64,000 nucleotides of DNA from Chloroflexi bacterium bin125 (GTDB lineage: Bacteria > Chloroflexota > Dehalococcoidia > Bin125): assembly GCA_002239025.1 (NCBI GenBank), contig MPNM01000016.1, forward strand, positions 1-64,000, given 5' to 3'. The position numbers and the translations under genes were made by a program. Shown here piece after piece: positions 1-64,000 of the stretch. The notes beneath the pieces were generated by a model. That model worked only from the letters and a program-made list of their open reading frames with translations, did no database searches and was not told the DNA's origin. The stretch's first letter is position 1. Each line of letters starts with the position of its first letter.

Positions 1-25
1 CCTGCCTGTTGGCTCTATCTGGTCG

Positions 26-95
26 TCGCCAGCCGACTCCCCTCTGTCACTCTGTGACATCTCCCCCCGCAAGGGGGGAGAGGGGAATTGAAGAT
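26..95 (+). repeat. Palindromic intergenic repeat, family A, copy 1
   Basis: The stretch contains two nested palindromes: GTCACTCTGTGAC, then a C-run/G-run hairpin with a GCAA loop. Close relatives lie at 43391-43463, 56436-56503, 63925-63985 (reverse) and, more diverged, 56361-56408 (reverse). All are intergenic, as expected of a REP/MITE-like family. Confidence 0.75.
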
Positions 96-171
96 TGTGC
101 ATCGGTCTCTTTTGGCGGGAGTCTCGACTCTCGCTCCGGGACCTCCTACACACTCGGTGCTGTTCGCTGCG

Positions 172-200
172 AGATACCCGCGGCAAGCGCGGGTATGACG
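172..200. repeat. Palindromic repeat, family C, copy 1
   Basis: An imperfect palindrome built from ATACCCGCGGCAAGCGCGGGTAT. The same motif occurs at 15418-15449 and 46364-46396, always between genes. It sits just downstream of the methyltransferase stop and could serve as its transcript end, but no U-tract follows. Confidence 0.6.
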
Positions 201-226
201 GAGTGCGGTGATCAGGCTGCCTCGGA

Positions 227-1252
227 CTACTCTGGCTTGCGTCCGTGGAGGAAGTACATCGGTGTAAAGATGCCCAGCCGACCGGCCTCGGCCATCGCTG
301 CGGCACACAGGTTCAGCTTCTGCGTGACATTGACCGATCCTTGCGGTACCACTCGCAGCGTTTCAAGCACTCGCAGTATGTTCGTCGTCAACTCGCGTCC
401 AATCCTCGTACTGCGAAAACTGGCAACGGACATGCCTGAGCCGACGAGCGGCTCGTACCAGGGGATAGAGGGACCAGGTTGGTTGATCAGGTCTCTCGTC
501 TCCAGCACCTCGAAGCCGGCATCATGCAATGCCTGATCGACCGTCGGACAATCGTCGATGTCGAGCAAACTGCCGCCAAGTTCGATATCGGCCTTGAGCT
601 TCAAGTGATATGCATCGTTTGGGTCGAAGCGATCGGTCAGACAGTACTCGTATGCGCCGAAACAGCCGCCCGGCTTGAGCACGCGAAACACCTCGCTGTA
701 GACACCGAGCTTGTTCGGCGCGTGGCAGGTCGCTTCGATGTCGTACACGGCATCGAATGTGTTGTCGGGCGTTTCGATGTTCATAAAGTCACAGTGCAGG
801 AACTCGGCCAGATCGGATAGCCCCGCTTCCTGGGTGAGCGTCTGCGCACGCTTGATTTGATAGGCGTTGGTGTTGACGCCAACGATGTTGGCGCCGGAAA
901 AGCGAGCAATCTCGATCAACGGACCACCGATGCCACAACCGATATCGGCCGCGAGCATGCCCGGTTTTAGACCGAGCTTGAGCGCCAGAAAATGCTCGTG
1001 TCGCGCGAGCGACGCCTTGAACGTCTCTCCGGGAACACGTGGCGCAAAGTGAAACGACCGGCCCCAGCCGAACTCGTAGAAGTCGGTCACCAGGTCGTAG
1101 TACAGATCCGCAAGCTTCCGGAAATCGTTCTGCTTCGTCTCCAGGTCACCGTCCTTGGCGTGGTAGAAGCCACGCTCGTACTCGTTGACGGCCGGAGCGA
1201 CGCCATCGGTCTGTTGCTTTTCCTTCAGAACATCAGAAAGTTTGACCGCCAT
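227..1252 (-). CDS. Sterol 24-C-methyltransferase-like SAM methyltransferase
   Basis: A 341-residue class I SAM-dependent methyltransferase. It carries the hallmarks of the Erg6/SMT family: the aromatic Y-Y-D...F-Y-E-F-G-W-G block at residues 51-64, the SAM-binding motif DIGCGIGGP at 103-111, and the diagnostic YDIEATCHAP at 170-179. It also has the usual C-terminal SMT region, and its length fits the family. In eukaryotes SMT alkylates C-24 of the sterol side chain. No sterol synthesis genes (squalene epoxidase, oxidosqualene cyclase) are visible in this window, so the substrate could be a scavenged host sterol or another lipid. Family assignment is strong; the exact reaction is inferred. 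It is transcribed divergently from the hydroxypyruvate isomerase gene, with about 117 bp between them. Confidence 0.85.
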   Translation of the reverse strand: MAVKLSDVLKEKQQTDGVAPAVNEYERGFYHAKDGDLETKQNDFRKLADLYYDLVTDFYEFGWGRSFHFAPRVPGETFKASLARHEHFLALKLGLKPGMLAADIGCGIGGPLIEIARFSGANIVGVNTNAYQIKRAQTLTQEAGLSDLAEFLHCDFMNIETPDNTFDAVYDIEATCHAPNKLGVYSEVFRVLKPGGCFGAYEYCLTDRFDPNDAYHLKLKADIELGGSLLDIDDCPTVDQALHDAGFEVLETRDLINQPGPSIPWYEPLVGSGMSVASFRSTRIGRELTTNILRVLETLRVVPQGSVNVTQKLNLCAAAMAEAGRLGIFTPMYFLHGRKPE

Positions 1253-1369
1253 CGAAGTGATTCCAGACCCGCATGCATTGCGTGTAGTTTCCGTGAGCGT
1301 AAGTGAAGGTCATGGCGATGTCGAACCACGGGGCCTTCGATGGATGGAGTCAGGGCGTAGCATGCGAGC

Positions 1370-2155
1370 ATGCCAGATCTTGCCGCGAGCGTGTCCTGGA
1401 TGTTCCAGGAGGCAGCGTTGCCCGATCGATTCGCGCTCGCCGCGGCGGTCGGCTTCCGCGCGGTCGAGATTCAAGCTCCCTACTCGGAGCCAGCAGAGCT
1501 GCTTGCAGCACGGATACAGGCCGCGCAGCTCGAAGCTGTCCTGATCAATACGCCCGTCGCATTGGCGGCGATTCCGGGCGAGGAGCATGCGTTCAGGGCA
1601 GGCATGGAAACAGCGCTCGAGTACGCACGCACTCTGAATTGTCGGCAGATCCATTGCCTGGCCGGGCGGACCAACGACCTTGCGGCTGAGTCGACCTTTG
1701 TCGAGAACGTGCGCTGGGCTGCCGACCAGGCCGCGTCGCAGGATGTCCGAATCATGCTGGAACCGCTGAACACGATCGACAATCCTGGCTACTTCCTTAC
1801 CAGCAGCGTCCAGACGCGGCGGATCATCGACCACGTGGCGCGACCGAACGTGCGAATGCAGTACGACTGCTATCACATGCAGATCATGGAAGGCCGCCTG
1901 GCCGACACCATTGCGGCCCAGCTCGAAGTGATCGGGCATGTCCAGATCAGCGGCGTCCCTGGTCGCTTTGAGCCCGACGCTGAGCAGGAGATCAACTACC
2001 CATACATTCTGTCGATGCTGGACGAGTTGGGCTTCGACGGCTGGGTCGGCTGCGAGTACCGACCGCGCGCGGGCACGTTGGCAGGCCTCGAATGGGCGCG
2101 GCCTTACGGTATCGGTAACGAGATTGCGATGGAGGACGAAGGGAACAACCGATGA
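1370..2155 (+). CDS. hyi: Hydroxypyruvate isomerase-like TIM-barrel protein
   Basis: A 261-residue xylose-isomerase-like TIM-barrel protein of the Hyi/OtnI group. Acidic residues expected in the active site appear in MLEPLN near residue 130 and in CEYRP near residue 230. A metal-ligand block of the type [12 protein letters not shown] lies between them. Hyi interconverts hydroxypyruvate and tartronate semialdehyde; OtnI relatives act on 2-oxo-tetronates. The stop overlaps the ATG of the next SDR gene by 4 bp, so the two are translationally coupled. An isomerase/SDR pair fits a short oxidation-isomerisation route for a small hydroxyacid, which is inference. Confidence 0.8.
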
Positions 2156-2916
2156 CAGAAGATACAAAGATTAAAGTGGCGATCGTGACCGGCGCAGGGA
2201 CAGGTGTTGGCCGAGCCTCGGCACTGGGACTGCTGCGTGACGGCTGGACGGTCGTACTGACAGGTAGGCGGTTGAACCTCCTCGAAGAGACCCAGCAGAT
2301 GGCCGGCGACGATGCCGAGCGAACGCTGGTCATGACCAGCGACGTGACCGACGCGGACTCAGTGTCGGCGCTGTTTGCGCGAGTGCGCGAGGAGTATGGA
2401 CGGCTGGACCTGGTCTTCAACAACGCCGGCGGCGGCGCGCCTCCCGTACTGCTGGAAGATCTGAAGCTGGAGCAGTGGCAGCGGGTTGTCGACCTGAACC
2501 TGACCGGGTCGTTCCTCTGCACACAGGAGGCGTTTCGAATCATGAAGGATCAGGATCCGCGCGGCGGCCGGATCATCAACAACGGCTCAATCTCGGCCGA
2601 CCGGCCGCGACCGAACTCATCGCCCTACACCGCGACCAAGCACGCGCTGACTGGCTTAACGAAGGCGACGGCGCTCGACGGTCGCAAGTACGACATCGCC
2701 TGTGGCCAGATCGACATCGGCAACGCACTCACGGAAATGACCGCTGGAATGGGCCGAGGAGTTCCGCAGCCAAGCGGCGAGCGCATGCCCGAGCCCACCT
2801 TCGATGTCGAACACGTGGCCGACGCCATCGTCTACATGGCCAACCTACCGCTCGACGCGAATGTCCCCTTCATCACCGTGATGGCAACAAAGATGCCACT
2901 GTTCGGCCGGGGCTAG
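2152..2916 (+). CDS. SDR family oxidoreductase
   Basis: A 254-residue classical short-chain dehydrogenase/reductase. The NAD(P)-binding glycine motif TGAGTGVG is at residues 14-21, NNAGGG near 90, the catalytic Ser in the NGSIS segment, and Y-T-A-T-K as the YxxxK dyad. A basic RR after the second beta strand (TGRR) suggests NADP. It overlaps the upstream isomerase gene by ATGA, so they form one transcription unit. The substrate cannot be read from the sequence; partnership with the isomerase suggests a hydroxyacid or semialdehyde. Confidence 0.85.
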
Positions 2917-3010
2917 GACGTTTACTCTCCGTTGCCCGCGCGCGCAGAACGAGGACTGGGTCCCGTGACAAGCACTGGGCATCGAAAAATGAAGCACTTC
3001 AGCTCGACGA

Positions 3011-4501
3011 CTAATCCAACTTCGGATCGACTTCATCCCAGCGCAGTACCGGGCGACGGGCTGCTTTGGTCTCGTCGAGGCGGCGGATGGGGGCTGTCCA
3101 GGGCGCTCCGTGGAGGGTGTCGGGATCGCTAGCCGCTTCTTCGGCGATGGCGATCAACGCTTCGGCAAGCGCCTCGATTGCCTCGGGCGGTTCCGTTTCC
3201 GTCGGTTCGATCATCAACGCCTCTTCGACGATCAAAGGAAAGTACACAGTAGGCGGGTGAAAACCATGGTCGATCAGGCGCTTGGCCATGTCGTAGGTGC
3301 GCACATCGTGCTCTCGGCGCTGGCGCGATCCGGAGAAGACCACCTCATGCAGGACGGGGCGGTCATAGGGCAAGTCATAGTGGCCGTGTAGCAATACTCG
3401 CAAGTAGTTGGCGTTGAGCACGGCCTGCCCGGAAACCGCCCGCAGCCCGTCGAGGCCGAGCGCGCGCATGTAGGCGTAGGCGCGGAGCAACACCCCCACA
3501 TTGCCGTGGAACTGTTGCAGACGGCCGATGCTGCGTTCCGGTGCGATGAGCTGTACCAGGCCATCGTCGTCCTCGGCGAGGACAGGCGTCGGCAGGTAGG
3601 GCGCCAGCTCCTCGGTGCAGCAGACAGGTCCTGCGCCTGGTCCGCCCCCACCGTGCGGCGTGCTGAAGTTCTTGTGCAGATTGAGGTGGGCTACGTCGAA
3701 TCCAAGATCGCCGTAGCGGATGCGACCCATGATCGCGTTGAGGTTTGCCCCATCGGCGTAGAGATATGCGCCTGCGTCGTGGATCAACCCGGCGACTTCC
3801 TCGATGCCGTTTTCCCACAGCCCAAGTGTGTTCGGCACCGTGACCATCACGCCGGCGACAGTTTCATCCAGCTCACGTTCGATAGTCGCCCGGTCGAGTG
3901 AGCCGTCCTCGGCGGTTGGCAGATGCGTGACGGTGAAGCCGGCCATCGCGGCCGTCGCCGGATTAGTGCCATGCGCCGAGTCGGGCACCAGGATGCGGCG
4001 ACGCTGTTCGAGCTCCCCGCGATCCTCGAGGGCACGGGTGATCATCAGCACGCCCGCGAGCTCTCCCTGGGCCCCGGCGGCAGGCGCCAGGCTGACTTCT
4101 GGTAAACCCGTAATCTCCGCCAGACCCTGGCGCAGCTCCATCAAAGTGCGCAGCGTGCCTTGCGCCTCTTCCACCGGGGACTGCGGATGGGCATCGGCGA
4201 AATCCGGCAGCGACGCGATCAGGTCGTTGACCTTTGGGTTGTACTTCATCGTGCAGGAACCGAGCGGGTACGTGCCCGAGTCGATCCCGTAGTTCCGAGC
4301 AGAGAGCGCCGTGTAGTAGCGCACCAACTCGCCCTGGCTCATCTCAGGCAGCCGGACCGAGTCGCGCAGCAGGTGAGCGTCGGGCAGTGGTGTTGCGTCG
4401 CCGGACCAGACAGGGACGTCAACGGCTCTGCGTCCGGTCTCGCCGCGGTCGAAACTCAGCCGAGCTCCGAAATCCTCGCTACGGAGCCCGGGCGCCGTCA
4501 C
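3011..4501 (-). CDS. gcvPB: Glycine dehydrogenase (decarboxylating) subunit 2
   Basis: A 496-residue C-terminal-half P-protein. The PLP-binding lysine is seen in NLHKNFSTPHGGGGPG near residue 275, as in bacterial GcvPB. Together with GcvPA it decarboxylates glycine and passes the aminomethyl group to the lipoyl arm of GcvH. It is the last gene of the operon and its start overlaps the gcvPA stop by 4 bp (4498-4501). The length matches the split-P-protein form found in many Chloroflexota, Firmicutes and archaea. No intrinsic terminator is evident after the stop. Confidence 0.95.
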   Translation of the reverse strand: MTAPGLRSEDFGARLSFDRGETGRRAVDVPVWSGDATPLPDAHLLRDSVRLPEMSQGELVRYYTALSARNYGIDSGTYPLGSCTMKYNPKVNDLIASLPDFADAHPQSPVEEAQGTLRTLMELRQGLAEITGLPEVSLAPAAGAQGELAGVLMITRALEDRGELEQRRRILVPDSAHGTNPATAAMAGFTVTHLPTAEDGSLDRATIERELDETVAGVMVTVPNTLGLWENGIEEVAGLIHDAGAYLYADGANLNAIMGRIRYGDLGFDVAHLNLHKNFSTPHGGGGPGAGPVCCTEELAPYLPTPVLAEDDDGLVQLIAPERSIGRLQQFHGNVGVLLRAYAYMRALGLDGLRAVSGQAVLNANYLRVLLHGHYDLPYDRPVLHEVVFSGSRQRREHDVRTYDMAKRLIDHGFHPPTVYFPLIVEEALMIEPTETEPPEAIEALAEALIAIAEEAASDPDTLHGAPWTAPIRRLDETKAARRPVLRWDEVDPKLD

Positions 4502-5865
4502 GCCTCGTCTCCAATCGACGTCAGTGCCTCAATCAGGGTGTCAACGTGCGCGTCGGGCGTGGCCTCAGTGACGCAGAACATGAGCGCATTGTGAGCCTCA
4601 GGCTCAGCACGATCAGAGACATCGAAGCCGGCGGTGATTCCTCGTTCGGACAATCGAACGGCGAGTTCAGAGGCAGGAATCGGTCCACGCACGAGGAATT
4701 CCTGGAACCACGGGCCTCGCTCCGGGACATCGAACCCGGGAAGGCTCGCGATTCGTCGGGCGGCGTCGTGTGCGCGCTGGTAGCAGAGTTCAGCCGATTC
4801 TCGCAGACCGCGTGGACCGAGCGCCTGGACGGCAATCGTGAAGCTCAGCGCGATCAACGCCTGGGCCGTCGAGACGTTGGATGTCGCCCGCTCTCGGCGG
4901 ATGAACTGTTCTCGCGCCTGCAACGTGAGCACATAGCCGGTGCGCGGCTCGCCTTCGCCACCTTCGGGTCCGTGCAGCTCGTTCGTCCGGCCGACGATAC
5001 GACCCGGCATCTGCCGCATGTACGGCAGACCGGCTGCGAACAACCCCAGCGAAGGTCCGCCGAAGGCGGGGGCTCCGGCCAGATCGCGACCTTCGCCGGT
5101 GACGATGTCGGCGCCTGCGTCGCCAGGAGCTTTGAGCATTCCCAGGGCAAATGGGTCGGCGACGGCGACCATGAGCGCTCCACGATCATGTGCGACGTTC
5201 GCGAGCGGCTCCAGATCCACGATCGTGCCGAGAAAATCCGGTTGTTGGACGACGAGGCATGCGTGTTCATCGCTGACCGCATCTGCCGTAGCGATGGAGT
5301 CGACCCGCAAGCCGGCGCCGCGGGCGTAGGTCGATACGACCTCTGCTGTGCCAGGGTGAATCGGTTCCAGCAGTGCAACGGCCCGCCGTTTCGTGACTCG
5401 TACGGCCAGCAGACAGGCCTCGGCCGTAGCGCTGGCGACGTCGTAGAGTCCGACGTTGGCGACATCCATGCCTGTCAACTCACACACGACCGACTGAAAC
5501 TCGAACCCCGATTGCAACGTGCCCTGGCTGATCTCGGGCTGATATGGCGTGTATGCGGTAACAAACTCTGACCTGCTGGTCAGATGCGAAGCGATGGCAG
5601 GAATCGAGCGCCGATAGGCTCCCGCGCCGAGGAAACTGGGTCGTGTAGGAGCAGCATTTGTTGCTGCACGCTCCTGGAGCAGCGCGATCAGCTCGGGCTC
5701 GGTCAATGCAGGCGGAAGCTCGATGGCTGGATCGCGCAGGTCAGCGGGCAGGTCGGCGAACAACGCGTCAAGATCGGTGACGCCGACGCGCTCCAGCATG
5801 CGTGCTCGGTCGGCCTCGGTGGCTGGAATGTACGGATGCGGAGACCCGGCGAGCGACGAACTCAT
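4498..5865 (-). CDS. gcvPA: Glycine dehydrogenase (decarboxylating) subunit 1
   Basis: A 455-residue N-terminal-half P-protein. It begins with HPYIPATEADRARMLERVG, typical of GcvPA, and contains the expected FLGAGAYRRSIP and YTPYQPEISQGTLQ blocks. It forms the heterotetrameric P-protein with GcvPB. The gene lies 2 bp after the gcvH stop and overlaps gcvPB by 4 bp. Everything expected of an active glycine cleavage system is present here except the shared lipoamide dehydrogenase (Lpd), which is probably encoded elsewhere. Confidence 0.95.
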   Translation of the reverse strand: MSSSLAGSPHPYIPATEADRARMLERVGVTDLDALFADLPADLRDPAIELPPALTEPELIALLQERAATNAAPTRPSFLGAGAYRRSIPAIASHLTSRSEFVTAYTPYQPEISQGTLQSGFEFQSVVCELTGMDVANVGLYDVASATAEACLLAVRVTKRRAVALLEPIHPGTAEVVSTYARGAGLRVDSIATADAVSDEHACLVVQQPDFLGTIVDLEPLANVAHDRGALMVAVADPFALGMLKAPGDAGADIVTGEGRDLAGAPAFGGPSLGLFAAGLPYMRQMPGRIVGRTNELHGPEGGEGEPRTGYVLTLQAREQFIRRERATSNVSTAQALIALSFTIAVQALGPRGLRESAELCYQRAHDAARRIASLPGFDVPERGPWFQEFLVRGPIPASELAVRLSERGITAGFDVSDRAEPEAHNALMFCVTEATPDAHVDTLIEALTSIGDEA

Positions 5866-5867
5866 CG

Positions 5868-6272
5868 CTAGTCCTCCGGAAGAAGCTCGCGGTACGCGGC
5901 GGCATCGAGCAGGGCGTCCAGCTCCGTTTCGTCGGAAATGCGAACGCGCACGATCCAGCCCTCGTCGAAGGGAGACTCATTGACTAGCTCCGGCCGATCC
6001 TCGAGTTCTCCGTTGATGGCGATGAGCTCACCGGTGACCGGGGCGAACAACTCGGCGACGGTCTTGGCCGACTCGATCTCGCCGAACGGTGCACCGGCGG
6101 TGAGAGCGGTGCCCTCGGCCGGTAACTCCAGATAGACGACATCTCCCAATTGTTCCTGCGCAAACTCGGTCACGCCGATCGTGACTTCGTCCGGGCTGTC
6201 GTCCTCACGTCGCAACCATTCGTGGTCGGGTGTGTAGCGCAGGTTCTCGGGCGTTTCGTATTCCATGGTCAA
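5868..6272 (-). CDS. gcvH: Glycine cleavage system H protein
   Basis: A 134-residue lipoyl carrier. The lipoylation lysine lies in FGEIESAKTVAELFAPV (residues 65-81), matching the family motif ESxK. It shuttles the aminomethyl group between the P and T proteins. Its ATG overlaps the gcvT stop (ATGA, 6269-6272). A second in-frame ATG two codons later is possible but does not change the product materially. Length and motif are normal. Confidence 0.95.
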   Translation of the reverse strand: MTMEYETPENLRYTPDHEWLRREDDSPDEVTIGVTEFAQEQLGDVVYLELPAEGTALTAGAPFGEIESAKTVAELFAPVTGELIAINGELEDRPELVNESPFDEGWIVRVRISDETELDALLDAAAYRELLPED

Positions 6273-7378
6273 GAGTCCTTTGGTGTTCGATAAAACGGCC
6301 TGCGTACCACTTCAACGGGAAGCGCACGACCGCGTACATCGACTTCGAGCATCGTGCCACGCCTGGCAAGTTCGACCGGCAAGTATGCCATGCCGATTCC
6401 AAGCCGCAGGCTCGGGCTGTGGCCACCGCTCGTCAAGCGCGCGACCACGTCGCCGCTGTCAGGATCGCTGACCTCGTAGCCCCTCCTGATCACGCCTCGT
6501 TCGCGAGCGGCCAGGTGCGCCAATCGGCGTGTTCGTGGTCTCTCTTTGGCCGCGACCAGCGCCTCGCGACCGGTGAATGGGGCGTCGTCATCGAGACTCA
6601 CGGCGAAGCCGAGGCCAGCCTCGTAGGGATGCGTGGTCGCGTCGATATCGTTGCCGTGCAATGGCAGCGCCGCCTCTAGCCTGAGCGTGTCGCGGGCGCC
6701 CAGTCCAGCGGGAGTCGCGCCGCCCTCGATGAATGCGTCCCACAGTTCCTCGGCGCGATCAGCGCCGACGATGCACTCGCCGCCGTCTTCCCCGGTGTAC
6801 CCCGTTCGGGCCATCAGAACCGGCGATCCTCGCCAGTCCAGCTCGATGCAATCACGCGGCTCCATCGCCGCGACGCGTTCGCCAAGGACGTTTCCGAGCA
6901 ACTCCATCGCTTCCGGACCCTGAACCGCCAGCAGCACAGTTTCCGGTGTGACCTCGCTGGCCATATCGCCGGCGACTTCCTGCAGACGCCTGAAGTCCTG
7001 GTCGGCGTTGGCGGCATTGTGGATCACCAGCCAACGGTCGTTCGGCAGGTGGTAGATGAAGACATCGTCTTCGATCCCACCGTCCTCGTTGCAGTAGAGC
7101 GAGTAGTGCGCTTTGCCGACGGGCAGCGCCGTGACATCGAAGGTCGTCACGGAGCGCAGCAGCTCGGCCGCCCTCGGACCCTGGACCCAGGCGCGGGCCA
7201 GGTGCGAGACGTCGAAGATGCCCACACGCTCCCGCACAGCGTGGTGCTCGGCGACGATGCCCTCGTACTGGAGCGGCATCTCCCAGCCGGCAAAAGGCGC
7301 AAATCGCGCGCCGAGCGCCTGATGGCGCTCGCGCAGGACCAGGTGGGTCAATGCGCCGGGACTGCCATGGTCGGTCAT
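6269..7378 (-). CDS. gcvT: Aminomethyltransferase (glycine cleavage T protein)
   Basis: A 369-residue T protein. The N-terminal half has FAPFAGWEMPLQYEG and FDVSHLARAWVQGP, followed by the C-terminal beta-barrel. It transfers the one-carbon unit to tetrahydrofolate. The ATG at 7378 is chosen because the protein then begins MTDHGSPGALTHLVLRERH, in register with the family; the frame stays open for another 36 codons upstream without conserved sequence. It is the first gene of the gcvT-H-PA-PB operon. The upstream 200 bp show no glycine riboswitch that could be recognised by eye. Confidence 0.93.
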   Translation of the reverse strand: MTDHGSPGALTHLVLRERHQALGARFAPFAGWEMPLQYEGIVAEHHAVRERVGIFDVSHLARAWVQGPRAAELLRSVTTFDVTALPVGKAHYSLYCNEDGGIEDDVFIYHLPNDRWLVIHNAANADQDFRRLQEVAGDMASEVTPETVLLAVQGPEAMELLGNVLGERVAAMEPRDCIELDWRGSPVLMARTGYTGEDGGECIVGADRAEELWDAFIEGGATPAGLGARDTLRLEAALPLHGNDIDATTHPYEAGLGFAVSLDDDAPFTGREALVAAKERPRTRRLAHLAARERGVIRRGYEVSDPDSGDVVARLTSGGHSPSLRLGIGMAYLPVELARRGTMLEVDVRGRALPVEVVRRPFYRTPKDS

Positions 7379-7507
7379 CGCTGTCACTGTATCGATTGCT
7401 CGGTGTCGTCGGAAAACGTCCAGATGGACAGTTTGTGTTCGATTTAGCCAAATCATCCGCCCTGCCAAATTCCCACGTCTGCACATAGCGCTTTCCCTAT
7501 TGAGTTC

Positions 7508-7536
7508 TTGACAACAGTGTTAGCCCCGCATAGCAC
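7508..7536 (+). promoter_or_regulatory. Possible sigma70-type promoter of the M16 protease gene
   Basis: A perfect TTGACA at 7508-7513 is followed after 17 bp by TAGCAC (7531-7536), only a weak -10. It is correctly oriented about 120 bp before the protease start. The call rests on the -35 only. Confidence 0.3.
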
Positions 7537-7658
7537 ATTGGGAGTTCCGATATGACAGCACGTAGGCGGCAGCGTGGGAAAATGGCTCCTGCGTTTGTTC
7601 TCAAGTGGGAACAGTGGGTAGGGCGCTCAGAGCGACATCTAGACGAGGGGCAAGGCAG

Positions 7659-10600
7659 TTGAACCTGAAACTGAAGTCGATCATTGCCGTTGTCCTCATC
7701 ACGTTGCTGGCGCTGGCATGGGCCGGCTGCTCTGACGACATCCCGTCTGTCCCGCAGGAGGAGCCCGCCAGGACAACCACGACCGCACCAGCGTCGTCCA
7801 CGGAGGAACAGTCATCGGCTGCCGCTGAAGAAGAAGAAGAAAAGGCTCAGGAAGCTGCCGAACAACCATCCCAGGCCGAGGCCGACGAATCCGAAGCCGA
7901 GGAAGAGGCGGTCGCTGAGGAGCCCGAGGAGGCCGCCGACAAAGAGGAATCCGTCGAGGAAGCCGCTCCCGAACCAGCCCCGTGGATGCCCGACGCTCCG
8001 CTGCCATTCGACCCCAGCGTCGTCCGTGGCACGCTCAGCAATGGACTGACCTACTTCATCAAGCACAACACCGAACCGCAGGACCGAGCACAACTGTCGC
8101 TAGTGGTGCGCGCAGGGTCGCTGTTTGAGGAAGAAGAGCAGCGAGGTCTGGCCCACTTCCTCGAGCACATGGCCTTCAACGGGACCGAGCGCTTCGCCAA
8201 ACAGGAGATTGTCGACTACATCGAGTCGATCGGCAGCAGTTTCGGCGCGCATCTGAACGCCGGCACCAGCTACGACTACACCGTGTACTGGCTGGAAGTC
8301 CCGACTGACGACCCAGAGATCCTGGAGACCGCGTTCCAGATCCTGAGTGACTGGGCGTTCGCGATCAGTCTGGAGACGGAAGAGATCGAGCTGGAGCGGG
8401 GCGTGGTGCTGGAGGAGTGGCGGCTCTTCCAGGGCTTCGGATCGCGCTTCCAGACCAATCTCTACCCCTTGCTCTTCGGCGACTCCCGCTACACCGAGCG
8501 AGACCCCATCGGACTGGTCGAGATCATCGAGACCGCTCCGGTAGAACAGTTCCAGGCGTTCTACGAGCGCTGGTATCGGCCCGACCTGATGTCGTTGGTC
8601 GCCGTCGGTGAGTTTGACATGGAGGAGATCGAGGCCAAGATCACGCAGCACTTCGCGCCGCCGCCTGAAGGCGAGGCGTACCAGGAGCGCGCGGCTGTTA
8701 CTGAACCCACTGATAGACCCAGCTACGACGTGCCCGACAACGAGACGCCAATCGTCGACGTGTTCACCGACCCTGAAGCCCCCGTCACTCAACTCACACT
8801 GGTCCGCAAACTCGCGCCCGACAACGGCGCCGACCTGGCCACGTTCCGGCGCGGAGTCGTGGAAGAGCTCGCGTTCATGATGCTCAACGCTCGACTGTTC
8901 GAGCGCGGCCAGGAAGCCGATCCGCCCTGGTTGTACTCCGGCGCAGGCGGCGGGGCGTTTGTCGAGCCGCTTGACATTCAGACGTTCACGATCCTGACCG
9001 AACAGGACGGCGTCGAAGATGGATTTGCAGCACTGCTGGAAGAAATGCAGCGCATCGCCCAGCATGGGTTCACTGGCGCTGAGTTGGAACGAGAAAGCGA
9101 CAATCTGCTGAGCTCGGTCGAGAGCAGGTACAAGCAGCGCGATCAGCTTGAATCGTCGCAGCTCGCAAATGCCATCCGCAATCACATCCTTGGCGGACCG
9201 CCAGTCGCTGGTATCGAAGCTGAATGGGACCTGTACCAGCAGTTGCTCCCGCAGATCACGCTGGACGAAGTGGATGAGGTCGGTGCATCGTGGAGCGAGT
9301 CGCGCAACACGGTGCTCCTGGTGCTTGGTCCGGAAGGCATCGAGATCGGCGAAGAAGGAGCATTGGCCGCGAGCTTGCGGACGCAACTTGATGGCGCCGA
9401 CGCCCTGGTAATCGATCCCTATGCCGAGGAGTTCGACGACGTTCCCCTGCTCGCTGCAATCCCGACCGCCGGCAGCATCGTTGAAGAAACGCAGATCGAA
9501 TCGATTGACGCTGTGCAATGGACGCTCTCCAATGGCATCACGGTGATCGCCAAGCAGACCGACTTCAAGAACGACGAAGTGCAGTTCAGCGCATACAGCC
9601 CGGGTGGTCATTCATTGGTCGCCGACGAAGACTACGCCTCGGCGCAGTACGCCGCCGAGCTGGTCAACGGTAGCGGCGTCGGTCCCCATGACCGCGTCGC
9701 GCTGGACAGATTGCTGACGGGCAAGCGGGTCTCGGTTTCCACCTACATCGGAGAACTGCACGAGGGTTTGGGAGGCAGCGCCTCACCTGAAGACCTGGAG
9801 ACCCTCTTCCAGCTCATCACGCTGTACGCCACCGAGGCGAGTATCGATCCGGACTACTTCAAGACCTTCGAGTCGCGATTGCGCACTTCGGCCGAACTCC
9901 GGCCAACCCAGCCGGACGCGGTGCTCTACGACCGCGCCAACATATTGCTCAGCCAGGGACACCTGCGCCGACGTCCGCTGTCGCTGGAGGTAGTCGAGGA
10001 TCTCGATTTCGAGCGCGCCGCAGCAGTCTACGCCGATCGTTTCGCCGACCTGGGCGACTCCACGTTTGTGTTTGTCGGGGCGTTTGACTGGGACGAACTG
10101 CGTTCCTACTCCGCTACCTACCTTGCCAGTCTGCCGACCAGCGGCCGGACCGAGCAGTGGCAGGATGTCAATGTCGATCCGCCAGAGGGCGTGACCGACG
10201 AAATCGTCTACAGCGGCATCGAGCCACGCAGCCAGACGGTCTGGGTCTTCGCCGGCGATGCGGAGTGGACCGACGAGCAGGCTCTGGCACTCAGAGTTGC
10301 AGGCGAGATGCTGACCACGCGTCTGCGAGAACGTCTGCGCGAGGCACTCGGCGGCACCTATTTCGTCCAGGTCAGCACCAGGGCCAGGCGATTGCCGGAC
10401 GAGGAGTACCAGGTCGCCATCATCTACGGCAGCGATCCCGACCGCGTCGACGAGCTCTTGGGCGAGGTCGCGATCGAAATCGAGTGGCTCAAGAACGGTG
10501 GCGAACAGAGTTATCTGGACACCGTCAAGGAGCAGTTGCGCACGTCGCGTGAGGAACAGGTCAGGGACAACGGCTTCTGGCTCAACCAGATCGTGTCGAT

Positions 10601-10748
10601 CACACAGTTGGGCGAATCGCTCGAAGAAGTCACAGCCTTCGATGAGCGTCTGGACGCGCTGACGCTGGAACAAGTCGCCGCTGCCGCAGTGCGTTACCTG
10701 ATTGACGACCAGTTCGTGCGGGTCATTTTGCTGCCGGAACAGGAATAG
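7659..10748 (+). CDS. M16 family zinc metalloprotease lipoprotein (PqqL-like)
   Basis: A roughly 1029-residue insulinase-type peptidase. The inverted zinc motif HFLEH lies at about residues 166-170, and the distal metal Glu falls in the ELERGVVLEEW region about 75 residues on. Two M16 halves follow; the second lacks the zinc motif, as is normal. The TTG at 7659 is preferred because GAGGGG stands 8 nt upstream. The protein then begins as a short lipoprotein signal ending LALAWAGC, lipidated at about Cys24. An upstream in-frame GTG at 7605 lacks a good ribosome site. A strongly acidic linker of Glu/Ala-rich sequence (about residues 45-105) joins the lipid anchor to the enzyme. Likely role: peptide degradation at the outer face of the membrane. 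Confidence 0.88.
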   Translation: MNLKLKSIIAVVLITLLALAWAGCSDDIPSVPQEEPARTTTTAPASSTEEQSSAAAEEEEEKAQEAAEQPSQAEADESEAEEEAVAEEPEEAADKEESVEEAAPEPAPWMPDAPLPFDPSVVRGTLSNGLTYFIKHNTEPQDRAQLSLVVRAGSLFEEEEQRGLAHFLEHMAFNGTERFAKQEIVDYIESIGSSFGAHLNAGTSYDYTVYWLEVPTDDPEILETAFQILSDWAFAISLETEEIELERGVVLEEWRLFQGFGSRFQTNLYPLLFGDSRYTERDPIGLVEIIETAPVEQFQAFYERWYRPDLMSLVAVGEFDMEEIEAKITQHFAPPPEGEAYQERAAVTEPTDRPSYDVPDNETPIVDVFTDPEAPVTQLTLVRKLAPDNGADLATFRRGVVEELAFMMLNARLFERGQEADPPWLYSGAGGGAFVEPLDIQTFTILTEQDGVEDGFAALLEEMQRIAQHGFTGAELERESDNLLSSVESRYKQRDQLESSQLANAIRNHILGGPPVAGIEAEWDLYQQLLPQITLDEVDEVGASWSESRNTVLLVLGPEGIEIGEEGALAASLRTQLDGADALVIDPYAEEFDDVPLLAAIPTAGSIVEETQIESIDAVQWTLSNGITVIAKQTDFKNDEVQFSAYSPGGHSLVADEDYASAQYAAELVNGSGVGPHDRVALDRLLTGKRVSVSTYIGELHEGLGGSASPEDLETLFQLITLYATEASIDPDYFKTFESRLRTSAELRPTQPDAVLYDRANILLSQGHLRRRPLSLEVVEDLDFERAAAVYADRFADLGDSTFVFVGAFDWDELRSYSATYLASLPTSGRTEQWQDVNVDPPEGVTDEIVYSGIEPRSQTVWVFAGDAEWTDEQALALRVAGEMLTTRLRERLREALGGTYFVQVSTRARRLPDEEYQVAIIYGSDPDRVDELLGEVAIEIEWLKNGGEQSYLDTVKEQLRTSREEQVRDNGFWLNQIVSITQLGESLEEVTAFDERLDALTLEQVAAAAVRYLIDDQFVRVILLPEQE

Positions 10749-10803
10749 CCGCAACTCAGGCAAACACAACTCAACTACGCGCCTCCTAGACTGCGGCCAC
10801 GCT

Positions 10804-10832
10804 CTGACTCATTGGGCCCTGACTCATTGGGC
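10804..10832 (+). repeat. Tandem 14-bp direct repeats before the LLM oxidoreductase
   Basis: CTGACTCATTGGGC occurs twice (10804-10817, 10819-10832) with 15-bp periodicity. The repeats lie 28 bp before the LLM start codon, so they would be in the leader or core promoter. This could be a regulator binding site or a simple slippage duplication. Confidence 0.6.
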
Positions 10833-10859
10833 GTGGTCAGATGGTCTTGGAGGCGCGGA

Positions 10860-12152
10860 ATGTTCATCGGCTACTTCACCGAGCGGCCCTATCAGGATCC
10901 AAACTCCGGCTACTTCGGAGCGGCCGGACGCGACATCCAGGACCTCGATCTGAGCAACGGCACATACGACCCTCGAATCGGGGCCGAACTCTACAACCGC
11001 TACCTGGACGAGAAGATCTACGCCGAGGAGATGGGCTTCGACGGCTTGATGCTCAACGAGCACCACTCGACGCCGTTCTGCATGGGCGGTGTGATGAACG
11101 TCGAGGCGGCGATTCTGGCACGAATCACCAGCCGAGCCAAGATCGTCTTGCTGGGCAACGTCCTGCCGATCTGGGACGACCCGCTCTGGCTGGCCGAAGA
11201 GCTGGCTGAGATCGACATGATCTCGCGAGGCAGACTGGTCAGCGGTTGGGTGCGCGGCACCGGACGCGAGAGCGTCGCTCACAACACCGCCTCGCCTTTC
11301 AACTGGGAGCGCTACCAGGAAGCGCACGACTTCATCGTGAAGGCCTGGACGACGCCGGGTCCCTTCCGCTGGGAGGGCGAACATTACCAGTACCGCTACG
11401 TCAATCCTTGGGCGCGGCCGTACTCGGACCCGCATCCACCGATCTGGATTCCCGGCGTGATGAGTCGCAACACGGTCAAATGGGCGGCCGAGCGCCGCTA
11501 TCCATACGTGATGCTGGCGACGGAGATTGGACCGACCAAGGAGTCGTTCGAGTACTACCGCAACTGCGCCCGGGAGGCGGGCTACGAGGCGGGCACGCAG
11601 CACACGGCCTACCTGTTCAAGGTCCACGTCGACGAGACCGATGAGCTGGCCGAAGACACGGCGCGCAAGTACCTGCAAGGTCCCAGCAATCCCTTCCTCG
11701 AGGGCAACCAGGGCAAAGTGCGGCCGTTCCTCCAGTCGCTGCCGGGACTGACTTCACGGACCGATGTCCTGCCCACGTCACAGATTCGTTCGATTGCCGC
11801 CTCTCGGGGCCGAGTCGAGCGACAACGTGCGCTGGAAGGTGAAGCCCAACCGGCAGAACCACGCGACTACCGGGGCACCTTCCAGGAGCAGGTCGACCGA
11901 CTCAGCATCATCCACGGCACACCGACGACCGTGCTGCCCAAGATCCGCCATGTGCTCGAGGAGTTGAGACCGGGAGCGATCATCTTCTGGGACGGCGACG
12001 GCTCAATGGATCACGACGACGCCATGCGCAGCCTCAGGCTGATGGGCGAAGAAGTCCTGCCGGCCGTCCGCGAGATGGGCGCAGAGCTAGCGCTCGACGG
12101 GCCGTTCGAGGTCGATCCGGCCACCAACGTACGAGTCGCAGCAGCCGACTGA
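10860..12152 (+). CDS. LLM-class flavin-dependent oxidoreductase
   Basis: A 430-residue luciferase-like monooxygenase. It starts MFIGYFTERPYQD and has the family's EEMGFDGLMLNEHHSTP block near residue 60, RGRLVSGWVRGTGRES near 125 and DPHPPIWIPGV near 195. The ATG at 10860 is supported by TTGGAGG 6-7 nt upstream. Such enzymes use FMNH2 or F420H2 to oxidise aldehydes, ketones or sulfonates. No dedicated flavin reductase lies next to it. Substrate unknown. Large LLM families are common in Chloroflexota with catabolic lifestyles. Confidence 0.88.
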   Translation: MFIGYFTERPYQDPNSGYFGAAGRDIQDLDLSNGTYDPRIGAELYNRYLDEKIYAEEMGFDGLMLNEHHSTPFCMGGVMNVEAAILARITSRAKIVLLGNVLPIWDDPLWLAEELAEIDMISRGRLVSGWVRGTGRESVAHNTASPFNWERYQEAHDFIVKAWTTPGPFRWEGEHYQYRYVNPWARPYSDPHPPIWIPGVMSRNTVKWAAERRYPYVMLATEIGPTKESFEYYRNCAREAGYEAGTQHTAYLFKVHVDETDELAEDTARKYLQGPSNPFLEGNQGKVRPFLQSLPGLTSRTDVLPTSQIRSIAASRGRVERQRALEGEAQPAEPRDYRGTFQEQVDRLSIIHGTPTTVLPKIRHVLEELRPGAIIFWDGDGSMDHDDAMRSLRLMGEEVLPAVREMGAELALDGPFEVDPATNVRVAAAD

Positions 12153-12195
12153 GTCTGACCGGCCCCTTGTAGAAGCCCCCCCTCGTAGAAACCGC

Positions 12196-12921
12196 TCAGG
12201 CCGATGCAGTCGCCTTTGCCCGAGCGCGCTCCGCCTGGCGTGCGGCTTTCGCTTCGCGACGAGCCAGGGAGCGCTCGATGTAGGGGATGATGTCGGGTGT
12301 TTTGCAGCCCGTCTCTCCGTGGTCAACTAGCACCGGACCGATATGCCGGGCGGTGGCAAGCACAGAGCGTCGAACATTGCCGTCGCGCAGTCCGATCGAA
12401 ATCAGTGCGCCGTTCATCTCGTGACGCACCCGATTCGGCCGCTCGTCGATCTCGTCTCGAATCTGCGCCACCAGTCCCCGCAAGTCGTCGACGGACCAGA
12501 CTTCCGGCTGCTCCGCCGTGCAGGCGACAATGAACCAGCCCAACGACGCACGCCACTCCTCCGACACGTCCCTCAGTTGGTTGCTCAGGGCACGAGCGAT
12601 AAGAGATCGCGACACCAGTCGTCCCAGCTCTTCGGCCAGGATGTAGTTGTCGACATCAGTGAGCCAGGAGTGCGCCAAATCGGTGGTCATCGCCTCTGGA
12701 TCAGCGATGCGCAGCGCCAGGACTCGCGCATCGTGATTACCGGTCGCCCACAACTCGATTGCCAGTGCGTGCTCGCCGCGCAACGTCTTGCCGATCCGAC
12801 CGAGCTCCTTGTAGCTGACGCCAAACATCGGCTCGGCAGCGCCATGTCGCGGATACACCTTGCGGTTCTGGGCGGTGCCAGCCGCTTCAAGTTCGGCCAT
12901 GACTTCCGATAGTGTCGCCAT
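12196..12921 (-). CDS. DNA alkylation repair protein (AlkD-like HEAT-repeat family)
   Basis: A 241-residue protein of the DNA alkylation repair (AlkC/AlkD, HEAT-like) family. It has FGVSYKELGRIGKTLRG, then LAIELWATGNHDARVLALRI and helical HEAT-like repeats through the middle. The ATG at 12921 is chosen because GGCGGAG precedes it; a 23-codon basic extension upstream looks like leader sequence. AlkD enzymes excise bulky N3/N7-alkylpurines without base flipping. The canonical Trp/Asp catalytic pair cannot be assigned by eye, so activity is not certain. The C-terminus is an Ala/Arg/Lys-rich tail. Confidence 0.8.
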   Translation of the reverse strand: MATLSEVMAELEAAGTAQNRKVYPRHGAAEPMFGVSYKELGRIGKTLRGEHALAIELWATGNHDARVLALRIADPEAMTTDLAHSWLTDVDNYILAEELGRLVSRSLIARALSNQLRDVSEEWRASLGWFIVACTAEQPEVWSVDDLRGLVAQIRDEIDERPNRVRHEMNGALISIGLRDGNVRRSVLATARHIGPVLVDHGETGCKTPDIIPYIERSLARREAKAARQAERARAKATASA

Positions 12922-13059
12922 CTGTCTCCGCCTTCTCCTCGTTCGCTTCCTTGACGCCGTGAGAACTTCTTGACCTATCCAGTCGAACAATTGTGGCTTA
13001 TGTCCCGATGCCCTGAGTTTGACGTGGGATCACGAACTGCAGGCCAGTGTCAACAACGC

Positions 13060-13923
13060 TCAGCGGGACGCACCCGCACTGCCCGGAGTCCAACCGTAAA
13101 TCTGCTGCAGCGTCCCGCCCATCAGCGCGGAGCGTTCATCGTCAGAGAGGCTGTCGGTCACTCGGAACGCCTCAACGCCCTGTTCGAAGGTGAGTAGGTT
13201 GACCGCGCGAGTCCAGTCGGTGCCCCACATGCAGCGCTCGAAACCGTAGGCCTCGAATAGCTTGCCGAGCGGCTCCCAGATGTCCGCGTAAGGGAACGGC
13301 TCATGCGAGAGGGTGCAGGCACCCGAGATCTTGATCGCCACATGGTCGAACTCGGCCAGCGATGCCACGTCGTCGAGATCGGTCCAGGGTTCATCCGGCG
13401 GGGGCGGATCGAACGGCTGCGGCAGACCGACATGATCAATCACAAGCTGGGTGTTCGGATGCTGACGCGCAATCTCGCGGAAGATCGACAGTTTCCCAGA
13501 GCAAAGCACATTGACCGGAATGCCGGCACGGCCGCCGGCTTCGAGAATCGCGCCGATCCCTGGATCATCGGCAGAAACATCCTCGAAGCTCAGCACAACC
13601 CGCGCGCCGACCACGCCCGGCGTGGCAGCCCACTGTTCCACCTGTTGGGCGAGATCGTCCGAGCGAGGGTCGAACGGCCGCACCAGGCCGAAGCGGTCTG
13701 GGTGTTTGTCGTAGACCGAGAGCACGTAGGTCGGGTCATAGCCATAGATGGTGAAGGGCGAGATCAAAATAGCGCCGTCGACGCTGTTGGCGTCCATCGC
13801 CGCAACCATGTCGTCGCCGGTGACCTCGTCAGGGCCGGTCAGGAAGGAGGTCCAGGGCTTCTCGGGAGTATTGCGCTCATAGGCGTGGACCTGGCAATCG
13901 ATGGTGGGTGTGTTGGAAGGCAT
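13060..13923 (-). CDS. Amidohydrolase family protein (PF04909 type)
   Basis: A 287-residue TIM-barrel metal-dependent hydrolase. The first strand reads DCQVHAYER with only one of the usual two His. Later strands give VIDHVGLPQPF, KISGACTLSH and MWGTDWTRA, typical of the amidohydrolase-2 family (2-pyrone-4,6-dicarboxylate hydrolase and lactonase-like members). It probably hydrolyses a lactone or decarboxylates a small cyclic acid. It is divergent from the enoyl-CoA hydratase gene next door. Substrate unassigned. Confidence 0.83.
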   Translation of the reverse strand: MPSNTPTIDCQVHAYERNTPEKPWTSFLTGPDEVTGDDMVAAMDANSVDGAILISPFTIYGYDPTYVLSVYDKHPDRFGLVRPFDPRSDDLAQQVEQWAATPGVVGARVVLSFEDVSADDPGIGAILEAGGRAGIPVNVLCSGKLSIFREIARQHPNTQLVIDHVGLPQPFDPPPPDEPWTDLDDVASLAEFDHVAIKISGACTLSHEPFPYADIWEPLGKLFEAYGFERCMWGTDWTRAVNLLTFEQGVEAFRVTDSLSDDERSALMGGTLQQIYGWTPGSAGASR

Positions 13924-14030
13924 CTCAAACCAACCTTGTCTAAAAAGGGATCTTGCCGTGCGCTAGGTGCGCACTCGGAGTCTAGGAGAGGCGCGTGATA
14001 CTGTTCTGTCCCGACGAAGGAGGCGCCACG

Positions 14031-14909
14031 ATGACTACTGAGCCTGATACGAGTACCTGGAAACAGACGCCCGACGGCATAGCGATTCCTCCGCCTTCGC
14101 CGGATGATGTGCTCTACGAAGCTTCCGACGGCGTGGCTCGGATCACGCTCAATCGGCCGATTGTGCTCAATGCGATTAATCGCAACGTCACCCGTCTGCT
14201 CGACGCGGCCCTCGATCAGGCCGAAGCCGACGATGACGTGCGCGCCGTCATTCTGACTGGCGCCGGGCGCGCCTTCTCGGCTGGCGGGGACCTGTGGTCC
14301 TCGCTCTATCCCGACGACGACCCGGCGCCGGACTCGCTCGACGTGCAGATGCGCATCTGGTCGTTTGCCAAGCCGGTGATCGCCGCCGTGCGCGGACACG
14401 CTGTCGGACAGGGTTGCGAGTTGGCGGGCGTCTGCGACTTCACGATCGCCGCCGAGAGTGCGCGGTTGGGCGAGATTCAGATCCGCCATGGCTTCGGCGT
14501 GCCGGTGCTGATCACGCCGTTCCTCACTGGTCAGAAGCAGGCCAAGGAAGTGCTGCTGCTGGGCGAAGTGATCATGCCCGACGACGCGCTGCGCATGGGT
14601 CTCGTCAACCGCGTGGTGCCCGACGACCAGCTCGAGCAAGCAGCCACCGAGATGGCCCGCAAACTCGCGTCGTTGCCACCCTCCGTGGTCCGAACCAACA
14701 AGCGCCTAGTCAACCTGGTTTACGAGCAGATGGGGCTGATCGACGCGGTCCGCTATCGGGACAACGAAGCGCTCACCGAGTTCCTGGAAGCCGAGGACAC
14801 GGTCGGAACAGGTCGCCAGAGGATCCGAGAGGAACAGGGCTGGGCGGCATTCAAGCGGGAACGGGATCGTGGCTACGAGGAACGCAGCCTTCCCGATCGA
14901 TCTCCTTAG
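14031..14909 (+). CDS. Enoyl-CoA hydratase/isomerase family protein
   Basis: A 292-residue crotonase-fold protein. VARITLNRPIVLNAINR marks the N-terminus, AGRAFSAGGDL forms the first oxyanion-hole loop, and GCELAGVCDFTIAAESARLGEIQIRHG holds the active-site region. The ATG at 14031 has GAAGGAGG 7-10 nt upstream and is preferred over a GTG 36 bp earlier. The protein carries a longer than usual N-terminal lead of about 30 residues. It probably acts in beta-oxidation or ring-cleavage product degradation; exact substrate unknown. Confidence 0.88.
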   Translation: MTTEPDTSTWKQTPDGIAIPPPSPDDVLYEASDGVARITLNRPIVLNAINRNVTRLLDAALDQAEADDDVRAVILTGAGRAFSAGGDLWSSLYPDDDPAPDSLDVQMRIWSFAKPVIAAVRGHAVGQGCELAGVCDFTIAAESARLGEIQIRHGFGVPVLITPFLTGQKQAKEVLLLGEVIMPDDALRMGLVNRVVPDDQLEQAATEMARKLASLPPSVVRTNKRLVNLVYEQMGLIDAVRYRDNEALTEFLEAEDTVGTGRQRIREEQGWAAFKRERDRGYEERSLPDRSP

Positions 14910-14935
14910 AGCCCCCCAAGCGGGAGCTGTTGTGG

Positions 14936-15313
14936 TCAATCGGTGATGTAAGTGTGGGTGATGACCTCCCACACGTGGCCGTTTTCGCAGTCGAAGTAGA
15001 AGCCGCGTCCCTGGTGTCGATGATTGATCTTGCCATCCGTGCGTGAGCCAGGACCGCTGCCGAAGACCACACCTTCCTCTTCGACGCGGGCAAGCACCGC
15101 GTCGAACTCCTGATCGGAGGCCAGGAAGGCGTAGTGATTGGAGCCTGGATTATCCGAGTGGTCGAAATCCAGTGTCAACGTGTCGTTGACCTTGACCGGC
15201 GCGAAGTGTCCCCAGGTTCCTTCGTAGTTCAGTCCAAAGATGCGAGCGATGAACTTTGCCGAGCGTTCCTTGTCGTAGGCCGGGACGATGGTGTGGTCGA
15301 GCTGCAGTGGCAT
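14936..15313 (-). CDS. VOC family (glyoxalase-like) protein
   Basis: A 125-residue vicinal-oxygen-chelate protein. PLQLDHTIVPAYDKERSAKF gives the first His ligand, NHYAFLASDQEFDAVLARV the second half-site, and GFYFDCENGHVWEVIT the terminal Glu/His block. The ATG at 15313 has AGGGA at a good distance; the 12 codons upstream are rejected. Probably a metal-dependent lyase, isomerase or dioxygenase, or a resistance protein. Nothing in the context settles which. It converges with the enoyl-CoA hydratase gene. Confidence 0.85.
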   Translation of the reverse strand: MPLQLDHTIVPAYDKERSAKFIARIFGLNYEGTWGHFAPVKVNDTLTLDFDHSDNPGSNHYAFLASDQEFDAVLARVEEEGVVFGSGPGSRTDGKINHRHQGRGFYFDCENGHVWEVITHTYITD

Positions 15314-15417
15314 GGCGTTCCCTCGGCGTCGCGATAGATCTTGCCTCATCCAAATGTATCGACTCGGCCCAGGCCTTGAGAAACTGCGCAGACTGCGGAC
15401 CAGCGCTCCTCCAACGT

Positions 15418-15449
15418 CGTCATTCCCGCGCTTGCCGCGGGTAAGACGC
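15418..15449. repeat. Palindromic repeat, family C, copy 2
   Basis: GTCATTCCCGCGCTTGCCGCGGGTAAGACG matches the motifs at 172-200 and 46364-46396. It lies 18 bp after the stop of the YdeI/OmdA gene. Confidence 0.6.
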
Positions 15450-15466
15450 TAGATTCGATGCGCAAC

Positions 15467-15730
15467 TCATCCGTTCGGAACGCGACGACCTGGTCGCCAG
15501 TCCATCTTCATGTAGACATCACCGCGTGCTAGCTCGGCCAGCATTTGCTGCAGACGACGTTCCTTCGTCTCCGATCGCCTGGCGCGGTTGATCCAGCCCA
15601 GGTAATCATTGCGCTGATAGTCGGGACGCGCCTCGTAGGCCTCCAGCAACTCGTGATCGAGCAGAGCACGTTCGACCTCGGGCGACATCGGCTCGATCGC
15701 TCGGGTGAGCTTTGTCTTTCGTTCTGCCAC
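15467..15730 (-). CDS. YdeI/OmpD-associated (OmdA) family protein
   Basis: An 87-residue protein matching the short C-terminal-type OmdA domain. MSPEVERALLDHELLEAYEARP is followed by YQRNDYLGWINRARRSETKERRL, which is the family signature. These proteins are linked to resistance or bacteriocin protection in enterobacteria, but the molecular role is not established. It is a stand-alone gene. The ATG has no close upstream competitor. Confidence 0.8.
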   Translation of the reverse strand: MAERKTKLTRAIEPMSPEVERALLDHELLEAYEARPDYQRNDYLGWINRARRSETKERRLQQMLAELARGDVYMKMDWRPGRRVPNG

Positions 15731-15837
15731 TGATCGCCCTCAACCGCCTACTCGGCCTGTTGATTTGCCCTCTGATGCATGATCAAGGCTAAACACAATG
15801 CCGAGACGCGGTTTGCGAGAGGATGAGGAGGAGTGGA

Positions 15838-18501
15838 CTAGCCTTCTTCCTCCTCTTCGGCCTTGGGCACTCGCCAGGTGATCGGCTCGGCTACGTCGAT
15901 CCAGTAGAAGCCACCAGTCTGGAACCTACCGAGCGTGTTGAAGCCTTGGTACTGGTCCAGTCGTGGAAAGTAACCATCCCACTGTTGAGTGAGTTCGTTC
16001 CAGAGGTAAATGGCGCTGACGAGATCGTTGACATCGGTCGGCCCGCCGACACCGAGAAGGGCCTCCCTGATTGACAGGCCATCAAGTCCGATCCACTCGA
16101 ACTGGCTTAAACCGGCCTCGATTCCGATCTCCACGCTGTCGTTGTCGACCACAAGCACTGTGGCCGCGCCTGCGCTGGCGTGTGGATCGAGCGCGTCTGT
16201 CCCTACGATCGACGCCTCGATCACTCCATCTAACTCCGGACTCGCGTCGTCTACGGTGGCCAGGCTCAGCGTGGTCGTCTGCTTGCCGACGCCGAAGGTC
16301 GCTTGAACGACGTTTGTAGGGTCGCCGGCGAGCACGGCATCAGAGTCACCGATGGCCACGTCCAGCGTGAGTGCCCGTGAGATTGTGCCGGTGCGGGTCA
16401 GGACGAAGGATGCCTGACCGCCTTCCTCGACTTGTGGCTGTTTCGCTGTGATCGCGACGGTGGGCGTCAGACCGCCGAAGGCGACATCCGGGAGCTCGTC
16501 GCCAATACTCGTGTTGCGGCGGATGATGTCTGCCAGGGTTGTGCCTCGGATTTGTTCAAGCAGGTCGGGATTGGCCAGGAAGTAGGGATCGTTTTCGTAC
16601 CAGAACCGGTCGCCGTCTCGCAGGCGACGGAATTGGTCAGAGATGATCGTGCGGAAGGTCAGGCCAACGTTGGCGCCGGCCACGTGGTCTTCGGCCAGTC
16701 CGCCCGGCCAGAGGTCGATCAAATCGACGTCGCCATAGGCCTCACGCAACTCCTCCTGAACCACAGGATCCGACGTGATGTCGGCGAAGCTCGTGACAGC
16801 TGGTAGGCCGTAGGCGACGCGAACATGGTTGTAGCTGGGGACACCGTGATCGCGTCCGCGTTGGATGTTCAGCGAGGCGAGGTCGCGGCCTGGACTACCT
16901 GGCGGGCCGAATAGCAGGTTGCGGATCTGGTCAACTACTTTCGCATCGACCTGCTGCGCGACCTGACTGGACAGACCGCGCAGGAATCCCGAGATGCCAT
17001 ACTCGGTCACCAGTGACGGGGTGAAAAAGGCGTCGGCAAGTGAGAGCGCAAACTGCTCGCCATCGTCGTCAATGCGCATCAGCATCGGCGACAGCAGCGT
17101 GTGGCCGATCCGGTAGGCGGCCGTCGAAAACTCCATGGCGATGGTTGGATCGACTGTAGGGTCGTAGCCGGTGTAGGGCTCGATCGCACCCGGCCCGAGC
17201 AACAGAGGCAGGAACTCGTGGAATGTGATCGCGTGCACCTGGGCGCCCACAATCTTGCGAGCCAGTTCATAGATTTCCTGGCCGGTGAGGTCGGACTGCT
17301 CGGCAGCGATCAGGCCGGCCAGACGGTTGTGCTCGCGCACGAACAGAGTTTGGATTGAGGTCAGACCGACCTGCTCATTGGCCCGAATATCGCCGGCCAG
17401 GAATAGATCACGATGTCCAGCGAAGCGAACATTGCCGTTGTCATTCTCGAGCCGGTCAACGTTGTAGGGCATGAACCGCCCGTCGCCTGATGTCTTCAGA
17501 CGACCGGTGCCATCGTTGGTTCGCAGCGCCATCGAACGGAACAAGGAGGAGCCATACACATTGGACGCGTCAAGGAAGGCCGTCAGTTTGTTGAACTGCT
17601 CGCGCGGCTGGTCGACCGATACCCCAGTTTCCGGCAGGAATCGGGATCGGACGAACTCGATCGTTTGCCTGCCGGTCCTGAACGGATCGAACACGGGGTC
17701 TCCAATGGGAACAGGCATGGCGAGGGGATCATCGAAATTCTCTGGCGTCAACGTCATGTCGTGGTCGAGAAACTGTCCCCACTGCCAGAACATGTCTGTT
17801 ACGAGGACCGAGCTAGGCAGCGACTCAGGCTGCGCCAAGAGGGCATTGCTGATTGCGCGGGGATCGGGGCGTTCGGGCAATCCGGCCGTCATCGCGTAGT
17901 CGAATGAGACGCCGGCAACCCTGAGAAATTCTCTCTCCGCCATCCCGACCTGGGGGAACAACCTGTTGTTACCGTAACCGTCAATCGAGCGCGGTTCGAA
18001 CGCGGGACGGTACTCCTGCAGGCTCAGCAGCACGCTGGCTCCGCTGCGCCAGTCCAGTTCGACGCCGTACCAGAAGAACTGACGACCGTTGCCCCGGCTG
18101 TTAGCGAAGTTCAACCAATGATCGCCAAGTTGAAGTGCTAGTTGACCAACATCGTCGGGCAGGGCCGGAGAGAAGTCGGCCACAACATCCCAGGCTTCGG
18201 GGGCTCCGCTTCGACGGTTGTAAAGAATGTTGTTGGCTGTGTACGTCGTGCCTTGCCAACTAAAGCTGTCGCTGGAGAGATTTCCAAACGCGCGCTGCAA
18301 GTAAGTGCCGTATCCAAACATACCAGTATGATCTGACACCTGTAAGGTAGCCGACCACAACTCATTGCCACGTGTGGTGATCGATGAGGTCTGAGCTGGG
18401 CTCTGTGCGACCGCCGACCCATGAACAACCGTAAGCAATGCGAGCGATGCAACGCCTGCAAGGAGCAATAGCCAGGTGCTGCGCTTGAGTGAGCGTGTCA
18501 T
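15838..18501 (-). CDS. Secreted animal-type haem peroxidase with Calx-beta domain
   Basis: An 887-residue exported protein. A signal peptide covers residues 1-32 (cleavage after SAVAQ). Residues 45-165 form a beta domain with ELWSATLQVSD and FSWQGTTYT, a module seen in exported bacterial proteins. The peroxidase domain (about 195-695) has the distal His in QFLDHD at 243-248, the FVREHNRLA helix, the proximal His in AYRIGHTLLSP (His467) and LNIQRGRDHGVP. A Calx-beta-like domain follows (about 700-800). The C-terminal roughly 75 residues contain a W-rich motif before an acidic tail. Bacterial relatives of peroxinectin/myeloperoxidase oxidise halides or phenols outside the cell. The call is solid; substrate unknown. 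Confidence 0.92.
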   Translation of the reverse strand: MTRSLKRSTWLLLLAGVASLALLTVVHGSAVAQSPAQTSSITTRGNELWSATLQVSDHTGMFGYGTYLQRAFGNLSSDSFSWQGTTYTANNILYNRRSGAPEAWDVVADFSPALPDDVGQLALQLGDHWLNFANSRGNGRQFFWYGVELDWRSGASVLLSLQEYRPAFEPRSIDGYGNNRLFPQVGMAEREFLRVAGVSFDYAMTAGLPERPDPRAISNALLAQPESLPSSVLVTDMFWQWGQFLDHDMTLTPENFDDPLAMPVPIGDPVFDPFRTGRQTIEFVRSRFLPETGVSVDQPREQFNKLTAFLDASNVYGSSLFRSMALRTNDGTGRLKTSGDGRFMPYNVDRLENDNGNVRFAGHRDLFLAGDIRANEQVGLTSIQTLFVREHNRLAGLIAAEQSDLTGQEIYELARKIVGAQVHAITFHEFLPLLLGPGAIEPYTGYDPTVDPTIAMEFSTAAYRIGHTLLSPMLMRIDDDGEQFALSLADAFFTPSLVTEYGISGFLRGLSSQVAQQVDAKVVDQIRNLLFGPPGSPGRDLASLNIQRGRDHGVPSYNHVRVAYGLPAVTSFADITSDPVVQEELREAYGDVDLIDLWPGGLAEDHVAGANVGLTFRTIISDQFRRLRDGDRFWYENDPYFLANPDLLEQIRGTTLADIIRRNTSIGDELPDVAFGGLTPTVAITAKQPQVEEGGQASFVLTRTGTISRALTLDVAIGDSDAVLAGDPTNVVQATFGVGKQTTTLSLATVDDASPELDGVIEASIVGTDALDPHASAGAATVLVVDNDSVEIGIEAGLSQFEWIGLDGLSIREALLGVGGPTDVNDLVSAIYLWNELTQQWDGYFPRLDQYQGFNTLGRFQTGGFYWIDVAEPITWRVPKAEEEEEG

Positions 18502-18960
18502 CGGCCACGCCCCTGCCGTATGCGATTTGAGGCGTCGCCTCCCTGGTCATCTGCTGGGGACACGACAGTCACCTTTACTAAAGCAGGCCGTGGCCTGCCC
18601 GATTTCGGAGAATGGGCTTGTCGGATGATGAGCGTTTACTCAACTCGTGCCGGTACGAATGGTCGCAATCGGTTTGGCAAAACGCCCAGTGGCCGAGATG
18701 TCTCGCTACCGCACCCTGGCGATCCTCGTTGCCTAATCATCAGTCTCTCCTCCACCCCCCCACCGCCAACTCGACAAACGAGCAGAACGCATGAGCAACA
18801 CGTGACCGGTGTTTCACGTGGACCATCGGTATGGTCGTTGGTCCGTTGGGAATCCTATGAACCCGACCGACACGGGTCTAGAGCTATAGAGATCTTCCAT
18901 TGCCAAAGTGGGAAGCGCTATAGGTGCCGACGCACTTTCACCATCCAACACCACGCTCTG
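18502..18960. other. Gene-free stretch between haem peroxidase and SDR
   Basis: No convincing coding frame, RNA gene or terminator is visible in these 459 bp. The open frames on the plus strand lack ribosome sites and family features. The stretch should contain the peroxidase promoter at its left end. Confidence 0.5.
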
Positions 18961-19752
18961 CTATTGCATCACCATTCCGCCGTCGACCACGATCGATTGT
19001 CCGGTGATGTAGTCGGAGTCGCCCGACGCGAGGAATGCGGCTGGGCCGGCAATGTCCTCCGGGGCCGCGGTCCGGCCTAGCAGGATCCGATCGGCGAACT
19101 GTTCCATCCCCTGACCTGGACGATCGGCGATTCCGAACTCGATGAAGCCTACATCCAGGTCATCCCACAAGTCAGTTCTGACAATGCCCGGACAGATCGC
19201 ATTGACTGTGATCCCATGCTGTCCGAACGCCCGAGCTCCTGCTTGTGTCAGCGCAACTACCGAGAACTTGGTGGCAGAGTAATGGGGCTGGATGTCATAG
19301 CCCTCCCGACCAGCGATCGACGCGGTGTTAATGATCTTGCCGCCTCGACCCTGCGCGATCATCTGTCTTCCGGCTTCCTGCATACAGATCAGCACACCCA
19401 GTCCATTGACCTTCATCAGGCGATCCCAATGCGCCTCTTCCACCTCCATGAAGGGACGAATCTCAGCGAGTCCAGCGTTGTTGAAGATCACATCCAATGA
19501 GTCGTGCGCTTTAAGAACCGCTCGAATTGTCGCCTGCACTCCTGCCCGATCCGACACGTCGCACTGAAGGGCCAGCGCCTCGCCGCCCGACGTGTTGATC
19601 TCCTCGGCGACGTGTTGGGCGCCGTCAATGTCCAGATCAACGACTGCAACTCGTGCACTCTCGGAGGCCAGCCGAATGGCAATCGCCCTGCCGATTCCTC
19701 GTGCCGCTCCAGTTATGACGCAAGACTTCCCTTGAAGACGTCCGTTCGCCAT
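18961..19752 (-). CDS. SDR family oxidoreductase
   Basis: A 263-residue classical SDR. TGAARGIG is the cofactor loop and VVDLDIDG, ending beta-2 with Asp, points to NAD. NNAGLAE, NTASIAGREG with catalytic Ser, and Y-S-A-T-K follow, and the C-terminus is GQSIVVDGGMVMQ. The ATG at 19752 has GGAAGGAA upstream; an 8-codon extension is rejected. Likely an alcohol or hydroxysteroid-type dehydrogenase of the FabG/7-alpha-HSDH class, but the substrate cannot be read from sequence. Confidence 0.87.
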   Translation of the reverse strand: MANGRLQGKSCVITGAARGIGRAIAIRLASESARVAVVDLDIDGAQHVAEEINTSGGEALALQCDVSDRAGVQATIRAVLKAHDSLDVIFNNAGLAEIRPFMEVEEAHWDRLMKVNGLGVLICMQEAGRQMIAQGRGGKIINTASIAGREGYDIQPHYSATKFSVVALTQAGARAFGQHGITVNAICPGIVRTDLWDDLDVGFIEFGIADRPGQGMEQFADRILLGRTAAPEDIAGPAAFLASGDSDYITGQSIVVDGGMVMQ

Positions 19753-19893
19753 GTTGGCATTCCTTCCGCGATTCACCGAGCCGTCTCGAGTGTTGTCGGC
19801 TCGCGTGCAACATAGGCGGACAGTGATCTTCGGGGATCGAGACGAGCGCTATGACTCAGGGCGACGAAACCCAGGTCGGCCAGGACCATCGCT

Positions 19894-20721
19894 ATGCTGC
19901 GCGATATGAGTAATCGATTGCAGGGCAAAGTCGCCGTCATCACGGGTGGCACCAGCGGAATCGGTGCGGCCACCGCGGAACTGTTTGTCGCGGAAGGAGC
20001 GAAGGTCGTTCTGACCGGACGTTCCCGCGAGAAGGGCTCGGCGCTGGCCGAGCAGCTAGGGCCGAACGCGATCTATCACGAGGCTGATGTGATGCGCGAG
20101 GCCAACATCAAGGCGTCGATCGACCTCGCGGTTGAGCGATTCGGACAACTCAACATCCTCTTCAACAACGCCGGCGGACCAACTCGTGGCGCGTTCGAGA
20201 CCATCTCCAGCGAAGACATAGATTACGGCGTTCATCTCCTGCTGAGCAGCGTGATGCTGGGCATCCGCTATGCCATCGAGCCGATGAAAGCGGCCGGCGG
20301 CGGAGCGATCATCAACAACTCGAGCATTGCGGCAATCCGCTACCGCCAGGGTGACCCGCTCTATTCGGCGCTCAAAGCTGCGCTGACGCACTACTCGAAG
20401 CTCGCCGGGGTTGAACTGGGACCGCATGGCATTCGGGTCAATGTAATCTCTCCCGGCGCGATCGCCACACCGATCTTCTACGGCGGCTCGGCCCGAGCGA
20501 ACACGCTCTCCGACGAAGAGAACGCCCGCAAGATGGCCAAGCTCACTACCAATCTGTCCAAGGCAACGCCAACTCCGCGAGCAGGCTTATCTGAGGACAT
20601 CGCCGAGGCAGCGCTTTACCTGGCCAGCGACGCCGGCCGCTTTGTCAACTCACACGACCTGGTGGTGGACGGCGGACGCACGTCGATGTTCAATGAGTGG
20701 TCCGAAGCAGACCGTCGATAG
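19894..20721 (+). CDS. SDR family oxidoreductase
   Basis: A 275-residue classical SDR. TGGTSGIG is the cofactor motif, TGRSREKG a basic NADP-type loop, NNAGGPTRG follows, NNSSIAAIRY carries the catalytic Ser, and the Y..K pair lies in LYSALKAALTHYSK, shifted from the plain YxxxK form. The start may be ATG 19894 (AGGA 8 nt upstream) or ATG 19906 (MSNRLQGKVAVITG). It is divergent from the neighbouring SDR, and the two share no obvious operon partner. Confidence 0.85.
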   Translation: MLRDMSNRLQGKVAVITGGTSGIGAATAELFVAEGAKVVLTGRSREKGSALAEQLGPNAIYHEADVMREANIKASIDLAVERFGQLNILFNNAGGPTRGAFETISSEDIDYGVHLLLSSVMLGIRYAIEPMKAAGGGAIINNSSIAAIRYRQGDPLYSALKAALTHYSKLAGVELGPHGIRVNVISPGAIATPIFYGGSARANTLSDEENARKMAKLTTNLSKATPTPRAGLSEDIAEAALYLASDAGRFVNSHDLVVDGGRTSMFNEWSEADRR

Positions 20722-20878
20722 CGTTGTTTAGGTCCAACCTCTTGACGCCATGCGCAGAATCTGCCTTAGCTGGCGCGATGCGGCCGCCCCAACAATTTTC
20801 AGCAACAGATAGCTCGCCACCAGGGGGTGCCAAGCCTCCGTATCATCGGATCAGGCTGCAAGGGATTCGGGGCATGCA

Positions 20879-21118
20879 ATGCGAGTGAGCGAACGAGGCC
20901 AGATCACCATTCCGAAGAGGCTGCGCGAGCAGTTCGGCCTGGATCACAACGTGGAAATCGAAATCACGCCAACAGACGAGGGCTTGCTGATCCGCAAATG
21001 CGACGACGGCCAACATCCAATCGATTGCGCCGCAGGCATTCTTGATCGTCCCGGAATCGCTTCAGGCCTCAAGTTCGACAGCGTCGATGAATACATCGAG
21101 GAGATTCGCGGCAGGTGA
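20879..21118 (+). CDS. AbrB/MazE-type antitoxin
   Basis: A 79-residue swapped-hairpin (SpoVT/AbrB) DNA-binding protein. [19 protein letters not shown] is the classic N-terminal motif. The C-terminal half, including [14 protein letters not shown], would wrap the toxin. Its stop overlaps the GTG start of a PIN fragment by 4 bp, the usual VapB-VapC coupling. The antitoxin looks intact while the toxin does not. Confidence 0.85.
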
Positions 21119-21324
21119 ACACTGGCATCAACACCGACATCGCCTGGGAAGCTGGACTTCGCTGGATGCGGTATCGGCAGGCTGGCGGCCCACGGACGCG
21201 GATTCTGGCTGACTTCCTGATTGGCGCTCACGCACTTGCAACCGCCGATGCGTTCCTGACACGAGATCGCGGCTTCTACGACACCTACTTTCCGGATCTG
21301 AGCAAAGCGCCAATGGGCGGCTGA
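21115..21324 (+). pseudogene. Truncated PIN-domain (VapC) toxin
   Basis: A 69-codon frame that resembles only the C-terminal half of a PIN ribonuclease. It reads [39 protein letters not shown] and YFPDL. Family members are about 130 residues and begin with an LDTN(I/V)L strand supplying the first catalytic Asp, then a Glu. Both are missing here, and the frame starts directly at the helix before the third acidic site. The GTG start overlaps the antitoxin stop, so a deletion removed the 5' half of the toxin without disturbing the junction. It is unlikely to be toxic. Confidence 0.75.
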
Positions 21325-21377
21325 GTCATCCCCGATCTCACGTCGATAGCCTTGAGCCTGAGGTCGGGAGGTTCGCC

Positions 21378-23090
21378 ATGAATGCCACAGTTCACGTTTG
21401 CTCACTTGAGGATTTGCAGCACGACGGCGTGCGCGTCGTCTCCACGGGACAGCGCACGGCTGCCGTGTTCTGGCACCGCGATCAGGTCTTTGCAGTCGAC
21501 AACCGCTGTCCGCATATGGGCTTTCCGCTGAGCCAGGGGACCGTCGCCGATGGCATCCTGACCTGTCACTGGCACCATGCCAAGTTCGACCTCTCCGGCG
21601 GATGCGCCTTTGACCTGTTTGCCGACGACGTGGCCGCATTCCGCGCGGAGGTTCGCCACGGCGAAGTCTGGCTCGACCCCGAGCCACAGGAGGAGGAAGC
21701 GGTCGCCCATTGCACGCGCAAGTTGTCGGAGGGGCTTGAGCAAAACTTGCGGCTGGTGATCGCCAAGTCGGTGATCGGTCTGTGCGAGGCAGGACGCGAA
21801 GACCTGATCCTGGCTGAGGCGGCCCGCTTTGGCGTCAAGAATCGCGCCGCCGGATGGTCCAGCGGGCTGTCGATTCTGACCGCGATGGCGAACGTATTGC
21901 CACATCTCGATGCTGATGATCGGCCTCGCGCGCTCTACCAGGGAGTCGTGCATGTCGCGCGTAGCGTGCAGGGCGAACCGCCTGACTTTGACATTGTCGC
22001 GCTCGACACCAACGAGGCTCGGCCCGAACAGTTTCGCGCCTGGTTCCGACGCTTCTCTGAAGTCCGCTCGCGCGACGCGGCGGAGCGTTGCCTGCGCACC
22101 GCTGCCGCCGCCGGCCTCGACGAGCAACAACTTGCCGACCTGGTCTTTGCGGCTTCTACCGACCACACCTTCATGGACGTCGGCCACACGCTTGATTTTG
22201 CCAACAAAGCCTGCGAGCTACTCGACGCCATCGGCTGGGACGACGCGCCCGACATCCTCAGTTCAGTCATTCCAACCATTACCGGAGCCCAACGGATGGA
22301 GGAGACATCCTCCTGGCAGCATCCAGTCGACCTGCCAAGACTGCTCGAGGAAGCCGGCGATGCACTCGACGAAGCGCTGGCCATCGGCGATGAGCGCAAC
22401 GAGTCTTGGGATGAACATCGACCAGTCGCCGAGTCGATCCTCGACGATCCTCCAGATCGCTCGCTGCGCCGAATCGTCGACGCCGCTCGCGCTGGGGCGC
22501 CACTCACCGAACTCAGCGCGACCGTCGCCTACGCAGCGGCTCGGCGTCCGCTGCACTTCCATATCTCCAATGAGTTTGGCGACTGGAACACCGTTCACCA
22601 CACATTCACATACACGAACGCCGTCGACCGTGCGATGCAGCGGGCTCCGTCACGGGAACTGGCTCGCGGCATTCTCGATGGCGCGGCATCGGTCTACCTG
22701 GAACGCTTCCTCAACATGCCGCGCCAGCCGCGGCCGGAGCCGAATGGCGGATCGAACTCGACCGACGATCTGCTCGGTCACTTCGACCGCCAGCAGCAGG
22801 TCGACGAAACTGGCCAGACCGTCGCCGACCTGCTAGCCGCTGGTCAGCAACGCGAGGTCACCCGCGCTCTCGGAACAGCGGTGTTGCGCGAGGACGCCGG
22901 GTTCCACTCATTCCAGATTTACGAAGCCGCTTTGCGTCTGGTCGACCGATTCGACGGGCGTCCCGAGGCGGACGACGTGCTAATCGGGGCAAGCCGTTTC
23001 CTCACCGCTCACGCCCCGACGGTGCGGTCGATGGGTCAAACCTACGAGACGGCCGCTCGCCTCCATCGTGGTGAGGCGCTGCATGCGTAG
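21378..23090 (+). CDS. Rieske [2Fe-2S] protein with large helical C-terminal domain
   Basis: A 570-residue protein. Residues 1-105 form a Rieske domain with CPHMG at about 37-41 and CHWHH at about 57-61 (CxH...CxxH ligands). The rest, about 450 residues, is helical and not a ring-hydroxylase catalytic domain. It contains repeated His/Asp/Glu-bearing segments: STDHTFMDVGHTLDF, RPLHFHISNEFGDWNTVHH and DAGFHSFQIYEAALRL. These could bind a metal or a second cofactor, but that is inference. It stands alone between two toxin-antitoxin loci. Function unknown; electron input to a novel oxygenase or a ferredoxin-like role are both possible. Confidence 0.75.
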   Translation: MNATVHVCSLEDLQHDGVRVVSTGQRTAAVFWHRDQVFAVDNRCPHMGFPLSQGTVADGILTCHWHHAKFDLSGGCAFDLFADDVAAFRAEVRHGEVWLDPEPQEEEAVAHCTRKLSEGLEQNLRLVIAKSVIGLCEAGREDLILAEAARFGVKNRAAGWSSGLSILTAMANVLPHLDADDRPRALYQGVVHVARSVQGEPPDFDIVALDTNEARPEQFRAWFRRFSEVRSRDAAERCLRTAAAAGLDEQQLADLVFAASTDHTFMDVGHTLDFANKACELLDAIGWDDAPDILSSVIPTITGAQRMEETSSWQHPVDLPRLLEEAGDALDEALAIGDERNESWDEHRPVAESILDDPPDRSLRRIVDAARAGAPLTELSATVAYAAARRPLHFHISNEFGDWNTVHHTFTYTNAVDRAMQRAPSRELARGILDGAASVYLERFLNMPRQPRPEPNGGSNSTDDLLGHFDRQQQVDETGQTVADLLAAGQQREVTRALGTAVLREDAGFHSFQIYEAALRLVDRFDGRPEADDVLIGASRFLTAHAPTVRSMGQTYETAARLHRGEALHA

Positions 23091-23105
23091 GCGATCTCAC
23101 ACCAC

Positions 23106-23141
23106 TTGACATCCGGACCTCTTTCAGACTATTTTCAGTCT
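23106..23141 (+). promoter_or_regulatory. Promoter and operator of the Phd/RelE locus
   Basis: A perfect TTGACA (23106-23111) is followed after 18 bp by TATTTT (23130-23135). An inverted repeat AGACT-N6-AGTCT (23126-23141) lies over the -10, where the antitoxin or toxin-antitoxin complex would be expected to bind for autorepression. The ribosome site AGGAGA follows about 10 bp before the ATG. Confidence 0.5.
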
Positions 23142-23156
23142 ACTAGGAGACCACTG

Positions 23157-23423
23157 ATGGCTCAAATTAAACCAATCAGCTACTTCAAGGCGAATGCAGC
23201 CGAAATCATTCGCACGATCGGCGAGCGTCCCGGTCCCTTCATCATTACTCAAAATGGTGAAGCCAAGGCAGTGCTCGTGGACTACGACAGCTACGAAGAG
23301 CAGCAGGAAACGCTCGCCTTGCTAAAGATCCTGGCACTGGGACAACAGCAGGTTCGCGAAGGTAAGACCAGGCCGGCCGACGAGGTCTTTGAGGAGTTGA
23401 AACAGCGCTGGCCGGTCGACTAA
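23157..23423 (+). CDS. Phd/YefM family antitoxin
   Basis: An 88-residue antitoxin. The N-terminal KPISYFKANAAEIIRTIGE and IITQNGEAKAVLVDYDSYEE are the Phd/YefM DNA-binding fold. The C-terminal LGQQQVREGKTRPADEVFEEL is the toxin-wrapping segment. The ATG at 23157 follows AGGAGACCACTG. An upstream frame-open GTG region is rejected because it covers the promoter. Its TAA overlaps the toxin ATG by one base. Confidence 0.92.
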   Translation: MAQIKPISYFKANAAEIIRTIGERPGPFIITQNGEAKAVLVDYDSYEEQQETLALLKILALGQQQVREGKTRPADEVFEELKQRWPVD

Positions 23424-23749
23424 TGCCGCACCTCGTTCGGATGACTGAGAGCGCCAGAGAAGATTCTTTGGAGATTGGCCAGTACGTCGCGGAGAACGAT
23501 TCACCCAGTAGAGCACGTTATGTAGTCGAAGGAATCGAAGAGCGTGTCGCGAGTTTGGCGGAATTCCCAGAGCGAGGTGCGCTCGTCGGTAAGTTTTTGG
23601 ATATGGGCATCTCGGGCTTCCGCGAGGTCCGCTTTCAGCCTTATCGAATCATCTATCAAGTAAGCGACAACGAGGTTCAAATTCTTCTCATCGCCGATGG
23701 TCGGCGCAACATGCACTCTTTGCTGATTCGCCGCCTGTTGCAGGGATAG
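23423..23749 (+). CDS. RelE/ParE family toxin
   Basis: A 108-residue toxin of the RelE/ParE superfamily. LVRMTESAREDSLEIGQYVAE is the first helix-strand unit. The C-terminal half has FREVRFQPYRIIYQVSDNEVQIL and the ADGRRNMHSLL tail with Arg and His residues, as in ribosome-dependent or gyrase-targeting members. Which target applies cannot be decided from sequence. It is coupled to the antitoxin by a TAATG overlap. The pair looks complete and functional. Confidence 0.92.
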   Translation: MPHLVRMTESAREDSLEIGQYVAENDSPSRARYVVEGIEERVASLAEFPERGALVGKFLDMGISGFREVRFQPYRIIYQVSDNEVQILLIADGRRNMHSLLIRRLLQG

Positions 23750-23856
23750 GCAATTCAGGTACTTCGCACTCGCGAATAGCCCCCGCTGCCGGTCCGATTT
23801 CGTTCGCCGACAGGACATCTGACATCAACTTATGTCCCGCCGTCTACGGTAGATCC

Positions 23857-24015
23857 ATGTTCAGCAGGACTCTGCATCACCTCGATCCTCGTCGGACCTT
23901 TGGTCGGGCTCGGGTGTTCATGTTTGTGCGGCCGGTCCAGGAGTTTATCCAGACCGAGAGCGCCAGCGCGGCCTTACTGATCACTGCGGCTGCGGTCGCG
24001 TTGAAGACTGCCTAA
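23857..24015 (+). pseudogene. Duplicated 5' fragment of nhaA
   Basis: A 52-codon frame, MFSRTLHHLDPRRTFGRARV onward, which repeats the first 49 residues of the intact nhaA at 24662. Only two amino acids differ over that span, although about two dozen bases differ, many of them silent. It then runs into an unrelated LKTA tail and stop. The frame is intact and would give a soluble N-terminus plus half a membrane helix, so it is best seen as the relic of a tandem nhaA duplication. The silent divergence implies the second copy stayed under selection for some time before most of it was deleted. Confidence 0.85.
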
Positions 24016-24078
24016 CGGGTCATTCGGCGCTAGCCGAACAGTAGAGAATCCGCAGTAAGCGGCGACAGGCCGCTCGAT

Positions 24079-24555
24079 TTATCCGGTTCCCCGCGCGAGC
24101 CGATTCACCGCGCTCGCCAGCTCCTCGGGGTGATGGCTGCTGATGTAGTGACGAGCTCCTTGCTTCGTCTCCACAATGACGCCGCAGCGTAGAAACGGGA
24201 CGGACATCGCGCGCCCGGGCTGGCCCTCGTCGACACCCCAGCGCATTCCCCATCCATAGTAGGAACCCCAGCGATACACCTCAGCACGAGCGCCGTCAAT
24301 CTGCTCGGCCGGAAGAGTGAGTCCCCATGGTCCAAACCGCGCTCGCATGATCCTTTCCTCAACCTTGACGTGCAACACAGCGAACAAACGCCAAATCCCC
24401 GCCAGAAACATCCCCGCGACAAGCAAGCTGAGCCCGTCGATGATTTCGCCAGTACCGACCAACAACCAGATACCTCCAATGACGAATCCGACTGAAACTG
24501 CCGCCAACGCGATCGTGACTGAACGTTGCGCGTACACATCTTCCGCGTACAGCAT
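24079..24555 (-). CDS. Two-TM membrane protein with PH-like C-terminus
   Basis: A 158-residue protein. Two hydrophobic helices (about residues 15-35 and 40-60) are followed by FGPWGLTLPAEQIDGARAEVY and a C-terminal FLRCGVIVETKQGARHYISSHHPEELASAVNRL. The latter resembles the bacterial PH-domain (YdbT/DUF-type) fold, where the last helix reads 'HxPEELAxAVNR'. The ATG at 24555 has AAGGAGAA upstream; a 12-codon extension is rejected. It lies between the nhaA relic and intact nhaA on the opposite strand, so it may have been inserted there. Function unknown. Confidence 0.72.
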   Translation of the reverse strand: MLYAEDVYAQRSVTIALAAVSVGFVIGGIWLLVGTGEIIDGLSLLVAGMFLAGIWRLFAVLHVKVEERIMRARFGPWGLTLPAEQIDGARAEVYRWGSYYGWGMRWGVDEGQPGRAMSVPFLRCGVIVETKQGARHYISSHHPEELASAVNRLARGTG

Positions 24556-24661
24556 CAGCAGGCTTCTCCTTCTTCCAGAGCGCTGCGGCATTCGGTCCTA
24601 GAGCCATGGTATCGAAGGCCTACAGTCACAAGTAGCCGCGACCGCCGGAACCTGTGAGCGC

Positions 24662-26071
24662 ATGTTTAGCCGCACGCTTCACCACCTCGATCCTCGTCGG
24701 ACCTTTGGCCGGGCTCGGGTGTTCATGTTTGTGCGGCCGGTCCAGGAGTTCATCCAGACCGAGAGCGCCAGCGCAGTCCTGTTGATCATTGCCGCCGCCG
24801 TTGCGTTGATCTGGGCGAACTCTCCCTGGAATCACGAGTACGAGCGCTTGCTGGATGCAAACATCAGCATCGATCTCGCAATCTGGGCCGTAGAGGGCAC
24901 GCTGCACTTCTGGATTAACGAAGTGGCGATGGTGCTGTTCTTCTTTGTGCTCGGCTTGGAGATCAAACGAGAAATCACGATCGGCGAACTCTCGAACCCC
25001 CGCGTGATGGCCGCGCCGATCGCCGGCGCAATCGGCGGGATGTTGTTGCCGCTGGCCATCTTCCTGCTGATCGCACAGGGCCCCGAGGCTCGCGACGGCT
25101 GGGCCATCCCGATGGCGACCGATGTGGCATTTGCCCTCGGAATCGCGACGCTGTTCGCCTCCCGTGTTCCCATCGGACTGCGGGCAATGCTGCTCACCTT
25201 CGTCATCGTCGATGACATCGGCACCGTCTTCGTCGTCGCGGTGTTTTACTCGAGCGACATTCAGGTCTTACAGGTGATCATGACCTGTGCGCTGGTCGCG
25301 CTCATGCTGGTGCTCTACCGCCTTGGAGTGCGGAGCATGATCGTGTTTGCAACGGTCGGTCTGGTCGCCTGGGGGACGATCCTCGAATCGGGCATTCACC
25401 CCACGACGCTCGGAGCGGTGTTGGGCTTCCTGACGCCCTGGCGTCCACCGATGTCGCTGGACGGATTTGTGCGCACCGCCCGGCGGCTGCTTGATCGGTT
25501 CAGCACCGGCGGTCAGTCGCCCGAGAGTCCGCTTGGCCACGACCAGGTCGTTGACGCGCTGCTTGGCCTGAGCGACCTGAGCAGTAAGGCGGTGCCTCAC
25601 GTGGATCGGCTTGAGCACCAGCTGCATCCCTGGGTTGCATTTCTCGTGATTCCTGCCTTCGCTCTGGCAAATGCGGGCGTGCAGTTTGACCCACAGGGCG
25701 TGAGCGAGGCGTTCAGCAGCAGCGTGACCTGGGGAGTGATCGTCGGGCTCGTGGTGGGCAAGCCGTTCGGTCTCATGGGGGCGACCTGGATCGCGGTCAA
25801 ACTTGGCGCTCAGCTACCGGAGGGTGTCACCTGGCAGGGCATCTGGGCGATCGGGCTGGTAGCCGGCATTGGATTCACGATCGCGCTGTTCGTCGCCGAT
25901 CTCGCCTACGCCGACGAAGAACTCTTGCGACACAGCAAGATCGGCATCCTGGCCGCTTTCGCGATCGCTGGTCCGATGGGCTTCATCGGCTTTCTGTTGT
26001 TACCCAGGATTCCTCGTCACATTCGCGCTTCCCTGCTCACCGAGGCGAGTGAGCCGACTCGCAAGCCATAG
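24662..26071 (+). CDS. nhaA: Na+/H+ antiporter NhaA
   Basis: A 469-residue integral membrane antiporter. FWINEVAMVLFFFVLGLEIKRE, MATDVAFALGIATL (pH-sensing/ion path) and FVIVDDIGTVFVVAVFY, with the paired Asp of the ion-binding site, are all present. It exports Na+ or Li+ in exchange for protons. It is longer than E. coli NhaA (388 residues), with an N-terminal lead and a hydrophilic loop of about 60 residues in the middle (around residues 265-320). A duplicate of its 5' end lies 800 bp upstream. Presence fits a marine or saline habitat. Confidence 0.95.
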   Translation: MFSRTLHHLDPRRTFGRARVFMFVRPVQEFIQTESASAVLLIIAAAVALIWANSPWNHEYERLLDANISIDLAIWAVEGTLHFWINEVAMVLFFFVLGLEIKREITIGELSNPRVMAAPIAGAIGGMLLPLAIFLLIAQGPEARDGWAIPMATDVAFALGIATLFASRVPIGLRAMLLTFVIVDDIGTVFVVAVFYSSDIQVLQVIMTCALVALMLVLYRLGVRSMIVFATVGLVAWGTILESGIHPTTLGAVLGFLTPWRPPMSLDGFVRTARRLLDRFSTGGQSPESPLGHDQVVDALLGLSDLSSKAVPHVDRLEHQLHPWVAFLVIPAFALANAGVQFDPQGVSEAFSSSVTWGVIVGLVVGKPFGLMGATWIAVKLGAQLPEGVTWQGIWAIGLVAGIGFTIALFVADLAYADEELLRHSKIGILAAFAIAGPMGFIGFLLLPRIPRHIRASLLTEASEPTRKP

Positions 26072-26259
26072 ACGCGGGCAGACAAGACTTGATGGGCTGA
26101 CTTCCTGTTCTTCGTGATCCAGGAGGGAGCAACGGGGAATGAAGTCCACGGTGAATTGGGAAGGAACGCATGGCGGCGGTGATGAAAGCGATTCCTGAGT
26201 TACCCTCGCCGAGACGAACCGGATTCGAACCTGATTGTTCAGGACCACAGGAGTAGTGC

Positions 26260-27213
26260 ATGGCACTCGACGTCCAGACGCAAGCGTTCTACGAAGAAGT
26301 GATCAAGGGGTCCGATCCCGACGCTCCGGCGATGCATGAGCGCACGCCGGAGGATGCCCGAACCTATCGAGCCGGGCTGGCTGCTTTGAGCGGGCCGGCG
26401 CCGAACATGGCGCGGGTCGAAGATCACACGATCGAGCAGTCCGATGGATCCTTCCGGATTCGAGTCCTGGTACCGATTGAACCGCCAGCGGGCGTGATCG
26501 TGTACTACCACGGCGGCGGCTGGGTCGTAGGATCCATCGACGAATCGGACACGCTGGGCCGCAAGCTGGCCGAGCGGACTTCGTGTGCGGTGGTGATGGT
26601 CAACTATCGGCTCGCGCCCGAGCACCGTTACCCGATCGCGGTCGACGATTCCTACGCGGCGCTGGAGTGGGCAGCTGCTCACATGAATGAGATCGCCGGC
26701 GGTGAGGTTCCCCTGATCGTCGCCGGCGACAGCGCCGGTGGAAACCTGTCGGCAGTGATGGCCGTCCGAGCCCGCGACCGTAATGGCCCCGAGATCGCGA
26801 TGCAGGTCCTGATCTATCCAGTCACAGACGCAAACTTTGACCGTCCCTCGTACCTGGACCCCGAGAATCAGCTCCTGCTGACTCGGGACTCGATGATCTG
26901 GTTCTTCGACCACTACATCCCGGACCCCGCCCGGCGCACCGAGCCGGATGCCTCACCGCTCTACACGGAGGATCTCTCCGGGTTGCCACCTGCCGTGGTG
27001 CTCACCGCCGAGCATGACCCCTTGCGCGACGAAGGCGAGGAATACGCCCAACGGCTCGAGGATGCCGGCGTCGAGGTCAACCTGCAGCGCCACAAGGGTC
27101 AGATGCACGCCTTCTTCGCACTATTGATGCTGCCAGGCAGCGAACGCGGTATGCAACAAGTCGTCAGGGCGATTCGTGCGCTTGTCGTGCGGTTCGCGCA
27201 CGCCAACCGGTAG
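26260..27213 (+). CDS. Alpha/beta hydrolase, hormone-sensitive-lipase-type esterase
   Basis: A 317-residue esterase of the HSL (family IV) class. The oxyanion-hole motif is HGGGW (in VIVYYHGGGWVVGS) and the nucleophile lies in GDSAGG. Asp and His follow in TAEHDPLRDEG and KGQMHAF. The ATG has CAGGAG 9 nt before it. A Baeyer-Villiger monooxygenase follows 78 bp downstream on the same strand. The pair suggests that the monooxygenase turns a ketone into an ester or lactone and this enzyme hydrolyses it. Confidence 0.92.
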   Translation: MALDVQTQAFYEEVIKGSDPDAPAMHERTPEDARTYRAGLAALSGPAPNMARVEDHTIEQSDGSFRIRVLVPIEPPAGVIVYYHGGGWVVGSIDESDTLGRKLAERTSCAVVMVNYRLAPEHRYPIAVDDSYAALEWAAAHMNEIAGGEVPLIVAGDSAGGNLSAVMAVRARDRNGPEIAMQVLIYPVTDANFDRPSYLDPENQLLLTRDSMIWFFDHYIPDPARRTEPDASPLYTEDLSGLPPAVVLTAEHDPLRDEGEEYAQRLEDAGVEVNLQRHKGQMHAFFALLMLPGSERGMQQVVRAIRALVVRFAHANR

Positions 27214-27291
27214 ACTCGCGGTATTCGAGTCGCTCCCATTGCCAGTGGAGCCCGTCAGGTCGTGCCAGGCGGGACAGAGAGAAGAACGAAC

Positions 27292-28932
27292 ATGTCGGAC
27301 ACCACCACCACTCACTACGACGCCGTCGTCATTGGAGCCGGCTTCGCCGGGATGTACATGCTCAAGAGGTTGCGCGACGACCTGGGCATGAACGTCCAAG
27401 TCTACGAACGCGGTAGCGGCGTCGGCGGTACCTGGTTCTGGAATCGCTACCCGGGGGCGCGCTGCGACTCGGAGAGCTACGTCTACTGCTTCTCCTTTGA
27501 CGACGACCTGCTGCAGGAGTGGAACTGGAGCGGCAAGTACCCGGAGCAGCCCGAGATCCTTAGCTACCTCAACCACGTCGCCGACCGCTTCGACCTGCGC
27601 AGTGGCATTCAGTTCAACACCAGCGTCACCGCCGCCCGTTTCAACGACGACAGCGGCCTCTGGGATGTTGAGACCGACCAGGGAGACCAAGTCACCGCCC
27701 AGTACGTCGTCACTGCAATCGGCTGCATCTCTACCGGTCAGATTCCCCAGATTCCCGGACTCGATTCGTTTGAGGGCGAGTGGCACCACACCGGCGCGTG
27801 GCCGCACGAGGGCGTTGAGTTCGAAGGCAAGCGAGTCGCAGTGATCGGCACAGGATCCAGCGGCATCCAATCGATTCCGGTGATCGCGCGCGAATCCGAG
27901 CATCTGACGGTCTTCCAGCGCACTCCGCAGTACACGATTCCGGCCCAACACGGCACGGTCGATCAGGCCTTCCTCAAGGAGGTCAAGGCCAACTACCGAC
28001 AAATCCTGGACGAAGCCAGGCACACCGCCGCGGGCTTCCCCTACGACGCTTCTGAGACATCCGCGCTCGAAGTCAGCGACGAGGAACGCCAGGAAACCTA
28101 CGAGCGCCTCTGGGAGAAGGGCGGCTTCCACTTCATGCTCGGCTCCTACAGCGATATCGCTACCGATCGCCGCGCCAATGACACGGCCTCCGAATTCATC
28201 CGCCAGAAGATCCGCGAAATCGTCAACGATCCCGAGACGGCCGAGAGGCTGCTGCCACGCGACCACCCCTTCTCTTCCAAGCGGGCGCTGATCGACACCA
28301 ACTACTTCGACACCTACAACCGTGACAACGTCGATTTGGTCGACATCCGTCACTTCCCGATTGAGGAGATCACGCCAACCGGACTGCGCACAGCGGACGG
28401 CCAGGAGTACGAGGTCGACACCATCGTCTTCGCGACCGGCTACGACGCGATGACCGGCACCTTCTTCAATATCGACATCGCCGGCCGCAACGGACGCCAA
28501 CTCAGGGAGAAGTGGAGCGGCGGTCCGTCGACTTACCTGGGTGTCGCCACGGCCGACTTCCCCAACATGTTCATGATCACCGGTCCGCAGAGCCCGTCGG
28601 TGCTGAGCAACATGCCGGTCTCGATCGAGCAGCACGTCGAGTGGATCTCGGACTTCATCGAGTACCTTCGCGAGCACGCCATCGACGTGGTCGACGCCGA
28701 CCCGCAGGCAGAGGTCGATTGGGTTCAGCACGTAAGCGACATCGCCGACCAGACGATGTACATGCTCGCCGACTCTTGGTACCTGGGCGCCAACATTCCG
28801 GGCAAGCCGAGGGTCTTCATGCCCTACGCCGGAGGTGTCGGTCCCTACCGAGAACGCTGCGACGAAATCGCCGCCAACAGCTACGAAGGCTTCGTAATGA
28901 GCGACGCCCAGGAGCCGGTCCTGGCCGACTAG
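27292..28932 (+). CDS. Flavin-containing Baeyer-Villiger monooxygenase
   Basis: A 546-residue class B flavoprotein monooxygenase. The FAD-binding GAGFAG is at about residues 18-23. The BVMO fingerprint FxGxxxHxxxWP is present as FEGEWHHTGAWP, and the NADPH-binding GTGSSG follows near 190. GVATADFPNMFMITGPQSPSVLSN is the typical C-terminal FAD-contact block. It inserts oxygen next to a carbonyl of cyclic or linear ketones (cyclohexanone, phenylacetone or steroid types). The ATG at 27292 is chosen over an in-frame GTG 30 bp upstream. It lies in the same operon as the esterase before it. Confidence 0.93.
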   Translation: MSDTTTTHYDAVVIGAGFAGMYMLKRLRDDLGMNVQVYERGSGVGGTWFWNRYPGARCDSESYVYCFSFDDDLLQEWNWSGKYPEQPEILSYLNHVADRFDLRSGIQFNTSVTAARFNDDSGLWDVETDQGDQVTAQYVVTAIGCISTGQIPQIPGLDSFEGEWHHTGAWPHEGVEFEGKRVAVIGTGSSGIQSIPVIARESEHLTVFQRTPQYTIPAQHGTVDQAFLKEVKANYRQILDEARHTAAGFPYDASETSALEVSDEERQETYERLWEKGGFHFMLGSYSDIATDRRANDTASEFIRQKIREIVNDPETAERLLPRDHPFSSKRALIDTNYFDTYNRDNVDLVDIRHFPIEEITPTGLRTADGQEYEVDTIVFATGYDAMTGTFFNIDIAGRNGRQLREKWSGGPSTYLGVATADFPNMFMITGPQSPSVLSNMPVSIEQHVEWISDFIEYLREHAIDVVDADPQAEVDWVQHVSDIADQTMYMLADSWYLGANIPGKPRVFMPYAGGVGPYRERCDEIAANSYEGFVMSDAQEPVLAD

Positions 28933-29040
28933 CCACCGCGCTCCGCAGTCTCGTTGGCGCTGGCGACCGAAAGGGGCGGCCCCGACGCATCACTATCAGC
29001 TCTAGACTAAGGGCGTTCGGTCCACCATTCGGGAGGCGGC

Positions 29041-29409
29041 ATGAGCGTCAGCGAAGCAGAAGAGACCCCCGCTTGGACCGTCGCCGAAGCCAAGGCGAAG
29101 CTGTCCGAGATTCTGCGCCTGGCCGAGAGCGAAGGCCCGCAACGAATCGGCATGCGCAAGCGCTACGTCGTGGTGCCCGAGGAGGTCTGGCTTGAGCGCG
29201 GGCCGCCGCCCCAAGTGCCGGAGGACCTCTCGCCCGTGGGCGAGCCGCCGCCACAGATGTCCATGGGTCAGTACCTGCTTCAGATGATGCCGCGCGGGAT
29301 TTACGACGACACTCCGCACGAACGAGGATCGAACCGTCCAATTCCCTTTGCCAACTGGACGGAGGAGGAATGGGCCGCTTTTGATGCGGCGGAGCCGGAC
29401 AACCGGTGA
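29041..29409 (+). CDS. Antitoxin of a VapBC-type pair (Phd-like)
   Basis: A 122-residue protein. Its first 45 residues, TVAEAKAKLSEILRLAESEGPQ and MRKRYVVVPEEVW, match the Phd/YefM fold. The long Pro-rich middle and the C-terminal FANWTEEEWAAFDAAEPD tail are unusual. Its GTGA overlap with the PIN toxin start and a strong GGGAGG ribosome site confirm a two-gene operon. Confidence 0.82.
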   Translation: MSVSEAEETPAWTVAEAKAKLSEILRLAESEGPQRIGMRKRYVVVPEEVWLERGPPPQVPEDLSPVGEPPPQMSMGQYLLQMMPRGIYDDTPHERGSNRPIPFANWTEEEWAAFDAAEPDNR

Positions 29410-29831
29410 GTGGCTATCTGCTGGACACTAACGTCGTCTCAGAACTCGCGAACAACGACCCCAATTCTCGCGTGGCCGCGTTCATCCTGGAGCATCCTGA
29501 TCAGTGGATCTCGGCGGTCGTTCTGCATGAATTGGAGTTCGGACTGCAACGGCTTCCTGCTGGTCGCCGCCGTGAGCGACTGTTTGCCACGCACATCCAA
29601 TTCCTCTCAGCATTCGCGGATCGCATAGTTTCGCTTGACAGGTCGGCGGCCGAATTGGCGGCGATGCTGCGGGCGCGGGCACGTCGCCAGGGACGAACGA
29701 TTGAAGTCGCGGATGGGTTGATTGCCGGCACGGCGATGGCAAACGATATGACGGTCGTGACTCGCAATGTGAGCGACTTCGCGGGCGTAGGCGTAGAGGT
29801 CATCAACCCGTGGGAGTACGAGACGACCTAA
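29406..29831 (+). CDS. vapC: PIN-domain ribonuclease toxin (VapC/FitB-like)
   Basis: A 141-residue toxin. LLDTNVVSELAN supplies the first Asp and the Glu, VLHELEFG the second acidic site, VADGLIAGTAMAN the third Asp, and TRNVSDF the fourth position. The C-terminal NPWE is typical of FitB-like VapC. These endonucleases cut tRNA or rRNA. It starts at GTG, overlapping the antitoxin stop by 4 bp. Its stop overlaps tail to tail by 4 bp with the enolase-superfamily gene on the other strand. Confidence 0.93.
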   Translation: MSGYLLDTNVVSELANNDPNSRVAAFILEHPDQWISAVVLHELEFGLQRLPAGRRRERLFATHIQFLSAFADRIVSLDRSAAELAAMLRARARRQGRTIEVADGLIAGTAMANDMTVVTRNVSDFAGVGVEVINPWEYETT

Positions 29832-30934
29832 CGCACTGTCAACCGCTGCACTGCTGCTTCGTTCAGCTCGATTCCGTAGCCCGGTCGGTCGCTCAGTTCT
29901 ATGCAGCCGTTCCGGGGCAATACTGACTCTCCGAAGAGATCAACCACGTCGTCGATTGGACCGGAGAACTCTTCCGAGTACTCGTGCGGGCGGGTCGCGT
30001 TCTGCACCGTCGCGTAGACGTGCAGCGAGGCCATGGAGTTGATGCCTGCTTGCGGGCTGTGCGGCATGACCGGCTTGTTGAGCACCGAGGCCATGTCGAA
30101 GATTCGCTTGACCTCGCTGGGACCGCCCGCATTCAGGATGTCGGGCTGCAGGATGTCGACGTTGCCAAGCAACAACAGGTGCTCGAACCACCAGCGATAG
30201 GCGTCTTGCTCGCCAGCCGACACCGCCACGTCGAGCGCGTCTGAGACCTGCTTCAAGCCGGGCAGGTCGTAGTGCGGGATTGGCTCCTCGAAGTGGTCGA
30301 TACCGAGTTCCTCGAATCGGCGGCCCTGCTGGATCGCGGTCGAGACCGAGTAGCCGTTGTTGGCGTCGAAACCCAGGTATTGGCCCTCGTCCAGGTACTC
30401 ACGCACCAGCTTGAAGATCTGGAAGTCCTTCTCCGGGTCGATGTCCTGGCGCCAGCCGCGCCAGTCCATGCGAATTTTGAAGTAGTCGTATCCCTTCTCC
30501 TTGCCCGCGCGGACAAGCTCAAGCATCTCCTCAGGCTGCATCCGCCAGCCCGAACCGACACTCCAGTACAGGGGAATGTTGGTGCGACGCGCGCCGCCCA
30601 TGAGTGTGTGGACGGGGAGTCCGGTCTCTTTGCCCAGCAAGTCCCAAAGCGCCACGTCAACGACGCCGACCACCCAGCCGGGCAGCTTGTACGCTCGCTC
30701 GCCACGACCGAGCGCGAGAGTCTCCCAGTGGCGGTCGATCAGCAGCGGGTCCTCACCGACCAGGGCGGGCTTGATGTCCGCCTCCAGGTGCGCTTCGAAC
30801 ACCGGTCCCTTCGAGCTGGTGTTGTAGTTGCCCGAGGGAACCTCAGCCCAGCCCTCGATTCCGGCGTTGGTCACGATCCGTAGCAGTCCCTTGCCGATTG
30901 TCAGGGGAGTGCATGTGATGTTGGTGATTTTCAC
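29828..30934 (-). CDS. Mandelate racemase/muconate lactonizing enzyme family protein
   Basis: A 368-residue enolase-superfamily enzyme. The metal ligands lie in FDANNGYS, FEEPIPHYD and SAGEQDA. The general bases are a YFKIRMD lysine and an Asp-His dyad in VDILQPDILNAGG...MPHSPQAG, as in the MR subgroup of acid-sugar dehydratases and racemases. The reaction abstracts the alpha-proton of a carboxylate. The sugar-acid substrate is not readable. Downstream neighbours (CaiB/BaiF, amidohydrolases) suggest a catabolic island. Families of such paralogues are typical of SAR202-like Chloroflexota. Confidence 0.9.
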   Translation of the reverse strand: MKITNITCTPLTIGKGLLRIVTNAGIEGWAEVPSGNYNTSSKGPVFEAHLEADIKPALVGEDPLLIDRHWETLALGRGERAYKLPGWVVGVVDVALWDLLGKETGLPVHTLMGGARRTNIPLYWSVGSGWRMQPEEMLELVRAGKEKGYDYFKIRMDWRGWRQDIDPEKDFQIFKLVREYLDEGQYLGFDANNGYSVSTAIQQGRRFEELGIDHFEEPIPHYDLPGLKQVSDALDVAVSAGEQDAYRWWFEHLLLLGNVDILQPDILNAGGPSEVKRIFDMASVLNKPVMPHSPQAGINSMASLHVYATVQNATRPHEYSEEFSGPIDDVVDLFGESVLPRNGCIELSDRPGYGIELNEAAVQRLTVR

Positions 30935-31014
30935 TGCGTTGACCTTTCAAAGACTTCGTTCGTTTGCGACGCGTATATTCGCACTATCAGATTGCAGACC
31001 AGGAGACGTCAACC

Positions 31015-32214
31015 ATGACCCGACCATTGCTCGACGGCATTCGCGTGCTCGACTTCACCCAGTTTCAACAGGGACCATCGGCGACGGTGCTGATGTCCGA
31101 CCTTGGCGCTGAGGTGATCAAGGTAGAACGCCTGAAGGTTGGCGACCCGTCTCGACACGTGGCCCGGCGCGAAGATGGGTTCTCGCAGTACTTCCACACG
31201 CATCACCGAGGCAAGCGGAGCATCGCGGTCGACCTGCGTTCGTCCGAGGGTCGCGACCTTGTCTATGAGCTGGTCAAGCGCGTCGATGTGGTCACCGAGA
31301 ACTTCAAGCCCGGCGTGATGGACCGTCTTGGCCTTGGCTGGGATGAGTTGAAGCAGCGTAATCCGAAGCTGGTCTATGCCAGCGCCAGTGGATTTGGTCC
31401 CAAGGGACCGCGAGCGAACGCGACCTCGTGGGCGTCGGTTGCCGGCGCCGCCGGTGGCGGGATGTGGCCGAATGGTGTGCGCGGTGAGAACGGCACAAAG
31501 CCCTACGCCAACGTCGCTGCGCCCGATCCCGACCAGACCGGCGGCATGATCTTTGCCTTCGCCATCGCCAGCGGACTGGTCGCTCGGGAGCGCACCGGCG
31601 AGGGACAACTGGTGCAGACATCGCTCTACGGCAGCCAGATCTGGGGTCGGGCGCCAGCGATCAACGCCATTGCCAACGGCAACATCGTACCCTCGGCGAG
31701 AAACATGCCGATCTCGAACATGTTCACCCTGCAAGCGCAGGGCTCGGACGGTGACTGGCTGTTCGTCGGCTACATCACCGACCGCTGGGTGCCGATGTGT
31801 CGAGCGCTTGAGCGTCAAGACCTGGTGACCGACGACCGGTTCGCCACCCTCGCCGACCGCAACGCGAATCTCGAAGAGTTACGCGGCGAAGTGGCTTCCG
31901 TCATCGCCACGCGACCTGCCGCCGAGTGGCCGTCGCGCTTCGATATCGAAGAGGTGCCGAGCACGCTGATCCAGGACTACCCGATGATCGCCGAGGACGA
32001 GCAGGCCGCCGCGAACGAGTACATCGTCAGCTACAAGGACGAGCGCTTCGGCGCGCTGACCACCGTGGGATCTCCAATCCGGGCGAACGGTGTTCAGGGT
32101 CGTGTCAAGTGTCTGGGGCCCGAGCTCGGCCAGGATACGGATGCGCTGCTGGAGGAGATTGGCTGTACTCCCGAGGCGATTGCCAAGTTCAGGGAGGCCG
32201 GCGTCATAGGGTAG
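31015..32214 (+). CDS. CaiB/BaiF family CoA-transferase
   Basis: A 399-residue class III CoA-transferase. LLDGIRVLDFTQFQQGPSATV is the N-terminal block and SDLGAEVIKVERL carries the conserved 'GAEVIKIE' segment. The catalytic Asp expected in this family is plausibly the one before QTGGMIFAF, about residue 172. The ATG at 31015 has AGGAGACGTC upstream. The enzyme moves CoA between carboxylic acids, activating a substrate for beta-oxidation without ATP. A paralogue is encoded at 34511-35749. It is divergent from the enolase-superfamily gene. Confidence 0.9.
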   Translation: MTRPLLDGIRVLDFTQFQQGPSATVLMSDLGAEVIKVERLKVGDPSRHVARREDGFSQYFHTHHRGKRSIAVDLRSSEGRDLVYELVKRVDVVTENFKPGVMDRLGLGWDELKQRNPKLVYASASGFGPKGPRANATSWASVAGAAGGGMWPNGVRGENGTKPYANVAAPDPDQTGGMIFAFAIASGLVARERTGEGQLVQTSLYGSQIWGRAPAINAIANGNIVPSARNMPISNMFTLQAQGSDGDWLFVGYITDRWVPMCRALERQDLVTDDRFATLADRNANLEELRGEVASVIATRPAAEWPSRFDIEEVPSTLIQDYPMIAEDEQAAANEYIVSYKDERFGALTTVGSPIRANGVQGRVKCLGPELGQDTDALLEEIGCTPEAIAKFREAGVIG

Positions 32215-32221
32215 GCCGGGT

Positions 32222-32692
32222 TCAGCACGGCGTTGACGTCGGCACTTCGTCGATGATGTCGTTGGCCAGTTGCAGTTCGCGGACGTAACAGATGACCTGG
32301 TGAATCTCGTCGATGGTCAGTCCTTCTACGGCGGGCATGTTGCCGAAGTCCCAGTGGTGCGATCGGACACCCCTGGCGACGGCAATGACGAAGCTCGCGT
32401 TGGAGTGATGCCCCGGCTCGTAGATCTGATGAACCAGCGGCGGACCGAGCGAGGTCCCCGATGCGGTGTTGCCGTGACACGCTGAACAATTGGCGATAAA
32501 CAGCTTTTCACCGGCGAGGCCGGCCTCTGACAGCTCGCCCTTGATTGCGGTGACCGGCGCCGTGTCGTCAGATTGAGCCTCCACGTAACTGTTGTCTTCT
32601 TCGCCACCACACGCCGCAATCACAAACATCGCAACAGCCAGCAGCGCGATTAGGGACAGGAATCGTGTAGCGGAACGCCGGCAGTGACTCAT
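32222..32692 (-). CDS. Lipoprotein c-type cytochrome
   Basis: A 156-residue mono-haem cytochrome. The N-terminus is a lipoprotein signal ending VIAACGG (lipidated Cys near 28). The haem-binding motif is CSACH near residue 70, and the distal Met probably lies in FGNMPAV near 119. The C-terminal VICYVRELQ helix is typical of class I cytochrome c. It would carry electrons on the outer face of the membrane. Nearby Rieske oxygenases are not obviously its partners. It converges with the CaiB/BaiF gene with 7 bp between stops. Confidence 0.9.
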   Translation of the reverse strand: MSHCRRSATRFLSLIALLAVAMFVIAACGGEEDNSYVEAQSDDTAPVTAIKGELSEAGLAGEKLFIANCSACHGNTASGTSLGPPLVHQIYEPGHHSNASFVIAVARGVRSHHWDFGNMPAVEGLTIDEIHQVICYVRELQLANDIIDEVPTSTPC

Positions 32693-32746
32693 TGATGCAC
32701 TCCTCGCGGCACAAGGATAGATTTGTTGGCCGAGCCCTGTCAGAAC

Positions 32747-33262
32747 CTATTCGAGCACCCTGGCGAAGAGGAACGCGTCGATTGTCTGACCGTCTTTGGT
32801 GATGCTCCGACGCAGATTGCCTTCCAGAACATAGCCGACCTTCTCCAGCACCCTCATTGAGGCTGGATTCCACTCAAAAACAAAGGCTTCGAGCCGTGCG
32901 AGGTCATAGTTGGCGAAGGCATGGTCGGTGACTGCCCGCAATGCGGCTGTGGCGATGCCCTGTCCCCAGAATGGCTCGCCCAACCAGTAGCCAATCTCGG
33001 CTGAGCGCCGATGAATGTCGTCTCGAAACATCAAGCCAATGCCGCCGATCACCTCGTCCGCCGAGGCGATGGCAAAGTTCGCCTCTGGCGACTGCTGCAT
33101 GACGAGACTGATCCAGTCGTGTGCGTCGGACAGGGTGTACGGATAGGGAAACGTGTCTCGCATATTGCGCGAGATGTTGCGATTGTTTGCGTGGCGAGCC
33201 AGGGACGGCGCATCATCGATGCGGTAGCTCCTTACCTGCCAATCGCCGATCTCGATCCGCAC
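32747..33262 (-). CDS. GNAT N-acetyltransferase, RimJ/RimL type
   Basis: A 171-residue acetyltransferase. YRIDDAPSLARHANNRNISRNM, EIGYWLGEPFWGQGIATAAL (acetyl-CoA loop, Q/R-x-x-G-x-A form) and FVFEWNPASMRVLEKVGYVLEG are the RimJ/RimL signature. The GTG at 33262 is chosen because GGAGG sits 6 nt before it. Upstream in-frame codons overlap an intergenic palindrome and are rejected. The likely target is an N-terminal amine or a small molecule; unassigned. Confidence 0.86.
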   Translation of the reverse strand: MRIEIGDWQVRSYRIDDAPSLARHANNRNISRNMRDTFPYPYTLSDAHDWISLVMQQSPEANFAIASADEVIGGIGLMFRDDIHRRSAEIGYWLGEPFWGQGIATAALRAVTDHAFANYDLARLEAFVFEWNPASMRVLEKVGYVLEGNLRRSITKDGQTIDAFLFARVLE

Positions 33263-33369
33263 GCTTCGCCTCCGTCGATCTAAGTGATGTTCACCTGGAG
33301 AGAGCGAAAGAGTGGATGCTCCGAACACCCACTCGCTGATGGGGAGCGGGACCCCCTCAACATTCGGCA

Positions 33370-33390
33370 GCTCCCCCTGCAAGGGGGAGC
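33370..33390. repeat. Perfect hairpin in intergenic repeat
   Basis: GCTCCCCCT-GCA-AGGGGGAGC, a 9-bp perfect stem, related to the hairpin core of family A. It lies between the GNAT start and the amidohydrolase stop. No U-tract follows on either strand. Confidence 0.6.
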
Positions 33391-33476
33391 GAGGAATGCG
33401 GACGCGCCTTGCATGGGCTTTAGGCATCCGTGTGAACGCGCCATAGCCATATTCCGCTACCGATACCTCAGCAGCC

Positions 33477-34364
33477 TCAGACCGTTACCAGGCGATCCTC
33501 GACTTGACTGAGCAACCGTGCCGCGTTCTCACCCAGCCAGCCTTCTTTGACGTGATCTTTGAGTGGAAGATCCTGAAGTTCCTGCACGGCTCGCTGATAG
33601 GGAATCATGTTGTCGGTGGCGAAGAGGACGCGGTCGCTGAGCAGTGATGAGTTTCCGTACTGCATTAGTGTTTCCCAGCCAGTGCCCGGGGTTCCGATGT
33701 ACTTGGGCGCGACGGCGCCGATCTCGATGTACACATTGGCGTGCTTCCAGGCGATCGCGACCAGTTCGTTGACCCAGGGCCAGCCTCCGTGGTTGGCGAC
33801 GATGGTGAGGTCGGGGAAGTCGCACGCGATCTCGCAGAGGTAGAGGGGACGGCCGAACTCGATCGAGCGGTCGTTGGAGAAGTTGATCGACGAGTGAATC
33901 GTGACGGGAACGCCCAGTTCCTGGCACTTCGCGTAGAGCGAGTAGAAGCGCTTGTCGTTGGCGAGGATCTTGTAAGAAAAGGGCTGCAGGTTGACGCCTT
34001 TGGCTCCACGTTCTCGAACCTCTTCTTCAATGACCTTAGCCATGTTGTCGCCCGTGGCCGGGTTGACGGTCACATAGCCGGTCAGCATTTCGGGGTGTCC
34101 GGCTACGATCCGGTGGACGGCGTCGTTCATGGCGCGGTAGTCGCCGGCGCCCCACTCGGCCTGCAGGACGGCGCGGTCGATGCCCGCCTCGCCGATTGCG
34201 GCGATCATGGCCTGGGCGTCGCTGCCGCCGCCGCGCTCTCGGGTGTAGATGCGGTTGTAGTTGGACAGGTAGCTGCTGTCGCTAAAGCGCTCATCGCCGT
34301 CGCCCGACGGGTCCGAGTATTCGCGTGGCGGCAGGGTGACTCGGAAGTCGATGATCTCTGGCAT
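33477..34364 (-). CDS. Amidohydrolase-2 family protein without the usual HxH motif
   Basis: A 295-residue TIM-barrel protein of PF04909. VTIHSS, IVANHGGWPWVNELV and LFATDNMIP are the expected later-strand ligands. The first strand reads IIDFRVTLPP where catalytic relatives have HxH or ExH, so at least the alpha-metal site is altered. Such divergent members exist in decarboxylase-like subfamilies; activity cannot be assumed. It is followed on the same strand by a gene-free repeat and then the second CaiB/BaiF gene upstream. Confidence 0.82.
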   Translation of the reverse strand: MPEIIDFRVTLPPREYSDPSGDGDERFSDSSYLSNYNRIYTRERGGGSDAQAMIAAIGEAGIDRAVLQAEWGAGDYRAMNDAVHRIVAGHPEMLTGYVTVNPATGDNMAKVIEEEVRERGAKGVNLQPFSYKILANDKRFYSLYAKCQELGVPVTIHSSINFSNDRSIEFGRPLYLCEIACDFPDLTIVANHGGWPWVNELVAIAWKHANVYIEIGAVAPKYIGTPGTGWETLMQYGNSSLLSDRVLFATDNMIPYQRAVQELQDLPLKDHVKEGWLGENAARLLSQVEDRLVTV

Positions 34365-34400
34365 GTGGATTCCTTGTTTCTCTGGCTATCGAGAACGACG

Positions 34401-34495
34401 GCCCTCACCCTAACCCTCTCCCTCAGGGAGAGGGGATCAGATGCAACGGATCCCTCTTACTCCCTCTCCCTCTGGGAGAGGGCTGGGGTGAGGGT
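34401..34495. repeat. Long inverted repeat (MITE-like), family B, copy 1
   Basis: The left arm (34401-34434) begins GCCCTCACCCTAACCCTCTC; the right arm (34460-34495) is its imperfect complement ending CTGGGGTGAGGG. Each arm holds a nested smaller hairpin. The same two arms, in the opposite order, occur at 60321-60358 and 60405-60438. No coding capacity. Confidence 0.75.
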
Positions 34496-34510
34496 CTTGC
34501 TTGTCCTCAC

Positions 34511-35749
34511 TCACGGAATCACGCCGGCTTGTTTCATCTCGGCGATCTTGTCCCAGTCGTAGCCCAGTTCTTCGAGGACCAGTTCGGTGTGTTCTCCCAA
34601 CTCGGGGGCGCTGCAGAAGTTGTCGGTTGGGGCCTGTTCGAGCTGGAACGGTACACCGAGGATTTTGAACTCTCCGACGGCCTTGTGCTCCATCGTGCGC
34701 ACGTACCCGTTGGCCGCAGCCTGAGGGTCTTCGGCGATCTCGACCGAATCAGCGGCCGGCGCCCAGGGGAAGTCGTTGGCGTCGAAGAGTGCCGCCCAGT
34801 GGTCTCGAGGTTCCTCGGCGATCCTCCTTTCGATGGTCTCGACCGCCTCGCGGATGTACTGGCGACGATTCGTGACCTCTGCAAATCGCTCATCCTCAGT
34901 CAGAATCGGCTGTCCGATCACCTCGGCGAACGGACCCCAGAAGCGTTCCTCCTGAATCATGGCGAGCTGCATCCACTTGCCGTCGGCGGCCTGGTAGGAG
35001 TTGTAGAGCGGATTGAAGGCGCTGTAGCGGTCGGTGCGGGGGAAGTTCTCACCGGTCGCGAGCGCGCCCTGGATGGCGAAGCCGTTGGCCCAGATCCCGC
35101 CTCCATAAAGGGAGCATGTGACGAACTGTCCTTGTCCGGTCAGCTCGCGCTGGTACAGGGCGGCGAAAATTGCGGCCGAGATGTTCATCGCGCTGGGCAG
35201 ATCACCCATCGCGCCGACGAGCCGTACCGGCTCGCTGCCCGGCGGTCCGAGCGTCTCCATGAAGCCGCCGCGCGCCCAGTAGGCCAGCTCGTCAAACGCC
35301 GGCCGGTTGATGTCGGGACCCTCGGTGCCGTAGCCGGTGGCGTGTGCATAGATCAGGCGTGGATGGTCGGCCTTGATTGAGGCGTAGTCGATACCCAGGC
35401 GCTCAAGCGCGCCTCGTCGGAGGTTGACGATGAACACGTCGGCGTCGGCGAGCAGCTCGCGCAATGCCTTGTTGCCCTCGGGGCTGCGCACGTTGAGCGC
35501 GATACTGCGCTTGTTCCGATTGGCGATCTCGAAGACCCAGTCGACCTTGTCGCGAACACGGTGGACCAGTCCGCGCATCGGATCGCCCTCGTGTGGCTCG
35601 ATCTTGATGACGTCGGCGCCAAGCTCCCCCAGGACACAAGCGCTCATCGGACCAAACAGCCAGGTGGCCATTTCAACGACTTTGAGTCCTTTGAGCAGCG
35701 GTTCAGGGTTCGGTTGATCAGTGGTCACGGGCACTCCGTCCAAGGGCAT
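34511..35749 (-). CDS. CaiB/BaiF family CoA-transferase
   Basis: A 412-residue class III CoA-transferase. LLKGLKVVEMATWLFGPMSACV and ELGADVIKIEPHEGDPMRG are the N-terminal signature. RPAFDELAYWARGGFMETLG gives the catalytic-Asp region. The start may be ATG 35749 (GGAGAG upstream) or GTG 35728 (GGAG upstream). It is a second member of the family in this window (see 31015-32214). The two diverge enough to have different acids as substrates. Confidence 0.9.
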   Translation of the reverse strand: MPLDGVPVTTDQPNPEPLLKGLKVVEMATWLFGPMSACVLGELGADVIKIEPHEGDPMRGLVHRVRDKVDWVFEIANRNKRSIALNVRSPEGNKALRELLADADVFIVNLRRGALERLGIDYASIKADHPRLIYAHATGYGTEGPDINRPAFDELAYWARGGFMETLGPPGSEPVRLVGAMGDLPSAMNISAAIFAALYQRELTGQGQFVTCSLYGGGIWANGFAIQGALATGENFPRTDRYSAFNPLYNSYQAADGKWMQLAMIQEERFWGPFAEVIGQPILTEDERFAEVTNRRQYIREAVETIERRIAEEPRDHWAALFDANDFPWAPAADSVEIAEDPQAAANGYVRTMEHKAVGEFKILGVPFQLEQAPTDNFCSAPELGEHTELVLEELGYDWDKIAEMKQAGVIP

Positions 35750-35813
35750 GGGCAGGCTCTCCGAGGCTAACCGCTATGAACGCGCAGTTGCCAGAGATCG
35801 GCAAGACCAACGC

Positions 35814-36236
35814 TTAGCCGAGCGCCTCTTCGATTTGCTGGAGGTGTTCATCACGGTGCGGGGCGCGGTCGATTGCGTATGACTTGCCGGATTCCTGCAG
35901 CTTGGTGAGCTGGTCGACGCTCAGTGACTCGACCATGGCGTCGAGTTCTTGGGCAGCGTTTACCGCCGCCTGACCTGCTGCGGAGAGATCAAAGATCGGA
36001 GCGACTAAGGACAACGTTGCGTTGGTCGCGTAGTCCTCGGATGGGAACCCTTCGCCTCGCTCGAACTGCCGTAATGCAGCGACCTGCCGATGGTCCCAGA
36101 AGGCCAGGTGGACGAACGCGAACCCCACCGTCCAGCCGCCTCCGAGAGAGCGTTCGAGATCTGCTCCGCTGAGTGTTGCGACCAGCGCGCGTAACCGTTC
36201 TGTCGACTCCGCGTTGGTTGACGCATGGTTGTCCAT
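35814..36236 (-). CDS. DinB/MDMPI-like helical protein
   Basis: A 140-residue four-helix protein. The metal-binding His residues appear in FVHLAFWDHR (near residue 45) and HRDEHLQQIEEAL at the C-terminus. This is the DinB/YfiT pattern, in which three His bind a divalent metal. Members include thiol-S-transferases (bacillithiol, mycothiol) and maleylpyruvate isomerase-like enzymes. No partner genes suggest which. Confidence 0.75.
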   Translation of the reverse strand: MDNHASTNAESTERLRALVATLSGADLERSLGGGWTVGFAFVHLAFWDHRQVAALRQFERGEGFPSEDYATNATLSLVAPIFDLSAAGQAAVNAAQELDAMVESLSVDQLTKLQESGKSYAIDRAPHRDEHLQQIEEALG

Positions 36237-36266
36237 TGCCGCCTCATCTCCGCCATATCCAGGTGC

Positions 36267-36860
36267 TCACGTGCAATCAACGTTAGTCGGCTCTTGTTTC
36301 GTTTCCTGTCGGCGCAGGTACAGCCGCAGTCCGGCGATTCCGAGTATGAGCGCTGTCGCCACTCCGATCACCAAAATCGCCGACTGCTTGTCTTGTTCTG
36401 AATCGTCGCCGACGAAACCGCCAACACCCGTGTTGGGAAAGCCCGAGTCTCCTGTGCCTTGAACTCCGCCGTCGAATGCTGCCAGATCCTCTCCCGCCAA
36501 CTCCACCGGAGCGGTCCGGCCGCAACGACCGACATCAACTCCGTCCCAGGAGTACACGACGTAGTCGACGCCTGCTTCGAAGGGATAGCCGCAGGCCGCG
36601 GAGTCGCGATGTGTGGTCAGCGTGATTGTCTCGGACTGCGGTCCTTTCCAGACTGTTTCGACATCGAAATCGATGGATAGCCGGCCATCTTCGTCTGGCG
36701 TGCCTATCGACGTGACAGTGCCTCGAAAAACCAGCGACGATCCTGCCAACTCCTCGGCTGGCGTGCCGGGAGGTGCGCACGAGCAGGCATATGTGCTTGT
36801 CGGGGATATGACGAGCCCGAGACTGATCATCGACACGACCAACAACAGACGCAGCAACAT
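36267..36860 (-). CDS. Secreted, C-terminally anchored protein with TIMP/netrin-like domain (copy 1)
   Basis: A 197-residue protein. A signal peptide runs to TYA, followed by CSCAPPGTPAEELAGSSLVFRG; the mature chain would start with Cys-x-Cys as in TIMP domains. VWKGPQSETITLTT, ACGYPFEAGVDYVVY and CGRTAPVE follow. The C-terminus is a membrane helix (ILVIGVATALILGIAGLRLYL) with basic tail. The ATG at 36860 has GAGGGA 6-7 nt upstream. A paralogue with the same plan lies at 37592-38203. Role unknown; an extracellular Cys-rich domain held at the cell surface. Confidence 0.8.
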   Translation of the reverse strand: MLLRLLLVVSMISLGLVISPTSTYACSCAPPGTPAEELAGSSLVFRGTVTSIGTPDEDGRLSIDFDVETVWKGPQSETITLTTHRDSAACGYPFEAGVDYVVYSWDGVDVGRCGRTAPVELAGEDLAAFDGGVQGTGDSGFPNTGVGGFVGDDSEQDKQSAILVIGVATALILGIAGLRLYLRRQETKQEPTNVDCT

Positions 36861-36976
36861 CCGGCGTCCCTCAACTTCTCCCACGCCCGACTCCACGGTA
36901 ATCGGTTCGCGGCCCGATGTTCGATCAGCGAGAATCCAGGCGACATGGGGATAACACTGGAAGGTGAAGTTGAGCG

Positions 36977-37438
36977 ATGAGCGATCTTCAGAAGATCACG
37001 CCATATCTCTGGTTCGACAACTCCGCGGAGGCAGCGGTTGCCCTGTATGTTTCGCTCTTTCCGAACTCTCGGGTTATCAGCGTCGAGCAGATTCCATCGG
37101 GTCCTGGTGAAGATGGGGCGATCATCGAGTTTGAGCTCGACGGTCAGCGGTTCACGGCGTTTGATGGCGGGCCGATGTTTCAGTTCTCAGCGGCGGTGTC
37201 GTTTGTCGTCTCTTGCGAGACGCAGGAAGAGATCGACCACTATTGGTATGGGCTGTCAGAGGGGGGAGAGACTCAGCCGTGTGGCTGGCTGAAGGACCCG
37301 TATGGTCTGTCCTGGCAGGTAGTGCCGGCAGCATTGTCGGAGTTGATGGTGGCAGCGCCACTGCCTGTCATGGAAGCTCTGCTGGCGATGGGGAAGATCG
37401 AGATTGAGCCTCTGCGTCGGGCGGCCGGACTTGGTTAG
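36977..37438 (+). CDS. PhnB-type VOC family protein
   Basis: A 153-residue protein. ITPYLWFDNSAEAAVALYVSLFPNS and WLKDPYGLSWQVVPAALSEL are the hallmarks of the PhnB/3-demethylubiquinone-methyltransferase-like VOC family, although methyltransferase activity does not apply. Function in bacteria is generally unknown. It lies between the two TIMP-like paralogues on the opposite strand. Confidence 0.9.
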   Translation: MSDLQKITPYLWFDNSAEAAVALYVSLFPNSRVISVEQIPSGPGEDGAIIEFELDGQRFTAFDGGPMFQFSAAVSFVVSCETQEEIDHYWYGLSEGGETQPCGWLKDPYGLSWQVVPAALSELMVAAPLPVMEALLAMGKIEIEPLRRAAGLG

Positions 37439-37591
37439 CATTGGCGCCGGGCTGCGCTGCTTTCACACTCGCGAATGGGTTCACAGACCCGCACCTTTCT
37501 CAGTGACTGTGTCGAGGTCTGATTCGATGTCCGTGCTGTGGGCGGCGAGATTCCTGCTGTCGAGTGGTGAGCCGCAAGAACGTACCACTGC

Positions 37592-38203
37592 TCAGTCCGA
37601 AGCTGGCCGCAGTTTCCACAACAAGAGCGCGATGAGCGCCGCTCCTGACAAGGCAACGATCAGGATCAGCCATGTTGTTGGTGCGGACGATCCCGTGATC
37701 TCAGGATCAGCAGGCGCCGTTGGATTGTCATCTACTTCCGACAGTTCGTTGTTAGTGGCGCTTCCTCTGTCCTTTGGTTCGCTGCTGTTCGGCGGATAGC
37801 CTTGGACACCGTCGAACCCATACGGGGTCGAGCTGTCGATTTCTGTCGTGCGGCTGCAGAACGACACATAATTGCTTAGAAACTCGTTGTCGTCATACAC
37901 GAAGACGATGTACTCAAGATCTTCCTGAAAACTGAAACCGCATTGTTCTGAGCGTGTCCATATCGTGACTTCTTCTCTCAGCGCGCCCTTCCAGACGGTC
38001 AACACATCGAAATCAACCTCATATCCACCGGTAAGAGAGGCAGGTTCGCTCCGCGTGACGACACCTCGAAACACCTGCGCGGACTTGGTGAAGTCGTCTG
38101 AAACACTCCAATTTCCTTCTGGGCACTCACATGCATGCACTCGCGTGTCCAAGCTGCCAAGGAGCGTCGCCGCGAGAGCGATAGACAAGATCAGTCGAAC
38201 CAT
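37592..38203 (-). CDS. Secreted, C-terminally anchored protein with TIMP/netrin-like domain (copy 2)
   Basis: A 203-residue paralogue of the 36267-36860 product. It has a signal peptide ending RVHA, then CECPEGNWSVSDDFTKSAQVFRG. VLTVWKGALREEVTIWT and CGFSFQEDLEYIVFVYDDN follow, then CSRTTEID, a Ser/Pro/Asp-rich stalk and the C-terminal TM helix (TTWLILIVALSGAALIALLLW) with a basic tail. The Cys pattern of copy 1 is kept. AAGGA precedes the ATG. The conserved plan of signal, Cys-rich head, flexible stalk and TM anchor suggests a cell-surface role. Confidence 0.8.
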   Translation of the reverse strand: MVRLILSIALAATLLGSLDTRVHACECPEGNWSVSDDFTKSAQVFRGVVTRSEPASLTGGYEVDFDVLTVWKGALREEVTIWTRSEQCGFSFQEDLEYIVFVYDDNEFLSNYVSFCSRTTEIDSSTPYGFDGVQGYPPNSSEPKDRGSATNNELSEVDDNPTAPADPEITGSSAPTTWLILIVALSGAALIALLLWKLRPASD

Positions 38204-38218
38204 ACCCAGGTCCTTCGT

Positions 38219-39826
38219 TCAGACCGAGTACTTGAGTGCGCCGTCGACGTAGGTTTGCTGGACGGTGATCTCGCGCGTGTACTCCGGGTCGACGAGGGTG
38301 GGGTCGTGGCTGAGCACCACTACATCGGCTCGCTTGCCAACTTCGATTGAGCCGACCTCGTCGTCTCGGAACATGGCGACGGCGGAGTTGATGGTCTGCG
38401 TACGCAGGGCTTCGAGGGGGGAGAGCGTCTCCTCCTCGGCGATGACGTCGCCTTCTCGCGAGTTGCGAGTAGTCAGGGCGTACAGGCCCAGCAGGGGCTC
38501 GACCGGGGCGCAGGGGAAGTCGGAGCCTGAGGCGACGGTGACTCCGGCGTCGAGGTATGAGCGGTAGGGCAACGGTGGGATCGTGAGACCGGCGGCAGCG
38601 ATGAAGTCGACGAACTGCTGACCGACGGAGTAGAGGAAGGCAGGCTGGTGCGAGATAATCACGCCCAGCGAGGCGGCGCGTTCGATCTGTCCTGGGTCAG
38701 CAAAGAAGAAGTGCTCGATCCGGTAACGGGCGTCGCTGCGCGGAATCTCTCGCTGGACCCGTTCGTAAGTGTTGAGCGCCTGCTCGATTGCGCGGTTGCC
38801 GAGGCAGTGAATCGCCGTCTGCAGACCGTGCGAGGCGGCGTTGAGCACGAGTTGGTCAACCTCATCCTGTCCGTAGTAGGGCTCGCCGACATCCTCGAAC
38901 TCGCCGTCGGCGTGGCAGACTCGCATCGCGCTTGAGGGATAGACCGGATCCATGAACAGCTTGACGATGCCGCCGCGCAAGCGGTCGGAGACGTCGTCCT
39001 GGAGAAAGGCGCCGTTGGCGGCTGCCTCGGGCGCGCCGAAGAATCCGTTGCCGCCGCGCATCTGATGAACCACGATCGGCAGTTTGCCGCGCTCGTTAGC
39101 GATGCGGTACATCTCGGCGCTCTCGGGCATGACGACAGCGTCGCCAAGGCTGGTCACGCCGTGTGAGAGGTGACGCAGCGCGTTCTGCTCGACCAGGTCT
39201 GCCACGACTTCGGGGCCGAGCGTGTCGATGTGGGAACGCATCGTGGCGTGATGCACCATGTCCGAGGCGCGCTCGTAGAGCATGCCGGTCGCTTCGCCGC
39301 TTTCGTCGCGCAAGATCTGACCGCCGCGTGGGTCGGGAGTCTCGAAGTTGATCCCGGCGATCGCCATCGCGGCCGAGTTGGCGTAGGAGGCGTGGTAGGA
39401 GTAGTCCATCACGCAGACAGGGTTGTTGGGGGCCACGTCGTCCAACTCCGAGCGTGTCAGCCAGCCACCGTTCTCGTGTCGGGCGCCGTAACCGAGTCCC
39501 CAGATCCACTGGCCTTCAGGCGTACCGGCAGCGGCAGCCGAGAGCGCGTCGAGCACGGCCGGCTTGCCCGCTAGCGGTGGGATCCGGCAATCGACCGAGA
39601 CCGGCTCGAAGGTCGTCATCGAGAAATGGTTGTGCGGGTCGCAAAAGCCGGGGATCAAGGCGCGTCCCTGGAGTTCGACGTGGGTCGCGTCGGGGCCGAC
39701 AGCTTGGCGCGCCTCGTTGCTGTCTCCGACGGCGATGATTCGCCCGTCGCGGATAGCGACACCGGATGCGATGCGGTCGAGTCCGTCCATTGTCAACACA
39801 CGTCCACCGGTGAATAGCAGTTCCAT
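38219..39826 (-). CDS. YtcJ-like amidohydrolase (paralogue 1)
   Basis: A 535-residue amidohydrolase-3 family protein. GFCDPHNHFSM supplies the HNH-type binuclear metal site, GGIVKLFMDP the Lys that is often carboxylated, and IHCLGNRAIEQAL, YRIEHFFFAD and GSDFPCAP the later ligands. AAGGAG precedes the ATG. It shares length and long stretches of sequence with the 41236-42843 product, on either side of the Rieske oxygenase gene. YtcJ-type enzymes hydrolyse N-acyl or cyclic amide bonds. Substrate unknown. Confidence 0.9.
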   Translation of the reverse strand: MELLFTGGRVLTMDGLDRIASGVAIRDGRIIAVGDSNEARQAVGPDATHVELQGRALIPGFCDPHNHFSMTTFEPVSVDCRIPPLAGKPAVLDALSAAAAGTPEGQWIWGLGYGARHENGGWLTRSELDDVAPNNPVCVMDYSYHASYANSAAMAIAGINFETPDPRGGQILRDESGEATGMLYERASDMVHHATMRSHIDTLGPEVVADLVEQNALRHLSHGVTSLGDAVVMPESAEMYRIANERGKLPIVVHQMRGGNGFFGAPEAAANGAFLQDDVSDRLRGGIVKLFMDPVYPSSAMRVCHADGEFEDVGEPYYGQDEVDQLVLNAASHGLQTAIHCLGNRAIEQALNTYERVQREIPRSDARYRIEHFFFADPGQIERAASLGVIISHQPAFLYSVGQQFVDFIAAAGLTIPPLPYRSYLDAGVTVASGSDFPCAPVEPLLGLYALTTRNSREGDVIAEEETLSPLEALRTQTINSAVAMFRDDEVGSIEVGKRADVVVLSHDPTLVDPEYTREITVQQTYVDGALKYSV

Positions 39827-40038
39827 TACTTGCTCCTTCGCGACGCGAGCTCGGCGCCAAGAGGAGGCTAGCGGTTGCCTTCCGCCTCGGCCGAACTGGT
39901 TGGCAAGACGATCGTGGCTGAATCAGCGACTCGGCGAGCTGGTGATCTTTCAGATGGCTAACATGGAGGGGTGGTAACGCCGCACGATTGCGGGTTACGC
40001 GAGCGAGCGACCAGGGCTTCGTCTCCGGATGCCGACAC

Positions 40039-41199
40039 ATGAACCGCCGTGATCAAGCTCTTCAAGTTTCCGACGCTCTCCGGCTGGAGAGTTATCCGCA
40101 TCCGTATCCCAAGGGCTGGTATCGGTTAGCCGCTTCCTCGGAGCTGCGCCGCGGTGACATTCGCTACATCGAGTGTCTGGGCGGACAGTTTGTCGTCTGG
40201 CGCGAGGAGGACGGAGATGCCGTCCACGTGATGGACGCCCATTGTCCGCATATGGGCGCCAGTCTCGGCCTCGGCCGCGTGCGAGGGGACTGCATTGAAT
40301 GTCCTTTTCATCTCTGGCGATTCACGGGAACTGGTCGGGTGGCGCACATCCCATACAGCGACCGCCTTCCCCAGCGAACGGCCGCCAGGTCGCATCCGGT
40401 GCGGGACGTTTACGGTCAGATTTTCATCTATCACGCCAACGACGACTCGACTCGCAGGGACCCGGTAGATCCGCCGTACGAACTGCCGAAGTTTCCCGAG
40501 CTGGACGACGGCAGGATGGTGTACCGCGGGCAGCATGATGCGGGACGAGTCGGGATGCACATCATCGAGTTCGCCGAGAACACGGCAGATACGGCTCACT
40601 TCCAACCGCTGCACGGACAGTTCAAGATTCCCTGGACTGAGATTCCGGTTCCCGGAGTCGAGATCGTCCACTCGCCCCAATGGATGCCGGATCAGGAACG
40701 GTCATGGGCGGCGCACCTTGACGATGACGCCGGGCTGAGGGTGCTGGGACACCGGCTCGTGCAGAGACTGGCATTGGCGCGCGTGTCGTTCTGGGGACCG
40801 GGCAGCGTGATGACCTTCCGCATCAGTGTCCCCGGCATGGGCGAAGTCTTGCTGTTTCAGACTCATCTCCCGGTCGGGCCGCTGGAGCAGCAAGTCGACT
40901 TCCGCTGGTATGCGGATCGACAGATGCCCAGGCTGTTGGTCGGAGGCGTCGTCGGCGGTTGGGTCTCGCAGTGGCGAGAGGACCTCGATATCTGGGGCAG
41001 CAAGGTCTATCGAACCCGACCGCTGCTGTCCGGTGACGACGGTCCAATCCGCGCGATGCGCCGCTGGTATCGACAGTTCCTGCCCGACGACCGGTCGGAG
41101 GACACCCAGTCACGCATGAACTCTGTGCAAGAGCCTGCTGAACAGCGAGAGACTCAGTCGCAGATCGGCGCGACCACTCTCGGAGACAACACGGACTGA
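40039..41199 (+). CDS. Rieske oxygenase of the Neverland/KshA type
   Basis: A 386-residue ring-hydroxylating-type oxygenase. YPKGWYRLAASSELRRGD opens the protein. CPHMG...CPFHLW gives the Rieske ligands (around residues 70-93). ENTADTAHFQPLHG supplies the mononuclear iron Asp and two His. The C-terminal block WREDLDIWGSKVY...GDDGPIRAMRRWYRQF resembles the cholesterol 7-desaturase (Neverland/DAF-36) and 3-ketosteroid 9-hydroxylase group more than phthalate-type enzymes. That suggests a sterol or polycyclic lipid substrate, which is inference. The start is uncertain: ATG 40039 is the first with family-like sequence. It sits between two paralogous amidohydrolases on the other strand. Confidence 0.85.
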   Translation: MNRRDQALQVSDALRLESYPHPYPKGWYRLAASSELRRGDIRYIECLGGQFVVWREEDGDAVHVMDAHCPHMGASLGLGRVRGDCIECPFHLWRFTGTGRVAHIPYSDRLPQRTAARSHPVRDVYGQIFIYHANDDSTRRDPVDPPYELPKFPELDDGRMVYRGQHDAGRVGMHIIEFAENTADTAHFQPLHGQFKIPWTEIPVPGVEIVHSPQWMPDQERSWAAHLDDDAGLRVLGHRLVQRLALARVSFWGPGSVMTFRISVPGMGEVLLFQTHLPVGPLEQQVDFRWYADRQMPRLLVGGVVGGWVSQWREDLDIWGSKVYRTRPLLSGDDGPIRAMRRWYRQFLPDDRSEDTQSRMNSVQEPAEQRETQSQIGATTLGDNTD

Positions 41200-41235
41200 C
41201 GCTAGCTACTTGACGCCCTGGCACAGCGAGGCGTG

Positions 41236-42843
41236 CTACACCGAATAGAGCAGGTCGCCGCTGACGTAGGTTTGCTGGACGACGATGTCGCGGATGAATA
41301 GTGGATCGACCAACGTCGGATCGTGGCTGAGGACGACGAGGTCGGCTCGTTTGCCGACCTCGATCGAGCCGACTTCGTGGTCTCGGAACATGGCGGCGGC
41401 TGAGTTGAGGGTTTGTGTGCGCAGCGCTTCGAGTGGCGTGATTGCCTGATCTGGTGCGACCTCGACGCCGCTTCGTGTTCGACGCGCAACCATCGCGTAC
41501 AGCCCGGTCAGCGGCTTGACCGGGAAGCAGGGATAGTCCGATCCCGAGGCGAGCGTCAGACCGGCGTCGAGCATCGAGCGGGTGGGCAACGCCGGAAAGG
41601 GCAGTCCGGCTTCGCGGCGGAAGTGGTCGAATCCATCACCAATGGCGTAGAGGAACGATGGCTGGTGAGAGATCATCACACCCAGCGAGGCGGCGCGGTC
41701 CATCTGACCATCTTGAGGGAGGAACATATGCTCAATCCGGTAGCGCGGATCGCCTCGAGGGATCTCCCGCTGGGCGCGCTCGAAGGCATTCAAGGCCTGC
41801 TCGATTGCGCGGTCACCGAGGCAATGAATCGCGACCTGCAACCCATGTGATGCGGCTCCGAGGACCAATCGATCTACTTCGTCCTGTCCGTAGTAGGGCT
41901 CGCCCATCGGCTCGTGCGTGCCGTCGGCGTGGCATTTCGTGTAGGCGAATGTGGGCCAGACGGGGTCCATGAAGATCTTGACGATCCCGCCTCGGAGGCG
42001 ATCGGAGACATCGTCCATGAGGAACGCCCCGCTGGCTGCAGCTTCCGGCGCAGCGAAGAACTCGTTGCCTCCGCGCATCTGATGGACCGCGATTGGAACC
42101 TTGTTGCGGTCGTCGGCCAGGCGGTAGATCTCGGCGCTGTCTTCCAGGACAACCGCATCGCCGAGGCTGGTGATCCCGTGCGAGAGGTGTCGCCGTGCGT
42201 TCTGCTCGACCAGATCGGCGACGACCTCCTGCCCGAGCACATCGATGTGGGCACGCAACGAGGCATGATGTACTGAGTCCATGGCCCGTTCCCAGAGCAA
42301 GCCGGTGGCGTCGCCTCGCTCATTGCGGAGAATCTCGCCCCCGCGAGGATTCGGCGTATCGCGGCCAATGCCCGCGATCGCCAGGGCGGCCGAGTTTGCA
42401 TTGCAGGAGTGATAAGACTGATCCATCACGCAGACCGGATTGTTGGGCGCGACATCGTCCAGTTCGGTTCGCGACAGCACCGCTGCGCCCGAAGGCCCCG
42501 CGGCGTAGCCCATGCCCCAGATCCATTGCCCCTCGGGACTGCCTGAAGCTGCAGCCGCGATTGCGTCGAGCACTGCCGGCTTGCCTGCCATGGGCGGTAC
42601 GCGGCAGTCGACGGAGCGGGGTTCAAAGTTTGACATGGAGAAGTGATTGTGCGGATCACAGAAACCTGGAATCAACGCGCGGCCTCGCAGATCGACGTGT
42701 GTTGCCTCTGGACCGACCGTCTTGCGCACCTCATCGCTGTCTCCCACTGCGACGATGTGTCCGTCGCGCACCGCGACGCCGGACACGATGTGATCTAACC
42801 CGTCGATCGTCAGTACTCGGCCGCCGGTGAACAGTAGTTCCAC
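41236..42843 (-). CDS. YtcJ-like amidohydrolase (paralogue 2)
   Basis: A 535-residue amidohydrolase-3 protein that matches the 38219-39826 product in length and nearly in sequence. The N-termini both read ELLFTGGRVLT, and GFCDPHNHFSM, KIFMDPVWP and SGSDYPC match too. The GTG at 42843 is chosen because GGAGG lies 8 nt upstream and the start aligns exactly with the paralogue; an ATG 15 bp earlier is less likely. The two copies probably arose by duplication around the Rieske gene and kept the same orientation. Confidence 0.9.
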   Translation of the reverse strand: MELLFTGGRVLTIDGLDHIVSGVAVRDGHIVAVGDSDEVRKTVGPEATHVDLRGRALIPGFCDPHNHFSMSNFEPRSVDCRVPPMAGKPAVLDAIAAAASGSPEGQWIWGMGYAAGPSGAAVLSRTELDDVAPNNPVCVMDQSYHSCNANSAALAIAGIGRDTPNPRGGEILRNERGDATGLLWERAMDSVHHASLRAHIDVLGQEVVADLVEQNARRHLSHGITSLGDAVVLEDSAEIYRLADDRNKVPIAVHQMRGGNEFFAAPEAAASGAFLMDDVSDRLRGGIVKIFMDPVWPTFAYTKCHADGTHEPMGEPYYGQDEVDRLVLGAASHGLQVAIHCLGDRAIEQALNAFERAQREIPRGDPRYRIEHMFLPQDGQMDRAASLGVMISHQPSFLYAIGDGFDHFRREAGLPFPALPTRSMLDAGLTLASGSDYPCFPVKPLTGLYAMVARRTRSGVEVAPDQAITPLEALRTQTLNSAAAMFRDHEVGSIEVGKRADLVVLSHDPTLVDPLFIRDIVVQQTYVSGDLLYSV

Positions 42844-42880
42844 AGTCGAATCCTCCATGCACCGCAAGCAGCATTGCGCC

Positions 42881-42907
42881 GTGCCGGTCGTGCCGGTCGT
42901 GCCGGTT
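42881..42907. repeat. Short 9-bp tandem repeat
   Basis: GTGCCGGTC occurs three times head to tail (the last ends in T). It lies in the leader of the amidohydrolase gene at 41236-42843. Likely simple slippage. Confidence 0.6.
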
Positions 42908-43108
42908 GCTGCGGAGGTTACGTGAAGGGGGCAAGATGCTCGTCTGTTGCGGAATCCCGCAGATGCCAGAGTCGTTTTGAGATTGCACAGTCTGTATTCA
43001 CCAACTGATCCGGATGCTCCGAATCTTCCACAAATTCGGTTGGGCCTGTGGATAACTCGCATAAGAGTCGTCACGACATACCTGGACAGGCATATTCTCC
43101 CGAAGCGA

Positions 43109-43387
43109 ATGGAAGCCGTAGAGGAAGATTTCGTGCTGACAACCGAGCAAGTTGAGGCAGCGTTGGAAGAGGTCGAGCCATCGACCCGCTATCCAGTGGG
43201 CGGTATCGCGCACTTGGTTGAATGTGCCAATCTCGAGTTGCGTACGTGGGGACATGCGGGACATCAGGTCACCCTGGAGCGGGTTATGCCCTTTTTCGGC
43301 GATCCTGGGGTCTTGAACTGGGCATTCTGGTGCGAGACATGTCACGTCTCGCAGCTCGCCCTGCTGGCCAGGCCGGCGGCTCGCTAG
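43109..43387 (+). CDS. Small hypothetical protein
   Basis: A 92-residue frame. It is compositionally coding-like, with an acidic N-terminus (VEEDFVLTTEQVEAALEEVEP), a middle containing RYPVGGIAHLVECANLELRTW, and WAFWCETCHVSQLALL with a C-x-x-C-H-like cluster near the C-terminus. No family recognised. It ends at the start of a family A repeat. A larger in-frame extension upstream looks like leader sequence. Confidence 0.4.
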   Translation: MEAVEEDFVLTTEQVEAALEEVEPSTRYPVGGIAHLVECANLELRTWGHAGHQVTLERVMPFFGDPGVLNWAFWCETCHVSQLALLARPAAR

Positions 43388-43390
43388 CTG

Positions 43391-43463
43391 CTCGTCGCCA
43401 GCCGACCCCCCCTCTGTCACTCCGTGACATCTCCCTCCTTGCGGGGGGAGAGGGGATTGGAAG
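43391..43463 (+). repeat. Palindromic intergenic repeat, family A, copy 2
   Basis: The copy begins CGTCGCCAGCCGAC, contains CTGTCACTCCGTGACATCTC and ends in GGGGGGAGAGGGGATT. It shares this with the copy at 26-95. It lies between the small hypothetical gene and the phytanoyl-CoA dioxygenase stop. Confidence 0.75.
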
Positions 43464-43490
43464 CGCGCGGGCCGACCGTTGCGATGTGCG

Positions 43491-44378
43491 CTAGCCCTCG
43501 TCGTTGTCGCGCAACGACATGCTGACCGCCGTGACGTCGTCGCGATCATCCTTGATTGGGATCAGCTCTCCGTCGGGACGGGGATGATTGGCCCAGTGGC
43601 CGGTTGGCTCGGAGCCTCGGCAGACGATGGAGTTATCGTTCCAACCGTTGTAGGCGCGTACATCCTTGGAGAGGTAGCGCATCGCCAGTCCGCAGCGGCG
43701 GCGATTTGACACATTTGGCTCGGAACCGTGCAGGACCCAGTCGCTGTGCAACGAGATCTGGCCCGCCTTGAGTTCGAGCGCAACGGGCGGATCACCGTAG
43801 TCCTCGGGATTTTCGACGGTCTGATTGAGCACGTTCTGCTCGTCGGCGGTGCTGTCGCGGAAGGCGACCTGGGCGTTGTGGTGCGAGCCGGGAATCACCT
43901 GCATCGCGCCGTTGCTCAGGTCGACATCGTCGATCGCTAGCCAGGCCGAGACGACCTTGCTCGGCGTCAGCGGCCAGTAGGAGGCGTCCTGGTGCCAGCT
44001 CACCCGCTTGCCGTCGCCGGGGAGCTTGGCGAAGAGGTGGCTGTGGCGCAGGATCACCGTGTCGCCCAGCATGTCTTCCATCACATCGATGACCCGGCTG
44101 TCGGTCACGATGTCCCAGACGCCCTGGCAATGCTTGTGCCAGTTGGTGACCTCGTAGTTGTTCCAGCCGGCCTCCATTGCTTTCGGCAAGAGTTCGTCGA
44201 AGTATGAGCGAATCTGCTCGATCTCCGACTGCGAGAAGATGTCGATTGGTACGACATAGCCCTTGTCGTTGTATTGCTGGATCTGTTCCGGGCTGAGATG
44301 GCGAGGGTTGTCGACGCCGAGCGGGTAGAAGCGAAGGTCGCGTTCGAGCTCGGGATAGGCGTTGGTGCGCTGGATCAT
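43491..44378 (-). CDS. Phytanoyl-CoA dioxygenase (PhyH) family protein
   Basis: A 295-residue Fe(II)/2-oxoglutarate-dependent oxygenase. WHQDASYW holds the HxD iron ligands near residue 128. GSHHN follows, LHSDWVLHGSEPN supplies the distal His, and RRCGLAMRYL the 2-oxoglutarate-binding Arg. Such enzymes hydroxylate branched fatty-acyl-CoA, small amino compounds or secondary metabolites. The substrate cannot be inferred. It is followed by a DHA2 efflux pump on the same strand, upstream. Confidence 0.88.
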   Translation of the reverse strand: MIQRTNAYPELERDLRFYPLGVDNPRHLSPEQIQQYNDKGYVVPIDIFSQSEIEQIRSYFDELLPKAMEAGWNNYEVTNWHKHCQGVWDIVTDSRVIDVMEDMLGDTVILRHSHLFAKLPGDGKRVSWHQDASYWPLTPSKVVSAWLAIDDVDLSNGAMQVIPGSHHNAQVAFRDSTADEQNVLNQTVENPEDYGDPPVALELKAGQISLHSDWVLHGSEPNVSNRRRCGLAMRYLSKDVRAYNGWNDNSIVCRGSEPTGHWANHPRPDGELIPIKDDRDDVTAVSMSLRDNDEG

Positions 44379-44462
44379 GGGGGATCATCCTCAGTTAGGC
44401 ATCGGTCGGACAGACAGGCCTGACAAACAGGCTGGACAAGTGGAAGGTAACTGGTGCAGCGC

Positions 44463-46238
44463 TCAACCGCGTCCGTTGCGGCCGTTTTGGGCGCTGTGGC
44501 CGTTCTGGCCATTGAGCGAACGCTGGGGATGCGAACGCGCGACAGTCTCCAGGCGTGCCACCGAGACGGCACCGACGCCGTTGTCACCATTCCTGCCGAC
44601 GGTCGCCAGCACGGGTTCTGGGGTTGGCGGCTCACTGCTGTCGCCCAGCGCACCTTCGGGGACCTCGGGCAGATCCAACTCGCCGGTGCGCAGGCGTCGT
44701 TCTTTCAGCGTCAGGACCGCGACCAGTGCGACGGCGCCGACGCCGACGGATATCCAGAAATTGCTTGTGATCGCGACGGAGAGCGCCTCGGGCAGTGCCG
44801 CAAGGATCTCGTTGAAGCCATCCTCGCCCAGTTCGGCGAAGAGTTCGCCGCTCGCTTCTTCGCTCAATAGCTGGGTTGGATCAGCCCGCTCGGCAAGATT
44901 GGCCGGCAGTCGTGCGGCGAGCTCGCTCGTCAAGCGTCCCGTAACCAGGGCGCCGATCAGCGTCACACCGATGATGGCCCCGATCTCCTCGAAGAACTGG
45001 GTTGCACCCGAGACTGTGCCCAGCATGCTCTGCGGCAAGGCATTCTGCGCAGCAACCATCAGCGAGGGATAGAGCAAGCCGAGGCCGGATCCGAACAGCA
45101 CCAGCCGCCAGACGACATCAACGGCGCTCGTACTGGTGCCGAGCTGCGTCATTAGCCAGCCACTGATCACAATCACGAACGCAGCGATGACTGCCATCGC
45201 CTTGTACCGGCCGGTCCTCGCAATCACCTGTCCGGCGATCGACGCCATCACGACCAGCGATATGATTTGGGCGCTCAACAGCAGACCCGATGCCGTCGGC
45301 GTGTAGCCCAACACGCCTTGCATGAAGTAGGCGAGGAAGAACGAGACACCGAACAATCCCGCGCCAATCACGGTCATGACCAGTGCTGAGACCCGGAATG
45401 TGTGATTGCGGAACAGCTCGGCAGGCAGAATCGGTTCCCTAGCCACCCGCTCCGCCGCAATGAATGCCAGCACGCCCAGCCCAGAGAGTCCAAGCAGCGC
45501 CAGGGTCTTGATGTCCAGCCAGGCAGTCCCGGTTGAGACCAGCGCCAGCGCCAACATCGCCGGCGAGAGCGCCAATAACATCGCGCCGATGCCGAGCCAG
45601 TCGATCACCACCTTGCGCGGTGGCGGTCTGAGCCAGGGCATGATGAAGGCGATCGAGGCGAATGCCAGTGCGGCCAGGGGGAGGATGGACCAGAAGACCC
45701 ATCGCCAGCTCAGCGCGTCGACGATCAAGCCACCGAGCAGCGGTCCGATCAGTCCGCCGATGCCGAAGACGGCCGCGAACACGCCCATGTACTTGGCTCG
45801 CTCGGACGGTGGGAAGAGGTCACCGGAAATCGAGAAGGTGTTGGCCATCAGCACGCCGCCGCCGATGCCCTGTAGTGCTCGGAATCCGATCAGCATTTCC
45901 ATTGAGGTCGCGAATCCGGCCAGCGCGGTCGCTCCGGCGAAGACGACCAGGCCAGCCAGCAGGAACGGTTTGCGGCCGTAGCTGTCGGACAGGCGTCCGG
46001 CGATTGCGACCGCCGGCACGGAAGTCGCCATGAAGGCGGATTCCATGAAGGCGATCAGATCAATCCGGCCGAGTTCGGCGGCCAGCACTGGCGTCGCGGT
46101 GGCAACGATTGAGTGCTGCACTGCGGAGAGGAACATCGCCACGACCGCGCTGCCCAGGATCAGCATTTTGGTCCGATGGGGCAACCGGAAACCCACGGTC
46201 GCAGCCGTCGGCGTCGCTGTAGAAGTGGAGTGGCTCAT
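44463..46238 (-). CDS. MFS transporter, DHA2 (EmrB/QacA) family
   Basis: A 591-residue transporter with about 14 predicted membrane helices. GRLSDSYGRKPFLLAGL is the MFS loop 2-3 motif and GIGGGVLMANTFSISGDLFPP is the antiporter motif C region. It is expected to expel drugs or metabolites with the proton gradient. The C-terminal 70 residues are hydrophilic and end in an Asn/Gly-rich tail (NGQNGHSAQNGRNGRG), which is unusual. The start is ATG 46238 (MSHSTSTATPTAA). Confidence 0.9.
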   Translation of the reverse strand: MSHSTSTATPTAATVGFRLPHRTKMLILGSAVVAMFLSAVQHSIVATATPVLAAELGRIDLIAFMESAFMATSVPAVAIAGRLSDSYGRKPFLLAGLVVFAGATALAGFATSMEMLIGFRALQGIGGGVLMANTFSISGDLFPPSERAKYMGVFAAVFGIGGLIGPLLGGLIVDALSWRWVFWSILPLAALAFASIAFIMPWLRPPPRKVVIDWLGIGAMLLALSPAMLALALVSTGTAWLDIKTLALLGLSGLGVLAFIAAERVAREPILPAELFRNHTFRVSALVMTVIGAGLFGVSFFLAYFMQGVLGYTPTASGLLLSAQIISLVVMASIAGQVIARTGRYKAMAVIAAFVIVISGWLMTQLGTSTSAVDVVWRLVLFGSGLGLLYPSLMVAAQNALPQSMLGTVSGATQFFEEIGAIIGVTLIGALVTGRLTSELAARLPANLAERADPTQLLSEEASGELFAELGEDGFNEILAALPEALSVAITSNFWISVGVGAVALVAVLTLKERRLRTGELDLPEVPEGALGDSSEPPTPEPVLATVGRNGDNGVGAVSVARLETVARSHPQRSLNGQNGHSAQNGRNGRG

Positions 46239-46363
46239 CTAGGAATCTCGAAACAGGCGGCGAAACGGACAGCGCCAGCATCGAACATACCAGTCTGGCG
46301 CACCTTCACGTTGGCGATGCAGGCGTCTCCAGGTGGTCCAAGTGAGGCCCGGTTCTCATTTGC

Positions 46364-46396
46364 TGTCATACCCGGGCTCCGCCGCGGGTACGACGC
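46364..46396. repeat. Palindromic repeat, family C, copy 3
   Basis: GTCATACCCGGGCTCCGCCGCGGGTACGAC resembles the motifs at 172-200 and 15418-15449. It sits in the spacer after the cobU stop and could act as a bidirectional transcript end between the cobalamin operon and the efflux pump gene. Confidence 0.55.
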
Positions 46397-46410
46397 AACA
46401 TTCATTGGAG

Positions 46411-46944
46411 TCAATCGGCGGGATGGCCTGACTTCAGGGTCAGCGGTAGTCCGGCTGCCATGAAGATGACTTCGTCAGCTTCTGCGGCGATCATCTGGTT
46501 CACTCGGCCAAGCTCGTCCGCGTACACGCGGCCGAGCTTGGTTGGCGCCACGATGCCGAGTCCGACCTCGTTGCTGACCACGATCCAGGACGCATCCTGT
46601 TGTCGATAGAGCCGCAACAGGTCTTCAACTCTCGATGGGACGTCGCAGTCCATGTCTCGTAGCAACAGATTGCTGACCCAGAGCGTGAGGCAATCGAGCA
46701 GCACCGTGTCGTAGCTGGAGAGCAGCGGCTTCATCGACTGGACGATCTCCAGAGGTTCTTCGAGAGTGTCCCACTCCGGGGGACGGCTTTCTTGATGCGC
46801 ACGAATGCGTGCGGTCATGTCCTCATCAAGCGCCTCTGCGGTGGCGACGAACAACACTCGCTCAGCCTGTTCGGCTAGTCGCTGCGCGTAGGTGCTCTTG
46901 CCCGCCCGAGCGCCTCCCAGCACCAACGTGAGTCGCTTACTCAT
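46411..46944 (-). CDS. cobU: Adenosylcobinamide kinase/guanylyltransferase
   Basis: A 177-residue bifunctional enzyme. The P-loop is LGGARAGKSTYAQRL at residues 7-21. The RIRAHQESRPPEWDTLEEP segment carries the catalytic His of the guanylyltransferase. It phosphorylates adenosylcobinamide and adds GMP to give adenosylcobinamide-GDP, the substrate of CobS. The gene starts 3 bp after the cobC stop, and it is the last gene of the riboswitch-led operon. Confidence 0.95.
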   Translation of the reverse strand: MSKRLTLVLGGARAGKSTYAQRLAEQAERVLFVATAEALDEDMTARIRAHQESRPPEWDTLEEPLEIVQSMKPLLSSYDTVLLDCLTLWVSNLLLRDMDCDVPSRVEDLLRLYRQQDASWIVVSNEVGLGIVAPTKLGRVYADELGRVNQMIAAEADEVIFMAAGLPLTLKSGHPAD

Positions 46945-46947
46945 GTG

Positions 46948-47610
46948 TCACCTCTGGTGTGGACGTGTGTGATGGCTGGTGTCGTTCCACAGTTCCAGCA
47001 CTCCGACGCCGGAGTATGACTTGACTATCGAGAGGCTGGCGACATCTAGACGGAAGCTCCAGACGCGCTCCGCCGGCAGTCCCAGCAGGCAGTTGAGCAG
47101 CGCCAGCAGTGATCCGCCGTGGGCGACGACGAGCAACTGATCGCCGGGCTTGTGCTGCGAACGGACGCGGTCGTGAAATCGGCGTGCGCGGTCGATCAAC
47201 TGCAGCATGTTCTCTCCGCCGGGAGCCGCGAAGTCGACATTGCGGCCGGCCATGCGCGTTGCAAACCCTTCGGGGTCGCGGGCCTGGGCTTCTTCGAACG
47301 TCAGGCCCTCCCACTCGCCGTATGAGAACTCCCTCAGCTCGGACTCGACTTGCACTGTCACATTCCTCTTACCGCGAATGATTTGAGCGCTTTCCGTGGT
47401 GCGTGACAGGTCGCTTGCGTAGATCGCAGAAAACTCCGATGTTGCCAGCCGCTCTCCGAGTTGTGTGATTTGATGCTTGCCGGACTGGTTCAGGGCGATG
47501 TCAGTCTGGCCCTGAATCCGGCGTGAACGATTCCACTCGGTCTCGCCGTGACGGACCAGATGCCAGACCAACGCTTCGTCCGGCCCGCTCGCTGATTCGC
47601 TGTTGCTCAT
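46948..47610 (-). CDS. cobC: Histidine phosphatase family protein, probably alpha-ribazole phosphatase
   Basis: A 220-residue histidine-phosphatase-fold protein. LVRHGETEWNRSRRIQGQTD is the RHG motif with catalytic His. The distal His lies in VVAHGGSLLALLNCL near residue 165. In a cobalamin operon the expected role is CobC, removing the phosphate from alpha-ribazole-5'-phosphate before CobS. Phosphoglycerate mutase-like enzymes share the fold, so the role rests on context. Confidence 0.85.
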   Translation of the reverse strand: MSNSESASGPDEALVWHLVRHGETEWNRSRRIQGQTDIALNQSGKHQITQLGERLATSEFSAIYASDLSRTTESAQIIRGKRNVTVQVESELREFSYGEWEGLTFEEAQARDPEGFATRMAGRNVDFAAPGGENMLQLIDRARRFHDRVRSQHKPGDQLLVVAHGGSLLALLNCLLGLPAERVWSFRLDVASLSIVKSYSGVGVLELWNDTSHHTRPHQR

Positions 47611-47620
47611 CGAACCTCGC

Positions 47621-48382
47621 TTACCAGAGCGGCGCTTGGAAGGCGTCGGGGATGATCGGGATGAGGGCGACGCCGAGAATCAGGACCACGACCTCGCAGA
47701 GTTCGTTCACGGCGCCGTAGGCGTCGCCGGTCATCCCGCCGAGCCAACTGCTCATCCATTTGCCCAGAAGGATCGCGGCGAGCAGAGCGGAACCCAGGAG
47801 GATGAATCCTGCGCCTCCGAGAAAGAGGACGGTCGCCAACGCTGCGGTGGTCGCGCCCAGGACGACGTGCCACCAGCTCTGATCGGATTGAAAGGACGAG
47901 CCCAGGCCGTCCTTGCGGGCGTAGGGGAAGAGCGCCATCGTCGCGAGCATGCCGAATCTGGCCAGGCAAGGGAAGACGAGCAGCAGGCCGATGCGTGCCT
48001 CGTCGGGCGTCGAAGCGAGCAGGCTCCACTTGGTCATCAGCATTGCCACGCCGCCGATGACGGCGAATGCGCCGACGTGCGTGTCTCGGAGGATGCGCAG
48101 GCGATCCTCGGCCGCGTAGCCGCCGAAGAGCCCGTCGCAGCAGTCGAGAAATCCCTCGGTGTGCAGAGCGCGTGTGGTGATCAGCATCGCGGCGACCAGC
48201 AGCGCGCCGACCAGCAGGTCAGGCAAACCCATTCGCAGGAGTGCATCGAGTCCGACCAAGACCGCGCCCAACGCGAGTCCCACGAAGGGGAACCATGCTC
48301 GCGAGGATGCGACCGGCAACTCACCGTCTCTTGACACCGGTAGCACGGTCAAGAAGGCGAACGCCAGGCGGATGCCCTTCAT
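47621..48382 (-). CDS. cobS: Adenosylcobinamide-GDP ribazoletransferase
   Basis: A 253-residue membrane enzyme with several hydrophobic helices. It opens FAFLTVLPVSRDGELP and has HTEGFLDCCDGLFGGYAAEDRLRILRDTHVGAFAVIGGVA, the Mg-binding 'D(G)xxDxxDG'-type region (here spanning FLDCCDGLFGG). It joins alpha-ribazole to adenosylcobinamide-GDP to make adenosylcobalamin. It overlaps cobT by 4 bp (48379-48382). Confidence 0.93.
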   Translation of the reverse strand: MKGIRLAFAFLTVLPVSRDGELPVASSRAWFPFVGLALGAVLVGLDALLRMGLPDLLVGALLVAAMLITTRALHTEGFLDCCDGLFGGYAAEDRLRILRDTHVGAFAVIGGVAMLMTKWSLLASTPDEARIGLLLVFPCLARFGMLATMALFPYARKDGLGSSFQSDQSWWHVVLGATTAALATVLFLGGAGFILLGSALLAAILLGKWMSSWLGGMTGDAYGAVNELCEVVVLILGVALIPIIPDAFQAPLW

Positions 48383-49440
48383 TCGTTGGGCTCGCGATCC
48401 GCGACCCCTGCTTCGTCGAAGGTCGCCATCTCGGTAAGGCAGGCGACGGCCGACTCGACCAATCCCATGGCGAGCACCGCTCCGGTGCCTTCACCGAGCC
48501 TCATGTCCAGGTCGAGCAGTGGACGCAGCGTCAGGTGCGACAACACGGCTTGATGTCCCACTTCGGCGGAGACATGCCCGGCCACGAGATAGTCGCGCAC
48601 TGTCGGGCAGATGCTATAGGCGATCAGCGCGGCGGCGCCGGAGATGAAGCCGTCCAGCACGACGACACGTTTGGCCCGGGCAGCGCCAAGGATGACGCCG
48701 GCCAGTACTCCGATCTCGAGGCCGCCCAACTTCGCAAGCACGTCCAAGCCGTCGCGGGCGTCAGGCCGGTTGACCGTCAGCGCCCGTTCGATGACGGCGA
48801 CCTTCGCCATCAACTCTTCGTCGTTGCGACCCGTGCCGCGTCCGGTCACCTCCCCTGGGAACGCTCCGGTGATCGTTGAGGTGATTGCAGCGGCCGCGGT
48901 CGTGTTGCCGATCCCCATGTCACCGGTTCCGATGAGGTCTGCTCGGGCGTCGGCCGCTTCAGTTGCCAGCGTGACTCCTGCCTGAATGCAGTGCTCAGCT
49001 CGCGATCGTGACATCGCGGGACCGCGCGCCATATTGTCGGTGCCGCGACCAATCGACACATTGCGCAACGCGGGATGGTCGGGCGGCGGGCCGGCGATCC
49101 CCGCATTGACGATCGTCAGCGTTACGCCAGCAAGACGGGCCATCGCATTGATTGCTGCGCCGCCGTCGAGGAAGTTCTGCACCATTTGCGCCGTGACTTC
49201 TTGCGGATATCCACTGACACCTTCCGCCACGACTCCATGATCGGCGGCGGCGATGATCAGCGCCTTGCCACGAATCACATGTCGTTCGGCGCCCAGGACT
49301 CCGGCGACCTGGACGGCCAGATCTTCCAATCGACCCAGGCTGCCCGGAGGTTTGGTCAGGCGCTGCTGGCGGAGTCGGGCCGCATCCATCGATGCGGCGT
49401 CTGCCGGCCTGATCCCCTCGATGATGTCGTCCAGAGTCAT
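48379..49440 (-). CDS. cobT: Nicotinate-nucleotide-dimethylbenzimidazole phosphoribosyltransferase
   Basis: A 353-residue CobT. LTKPPGSLGRLEDLAVQVA, IAAADHGVVAEGVSGYPQEVT and GDMGIGNTTAAAAITS are family landmarks. The catalytic Glu falls in MRLGEGTGAVLAM near the C-terminus. It makes alpha-ribazole-5'-phosphate from dimethylbenzimidazole. The presence of cobT without visible DMB synthesis genes implies that the lower base is imported or made elsewhere. Confidence 0.95.
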   Translation of the reverse strand: MTLDDIIEGIRPADAASMDAARLRQQRLTKPPGSLGRLEDLAVQVAGVLGAERHVIRGKALIIAAADHGVVAEGVSGYPQEVTAQMVQNFLDGGAAINAMARLAGVTLTIVNAGIAGPPPDHPALRNVSIGRGTDNMARGPAMSRSRAEHCIQAGVTLATEAADARADLIGTGDMGIGNTTAAAAITSTITGAFPGEVTGRGTGRNDEELMAKVAVIERALTVNRPDARDGLDVLAKLGGLEIGVLAGVILGAARAKRVVVLDGFISGAAALIAYSICPTVRDYLVAGHVSAEVGHQAVLSHLTLRPLLDLDMRLGEGTGAVLAMGLVESAVACLTEMATFDEAGVADREPNE

Positions 49441-49453
49441 TACGGGGCGTCAA

Positions 49454-50092
49454 TCAGTACTCGATGCCCGGCTGGGCCCGGATTCCCTGCTCTTCGTAGG
49501 GATGCTTGATCAGCTTCATCTCGGTGACGAGATCGGCGAACTCGACCAACTCCTGTGGCGCGTAGCGGCCGGTGATGATCACGTGCATCTGCCTGGGACG
49601 GCGCGAGAGCACATCGATCACTTCGGCCACCGGCACCCATTCGTAGTGCATCGCGTAGGTGAACTCATCGAGCACGATGACGTCTTCTTCGCCGTGCAAG
49701 ATCGCTTCCTGGCATCGCTCCCATTGCGCGACGGCGAGCGCCGTGGTCTCGTCCATGTCCTTCGAAAGCCAGGTGAAGCCGTCGCCCAGGGACTCGATCC
49801 GCAGCCCGATGCGCTCGGCGGCGCGGTGCTCGCCGAACTTGGCCGTCGAGTGCTTGATGAACTGGAACATCCGCACGTTGAAGTCGCGACCCCAGGCTCG
49901 AAACAGGACACCGAGCGCGGCGCTCGTCTTACCTTTGCCCTCGCCCGTATTGACGATCACCAATCCCTGTTGCTTCGAGCGCCGACGCGCTGCCGACCTG
50001 TATTCCGAGGCCTCCTCGTCCATCTTGGTTTCTTGCGGCCTGGCATCATCTGACGACACTGGCGGCTCCATTCCGGATGGCGGCTCGGCCAT
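49454..50092 (-). CDS. cobO: Cob(I)yrinic acid a,c-diamide adenosyltransferase (CobA/CobO type)
   Basis: A roughly 212-residue P-loop adenosyltransferase. VNTGEGKGKTSAALGVLFRAWGRD is the modified Walker A. DVIVLDEFTYAMHY follows near residue 125, and RPRQMHVIITGRYAPQELVEFADLVTEMK near 165. It adds the 5'-deoxyadenosyl group to cob(I)inamide-type corrinoids. The start is uncertain: ATG 50092 or 50071 are possible, both inside the last part of btuD, so the two genes overlap by up to 47 bp. A more upstream ATG (50155) would overlap btuD further. Confidence 0.88.
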   Translation of the reverse strand: MAEPPSGMEPPVSSDDARPQETKMDEEASEYRSAARRRSKQQGLVIVNTGEGKGKTSAALGVLFRAWGRDFNVRMFQFIKHSTAKFGEHRAAERIGLRIESLGDGFTWLSKDMDETTALAVAQWERCQEAILHGEEDVIVLDEFTYAMHYEWVPVAEVIDVLSRRPRQMHVIITGRYAPQELVEFADLVTEMKLIKHPYEEQGIRAQPGIEY

Positions 50093-50936
50093 TGTTCTGC
50101 GCAATCCGACCTTGATCCGGTTCGGCCAGCGCCTCTTCACCATCGGCCGGGGCAATCAGGCTGATAGCCAGTGAGCCGGTGACCGGATCGCGATAGAGCT
50201 CGGCTCGGACACCGAAGGCGGATTCCAGTGTCTCGGCGGTCAGCACTTCCTCAGGTGTGCCGTCTGTGACGACTTGTCCATTACTGAGCAGCACCAATCG
50301 GTCGCAGAATCTGGCGGCGAGATTAAGGTCATGAATGGCTGCAACGGCGGTGAGCCCGTCATCGACCAGCCGACGTACCAGGCCGAGAATCTTGAGCTGA
50401 TGCAGGATGTCGAGGTTTGCGGTCGGTTCGTCGAGCAGCAAGACCTGCGGCTGCTGCGCAACCGCTCGGGCGAGGAAGACACGCTGGCGCTCACCGCCCG
50501 ACAGCGTGTCCAGCGTTCGGTTGGTGAATGAGTCGGTCTCGGTCAGATGCATGGCGTCCGTGGCGATCCGATCGTCCGCCTCGCCTTCGACCTGGAATCG
50601 ACCGAGGTGTGGATAGCGACCCATCAGGACCAACTCGAACGCAGTGAATCCCTGGGTGAAGGGCGCGATTTGCGGCACCAGCGCCAGCAGTTCAGCCACC
50701 TTACGCGCCGGCAGCGACTTGAGGTCCGCTCCGTGCAGCGAGACTGAGCCATCCTGGTAGCCGAGCACATTGGAGATGGCCCGCAGCAGCGTCGATTTTC
50801 CCGCGCCATTGGGACCGATCACGCCGACGAATTGTCCGCGTTCGGCGCGCAGATCGACACCATCGAGGAGATGCTTCGCGTCCACGCTGAAGGACAGCGC
50901 CTGGGCATCGATCGCCGGTGAGTGGTCGTTGATCAT
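50046..50936 (-). CDS. btuD: Corrinoid ABC importer ATP-binding protein
   Basis: A 296-residue ABC ATPase of the FecE/BtuD (heme/iron-siderophore/B12) type. Walker A is VIGPNGAGKSTLL near residue 45, the signature LSGGERQR near 145, and Walker B LLDEPTANLDI follows. Its start lies 56 bp before the btuC stop on the same strand. The last about 40 residues are an unusual Ala/Asp-rich tail. Corrinoid specificity is inferred from the riboswitch and from the cob genes downstream. Confidence 0.88.
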   Translation of the reverse strand: MINDHSPAIDAQALSFSVDAKHLLDGVDLRAERGQFVGVIGPNGAGKSTLLRAISNVLGYQDGSVSLHGADLKSLPARKVAELLALVPQIAPFTQGFTAFELVLMGRYPHLGRFQVEGEADDRIATDAMHLTETDSFTNRTLDTLSGGERQRVFLARAVAQQPQVLLLDEPTANLDILHQLKILGLVRRLVDDGLTAVAAIHDLNLAARFCDRLVLLSNGQVVTDGTPEEVLTAETLESAFGVRAELYRDPVTGSLAISLIAPADGEEALAEPDQGRIAQNNGRAAIRNGAASVVR

Positions 50937-50991
50937 GAATCGTCCCTTTGCACGCTATTGCGACCCCACGTTGCGACCCACCTGGTTCTGG

Positions 50992-52074
50992 TCATAGCGA
51001 GTACACCTGCCGCTTGTTCTTGATCAACAGCAAAATGAAGAACGGTGCGCCTACGAAGGCCGTCAGCACGCCAACACGAAACTCAGCCGGTTCGATGATC
51101 AACCGTGCGACCGTGTCGGCCAGGATCACGAACACTGCGCCGCCAAGGGCGCTCATTGGAATCAGTACGCGATTATCGGGTCCCAATAGGAGCCGCAGCG
51201 TGTGTGGAATCACAAGTCCGACGAACGCGATCGTGCCGCTGACCGCGACGGCGGCGCCGGTTGCCAATGCGGCCGCAGCGAGCAGGACTATTCGTGTGGC
51301 GCCTACGCGGACGCCCATTGAACGCGCTTCATCGTCGCCGAGCATGAGCAGATTGAGATCGCGCGCCATCAGCAGCAGGATGACCGCGCTGCCGACGATC
51401 AGCGGCCCGGCAATGCGCACGTGTTCCCAGGATCGCGAATCGAGCCCACCGGCCAGCCAGAACAGGATCTCGCGCAGGGCCTCGTTGTCGGGCAGGAAGA
51501 GGATGATCGCCGAAACGACTGCGCCGAGGAAGGCATTGACGGCGACACCGGCCAGGAGCAGGGTCGCCATTGAGAAGTGTCCGCCAACCACGGCGATGCC
51601 GTAAACCAGGAACGCCGCGGCCATCGCGCCGACGAAGGCGAACACGGGTAAGGCGAGGAAGAAGAGCCCGGTCAGGCCAGTCGCAATGGCGACGACCGCG
51701 CCCAACGCTCCGCCGGCCGAGACGCCGATGATGCCCGGGTCGGCCATTGGGTTGCGGAACAGACCCTGCATCGTCGCGCCGGCGATGGCGAGCGCCATGC
51801 CGACGGCTGCGCCGACGATAATCCGCGGCAGCCGGATCTGTTCAATCACGAGTTGCTCGGTGCGGCCAAACTCGGGGACGTCGATGCCGACAGCCGAGAG
51901 CACGATCCAGGCGACGTGACCGACGGGAATTTCGACCGGGCCCAGGCTGAGCGAGACGAGGCCGACGGCAAGCACGAGGACCAGCAGCGCCGACAGCCCG
52001 ATCGCCAGGCGAGCGCTGACGGCCATCTGCCGATAGCCACGGAGCCTGCTCAGGACCTGGATGCTCGCCGACAA
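50992..52074 (-). CDS. btuC: Corrinoid ABC importer permease (FecCD family)
   Basis: A 360-residue FecCD-family permease with about 10 helices. RLPRIIVGAAVGMALAIAGATMQ is the family N-terminal block, NPMADPGIIGVSAGGALGA follows, and ARSMGVRVGATRIVLL is the coupling-helix region that meets the ATPase. It starts at TTG 52074, only 6 nt after a GGAGG that forms the 3' arm of the leader hairpin. No periplasmic-binding protein (btuF) is visible nearby. A substrate-binding lipoprotein must be encoded elsewhere, if one is used. Confidence 0.88.
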   Translation of the reverse strand: MSASIQVLSRLRGYRQMAVSARLAIGLSALLVLVLAVGLVSLSLGPVEIPVGHVAWIVLSAVGIDVPEFGRTEQLVIEQIRLPRIIVGAAVGMALAIAGATMQGLFRNPMADPGIIGVSAGGALGAVVAIATGLTGLFFLALPVFAFVGAMAAAFLVYGIAVVGGHFSMATLLLAGVAVNAFLGAVVSAIILFLPDNEALREILFWLAGGLDSRSWEHVRIAGPLIVGSAVILLLMARDLNLLMLGDDEARSMGVRVGATRIVLLAAAALATGAAVAVSGTIAFVGLVIPHTLRLLLGPDNRVLIPMSALGGAVFVILADTVARLIIEPAEFRVGVLTAFVGAPFFILLLIKNKRQVYSL

Positions 52075-52075
52075 G

Positions 52076-52102
52076 AAAAACCTCCAGCGACTCCGCTGGA
52101 GG
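52076..52102 (-). terminator. Riboswitch expression hairpin with U-tract
   Basis: Read on the minus strand, CCTCCAGCG-GAGT-CGCTGGAGG is a perfect 9-bp stem, followed directly by TTTTT. That is an intrinsic terminator located after the cobalamin aptamer and just before btuC. The 3' arm also ends in GGAGG, placed 6 nt before the TTG start, so the hairpin would also hide the ribosome site. Confidence 0.8.
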
Positions 52103-52173
52103 AAGGGTGTTCGATCTGCCCGGACTGGCGCCCAGTGATCGAGGGACCTCTCTTGAGCGGAGAGTTATCACCT

Positions 52174-52366
52174 CAACGTCCAGGCAGGTCTCCTGGCTTG
52201 CGGGGGGTCTGTTGCCGGGCCCTTCCCATCGACATCAGGCGGTCGACAGTGGGCGTCGGCTCCGGATGCTGCTCGTACTGGAAGTACGAGCCCCGCTTAC
52301 AGTGGCGCTACCGCGGCGGATTTTCACCGCCTTCCCTATTCTCCCGGGACGGGCACCTGGACGTGT
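52174..52366 (-). ncRNA. Cobalamin (AdoCbl) riboswitch
   Basis: Read on the minus strand, the stretch has the aptamer landmarks in order. GGTGCCC begins the aptamer and AATAGGGAA is near the start. The GGTGAAAATCCGCC hairpin follows, then GCGCCACTGTAAGCGG. CCGGAGCCGACGCCCACTGT and GGGAAGG come next. The B12-box-type GCAAGCCAGGAGACCTGCC lies at the end near 52180. It controls the btuC-cobU operon that begins about 100 bp downstream. Elements for the kissing-loop domain appear to be present. Confidence 0.93.
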
Positions 52367-52487
52367 AAAGCCAAGCCGAGCCTAGCACCGAGTCGGTTGG
52401 GGTGACAAGGAGCTGGCCAAAGTGGCCATGCAGACCAGGAGGGGCCACATTCAATCTGGCCAGAGCTAGGAGAGTGCCCTGCTTCTC

Positions 52488-52613
52488 TTAGGAATCGTTC
52501 TGCGCCGCTCTCTCCAGATTCAGCGCGAGCAAGCGCTCCAGTATCTCCTCATCCTCTAGCTCAGAGGGCCAGTTGTATGCGGCGAAGACGGCGGCGGCGA
52601 GCTGTGTCGTCAC
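52488..52613 (-). pseudogene. Relic of a DNA methyltransferase C-terminus
   Basis: A GTG-started frame of about 41 codons reads TTQLAAAVFAAYNWPSELED and then EEILERLLALNLERAAQ before a TAA. This resembles the C-terminal tail of large DNA methyltransferases of the type II/IIL group, where 'AAYGWP...DEEIL(E/A)RLLALN' is a recurrent ending. No upstream methyltransferase remains and no ribosome site precedes the frame. The fragment abuts the 3' end of the ABC exporter gene and is probably the remainder of a deleted restriction-modification gene. The resemblance is from memory of the family. Confidence 0.45.
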
Positions 52614-52618
52614 GGCAT

Positions 52619-55600
52619 TCAGCGCCGCGCCGCCGAAACCTGGCGGCGGACGAGCCTTGAGTAGAGGCCGTCCTGTGCGACCAGGTCTTCGTGTTCGCCG
52701 ATCTCTACGACTTGACCATCTTCGAGAACGACGATTTGATCGGCGTCTCGGACGGTTGAGAGGCGGTGGGCGATGACCAGCGTGGTTCGGTCGGACATGA
52801 GATTGTCGAGGGCGTCACGGACCAGGCGCTCGTTGAGACCGTCGAGATGCGAGGTGGCCTCGTCGAGGATCAGCACCGGCGCGTCCTTGAGCAGCGCTCG
52901 GCCGATCGCCACTCTCTGACGCTGGCCTCCGGAGAGTTGTGCGCCTCGCTCTCCGACCGTGGTGTCGAGGCCGTCGGGCAGCGACTCGACAAAGTCGGAC
53001 AGGCCGGCTCGCTCGATCGCGAGCAGCAGCTCGCCTTCGGTCGCGTCGGGCTTGGCGACCTGCAGGTTGTCGCGGATTGAGGCGTTGAACAGGTAGGTGT
53101 CCTGCGCCACGAGCGCCACCTGACCGCGCAGCTCGTCGAGCCGGTAGGTACGCAGGTCGGAATCTTCGAGCGTGATCTTGCCGTCTTGCGGATCCCAGAA
53201 GCGGAGCATCAGATGCGCCGCCGTGGTCTTGCCCGCTCCGGATGGTCCGACGAGCGCGACCGTGCCGCCCGGCTTGAGATCGAACGAAACCTCGTCAAGC
53301 GCCGCTCGAGGTGTGTCCTCGTAGGTGAAGCCGACCGAGGTGAAGGCGCCCTCGGAGACGCCACCCGTCTGCGCGCCGTCCGTGGCGGCGCCGGTGCCTG
53401 GTCCGTCGACGACCTCGACGCCCTCGCTGTGTACTGCCGTTAGGCGTCGGGTTGCGCCGAGTGTGTCGCCCAGCCGTCGTCCGACCTGGGCCAGCTCGGC
53501 GACGGGCATGAATGCGCCCATGGCGAGCAATGTCAGCAGCGGCGCGAGCGAGGAATCGATGTCCCCACGCACCGCGAGCGCGCCGCCGATCGTGAGTACT
53601 GCCAGTCCGCCGTAGCCGGTGAGTCCTTCGAGCAGCGTGCGCTGCGTTGAAATCTGGCGGTTGAAGCCACCTCGCACCGGCAGGTAGTCGCGCATCAGAC
53701 CCTCGAACTCGGCCTTGCGCTCCGGCTCTCGCTGGAACGCCGTGACCTCGCGCAGGCCCTGGAGCGTGTCGACCATGTGCGCGTTGAGCGCTCCGAGGTG
53801 ATCGCGCGAGCGCGAGCCCAGCCGGTCGACGATACGTCGGGTGAAGAGCGGGCTCAGCGCGGCGAGGATCAGCAACGGCGCCAGACCGAGACCGAGTCGC
53901 CAGTCAACGACGAACAACGTGACCAGGGCCGCGCCGGGCACGATCACGCTGACAAAGGCATTGGCAATCGTGTGGGCAAAGAAGTACTCGACCGTCTCGA
54001 CATCCTGCGTCGCCATCGAGACAAGGTCGCCGGTGCGGCGTCGGAGCAGGTAGGCCGGCGCGAGTTGATCGAGCTTGCGGAACAGATCGATCCGCATATC
54101 GGCGAGCAAACGGAAGGCCATGTCGTGGGAGACCCAGTTCTCGAGGAAACGGAAGAGTCCGGTCAAGACGGCGACCACGATCAATAGCGTCGCCAGCAAT
54201 CCGATTGATTCGCCGTCGCGGACATTGGCGACCATCAACGCGCCGATCACGCCGACGGCGATCGCGCCGAAGAAGTGCGCCACTCCGGTCGCGAACGAAA
54301 GTGTGGTCTTGAACCAGTAGGGCGCGGCCAATGCCAGCAACCGACCTGATGTCTCGCGCCAACCCATGCCCTCGGCACGGATGATCGCCTCGGTCGCGCC
54401 ACCACCGCCGTCGCGCATGGCCAGCGAACTGCCAGCGGTGGCAGATGTGGCAAAGGCAGGCGCCGATGTGCCGTCGTCGAAGCCGTCGATGCTGGGATCG
54501 GTCATCTGACCTGCCATCAGCCAGTCGTAGACGCCGCCCTCGGCCAACAGAGTCTCGTGGTCGCCACGTTCGACCAGCCGGCCTTCATCGAGCACGAGGA
54601 TTTCGTCGCAATCGCGGACACTGGACAGTCGGTGGGCCATGATCAACGTCGTCCGACCCTGCATCAGTCGATCCAGCGCGGCCTGGATCGTCGCTTCGTT
54701 CTCGCCGTCAACGCTGGACAGCGCTTCGTCGAGGATCAACATCGGCGCGTCGCGCAGCAGCGCTCGCGCGATCGCGATGCGTTGGCGTTCGCCGCCGGAC
54801 AGTCGGTGTCCGCGCTCGCCGATCACGGTGGCGTAGCCCTCGGGCAGCGCGGTGATGAACTCGTCGGCGTTGGCCGCCTGTGCGGCGGCGCGGATTTCGT
54901 CGTCCGTGGCCGCCGGCTTGGCGAAGCGCAGATTGGCGAGTACCGAACCGTGGAAGAGATAAGTGTCCTGCAGCACGACCGCCATCTGTGAGCGGATGTC
55001 GACGAAGCGCAGTTCGTTCAGGTCGTGACCGCCGAGCCGGATCGTTCCCTCCTGGGGCGTGTACAGGCGTTGCAGCAACCAGACCAGGGTCGACTTACCC
55101 GATCCCGATCTGCCCACCACGCCGATGCGTTTGCCCGGCTCGACCGTGAAGGAGACGCCATTCAGCGCGGGGCGCCGTCCGGACGGGTAGCTGAAGGTGA
55201 CGTTCTCGAACTCGATCCGCGGCTCTAATGAGGCCGCGGGTTCAGCCGATGCATCGGGAGTCAGTGGCTTCGCTCGATCAAGGTTGAGGACGCTTTCCGA
55301 AGCTGCGACACCCAGCAGTCCCTGGTGGAAGAGCTGGCTCAGCTCTCGCAAGGGTCGGAAGACTTCCACGCCGAGCATCAGCACGACCAAGAGCTCGGCC
55401 AGTTCCATCGCGCCGCTCTCGACGCGCAGTGCGCCAACGAACAGGGCGATGGCTGCGCCGACGGTGATCGCGAGAATCGTCAGGCCCTGGGCGATGGCGT
55501 TGTTGAACAACACGCCCATCGTTGATCGAAACACTTCTTGCGCGCGCTCGGCCAGAGCCTCACCGCGCCGACCGCTCTGTCCGAACGCCTTCAGGGTGGC

Positions 55601-56215
55601 CAAACCCTGGATGGAATCGAGGAAGTCGGAGGCGAACGAACCATATGCGTCGTGGCGGCGGAGTGAGGCTTCGGCATTGCGCTGCTTGAGCAACGACGGC
55701 AGTAGCAACGTGACCAGGGCGAAGCCGAAGTAGATCGCGGCCACGGGCAGATCGAGCCAGCCCATGAAGATGAAAATGCCAATCGGAGCCAGCGCCGCCA
55801 CAATCAGTTGCGGCAGATATTGGCCGAAGAACGTCTCTAGCTGCTCGACGCCTTCGATCACGCCGACGGTGACGTCGCCGGTGCGCTGTCGATCGAAGTA
55901 GGAAGGCCCCAGTCGGACGACCTGATCGAACAGTCGTTGTCGAAGCGAGAACTGCACCTCTAGAGCGGTGCCGTTCGCGATCTCTTCCTTGGCATAGAGG
56001 AAGATCGAGCGGGCCAGGATCGAGGCGGCCGCGGCGATAATCAGGGGGATGAGGTCGGAGAAGCTGTCGCCCTCGAAGATGCGCGCGGCAATCCAACCGA
56101 GCAGCGCCAGTCGCGCCACGCCCGCTGTGACTGCGAGCAGCCCCACGCTCACCGCCAGCCCAATGCGCCAGCGCACACCTTCGGTGAATCGCCAGAGGTC
56201 CCAGGAAAACGTCAT
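52619..56215 (-). CDS. Fused double ABC exporter (two TMD-NBD halves)
   Basis: A 1198-residue protein with two complete ABC exporter halves in one chain. In the first half a six-helix domain is followed by an NBD with GRSGSGKST near residue 371 and LSGGE near 472. In the second half there is another six-helix domain, then an NBD with GPSGAGKTT near 990 and LSGGQ near 1095. Both NBDs have a plausible Walker B Asp-Glu, so both sites may be active. Bacterial exporters of this kind are usually encoded as two genes; fused versions occur in Actinobacteria and Chloroflexota. Cargo unknown: lipid, drug or peptide. It may also be a CydDC-like system, but no cytochrome bd genes are nearby. Confidence 0.9.
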   Translation of the reverse strand: MTFSWDLWRFTEGVRWRIGLAVSVGLLAVTAGVARLALLGWIAARIFEGDSFSDLIPLIIAAAASILARSIFLYAKEEIANGTALEVQFSLRQRLFDQVVRLGPSYFDRQRTGDVTVGVIEGVEQLETFFGQYLPQLIVAALAPIGIFIFMGWLDLPVAAIYFGFALVTLLLPSLLKQRNAEASLRRHDAYGSFASDFLDSIQGLATLKAFGQSGRRGEALAERAQEVFRSTMGVLFNNAIAQGLTILAITVGAAIALFVGALRVESGAMELAELLVVLMLGVEVFRPLRELSQLFHQGLLGVAASESVLNLDRAKPLTPDASAEPAASLEPRIEFENVTFSYPSGRRPALNGVSFTVEPGKRIGVVGRSGSGKSTLVWLLQRLYTPQEGTIRLGGHDLNELRFVDIRSQMAVVLQDTYLFHGSVLANLRFAKPAATDDEIRAAAQAANADEFITALPEGYATVIGERGHRLSGGERQRIAIARALLRDAPMLILDEALSSVDGENEATIQAALDRLMQGRTTLIMAHRLSSVRDCDEILVLDEGRLVERGDHETLLAEGGVYDWLMAGQMTDPSIDGFDDGTSAPAFATSATAGSSLAMRDGGGGATEAIIRAEGMGWRETSGRLLALAAPYWFKTTLSFATGVAHFFGAIAVGVIGALMVANVRDGESIGLLATLLIVVAVLTGLFRFLENWVSHDMAFRLLADMRIDLFRKLDQLAPAYLLRRRTGDLVSMATQDVETVEYFFAHTIANAFVSVIVPGAALVTLFVVDWRLGLGLAPLLILAALSPLFTRRIVDRLGSRSRDHLGALNAHMVDTLQGLREVTAFQREPERKAEFEGLMRDYLPVRGGFNRQISTQRTLLEGLTGYGGLAVLTIGGALAVRGDIDSSLAPLLTLLAMGAFMPVAELAQVGRRLGDTLGATRRLTAVHSEGVEVVDGPGTGAATDGAQTGGVSEGAFTSVGFTYEDTPRAALDEVSFDLKPGGTVALVGPSGAGKTTAAHLMLRFWDPQDGKITLEDSDLRTYRLDELRGQVALVAQDTYLFNASIRDNLQVAKPDATEGELLLAIERAGLSDFVESLPDGLDTTVGERGAQLSGGQRQRVAIGRALLKDAPVLILDEATSHLDGLNERLVRDALDNLMSDRTTLVIAHRLSTVRDADQIVVLEDGQVVEIGEHEDLVAQDGLYSRLVRRQVSAARR

Positions 56216-56324
56216 GCGAAGATCCTTTGCGGGCCTACAGCCTTTGGTACTCCGTTCGACCCCGTGTCAGGATAGGCACGCCCATGCTGTGACCGGCCGA
56301 TAAGGTCCCTCAGAGGCCGAACAT

Positions 56325-56410
56325 TCTCAGTCCCCGCTTCACGCGGGGACCTCTGAAAAACTCCCCCTCTCCCCCCTTGCCGGGGGAGATGCCGAAGGCA
56401 GAGGGGGGTC
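56325..56410 (-). repeat. Repeat cluster: family D palindrome plus reverse family A copy
   Basis: CAGTCCCCGCTTCACGCGGGGAC followed by CTCTGAAAAACTCC (56329-56362) is the family D palindrome. It is followed by a diverged reverse copy of family A (56361-56408). A second family D copy is split by the IS element: its left part is at 56497-56514 and its right part at 59306-59340. Confidence 0.65.
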
Positions 56411-56435
56411 CGCTGTTTGGTCGCCCTATCTGGCT

Positions 56436-56503
56436 ATTGTCAGCCAACCCCCCTTCTGTCACTCCGTGACATCTCCCCGAGCAAGGGGGGGAGGGGATTC
56501 AGG
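56436..56503 (+). repeat. Palindromic intergenic repeat, family A, copy 3
   Basis: CTGTCACTCCGTGACATCTC followed by CCCGAGCAAGGGGGGGAGGGGATTC. It lies directly left of the IS1595-family insertion point, which falls at the family A/family D junction. Confidence 0.7.
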
Positions 56504-56506
56504 AGT

Positions 56507-56514
56507 TTTGCAAA
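56507..56514. repeat. Target-site duplication, left copy
   Basis: TTTGCAAA, identical to 59306-59313. Eight bases is the normal duplication length of IS1595-family elements. The sequence is a perfect palindrome, which makes it look like part of the inverted repeat. Confidence 0.85.
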
Positions 56515-56544
56515 GGAGATTATATCGCTAGCTAGACAACCGCT
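56515..56544 (+). repeat. Left terminal inverted repeat of the IS1595 element
   Basis: Thirty bases from GGAGATTATATCGC to CAACCGCT, a perfect reverse complement of 59276-59305. The CTAGAC box at 56532-56537 recurs at 56555-56560 and 56566-56571, inside the transposase leader. Confidence 0.93.
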
Positions 56545-56586
56545 CTGATTTCGTCTAGACTTTAGCTAGACAGATCGGAGATGGAC

Positions 56587-57534
56587 ATGACCGCCAAGAG
56601 CGCCCCGGGACGACACGAACGAGCCGGTATCTCGCTCATGCAGCTTGCCGACATGTTCCCGGATGAGGCCACCGCTCAAGCGTGGTTCGAGCAGCAGAGA
56701 TGGCCAGACGGCGTCGCGTGCCCGCGCTGCGACGGACGACGCGTCAAGCCGGTCGCCAACGCCAAGCCGATGCCGTGGCATTGCGCGGACTGCCGCCAGT
56801 ACTTCAGCGTTCGCACAAACACTGTCATGGCCGACTCGCGCCTGCCGCTCCGCAAGTGGGCATTCGCCATCTACATCGTCTCCACGTCCATCAAAGGCGT
56901 GAGCAGCATGAAACTGCATCGAGACCTCGGTATCACGCAGAAGTCCGCTTGGTTCTTGGCGCACCGAATCCGTGAAGCGCTAGAAGCTGACGATGGCCTG
57001 CTCAGCGGATCGGTCGAAGTGGACGAGACGTACATCGGCGGCAAAGAGAAGAACAAGCACGCGAGCAAGCGGTTGAACGCTGGACGTGGAACGGCTGGCA
57101 AAATGGCCGTAGTCGCTGCCAAATCGCGCGATTCCAAGCAGGTCCGAGGTCGACCGGTCGATCACGTCAGCCGTCGGTCGCTGCACGACTTCATCGATGC
57201 GACCATCGCGCGTGACGCGCAGGTGTACACCGACGAGCACCCGGTCTATAACGGACTGCCAAACCACGTTCACAAGTCAGTGGTCCACAGCGCCGGAGAA
57301 TACGTCCGTGGTGACGCTCACACGCAGGGGATCGAGTCGTTCTGGTCGAATCTCAAGCGCGGCTACATCGGCGTCTACCACCATTGGAGCCGCGAACACC
57401 TGCACCGGTACGTCAACGAGTTCGCCGGTCGCACTTCGCTCCGCGATCTGGACACCGTGGATATCATGTCGACGGTCGCTCGGCGCATGATCGGCAAGCG
57501 GATCACCTACGCCGAGTTGACCGGCAAGGCGTAG
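56587..57534 (+). CDS. IS1595-family transposase (ISXO2-like DDE domain)
   Basis: A 315-residue transposase. Residues 15-75 form a zinc-ribbon N-terminus (CPRCDGRR...CADCRQYF). The catalytic acids appear in VEVDETYIGG (first Asp), VYTDEHPVYNG (second) and QGIESFWSNLKRG (third site, Glu/Asn type). These match the IS1595/ISXO2 group. GGAG lies 6 nt before ATG 56587, so this start is preferred over ATG 56581. Nothing is truncated and the enzyme should be active. Confidence 0.95.
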   Translation: MTAKSAPGRHERAGISLMQLADMFPDEATAQAWFEQQRWPDGVACPRCDGRRVKPVANAKPMPWHCADCRQYFSVRTNTVMADSRLPLRKWAFAIYIVSTSIKGVSSMKLHRDLGITQKSAWFLAHRIREALEADDGLLSGSVEVDETYIGGKEKNKHASKRLNAGRGTAGKMAVVAAKSRDSKQVRGRPVDHVSRRSLHDFIDATIARDAQVYTDEHPVYNGLPNHVHKSVVHSAGEYVRGDAHTQGIESFWSNLKRGYIGVYHHWSREHLHRYVNEFAGRTSLRDLDTVDIMSTVARRMIGKRITYAELTGKA

Positions 57535-57542
57535 ATGTTCGG

Positions 57543-57869
57543 TCAGCTTGGGAATAGGTACTTGGCAACGAAGATGAGCACGCTGAACACTGTGCCAGTG
57601 GTTGATCCAAGTAGTGCCAGAAGGACCGGCTCGCCTAAGTCGAAGGACAGCAGTTGGACTCCATCGAGCGCCACCATGAACAGTACGGCTGCCAGCCACC
57701 CCGATACCAGCCGAAAGAACAAGCTGCTGTAACGCTTCCGCTCCTTGCGGTCTTGCTCGCTGTCTTTGATCCTTTGTTCAACCAACTCTGGAAAATACGC
57801 GTTGTGAGCATCTTCGATGGGCAGAGCCTTTGGGAAAAAGGTTTCCGGGCTGGGTTCATCCCTGGCCAC
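57543..57869 (-). CDS. IS cargo: small two-TM membrane protein
   Basis: A 108-residue protein. The N-terminal 45 residues are hydrophilic and charged (KDSEQDRKERKRYSSLF). Two membrane helices follow (FRLVSGWLAAVLFMVALDGV and LLALLGSTTGTVFSVLIFVA), and the chain ends KYLFPS. The last segment (TTG-V-x5-F-V-x-KYLFP) is a recurrent ending of small membrane proteins found in mobile and defence-linked contexts. It starts at GTG and overlaps the upstream gene by 14 bp, so it is expressed with it. Function unknown; a pore or membrane effector is one possibility. Confidence 0.7.
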   Translation of the reverse strand: MARDEPSPETFFPKALPIEDAHNAYFPELVEQRIKDSEQDRKERKRYSSLFFRLVSGWLAAVLFMVALDGVQLLSFDLGEPVLLALLGSTTGTVFSVLIFVAKYLFPS

Positions 57870-58158
57870 GTCGCCACTCTCGGTGCTCCTTGCACATCTT
57901 TCTGATATTGAGAATCAGCGTGTCGATCTCACGGTCGCTCATATCTCTGAACAACGCGGCCGCAACGATGGCGTCCCATGAGTGGCCCTCTGCTTCGACC
58001 TCGGCCACTTTGATGGATGCGAGTAGGCGCCCACGATCTGATGTGATATCCGAAGCGGATACGATCTTAGCAAAGTCAACCAAAAATTCTGAGTTGACCT
58101 CGCTGATTTGCTCTTCCGCCGACTTAGTTGTCCCAGAGAGGGATGCGTCAGTTGTCAT
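57856..58158 (-). CDS. IS cargo: small soluble helical protein
   Basis: A 100-residue, Glu/Asp-rich protein without membrane helices. SEEQISEVNSEFLVDFAKIV is not used as a family match here; the visible segments are a Ser/Thr-rich start, a long middle helix (ASIKVAEVEAEGHSWDAIVA), and IDTLILNIRKMCKEHREW at the end. ATG 58158 has AGGGG 6 nt upstream; a 10-codon extension is less likely. It overlaps the two-TM gene by 14 bp. The pair behaves like a two-gene unit of regulator/sensor and membrane partner, which is inference. Confidence 0.65.
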   Translation of the reverse strand: MTTDASLSGTTKSAEEQISEVNSEFLVDFAKIVSASDITSDRGRLLASIKVAEVEAEGHSWDAIVAAALFRDMSDREIDTLILNIRKMCKEHREWRRGQG

Positions 58159-58284
58159 GGTGTACCCCTGTTCGCAAGACGTAGCCACGGCCTTGAAGAT
58201 GCGCGCAGTCTAGCAACGGCGCACCAAACCGAACGCCACTCGTCACAATGGCTGTGCTTCTGCCGAGTTCCGAGTGGTTCTAGG

Positions 58285-58374
58285 TCATCGAGACGGCTTC
58301 GGCTTCAGGATCGCTTTGGCGATCTGCTCCGGCGTCTTCTTGGTTGGCGGAATGACGACATCGCGCTTCGGCAT
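58285..58374 (-). CDS. IS cargo: 29-residue basic peptide
   Basis: A short frame beginning MPKRDVVIPPTKKTPEQIAK and ending AILKPKPSR, with GGAG 7 nt before the ATG. It is very basic. The TPEQIAKAIL segment resembles the tail helix of small DNA-associated proteins in mobile elements. It precedes the two-gene cargo module on the same strand by about 125 bp. No family recognised; coding status rests on ribosome site and composition. Confidence 0.45.
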   Translation of the reverse strand: MPKRDVVIPPTKKTPEQIAKAILKPKPSR

Positions 58375-58762
58375 GGCGGGGCTCCGATTTTGCTTGTCTT
58401 GTCTCTGATGGACAAGTCTACCGCTATTCACGTTCTCCACGAGATTGTGGGCAATTCGAGCGAAATTCGTGCAACTTCGAGCACTTTAGTGCCATTTCAG
58501 TGCTCAAAGACGACTTCTTGACATCGCTGGTCGGAGTCGCAACACTGCTCACGCCAGACTAGAGACCACTTCCGTACGCGCTGTCCAAAACCGGGATTGG
58601 GCGCCATGCCTCCTTCCCGGCGTGTACGGCGAATTGGTCTCTGTCTGGCAACAGCCCATCTCGCTGCCAGGAAGGAGGCCCTGATGATCTCTAGCCAAGA
58701 CAGACGTTTCAGATTGTTCGCTCCAGCTTCCCGACATCACCGTCCGGTCTGGAAGTTGTTTC

Positions 58763-59269
58763 ATGCCATCTCTCAACCGCGCCGTGCTCACGGCACTCGC
58801 GGCCGTCCTCTCGACGGCACTGATTGCGTCCAGTTGCGGCTCTGACCAGTTCGAGCTTCCGCAAGAGATTCGAGACGCCGAAGACCTTGAAGCCAGACTC
58901 AACCGGTCGTTCACGTACGCCGATATGGAGATCGTGATAGCGGCGGTCCAACGGGTAGATACGTCCGAGTACAGCAGCTTCAACGACGCCAATCTCCGCG
59001 TCTACATCAAAGCCAAGAACGTCGGCAGTGAGACACGGACGTTCCACGCGTGGGCGTGGACGAGCGTCGTGGACTCAGACGGCGTGATTCACAGTCCGTC
59101 TCTCTGCGCTGGCTGTCCGAAAGCGCTGGACAGAGTCGAGTTCGCACCCGGCGGCGAAGTCGTCGGGTTTCTCTACTTCGAGATGCCGAGCGGCAAGCAA
59201 GCGGACTCGATTATCTTCAAGCCGACGTTCTCAGCAAACGCCGTCCACGTCGAATTCAGCGACCGCTGA
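58763..59269 (+). CDS. IS cargo: lipoprotein with immunoglobulin-like (DUF4352-type) domain
   Basis: A 168-residue exported lipoprotein. The signal ends LIASSCG (Cys near residue 25). The mature domain has FTYADMEIVIAAVQRVDTSE, LRVYIKAKNVGSETRTFHAW and ALDRVEFAPGGEVVGFLYFE, the beta pattern of DUF4352/telokin-like secreted proteins. It stops 6 bp before the right terminal repeat. It is a passenger of the IS element; its role there is unknown. Confidence 0.75.
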   Translation: MPSLNRAVLTALAAVLSTALIASSCGSDQFELPQEIRDAEDLEARLNRSFTYADMEIVIAAVQRVDTSEYSSFNDANLRVYIKAKNVGSETRTFHAWAWTSVVDSDGVIHSPSLCAGCPKALDRVEFAPGGEVVGFLYFEMPSGKQADSIIFKPTFSANAVHVEFSDR

Positions 59270-59275
59270 TGGAAC

Positions 59276-59305
59276 AGCGGTTGTCTAGCTAGCGATATAA
59301 TCTCC
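59276..59305 (-). repeat. Right terminal inverted repeat of the IS1595 element
   Basis: Perfect reverse complement of 56515-56544. The lipoprotein stop lies 6 bp inside it. Confidence 0.93.
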
Positions 59306-59313
59306 TTTGCAAA
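59306..59313. repeat. Target-site duplication, right copy
   Basis: TTTGCAAA, identical to 56507-56514. The bases to its right continue the family D repeat that was interrupted. Confidence 0.85.
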
Positions 59314-59466
59314 GGTCTCCGTAAAGCGGGGATTGGGATTCAACCGAGATGACTTCTTGGACACGCTCCTCGCGCGCGGACTAGTTCACTTCACCATCGT
59401 TCAGCTTCCGTCTGAGCGGTACGCTGGTCCTGGTCGGATCATCAGATTGCCAAGCTCGGAACGAAA

Positions 59467-60258
59467 ATGACTCCCGCCGTCGATTCCCCGCAGTTCTCCG
59501 ACCTCTACCTCGACGACCATTCCGTCCAGCCTGCGCTGACGCCGATTCAGAACGAATTCGGCTTCCTTTGCGACTGGACCAGCCTGCGATTCTCACCGAC
59601 TTACTACGGTGGCGGCGTCCCACATGGGAACGGCGAGGCGGTGGTGATTGTGCCCGGATTCATGGGCACGGACCTCTCGATGATGGAGCTCTACTGGTGG
59701 CTGGCGCGGATTGGGTATCAGCCTTACTACTCGGAGCTTGGGCTCAATGTGAACTGCCCGGACATTTCCTCCGAGACAGTGCTCAGCGTGGTCCGGCGGG
59801 CGGCCAATGAGACCGGCGCCCGTGTCCATTTGATTGGACACAGCCTGGGCGCGTTGATCGCGCGGAGTGTCGCCTTTCAGCATCCAGAGCTGATCGACCT
59901 CCTGATATCGCTCGCGGCGCCATTCAACGATGTCGCCTATGTGCATCCGGTCCTGATCGAGGCGATGGCTGCGGTTCGTCGGCAGGCAGGCTCGCACCTG
60001 ACCTGGCATGTCGCTCCAGCCTGTTACAGCGGTCACTGCACCTGTTCCTTCACCGAAAACATCATGCGTCCTCAGCGACCCACATTCCGCCGCTATGCGC
60101 TCTACGCGGAGAACGATGGACTCGTCCTTCCTGAGAGCTGCATGGAGGAAGAGGCTGAGTACAACGTGGGGATCCAGACCAGCCACTACGGGATCATTTA
60201 CAACGCTCAGGCGTATCGGGAGGTCGCACGGCTGCTGGCGGATTCATCGACGGCGTAG
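59467..60258 (+). CDS. Alpha/beta hydrolase, lipase-like
   Basis: A 263-residue hydrolase of the triacylglycerol lipase/PGAP1-like type. VVIVPGFMGTDLSM is the oxyanion region and GHSLGAL the nucleophile elbow near residue 119. ENDGLV (Asp) and TSHYG (His) complete the triad. A CYSGHCTC stretch adds three Cys in a short loop. It lies just outside the IS element and 290 bp before the PHA locus. Function may be lipid or polyester hydrolysis, but no PHA depolymerase signature is evident. Confidence 0.85.
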   Translation: MTPAVDSPQFSDLYLDDHSVQPALTPIQNEFGFLCDWTSLRFSPTYYGGGVPHGNGEAVVIVPGFMGTDLSMMELYWWLARIGYQPYYSELGLNVNCPDISSETVLSVVRRAANETGARVHLIGHSLGALIARSVAFQHPELIDLLISLAAPFNDVAYVHPVLIEAMAAVRRQAGSHLTWHVAPACYSGHCTCSFTENIMRPQRPTFRRYALYAENDGLVLPESCMEEEAEYNVGIQTSHYGIIYNAQAYREVARLLADSSTA

Positions 60259-60320
60259 TTGCGATTTCCCTTCTCTCCCTTGAAGACCTGGGCAGAGACC
60301 ATTCAGTGCGCAGAGGACGT

Positions 60321-60438
60321 TACTCCCTCTCCCTTTGGGAGAGGGCTGGGGTGAGGGGTCTCCGGCTCATCGCTCTGCTGGGAATCGCTCGTTGCCCAAG
60401 CCCGGCCCTCACCCTAACCCTCTCCCACAGGGAGAGGG
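60321..60438. repeat. Family B repeat, copy 2 (two arms)
   Basis: ACTCCCTCTCCCTTTGGGAGAGGGCTGGGGTGAGGG at 60323-60358 and GCCCTCACCCTAACCCTCTCCCACAGGGAGAGGGG at 60404-60438 are the two arms of the 34401-34495 element in inverted order with 45 bp between. They could fold together into a large stem. Confidence 0.7.
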
Positions 60439-60488
60439 GACCGGAGGGGGAGAGGGGATCTGGGGGTCAACTTTGGGCGTGCTCAACT

Positions 60489-60520
60489 CAAAACACGAGG
60501 GCAGCCACATGGGCTGCCCT
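60489..60520 (-). terminator. Intrinsic terminator of phaP
   Basis: Read on the minus strand, AGGGCAGCC-CATGT-GGCTGCCCT is a perfect 9-bp stem followed by CGTGTTTTGAG. It lies about 30 bp after the phaP stop. The U-tract is short but the stem is strong. Confidence 0.6.
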
Positions 60521-60547
60521 ACGTTTGGATTCGGACGTTGGGGGAGG

Positions 60548-61048
60548 TTAGGCCTTGGTCTCGGCCGCTTCCTTGGTTGCGCCGTTGTTCGACGGGCTGA
60601 AGGCGTCCATGCTCTTTTGCAGGAAGTCGGCCCAGGGGTTTGAGGTCTGCCATTCTCGCGAGATTTCGAGGGCAGCCTCGGCGGCGGTGCGGCTGGCGCC
60701 GAGCAGCGCGTCGAGCGCTTCCCGACCCTCGCTACTGGCGGCGATGGCTTCCTTGTACGCCGACTGGGTGAAGTCGAGCGCCTGGCTCTGTGCGGCAACG
60801 GCAGACTCCATGATCGCCGAGTAGGCGGCGGCGGAGTCGGTCGGGTTGGCGGCGACCTGACGGGCCAGGTCGAGGGCCTGGCGCTGGGCCGCGCTGGCGT
60901 CGGTCAGGAGCTGGCGCGAGATCCGCAGTCCACGCTCGTTTGCCTGTTCGATCGCGTGGGCCAGCGCGTCGTAGCTGGCGAGCAGGGCTTCGAAGTACTT
61001 GTCGGTCGGGGCCTGAGTTTCAGTCTGTTCGGTCGATTGGTCGGACAT
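60548..61048 (-). CDS. phaP: Phasin, PHA granule-associated protein
   Basis: A 166-residue helical protein with Ala-rich amphipathic segments: YFEALLASYDALAHAIEQANERG, ALDLARQVAANPTDSAAAYSAIMESA and EAALEISREWQTSNPWADFLQKSM. These fit the phasin fold that coats PHA granules. It is divergent from phaQ, as phaP is in Bacillus megaterium. GGAG stands 8 nt before the ATG. A terminator follows its stop. Confidence 0.82.
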   Translation of the reverse strand: MSDQSTEQTETQAPTDKYFEALLASYDALAHAIEQANERGLRISRQLLTDASAAQRQALDLARQVAANPTDSAAAYSAIMESAVAAQSQALDFTQSAYKEAIAASSEGREALDALLGASRTAAEAALEISREWQTSNPWADFLQKSMDAFSPSNNGATKEAAETKA

Positions 61049-61092
61049 GAAGTTCGCTCCGTTTTGGCTCGCAGCTCAGTCGGTATGCGGAA

Positions 61093-61121
61093 AATATATG
61101 TCTCGGCCCCTCTATGTGCAA
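61093..61121 (-). promoter_or_regulatory. phaP promoter
   Basis: On the minus strand TTGCAC (-35, 61116-61121) is followed after exactly 17 bp by TATATT (-10, 61093-61098). The -35 lies inside the palindrome at 61117-61134. The -10 is close to consensus; the -35 is weak, which fits regulated expression. Confidence 0.6.
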
Positions 61122-61134
61122 TATGCATCTTGCA
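61117..61134. promoter_or_regulatory. Putative PhaQ (PadR-type) operator
   Basis: TGCAATATGCATCTTGCA is an 18-bp palindrome with 16 of 18 positions symmetrical, centred on ATGCAT. It overlaps the phaP -35 and lies just upstream of the phaQ core promoter (TTGCAT 61130-61135, CACAAT 61153-61158). That placement would let one regulator control both genes. Confidence 0.6.
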
Positions 61135-61164
61135 TCGCTTGGCACTTAGCGGCACAATGCGGGT

Positions 61165-61620
61165 ATGGCAGATGACACAGCATCCGGCAGTATTTCCGGC
61201 AGTGTTGCCGGCAGTGTTGCCGGCAGCGCATCGAGCAAGTCGAGCAAGAAGAAGCGGACAACCTCCGAGCCGCGTCTGCACGGTGAGATGTTGGCGACGA
61301 GCCTGCTCGCGTTCCTCAAGGGCTGCAACGCTTACGGCTATCAGCTGAATCAGCAGTTGAACGAGTCCGGACTGCCCGAGTCGGACAGCGGCACGGTCTA
61401 CCGGGCGCTACGGCAGCTCGAGACCAGCGGCTTCGTGTCGTCGTTCTGGGACACCTCCGAGCAGGGTCCAGCGCGGCGGATGTACTCGCTGACCGCCGCC
61501 GGCGACATCTTTCTCAGAACCTGGCTTGACGCTCTGAACCGCTATCAAGAAGTGCTCACCGGCGCCCTCGAACGTTTCGAGGCAGCATCCCAACCCCCTG
61601 AAGAATCCAACACTGAATAG
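61165..61620 (+). CDS. phaQ: PadR-family regulator of the PHA locus
   Basis: A 151-residue PadR-type winged-helix repressor. LLAFLKGCNAYGYQLNQQLNES and SGTVYRALRQLETSGFVSSFW form the winged helix, and the C-terminal helix is FLRTWLDALNRYQEVLTGAL. The N-terminal 35 residues hold four 12-bp repeats (61186-61233) coding GSVA-type units and a Lys-rich stretch. No ribosome site is seen; CACAAT just upstream may give a leaderless transcript. Order phaQ-phaR-phaC, with phaP divergent, matches the Bacillus PHA locus, where PhaQ is a PHB-responsive repressor of phaP and itself. Confidence 0.85.
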   Translation: MADDTASGSISGSVAGSVAGSASSKSSKKKRTTSEPRLHGEMLATSLLAFLKGCNAYGYQLNQQLNESGLPESDSGTVYRALRQLETSGFVSSFWDTSEQGPARRMYSLTAAGDIFLRTWLDALNRYQEVLTGALERFEAASQPPEESNTE

Positions 61621-61628
61621 GACGCCTC

Positions 61629-62018
61629 ATGACCAAGACCGAGACCTCTCCTCCGGACCCCTCCGCGATCTGGCGCGACTGGATGACGCAGTCCGAGCGC
61701 CAGTGGAACGAATTCTTCAACCAGATGATGGGCACCGAAGAGTTCAGCCAGGGTATGGGCCGCAACCTCGATGTCTTCTTGCACTTCCAGAAGACGATGA
61801 GCGAAGCGATGGGTCCGTACCTGACGGCGATGAACGTGCCGACACGCACCGATGTCCTCGCGCTGGGCGATCGACTGCTGGCGATGGAGAACCGCCTGGC
61901 GGCGATTGAAGCGCATCTGTCGACGTTGCAGACGAGCGTCGACAAGGGATCGACGAGTAGCAAAAGCAACACAAAGCCGCGTCGAACCAAGCGCCCAGCA
62001 ACGCCCGACACAAACTAA
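61629..62018 (+). CDS. phaR: PHA synthase small subunit (PhaR/PhaE-like)
   Basis: A 129-residue helical protein. AIWRDWMTQSERQWNEFFNQMMGTEEFSQG is followed by SEAMGPYLTAMNVPTRTDVLALGDRL. The C-terminal coiled LLAMENRLAAIEAHLSTLQTSV ends in a basic tail. The NVPTR-TDVxxLGxRL segment is typical of PhaR/PhaE subunits that stabilise class III/IV PhaC. It is 8 bp after the phaQ stop, preceded by AGGA. Confidence 0.8.
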   Translation: MTKTETSPPDPSAIWRDWMTQSERQWNEFFNQMMGTEEFSQGMGRNLDVFLHFQKTMSEAMGPYLTAMNVPTRTDVLALGDRLLAMENRLAAIEAHLSTLQTSVDKGSTSSKSNTKPRRTKRPATPDTN

Positions 62019-62097
62019 CTGTTCCCGACACATCAACTTAACGTCCGTGTAACTCGTTTCTAACCCGGAACGAGACGTTGCCATAGACAATCACTGT

Positions 62098-62126
62098 CAC
62101 TGCACACCTTCGTGCAGTGTTTCTTC
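62098..62126 (+). terminator. Hairpin between phaR and phaC
   Basis: CACTGCAC-ACCTTC-GTGCAGTG (8-bp stem) is followed by TTTCTTC. It sits 18 bp before the phaC ATG and could act as a partial terminator or leave phaC mRNA protected. The U-tract is imperfect. Confidence 0.45.
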
Positions 62127-62143
62127 AATCCGTGGAGTGACCT

Positions 62144-63274
62144 ATGACTCTTGCTGTTGCTGAGCCTGCGCCCTCTGCCTCCCCTGACGATCTAAGCACT
62201 ACTTCAGACACCGAATCACCAGACATCGCCAGCACCGTCCAGTCGACGGTCGAGACCATCTTGCGCCGCGGGCTGGTCGGCCTGGAATACATCTCGCTCG
62301 ACGACCCGCAGCCCGGGGCGACGCCCAAGGACACGATCCTGACCCAGGGATCGATGAAGCTCTACCATTACCGCGCCCAGACAGACGAGGTCTACCGCAC
62401 GCCGCTTCTGGTGATCACGTCGCTGGTCAGCAAGCCGTACATCCTCGACCTCACGCCAGGCCAGAGCATGATGGAATTCCTGGTTCAGGCCGGCTACGAC
62501 GTCTACATGATCGACTGGGGCATTCCGATGCCCGAGGAGAAATCGCTGACGCTCGACGACTACGTGCTCAATCATCTGCCTGCCTGCGTCGAGCGGATCC
62601 TTGAGGACTCCGGCGAGTCCGAGTTGAACATGCTTGGATACTGCCTCGGCGGAACGCTGGGCGTGCTGTACCTGGCGACGCATCCCGACGCGCCAGTCGG
62701 CAACATGGCTTGCCTGACTACACCAGTCAACTTCAAGGGCATGGGCCTGTTCACGCAGTGGACCGACGAGCGCTACTTCGATGTTGACCGGATCGTCGAC
62801 TCGCTGGGCAATGTTCCTGGCGAGATGCTGCTTTCCGCCTTCGACATGCTGCGCCCAACCGGCCGCCTGACCAGCCCGATCCAGGTGCTCGACCGGATTC
62901 GTGACGACAAGTATGTGCAGTCGTTCATGATGCTCGACCGCTGGGCGTCCGACCAGATTCCCTTCGCCGGCGAGGCCTTCCGCCAGATGGTGAAGGAGCT
63001 CTACTGGAAGAACGCCATGCTTGAGGGCACATTCGAGCTCGGCGGCAAGTCGGTTGACCTCTCTTCGATCAAGACGCCAATGATCCATGCGATGGCAGAG
63101 CACGACCACATCGTTCCTTACGAAGCAGCCAAACCGCTGCTTGAAATCGTCCAGTCGGAGGACAATGAAGCGGTCGTATTGCGCGGTGGACATGCCAGCC
63201 TCGTCGCCGGCGGCAATGCCAAATACCGACTCTGGCCTAAGCTGGATTCATGGCTTTCGGTTCGTTCGATCTAA
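62144..63274 (+). CDS. phaC: Class III/IV poly(3-hydroxyalkanoate) synthase catalytic subunit
   Basis: A 376-residue PhaC. The lipase-box-like GYCLGG puts the catalytic Cys at 167. Asp321 (AEHDHIVP) and His350 (RGGHASLVAGG) complete the triad. MIDWGIP and NLCTTPVNFKG-type sequences (here LTTPVNFKGMGLF) are family landmarks. It polymerises 3-hydroxyacyl-CoA to PHA together with the small subunit. GGAG lies 6 nt before the ATG. Length (about 360-380) excludes class I/II. No phaA/phaB genes are adjacent. Confidence 0.95.
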   Translation: MTLAVAEPAPSASPDDLSTTSDTESPDIASTVQSTVETILRRGLVGLEYISLDDPQPGATPKDTILTQGSMKLYHYRAQTDEVYRTPLLVITSLVSKPYILDLTPGQSMMEFLVQAGYDVYMIDWGIPMPEEKSLTLDDYVLNHLPACVERILEDSGESELNMLGYCLGGTLGVLYLATHPDAPVGNMACLTTPVNFKGMGLFTQWTDERYFDVDRIVDSLGNVPGEMLLSAFDMLRPTGRLTSPIQVLDRIRDDKYVQSFMMLDRWASDQIPFAGEAFRQMVKELYWKNAMLEGTFELGGKSVDLSSIKTPMIHAMAEHDHIVPYEAAKPLLEIVQSEDNEAVVLRGGHASLVAGGNAKYRLWPKLDSWLSVRSI

Positions 63275-63291
63275 CTGCGAAAGAGCACAGT

Positions 63292-63876
63292 ATGCGCTAC
63301 CCAGCCTCGGCAACCATCGCCGGAAGTCCAGTCACGCTCAGACTGATGGAACGCGGCGATGCCGACGCCATCGTGTCCTTCGCGCGCCAGCTTCCCATCC
63401 ATGATCTGCTGTTCCTGCGACGTGACATCACGCAGCCGGAGCAGGTCGAGGTCTGGGTCGAACGTATCGAAGCCGGCCTGACCACCTCGCTCCTGCTCAT
63501 TGATGAGGGTGGAGAGATCGGCGGATACGCCACGGTCGATCGCAACGATCTGCCCTGGTCCCCCCACGTGGCCGAGCTGCGCGTGCTGGTCGGCCCCGGA
63601 CTGCGAGAGCAGGGCGCCGGACGCTTGCTGACCGAAGAGGCGTTTCGCATCGCGCTTGAGATGAAGGTCGAGAAGATCATCGCGCAGATGACGATCGATC
63701 AGCAGCAGGCAATCTCGGTATTCCGCTCACTCGGGTTCAAGCCCGAAGCGGTGTTGCGCGAACACGTGAAGGATCGCGACGGTGTCAAGCACGATCTCGT
63801 CATCCTCAGCCACGACGTGGCCGAAGCGCAGCGGCGTCGAGCCGCGACCGGAGTCCTCGAAGCGGTCAGCGGCTGA
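63292..63876 (+). CDS. GNAT family N-acetyltransferase
   Basis: A 194-residue acetyltransferase. GSPVTLRLMERGDADAIVSFARQLP is the N-terminal GNAT pattern. LRVLVGPGLREQGAGRLLTEEAF holds the acetyl-CoA loop (R-x-x-G-x-G/A form), and ISVFRSLGFKPEAVLREHVKDRDG the C-terminal half. ATG 63292 begins 17 bp after the phaC stop; an earlier in-frame ATG (63250) overlaps phaC. Substrate unknown. Confidence 0.87.
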   Translation: MRYPASATIAGSPVTLRLMERGDADAIVSFARQLPIHDLLFLRRDITQPEQVEVWVERIEAGLTTSLLLIDEGGEIGGYATVDRNDLPWSPHVAELRVLVGPGLREQGAGRLLTEEAFRIALEMKVEKIIAQMTIDQQQAISVFRSLGFKPEAVLREHVKDRDGVKHDLVILSHDVAEAQRRRAATGVLEAVSG

Positions 63877-63887
63877 TTGCAGGGTCC

Positions 63888-63985
63888 CCGTCCCCGCTAA
63901 CTGAGACCTCTGATGTGCCCCCTAATCCCCTCTCTTCCCTTTGCGGGGGGAGATGTCACGGAGTGACAGAGGGGGGCGGCGGATG
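63888..63985 (-). repeat. Family D half-palindrome plus reverse family A copy 4
   Basis: GTCCCCGTCCCCGCTAACTGAGACCTCTGATG (63884-63915) resembles family D. It is followed by family A in reverse, with CCTTTGCGGGGGGAGATGTCAC and GGAGTGACAGAGGGGGGCGG. The window ends within this intergenic stretch. Confidence 0.65.
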
Positions 63986-64000
63986 ATGACCAGAGAGGGC

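Follow-up and report, generated by a model that had tools for sequence, protein, structure and literature searches.

A putative sterol C-24 methyltransferase of Chloroflexota in a genome with an apparent de novo sterol pathway

The methyltransferase homologue and its relatives

The window, by which we mean the whole stretch of 64,000 nucleotides that was analysed, corresponds to contig C50 of a genome of 3.68 Mb (G000; 96.7% complete, 2.4% contaminated) from the class Dehalococcoidia of the phylum Chloroflexota. Judging from its kinship to MAGs from sponges, the organism is most likely a sponge symbiont; the related jk18x MAGs were obtained from Caribbean Ircinia sponges (PMC9531527). Near the start of the window a gene on the minus strand encodes a homologue of sterol 24-C-methyltransferase (SMT; Table 1). 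Its neighbours (genes for a xylose-isomerase-like TIM barrel, an SDR and glycine cleavage proteins) are unrelated to sterols, and the matches to oxidosqualene cyclase (OSC), squalene epoxidase (SE), ERG4/24, P450 and SQS_PSY were all located on other contigs, in line with the initial annotation, which had reported that the window holds no sterol biosynthesis genes. Further along the window, at 15838-18501 on the minus strand, there is a gene for an 887-aa homologue of animal haem peroxidases (Pfam An_peroxidase, E = 1.3e-146).

Table 1. Location of the features described in the text (C, contigs of the window's genome; L, SMT and related loci).
Feature	Location	Strand	Remarks
Sterol 24-C-methyltransferase homologue	window 227..1252	minus	341 aa, complete ORF, ATG start; ortholog with same start in G007
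Region I aromatic block YEFGWGRSFHF	window 1046..1078	minus	residues 59-69, Tyr81-Phe91 in Erg6 numbering
SAM-binding motif DIGCGIGGP	window 920..946	minus	residues 103-111
YDIEATCHAP signature	window 716..745	minus	residues 170-179
Sterol_MT_C domain (PF08498)	window 230..421	minus	residues 278-341
Second SMT of the genome	C29 19686-20717	plus	50% identical to window SMT
SE-OSC fusion	C29:20748-24173 (L097:12749-16174)	minus	1141 aa
CYP51	C29 24101-25501	minus	nearest CYP51 entry 7jj1, 5.5e-104
ERG24-like delta14-reductase	C29 25522-26631	minus	nearest delta14-sterol reductase 4quv, 3.7e-74
Rieske protein, SdmA-like	C29 26624-27745	minus	NCBIfam SdmA model best match, below curated cut-off
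SdmB-like protein	C29 27780-28874	minus	NCBIfam SdmB model best match, below curated cut-off
236-aa membrane protein	C29:29084-29794 (L099:2085-2795)	plus	probable EBP-type isomerase by fold
Second ERG4/24-like reductase	C21:32309-33448		same genome, outside C29
GPP34-P450 fusion	L044:5027-7102	minus	GPP34 1.4e-25, p450 3.6e-32
GPP34-P450 fusion, copy in window's genome	C12:396507-398537 (L159:7508-9538)	minus	
GPP34-P450 fusion, copy in window's genome	C30 (L158:765-2885)	minus	
KshA_C-type Rieske oxygenase	C12 391293-392474		beside GPP34-P450 fusion (L159:2294-6171, Rieske and MMPL)
MMPL transporter, sterol-sensing domain match	C12 392726-395170		beside GPP34-P450 fusion

In a Pfam search the predicted protein matched Methyltransf_11 (E = 8.7e-19) and Sterol_MT_C, a domain specific to SMTs (E = 1.3e-21, 76.9 bits against a cut-off of 21.7), both above the curated cut-offs. 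None of 14 control genomes contained a match to Sterol_MT_C, which indicated that the match in the window was neither due to chance nor that of a generic methyltransferase. The YDIEATCHAP signature and the SMT aromatic block, which had been named as diagnostic of Erg6-like enzymes, are both present, the latter corresponding to Region I, the aromatic sterol-binding segment of Erg6 (PMC5711494). Residues D103, G105-G107 and G109-P111 of the SAM motif and E173, A178 and P179 of the signature were invariant in both SMT alignments, and the Erg6 residues D79, Y81, E82, W85, H90, E108, D125, E195, H199, D276, W286 and Y287 were conserved in a comparison with a provisional yeast sequence. Identification as a tocopherol methyltransferase or another non-sterol methyltransferase was rejected given the presence of Sterol_MT_C; in NCBIfam no SMT equivalog matched the protein, and all matches listed were far below the cut-off.

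The position of the window SMT among its relatives was examined in a tree with 136 rows, of which 132 were bacterial SMTs, three were provisional eukaryotic reference sequences and one was E. coli Cfa, the sole outgroup. The tree was obtained by a quick search with SH-aLRT values as support, and long branches were flagged in it for Cfa, AtSMT2 and Erg6. The window protein was found inside a clade of 53 bacterial SMTs (clade B, SH-aLRT 99) and thus grouped with the SMTs and apart from Cfa, the one non-SMT sequence of the tree. The phylogeny with eukaryotic and bacterial SMTs, proposed as a check by the initial annotation, agrees in this way with the domains, the motifs and the gene context of relatives that the protein is an Erg6-like SMT homologue. 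Clade B includes at least eight phyla (Chloroflexota, Actinomycetota, Acidobacteriota, Pseudomonadota, Nitrospirota, Binatota, Gemmatimonadota and Latescibacterota) and most of its members come from sponge-metagenome MAGs. It is separate from the SMTs of sterol clusters, including the second copy in the window's genome, as well as from a 26-row clade C, and the provisional eukaryotic references were not nested within it. Members of clade B adjoin sterol clusters at two loci (L034 and L035), and at the alphaproteobacterial locus L034:892-4351 three tandem SMT genes, two of them of the window's clade, are located beside a fused SE-OSC cluster. A DUF4395 gene repeatedly adjoins SMTs of the window's clade in Chloroflexota MAGs (L006:9097-10701, minus strand, L007, L009, L011 and L012).

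The structure of the window SMT was predicted with confidence by AlphaFold (pLDDT 84.7, pTM 0.85). The nearest solved folds were diverse SAM-dependent small-molecule C- and O-methyltransferases, an SMT structure was absent among the PDB fold matches listed, and the viral fold matches were generic methyltransferases. Such fold matches would also be compatible with an SMT-family enzyme that acts on a non-sterol terpenoid, e.g. squalene or another linear triterpene, for which Botryococcus, with its methyltransferases of squalene and botryococcene, provides a precedent. Squalene is presumably available in the cell, given that contig C51 of the genome encodes two SQS_PSY (SQS/HpnCD-type) proteins and one squalene-hopene-cyclase-like protein. 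However, plant SMT1 and yeast Erg6 share Region I and the remaining conserved blocks with the window protein, and the clade members beside sterol clusters at L034 and L035 also speak against a substrate of this kind, which we consider quite improbable.

An ortholog with 76% identity and the same N-terminus (MAVKLSDVL) was found on a 342,903-base contig of G007, a genome of the same genus. Over the 341 codons the two genes differed at 61 first, 43 second and 168 third positions, and this excess at third positions is what is expected of a gene under purifying selection. Elsewhere in the genus the window SMT type was seen only in G007, indicating that the gene is dispensable. This patchy occurrence and the second SMT copy in the genome could suggest a redundant or decaying enzyme with little activity, but the ORF is intact, all motifs are kept and the sequence is conserved between the orthologs in the manner described, and decay is thus a very improbable explanation.

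A candidate sterol pathway elsewhere in the genome

From the lack of sterol biosynthesis genes in the window it had been suggested that the substrate may be host-derived, and that the rest of the genome should be searched for SE and OSC. Both were found as one fusion on contig C29, where together with the second SMT and several further genes (Table 1) they make up an apparent pathway for sterol synthesis de novo. The window gene is located outside this cluster. The fusion contains SQHop_cyclase_C and SE in one open frame, and its cyclase half carries the OSC-type DCTAE motif and best fits the oxidosqualene cyclase model TIGR03463 (2.6e-227), though below the cut-off of the model. The pathway genes on C29 (OSC, SE, CYP51 and others) contradict the need to borrow a host sterol, and for this genome the suggestion of a host-derived substrate was therefore not supported. 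A binning error is an unlikely source of these genes given that G007 also holds the SE-OSC fusion together with an SMT of either type, window and cluster, and is syntenic with the window's genome around the window SMT.

SE and OSC share one open frame in the window's genome and at some 20 loci from many phyla; at six loci from Myxococcota/Deltaproteobacteria the match was to the OSC part alone, which is unfused there. Within the window's genus the fusion is near full length in 11 of 15 genomes, and a twelfth (G011) contains a fragment of the OSC part. Fused SMO/OSC homologues were already mentioned by Brown et al. in their methods (PMC10070321).

Homologs of the 236-aa membrane protein of the cluster were found at nine further SMT loci, the majority of which also contain a sterol cluster. 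A search of the whole genome for Pfam EBP gave no match and EBP matches to this protein were sub-threshold only, a profile search against PDB sequences gave only noise, and a scan of viral contigs with the protein gave no match. For its predicted structure (pLDDT 67) the top PDB fold match was human EBP (8w0r, E = 0.025, probability 1.00), and all other fold matches listed had a probability of 0.11 or lower. Based on this model the protein is likely a divergent EBP-type delta8-delta7 isomerase.

Distribution in the class and the GPP34-P450 fusion

The occurrence of SMTs was surveyed in 294 genomes from 184 genera of the class, and 31 of the genomes were found to contain at least one. About 14 of these 31 had no OSC-type match (squalene-hopene-cyclase-like matches or none) and carried mostly clade C SMTs, which share about 40% identity with the window SMT (L117, L129, L136-L142, L144, L147, L149-L153). 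The window-type SMT was seen in four genomes of the class, three of which have SE and OSC (G000, G007 and G287, the last with the two in separate frames and with internal stops in the OSC reading) and the fourth of which has a fragment of SE (G225).

A fusion of GPP34 and cytochrome P450 adjoins many SMTs, including those of genomes without a detected OSC. In the class it is present in 31/294 genomes, 30 of which also have an SMT, and the two are found in the same 9/184 genera, the exceptions being G225 with the SMT only and G004 with the fusion only. Chance co-occurrence was rejected (Fisher test, p = 1e-38 by genome and 1.8e-15 by genus). A common sponge habitat may explain part of this co-occurrence, and the adjacency of the two genes argues for a functional link: the fusion is located at most 1.5 kb from the SMT in 13/26 rows of clade C and 4/53 rows of clade B, counts in which many loci are too short to be judged. 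For the P450 part, bacterial CYP51 was among the top-scoring PDB entries. Genes for the Rieske oxygenase, the MMPL transporter and the fusion stand beside a clade C SMT in G201 and G016, and the same set adjoins SMTs at L164 and L166; the copy of this locus on C12 of the window's genome is SMT-less. The literature covered contained nothing relevant on GPP34 or GOLPH3 in connection with bacterial P450s; this does not prove novelty, and the link with SMTs is possibly new. It could mark sterol modification in bacteria outside the clusters published so far, and help to tell probable sterol makers from genomes that perhaps only modify host sterols.

Tentatively, and with somewhat more doubt than confidence, the Dehalococcoidia SMTs could be viewed as part of an undescribed sterol-remodelling system, with the GPP34-P450 fusion as its marker and the KshA_C Rieske and MMPL proteins as further components. 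Such a system would take up host sterols and alkylate them in genomes without OSC, and would operate alongside de novo synthesis in the window's genome. GPP34 (Golgi phosphoprotein 3-like) might then anchor the P450 to the membrane, and the window SMT would supply the methylation for the SMT-less locus on C12.

An alternative is that the window SMT methylates sterols of the sponge host while the C29 SMT serves the cell's own cluster. The distance of the window gene from the sterol cluster, the SMT-bearing genomes without an OSC-type match and the possible role of the MMPL protein with its sterol-sensing domain, the KshA_C Rieske and the GPP34-P450 fusion in uptake or remodelling are all compatible with it. 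However, the window enzyme is outside clade C, the genomes with its type of SMT have SE and OSC or a fragment of SE, and uptake would be unnecessary given the candidate endogenous pathway; we regard this alternative as unlikely. A host-derived substrate may fit the OSC-less, mostly clade C genomes better, and for the different-clade SMTs of these relatives that part of the initial suggestion is still plausible.

Proposed function and comparison with known systems

Taken together, the window gene probably encodes a SAM-dependent sterol C-24 methyltransferase, with a delta24-sterol made by the cell via the C29 pathway as its most likely substrate. In the proposed mechanism SAM would be held in the Rossmann pocket formed by DIGCGIGGP, as in Erg6 and SMT1, and the side chain of the delta24-sterol would lie against the aromatic Region I while the methyl group is transferred to C-24. 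A hydride shift followed by proton loss would give a product of the 24-methylene or delta25(27) type, and additional methylation rounds may follow. The delta24-sterol itself would be made from squalene by the SE-OSC fusion and then by CYP51, the delta14-reductase, SdmA/SdmB and the EBP-like isomerase, and the window enzyme would be a stand-alone second SMT beside that of the cluster. The sequence family, the motifs, the gene content of the genome and the position in the tree are observed, and the activity, the substrate, the number of methylations and the expression of the window SMT are inferred. Alkylated steranes would not have to come from eukaryotes if abundant sponge bacteria combine C-24 methylation with sterol synthesis of their own; this genome, which has a candidate pathway and two SMTs from separate clades, allows such a coexistence to be tested in one Chloroflexota lineage. 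That bacterial SMTs bear on the use of alkylated sterols as eukaryote markers, as the initial annotation had pointed out, is supported, though this point was made earlier, in publications on other SMTs from bacteria (PMC10070321, PMC9531527).

Like yeast Erg6 and Arabidopsis SMT1, to which it is 44% and about 48% identical, respectively (provisional reference sequences), the window SMT has the full-length domain plan with Region I, the SAM motif, IEATCHAP and Sterol_MT_C; unlike these two it is bacterial and belongs to a clade of its own. Brown et al. (2023), who assayed 24 metagenomic SMTs, reported that bacterial SMTs from sponge metagenomes methylate desmosterol in vitro, that three of them make 24-isopropyl side chains and that some homologues were inactive on desmosterol and 24-methylenecholesterol (PMC10070321). 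The window SMT resembles these sponge-metagenome homologues, some of which are located in sdmA/sdmB sterol clusters, but it comes from Chloroflexota, and the main text of that study makes no mention of Chloroflexi. Horizontally moving steroid clusters have been described in sponge symbionts of ten phyla, Dehalococcoidia included (Kelly et al. 2022, PMC9531527), and the C29 cluster has the same plan as the cluster of the Ircinia symbionts in that study (ERG24-CYP51-ERG7 with a flanking SMT), whereas the window SMT is located outside such a cluster. The ERG7 of this plan was identified here as an SE-OSC fusion, and the SdmA-like, SdmB-like and EBP-like neighbours identified here were not annotated by Kelly et al. 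(PMC9531527). Functional bacterial SMTs and the steroid clusters of sponge symbionts are thus already published, and the window gene adds another member to them.
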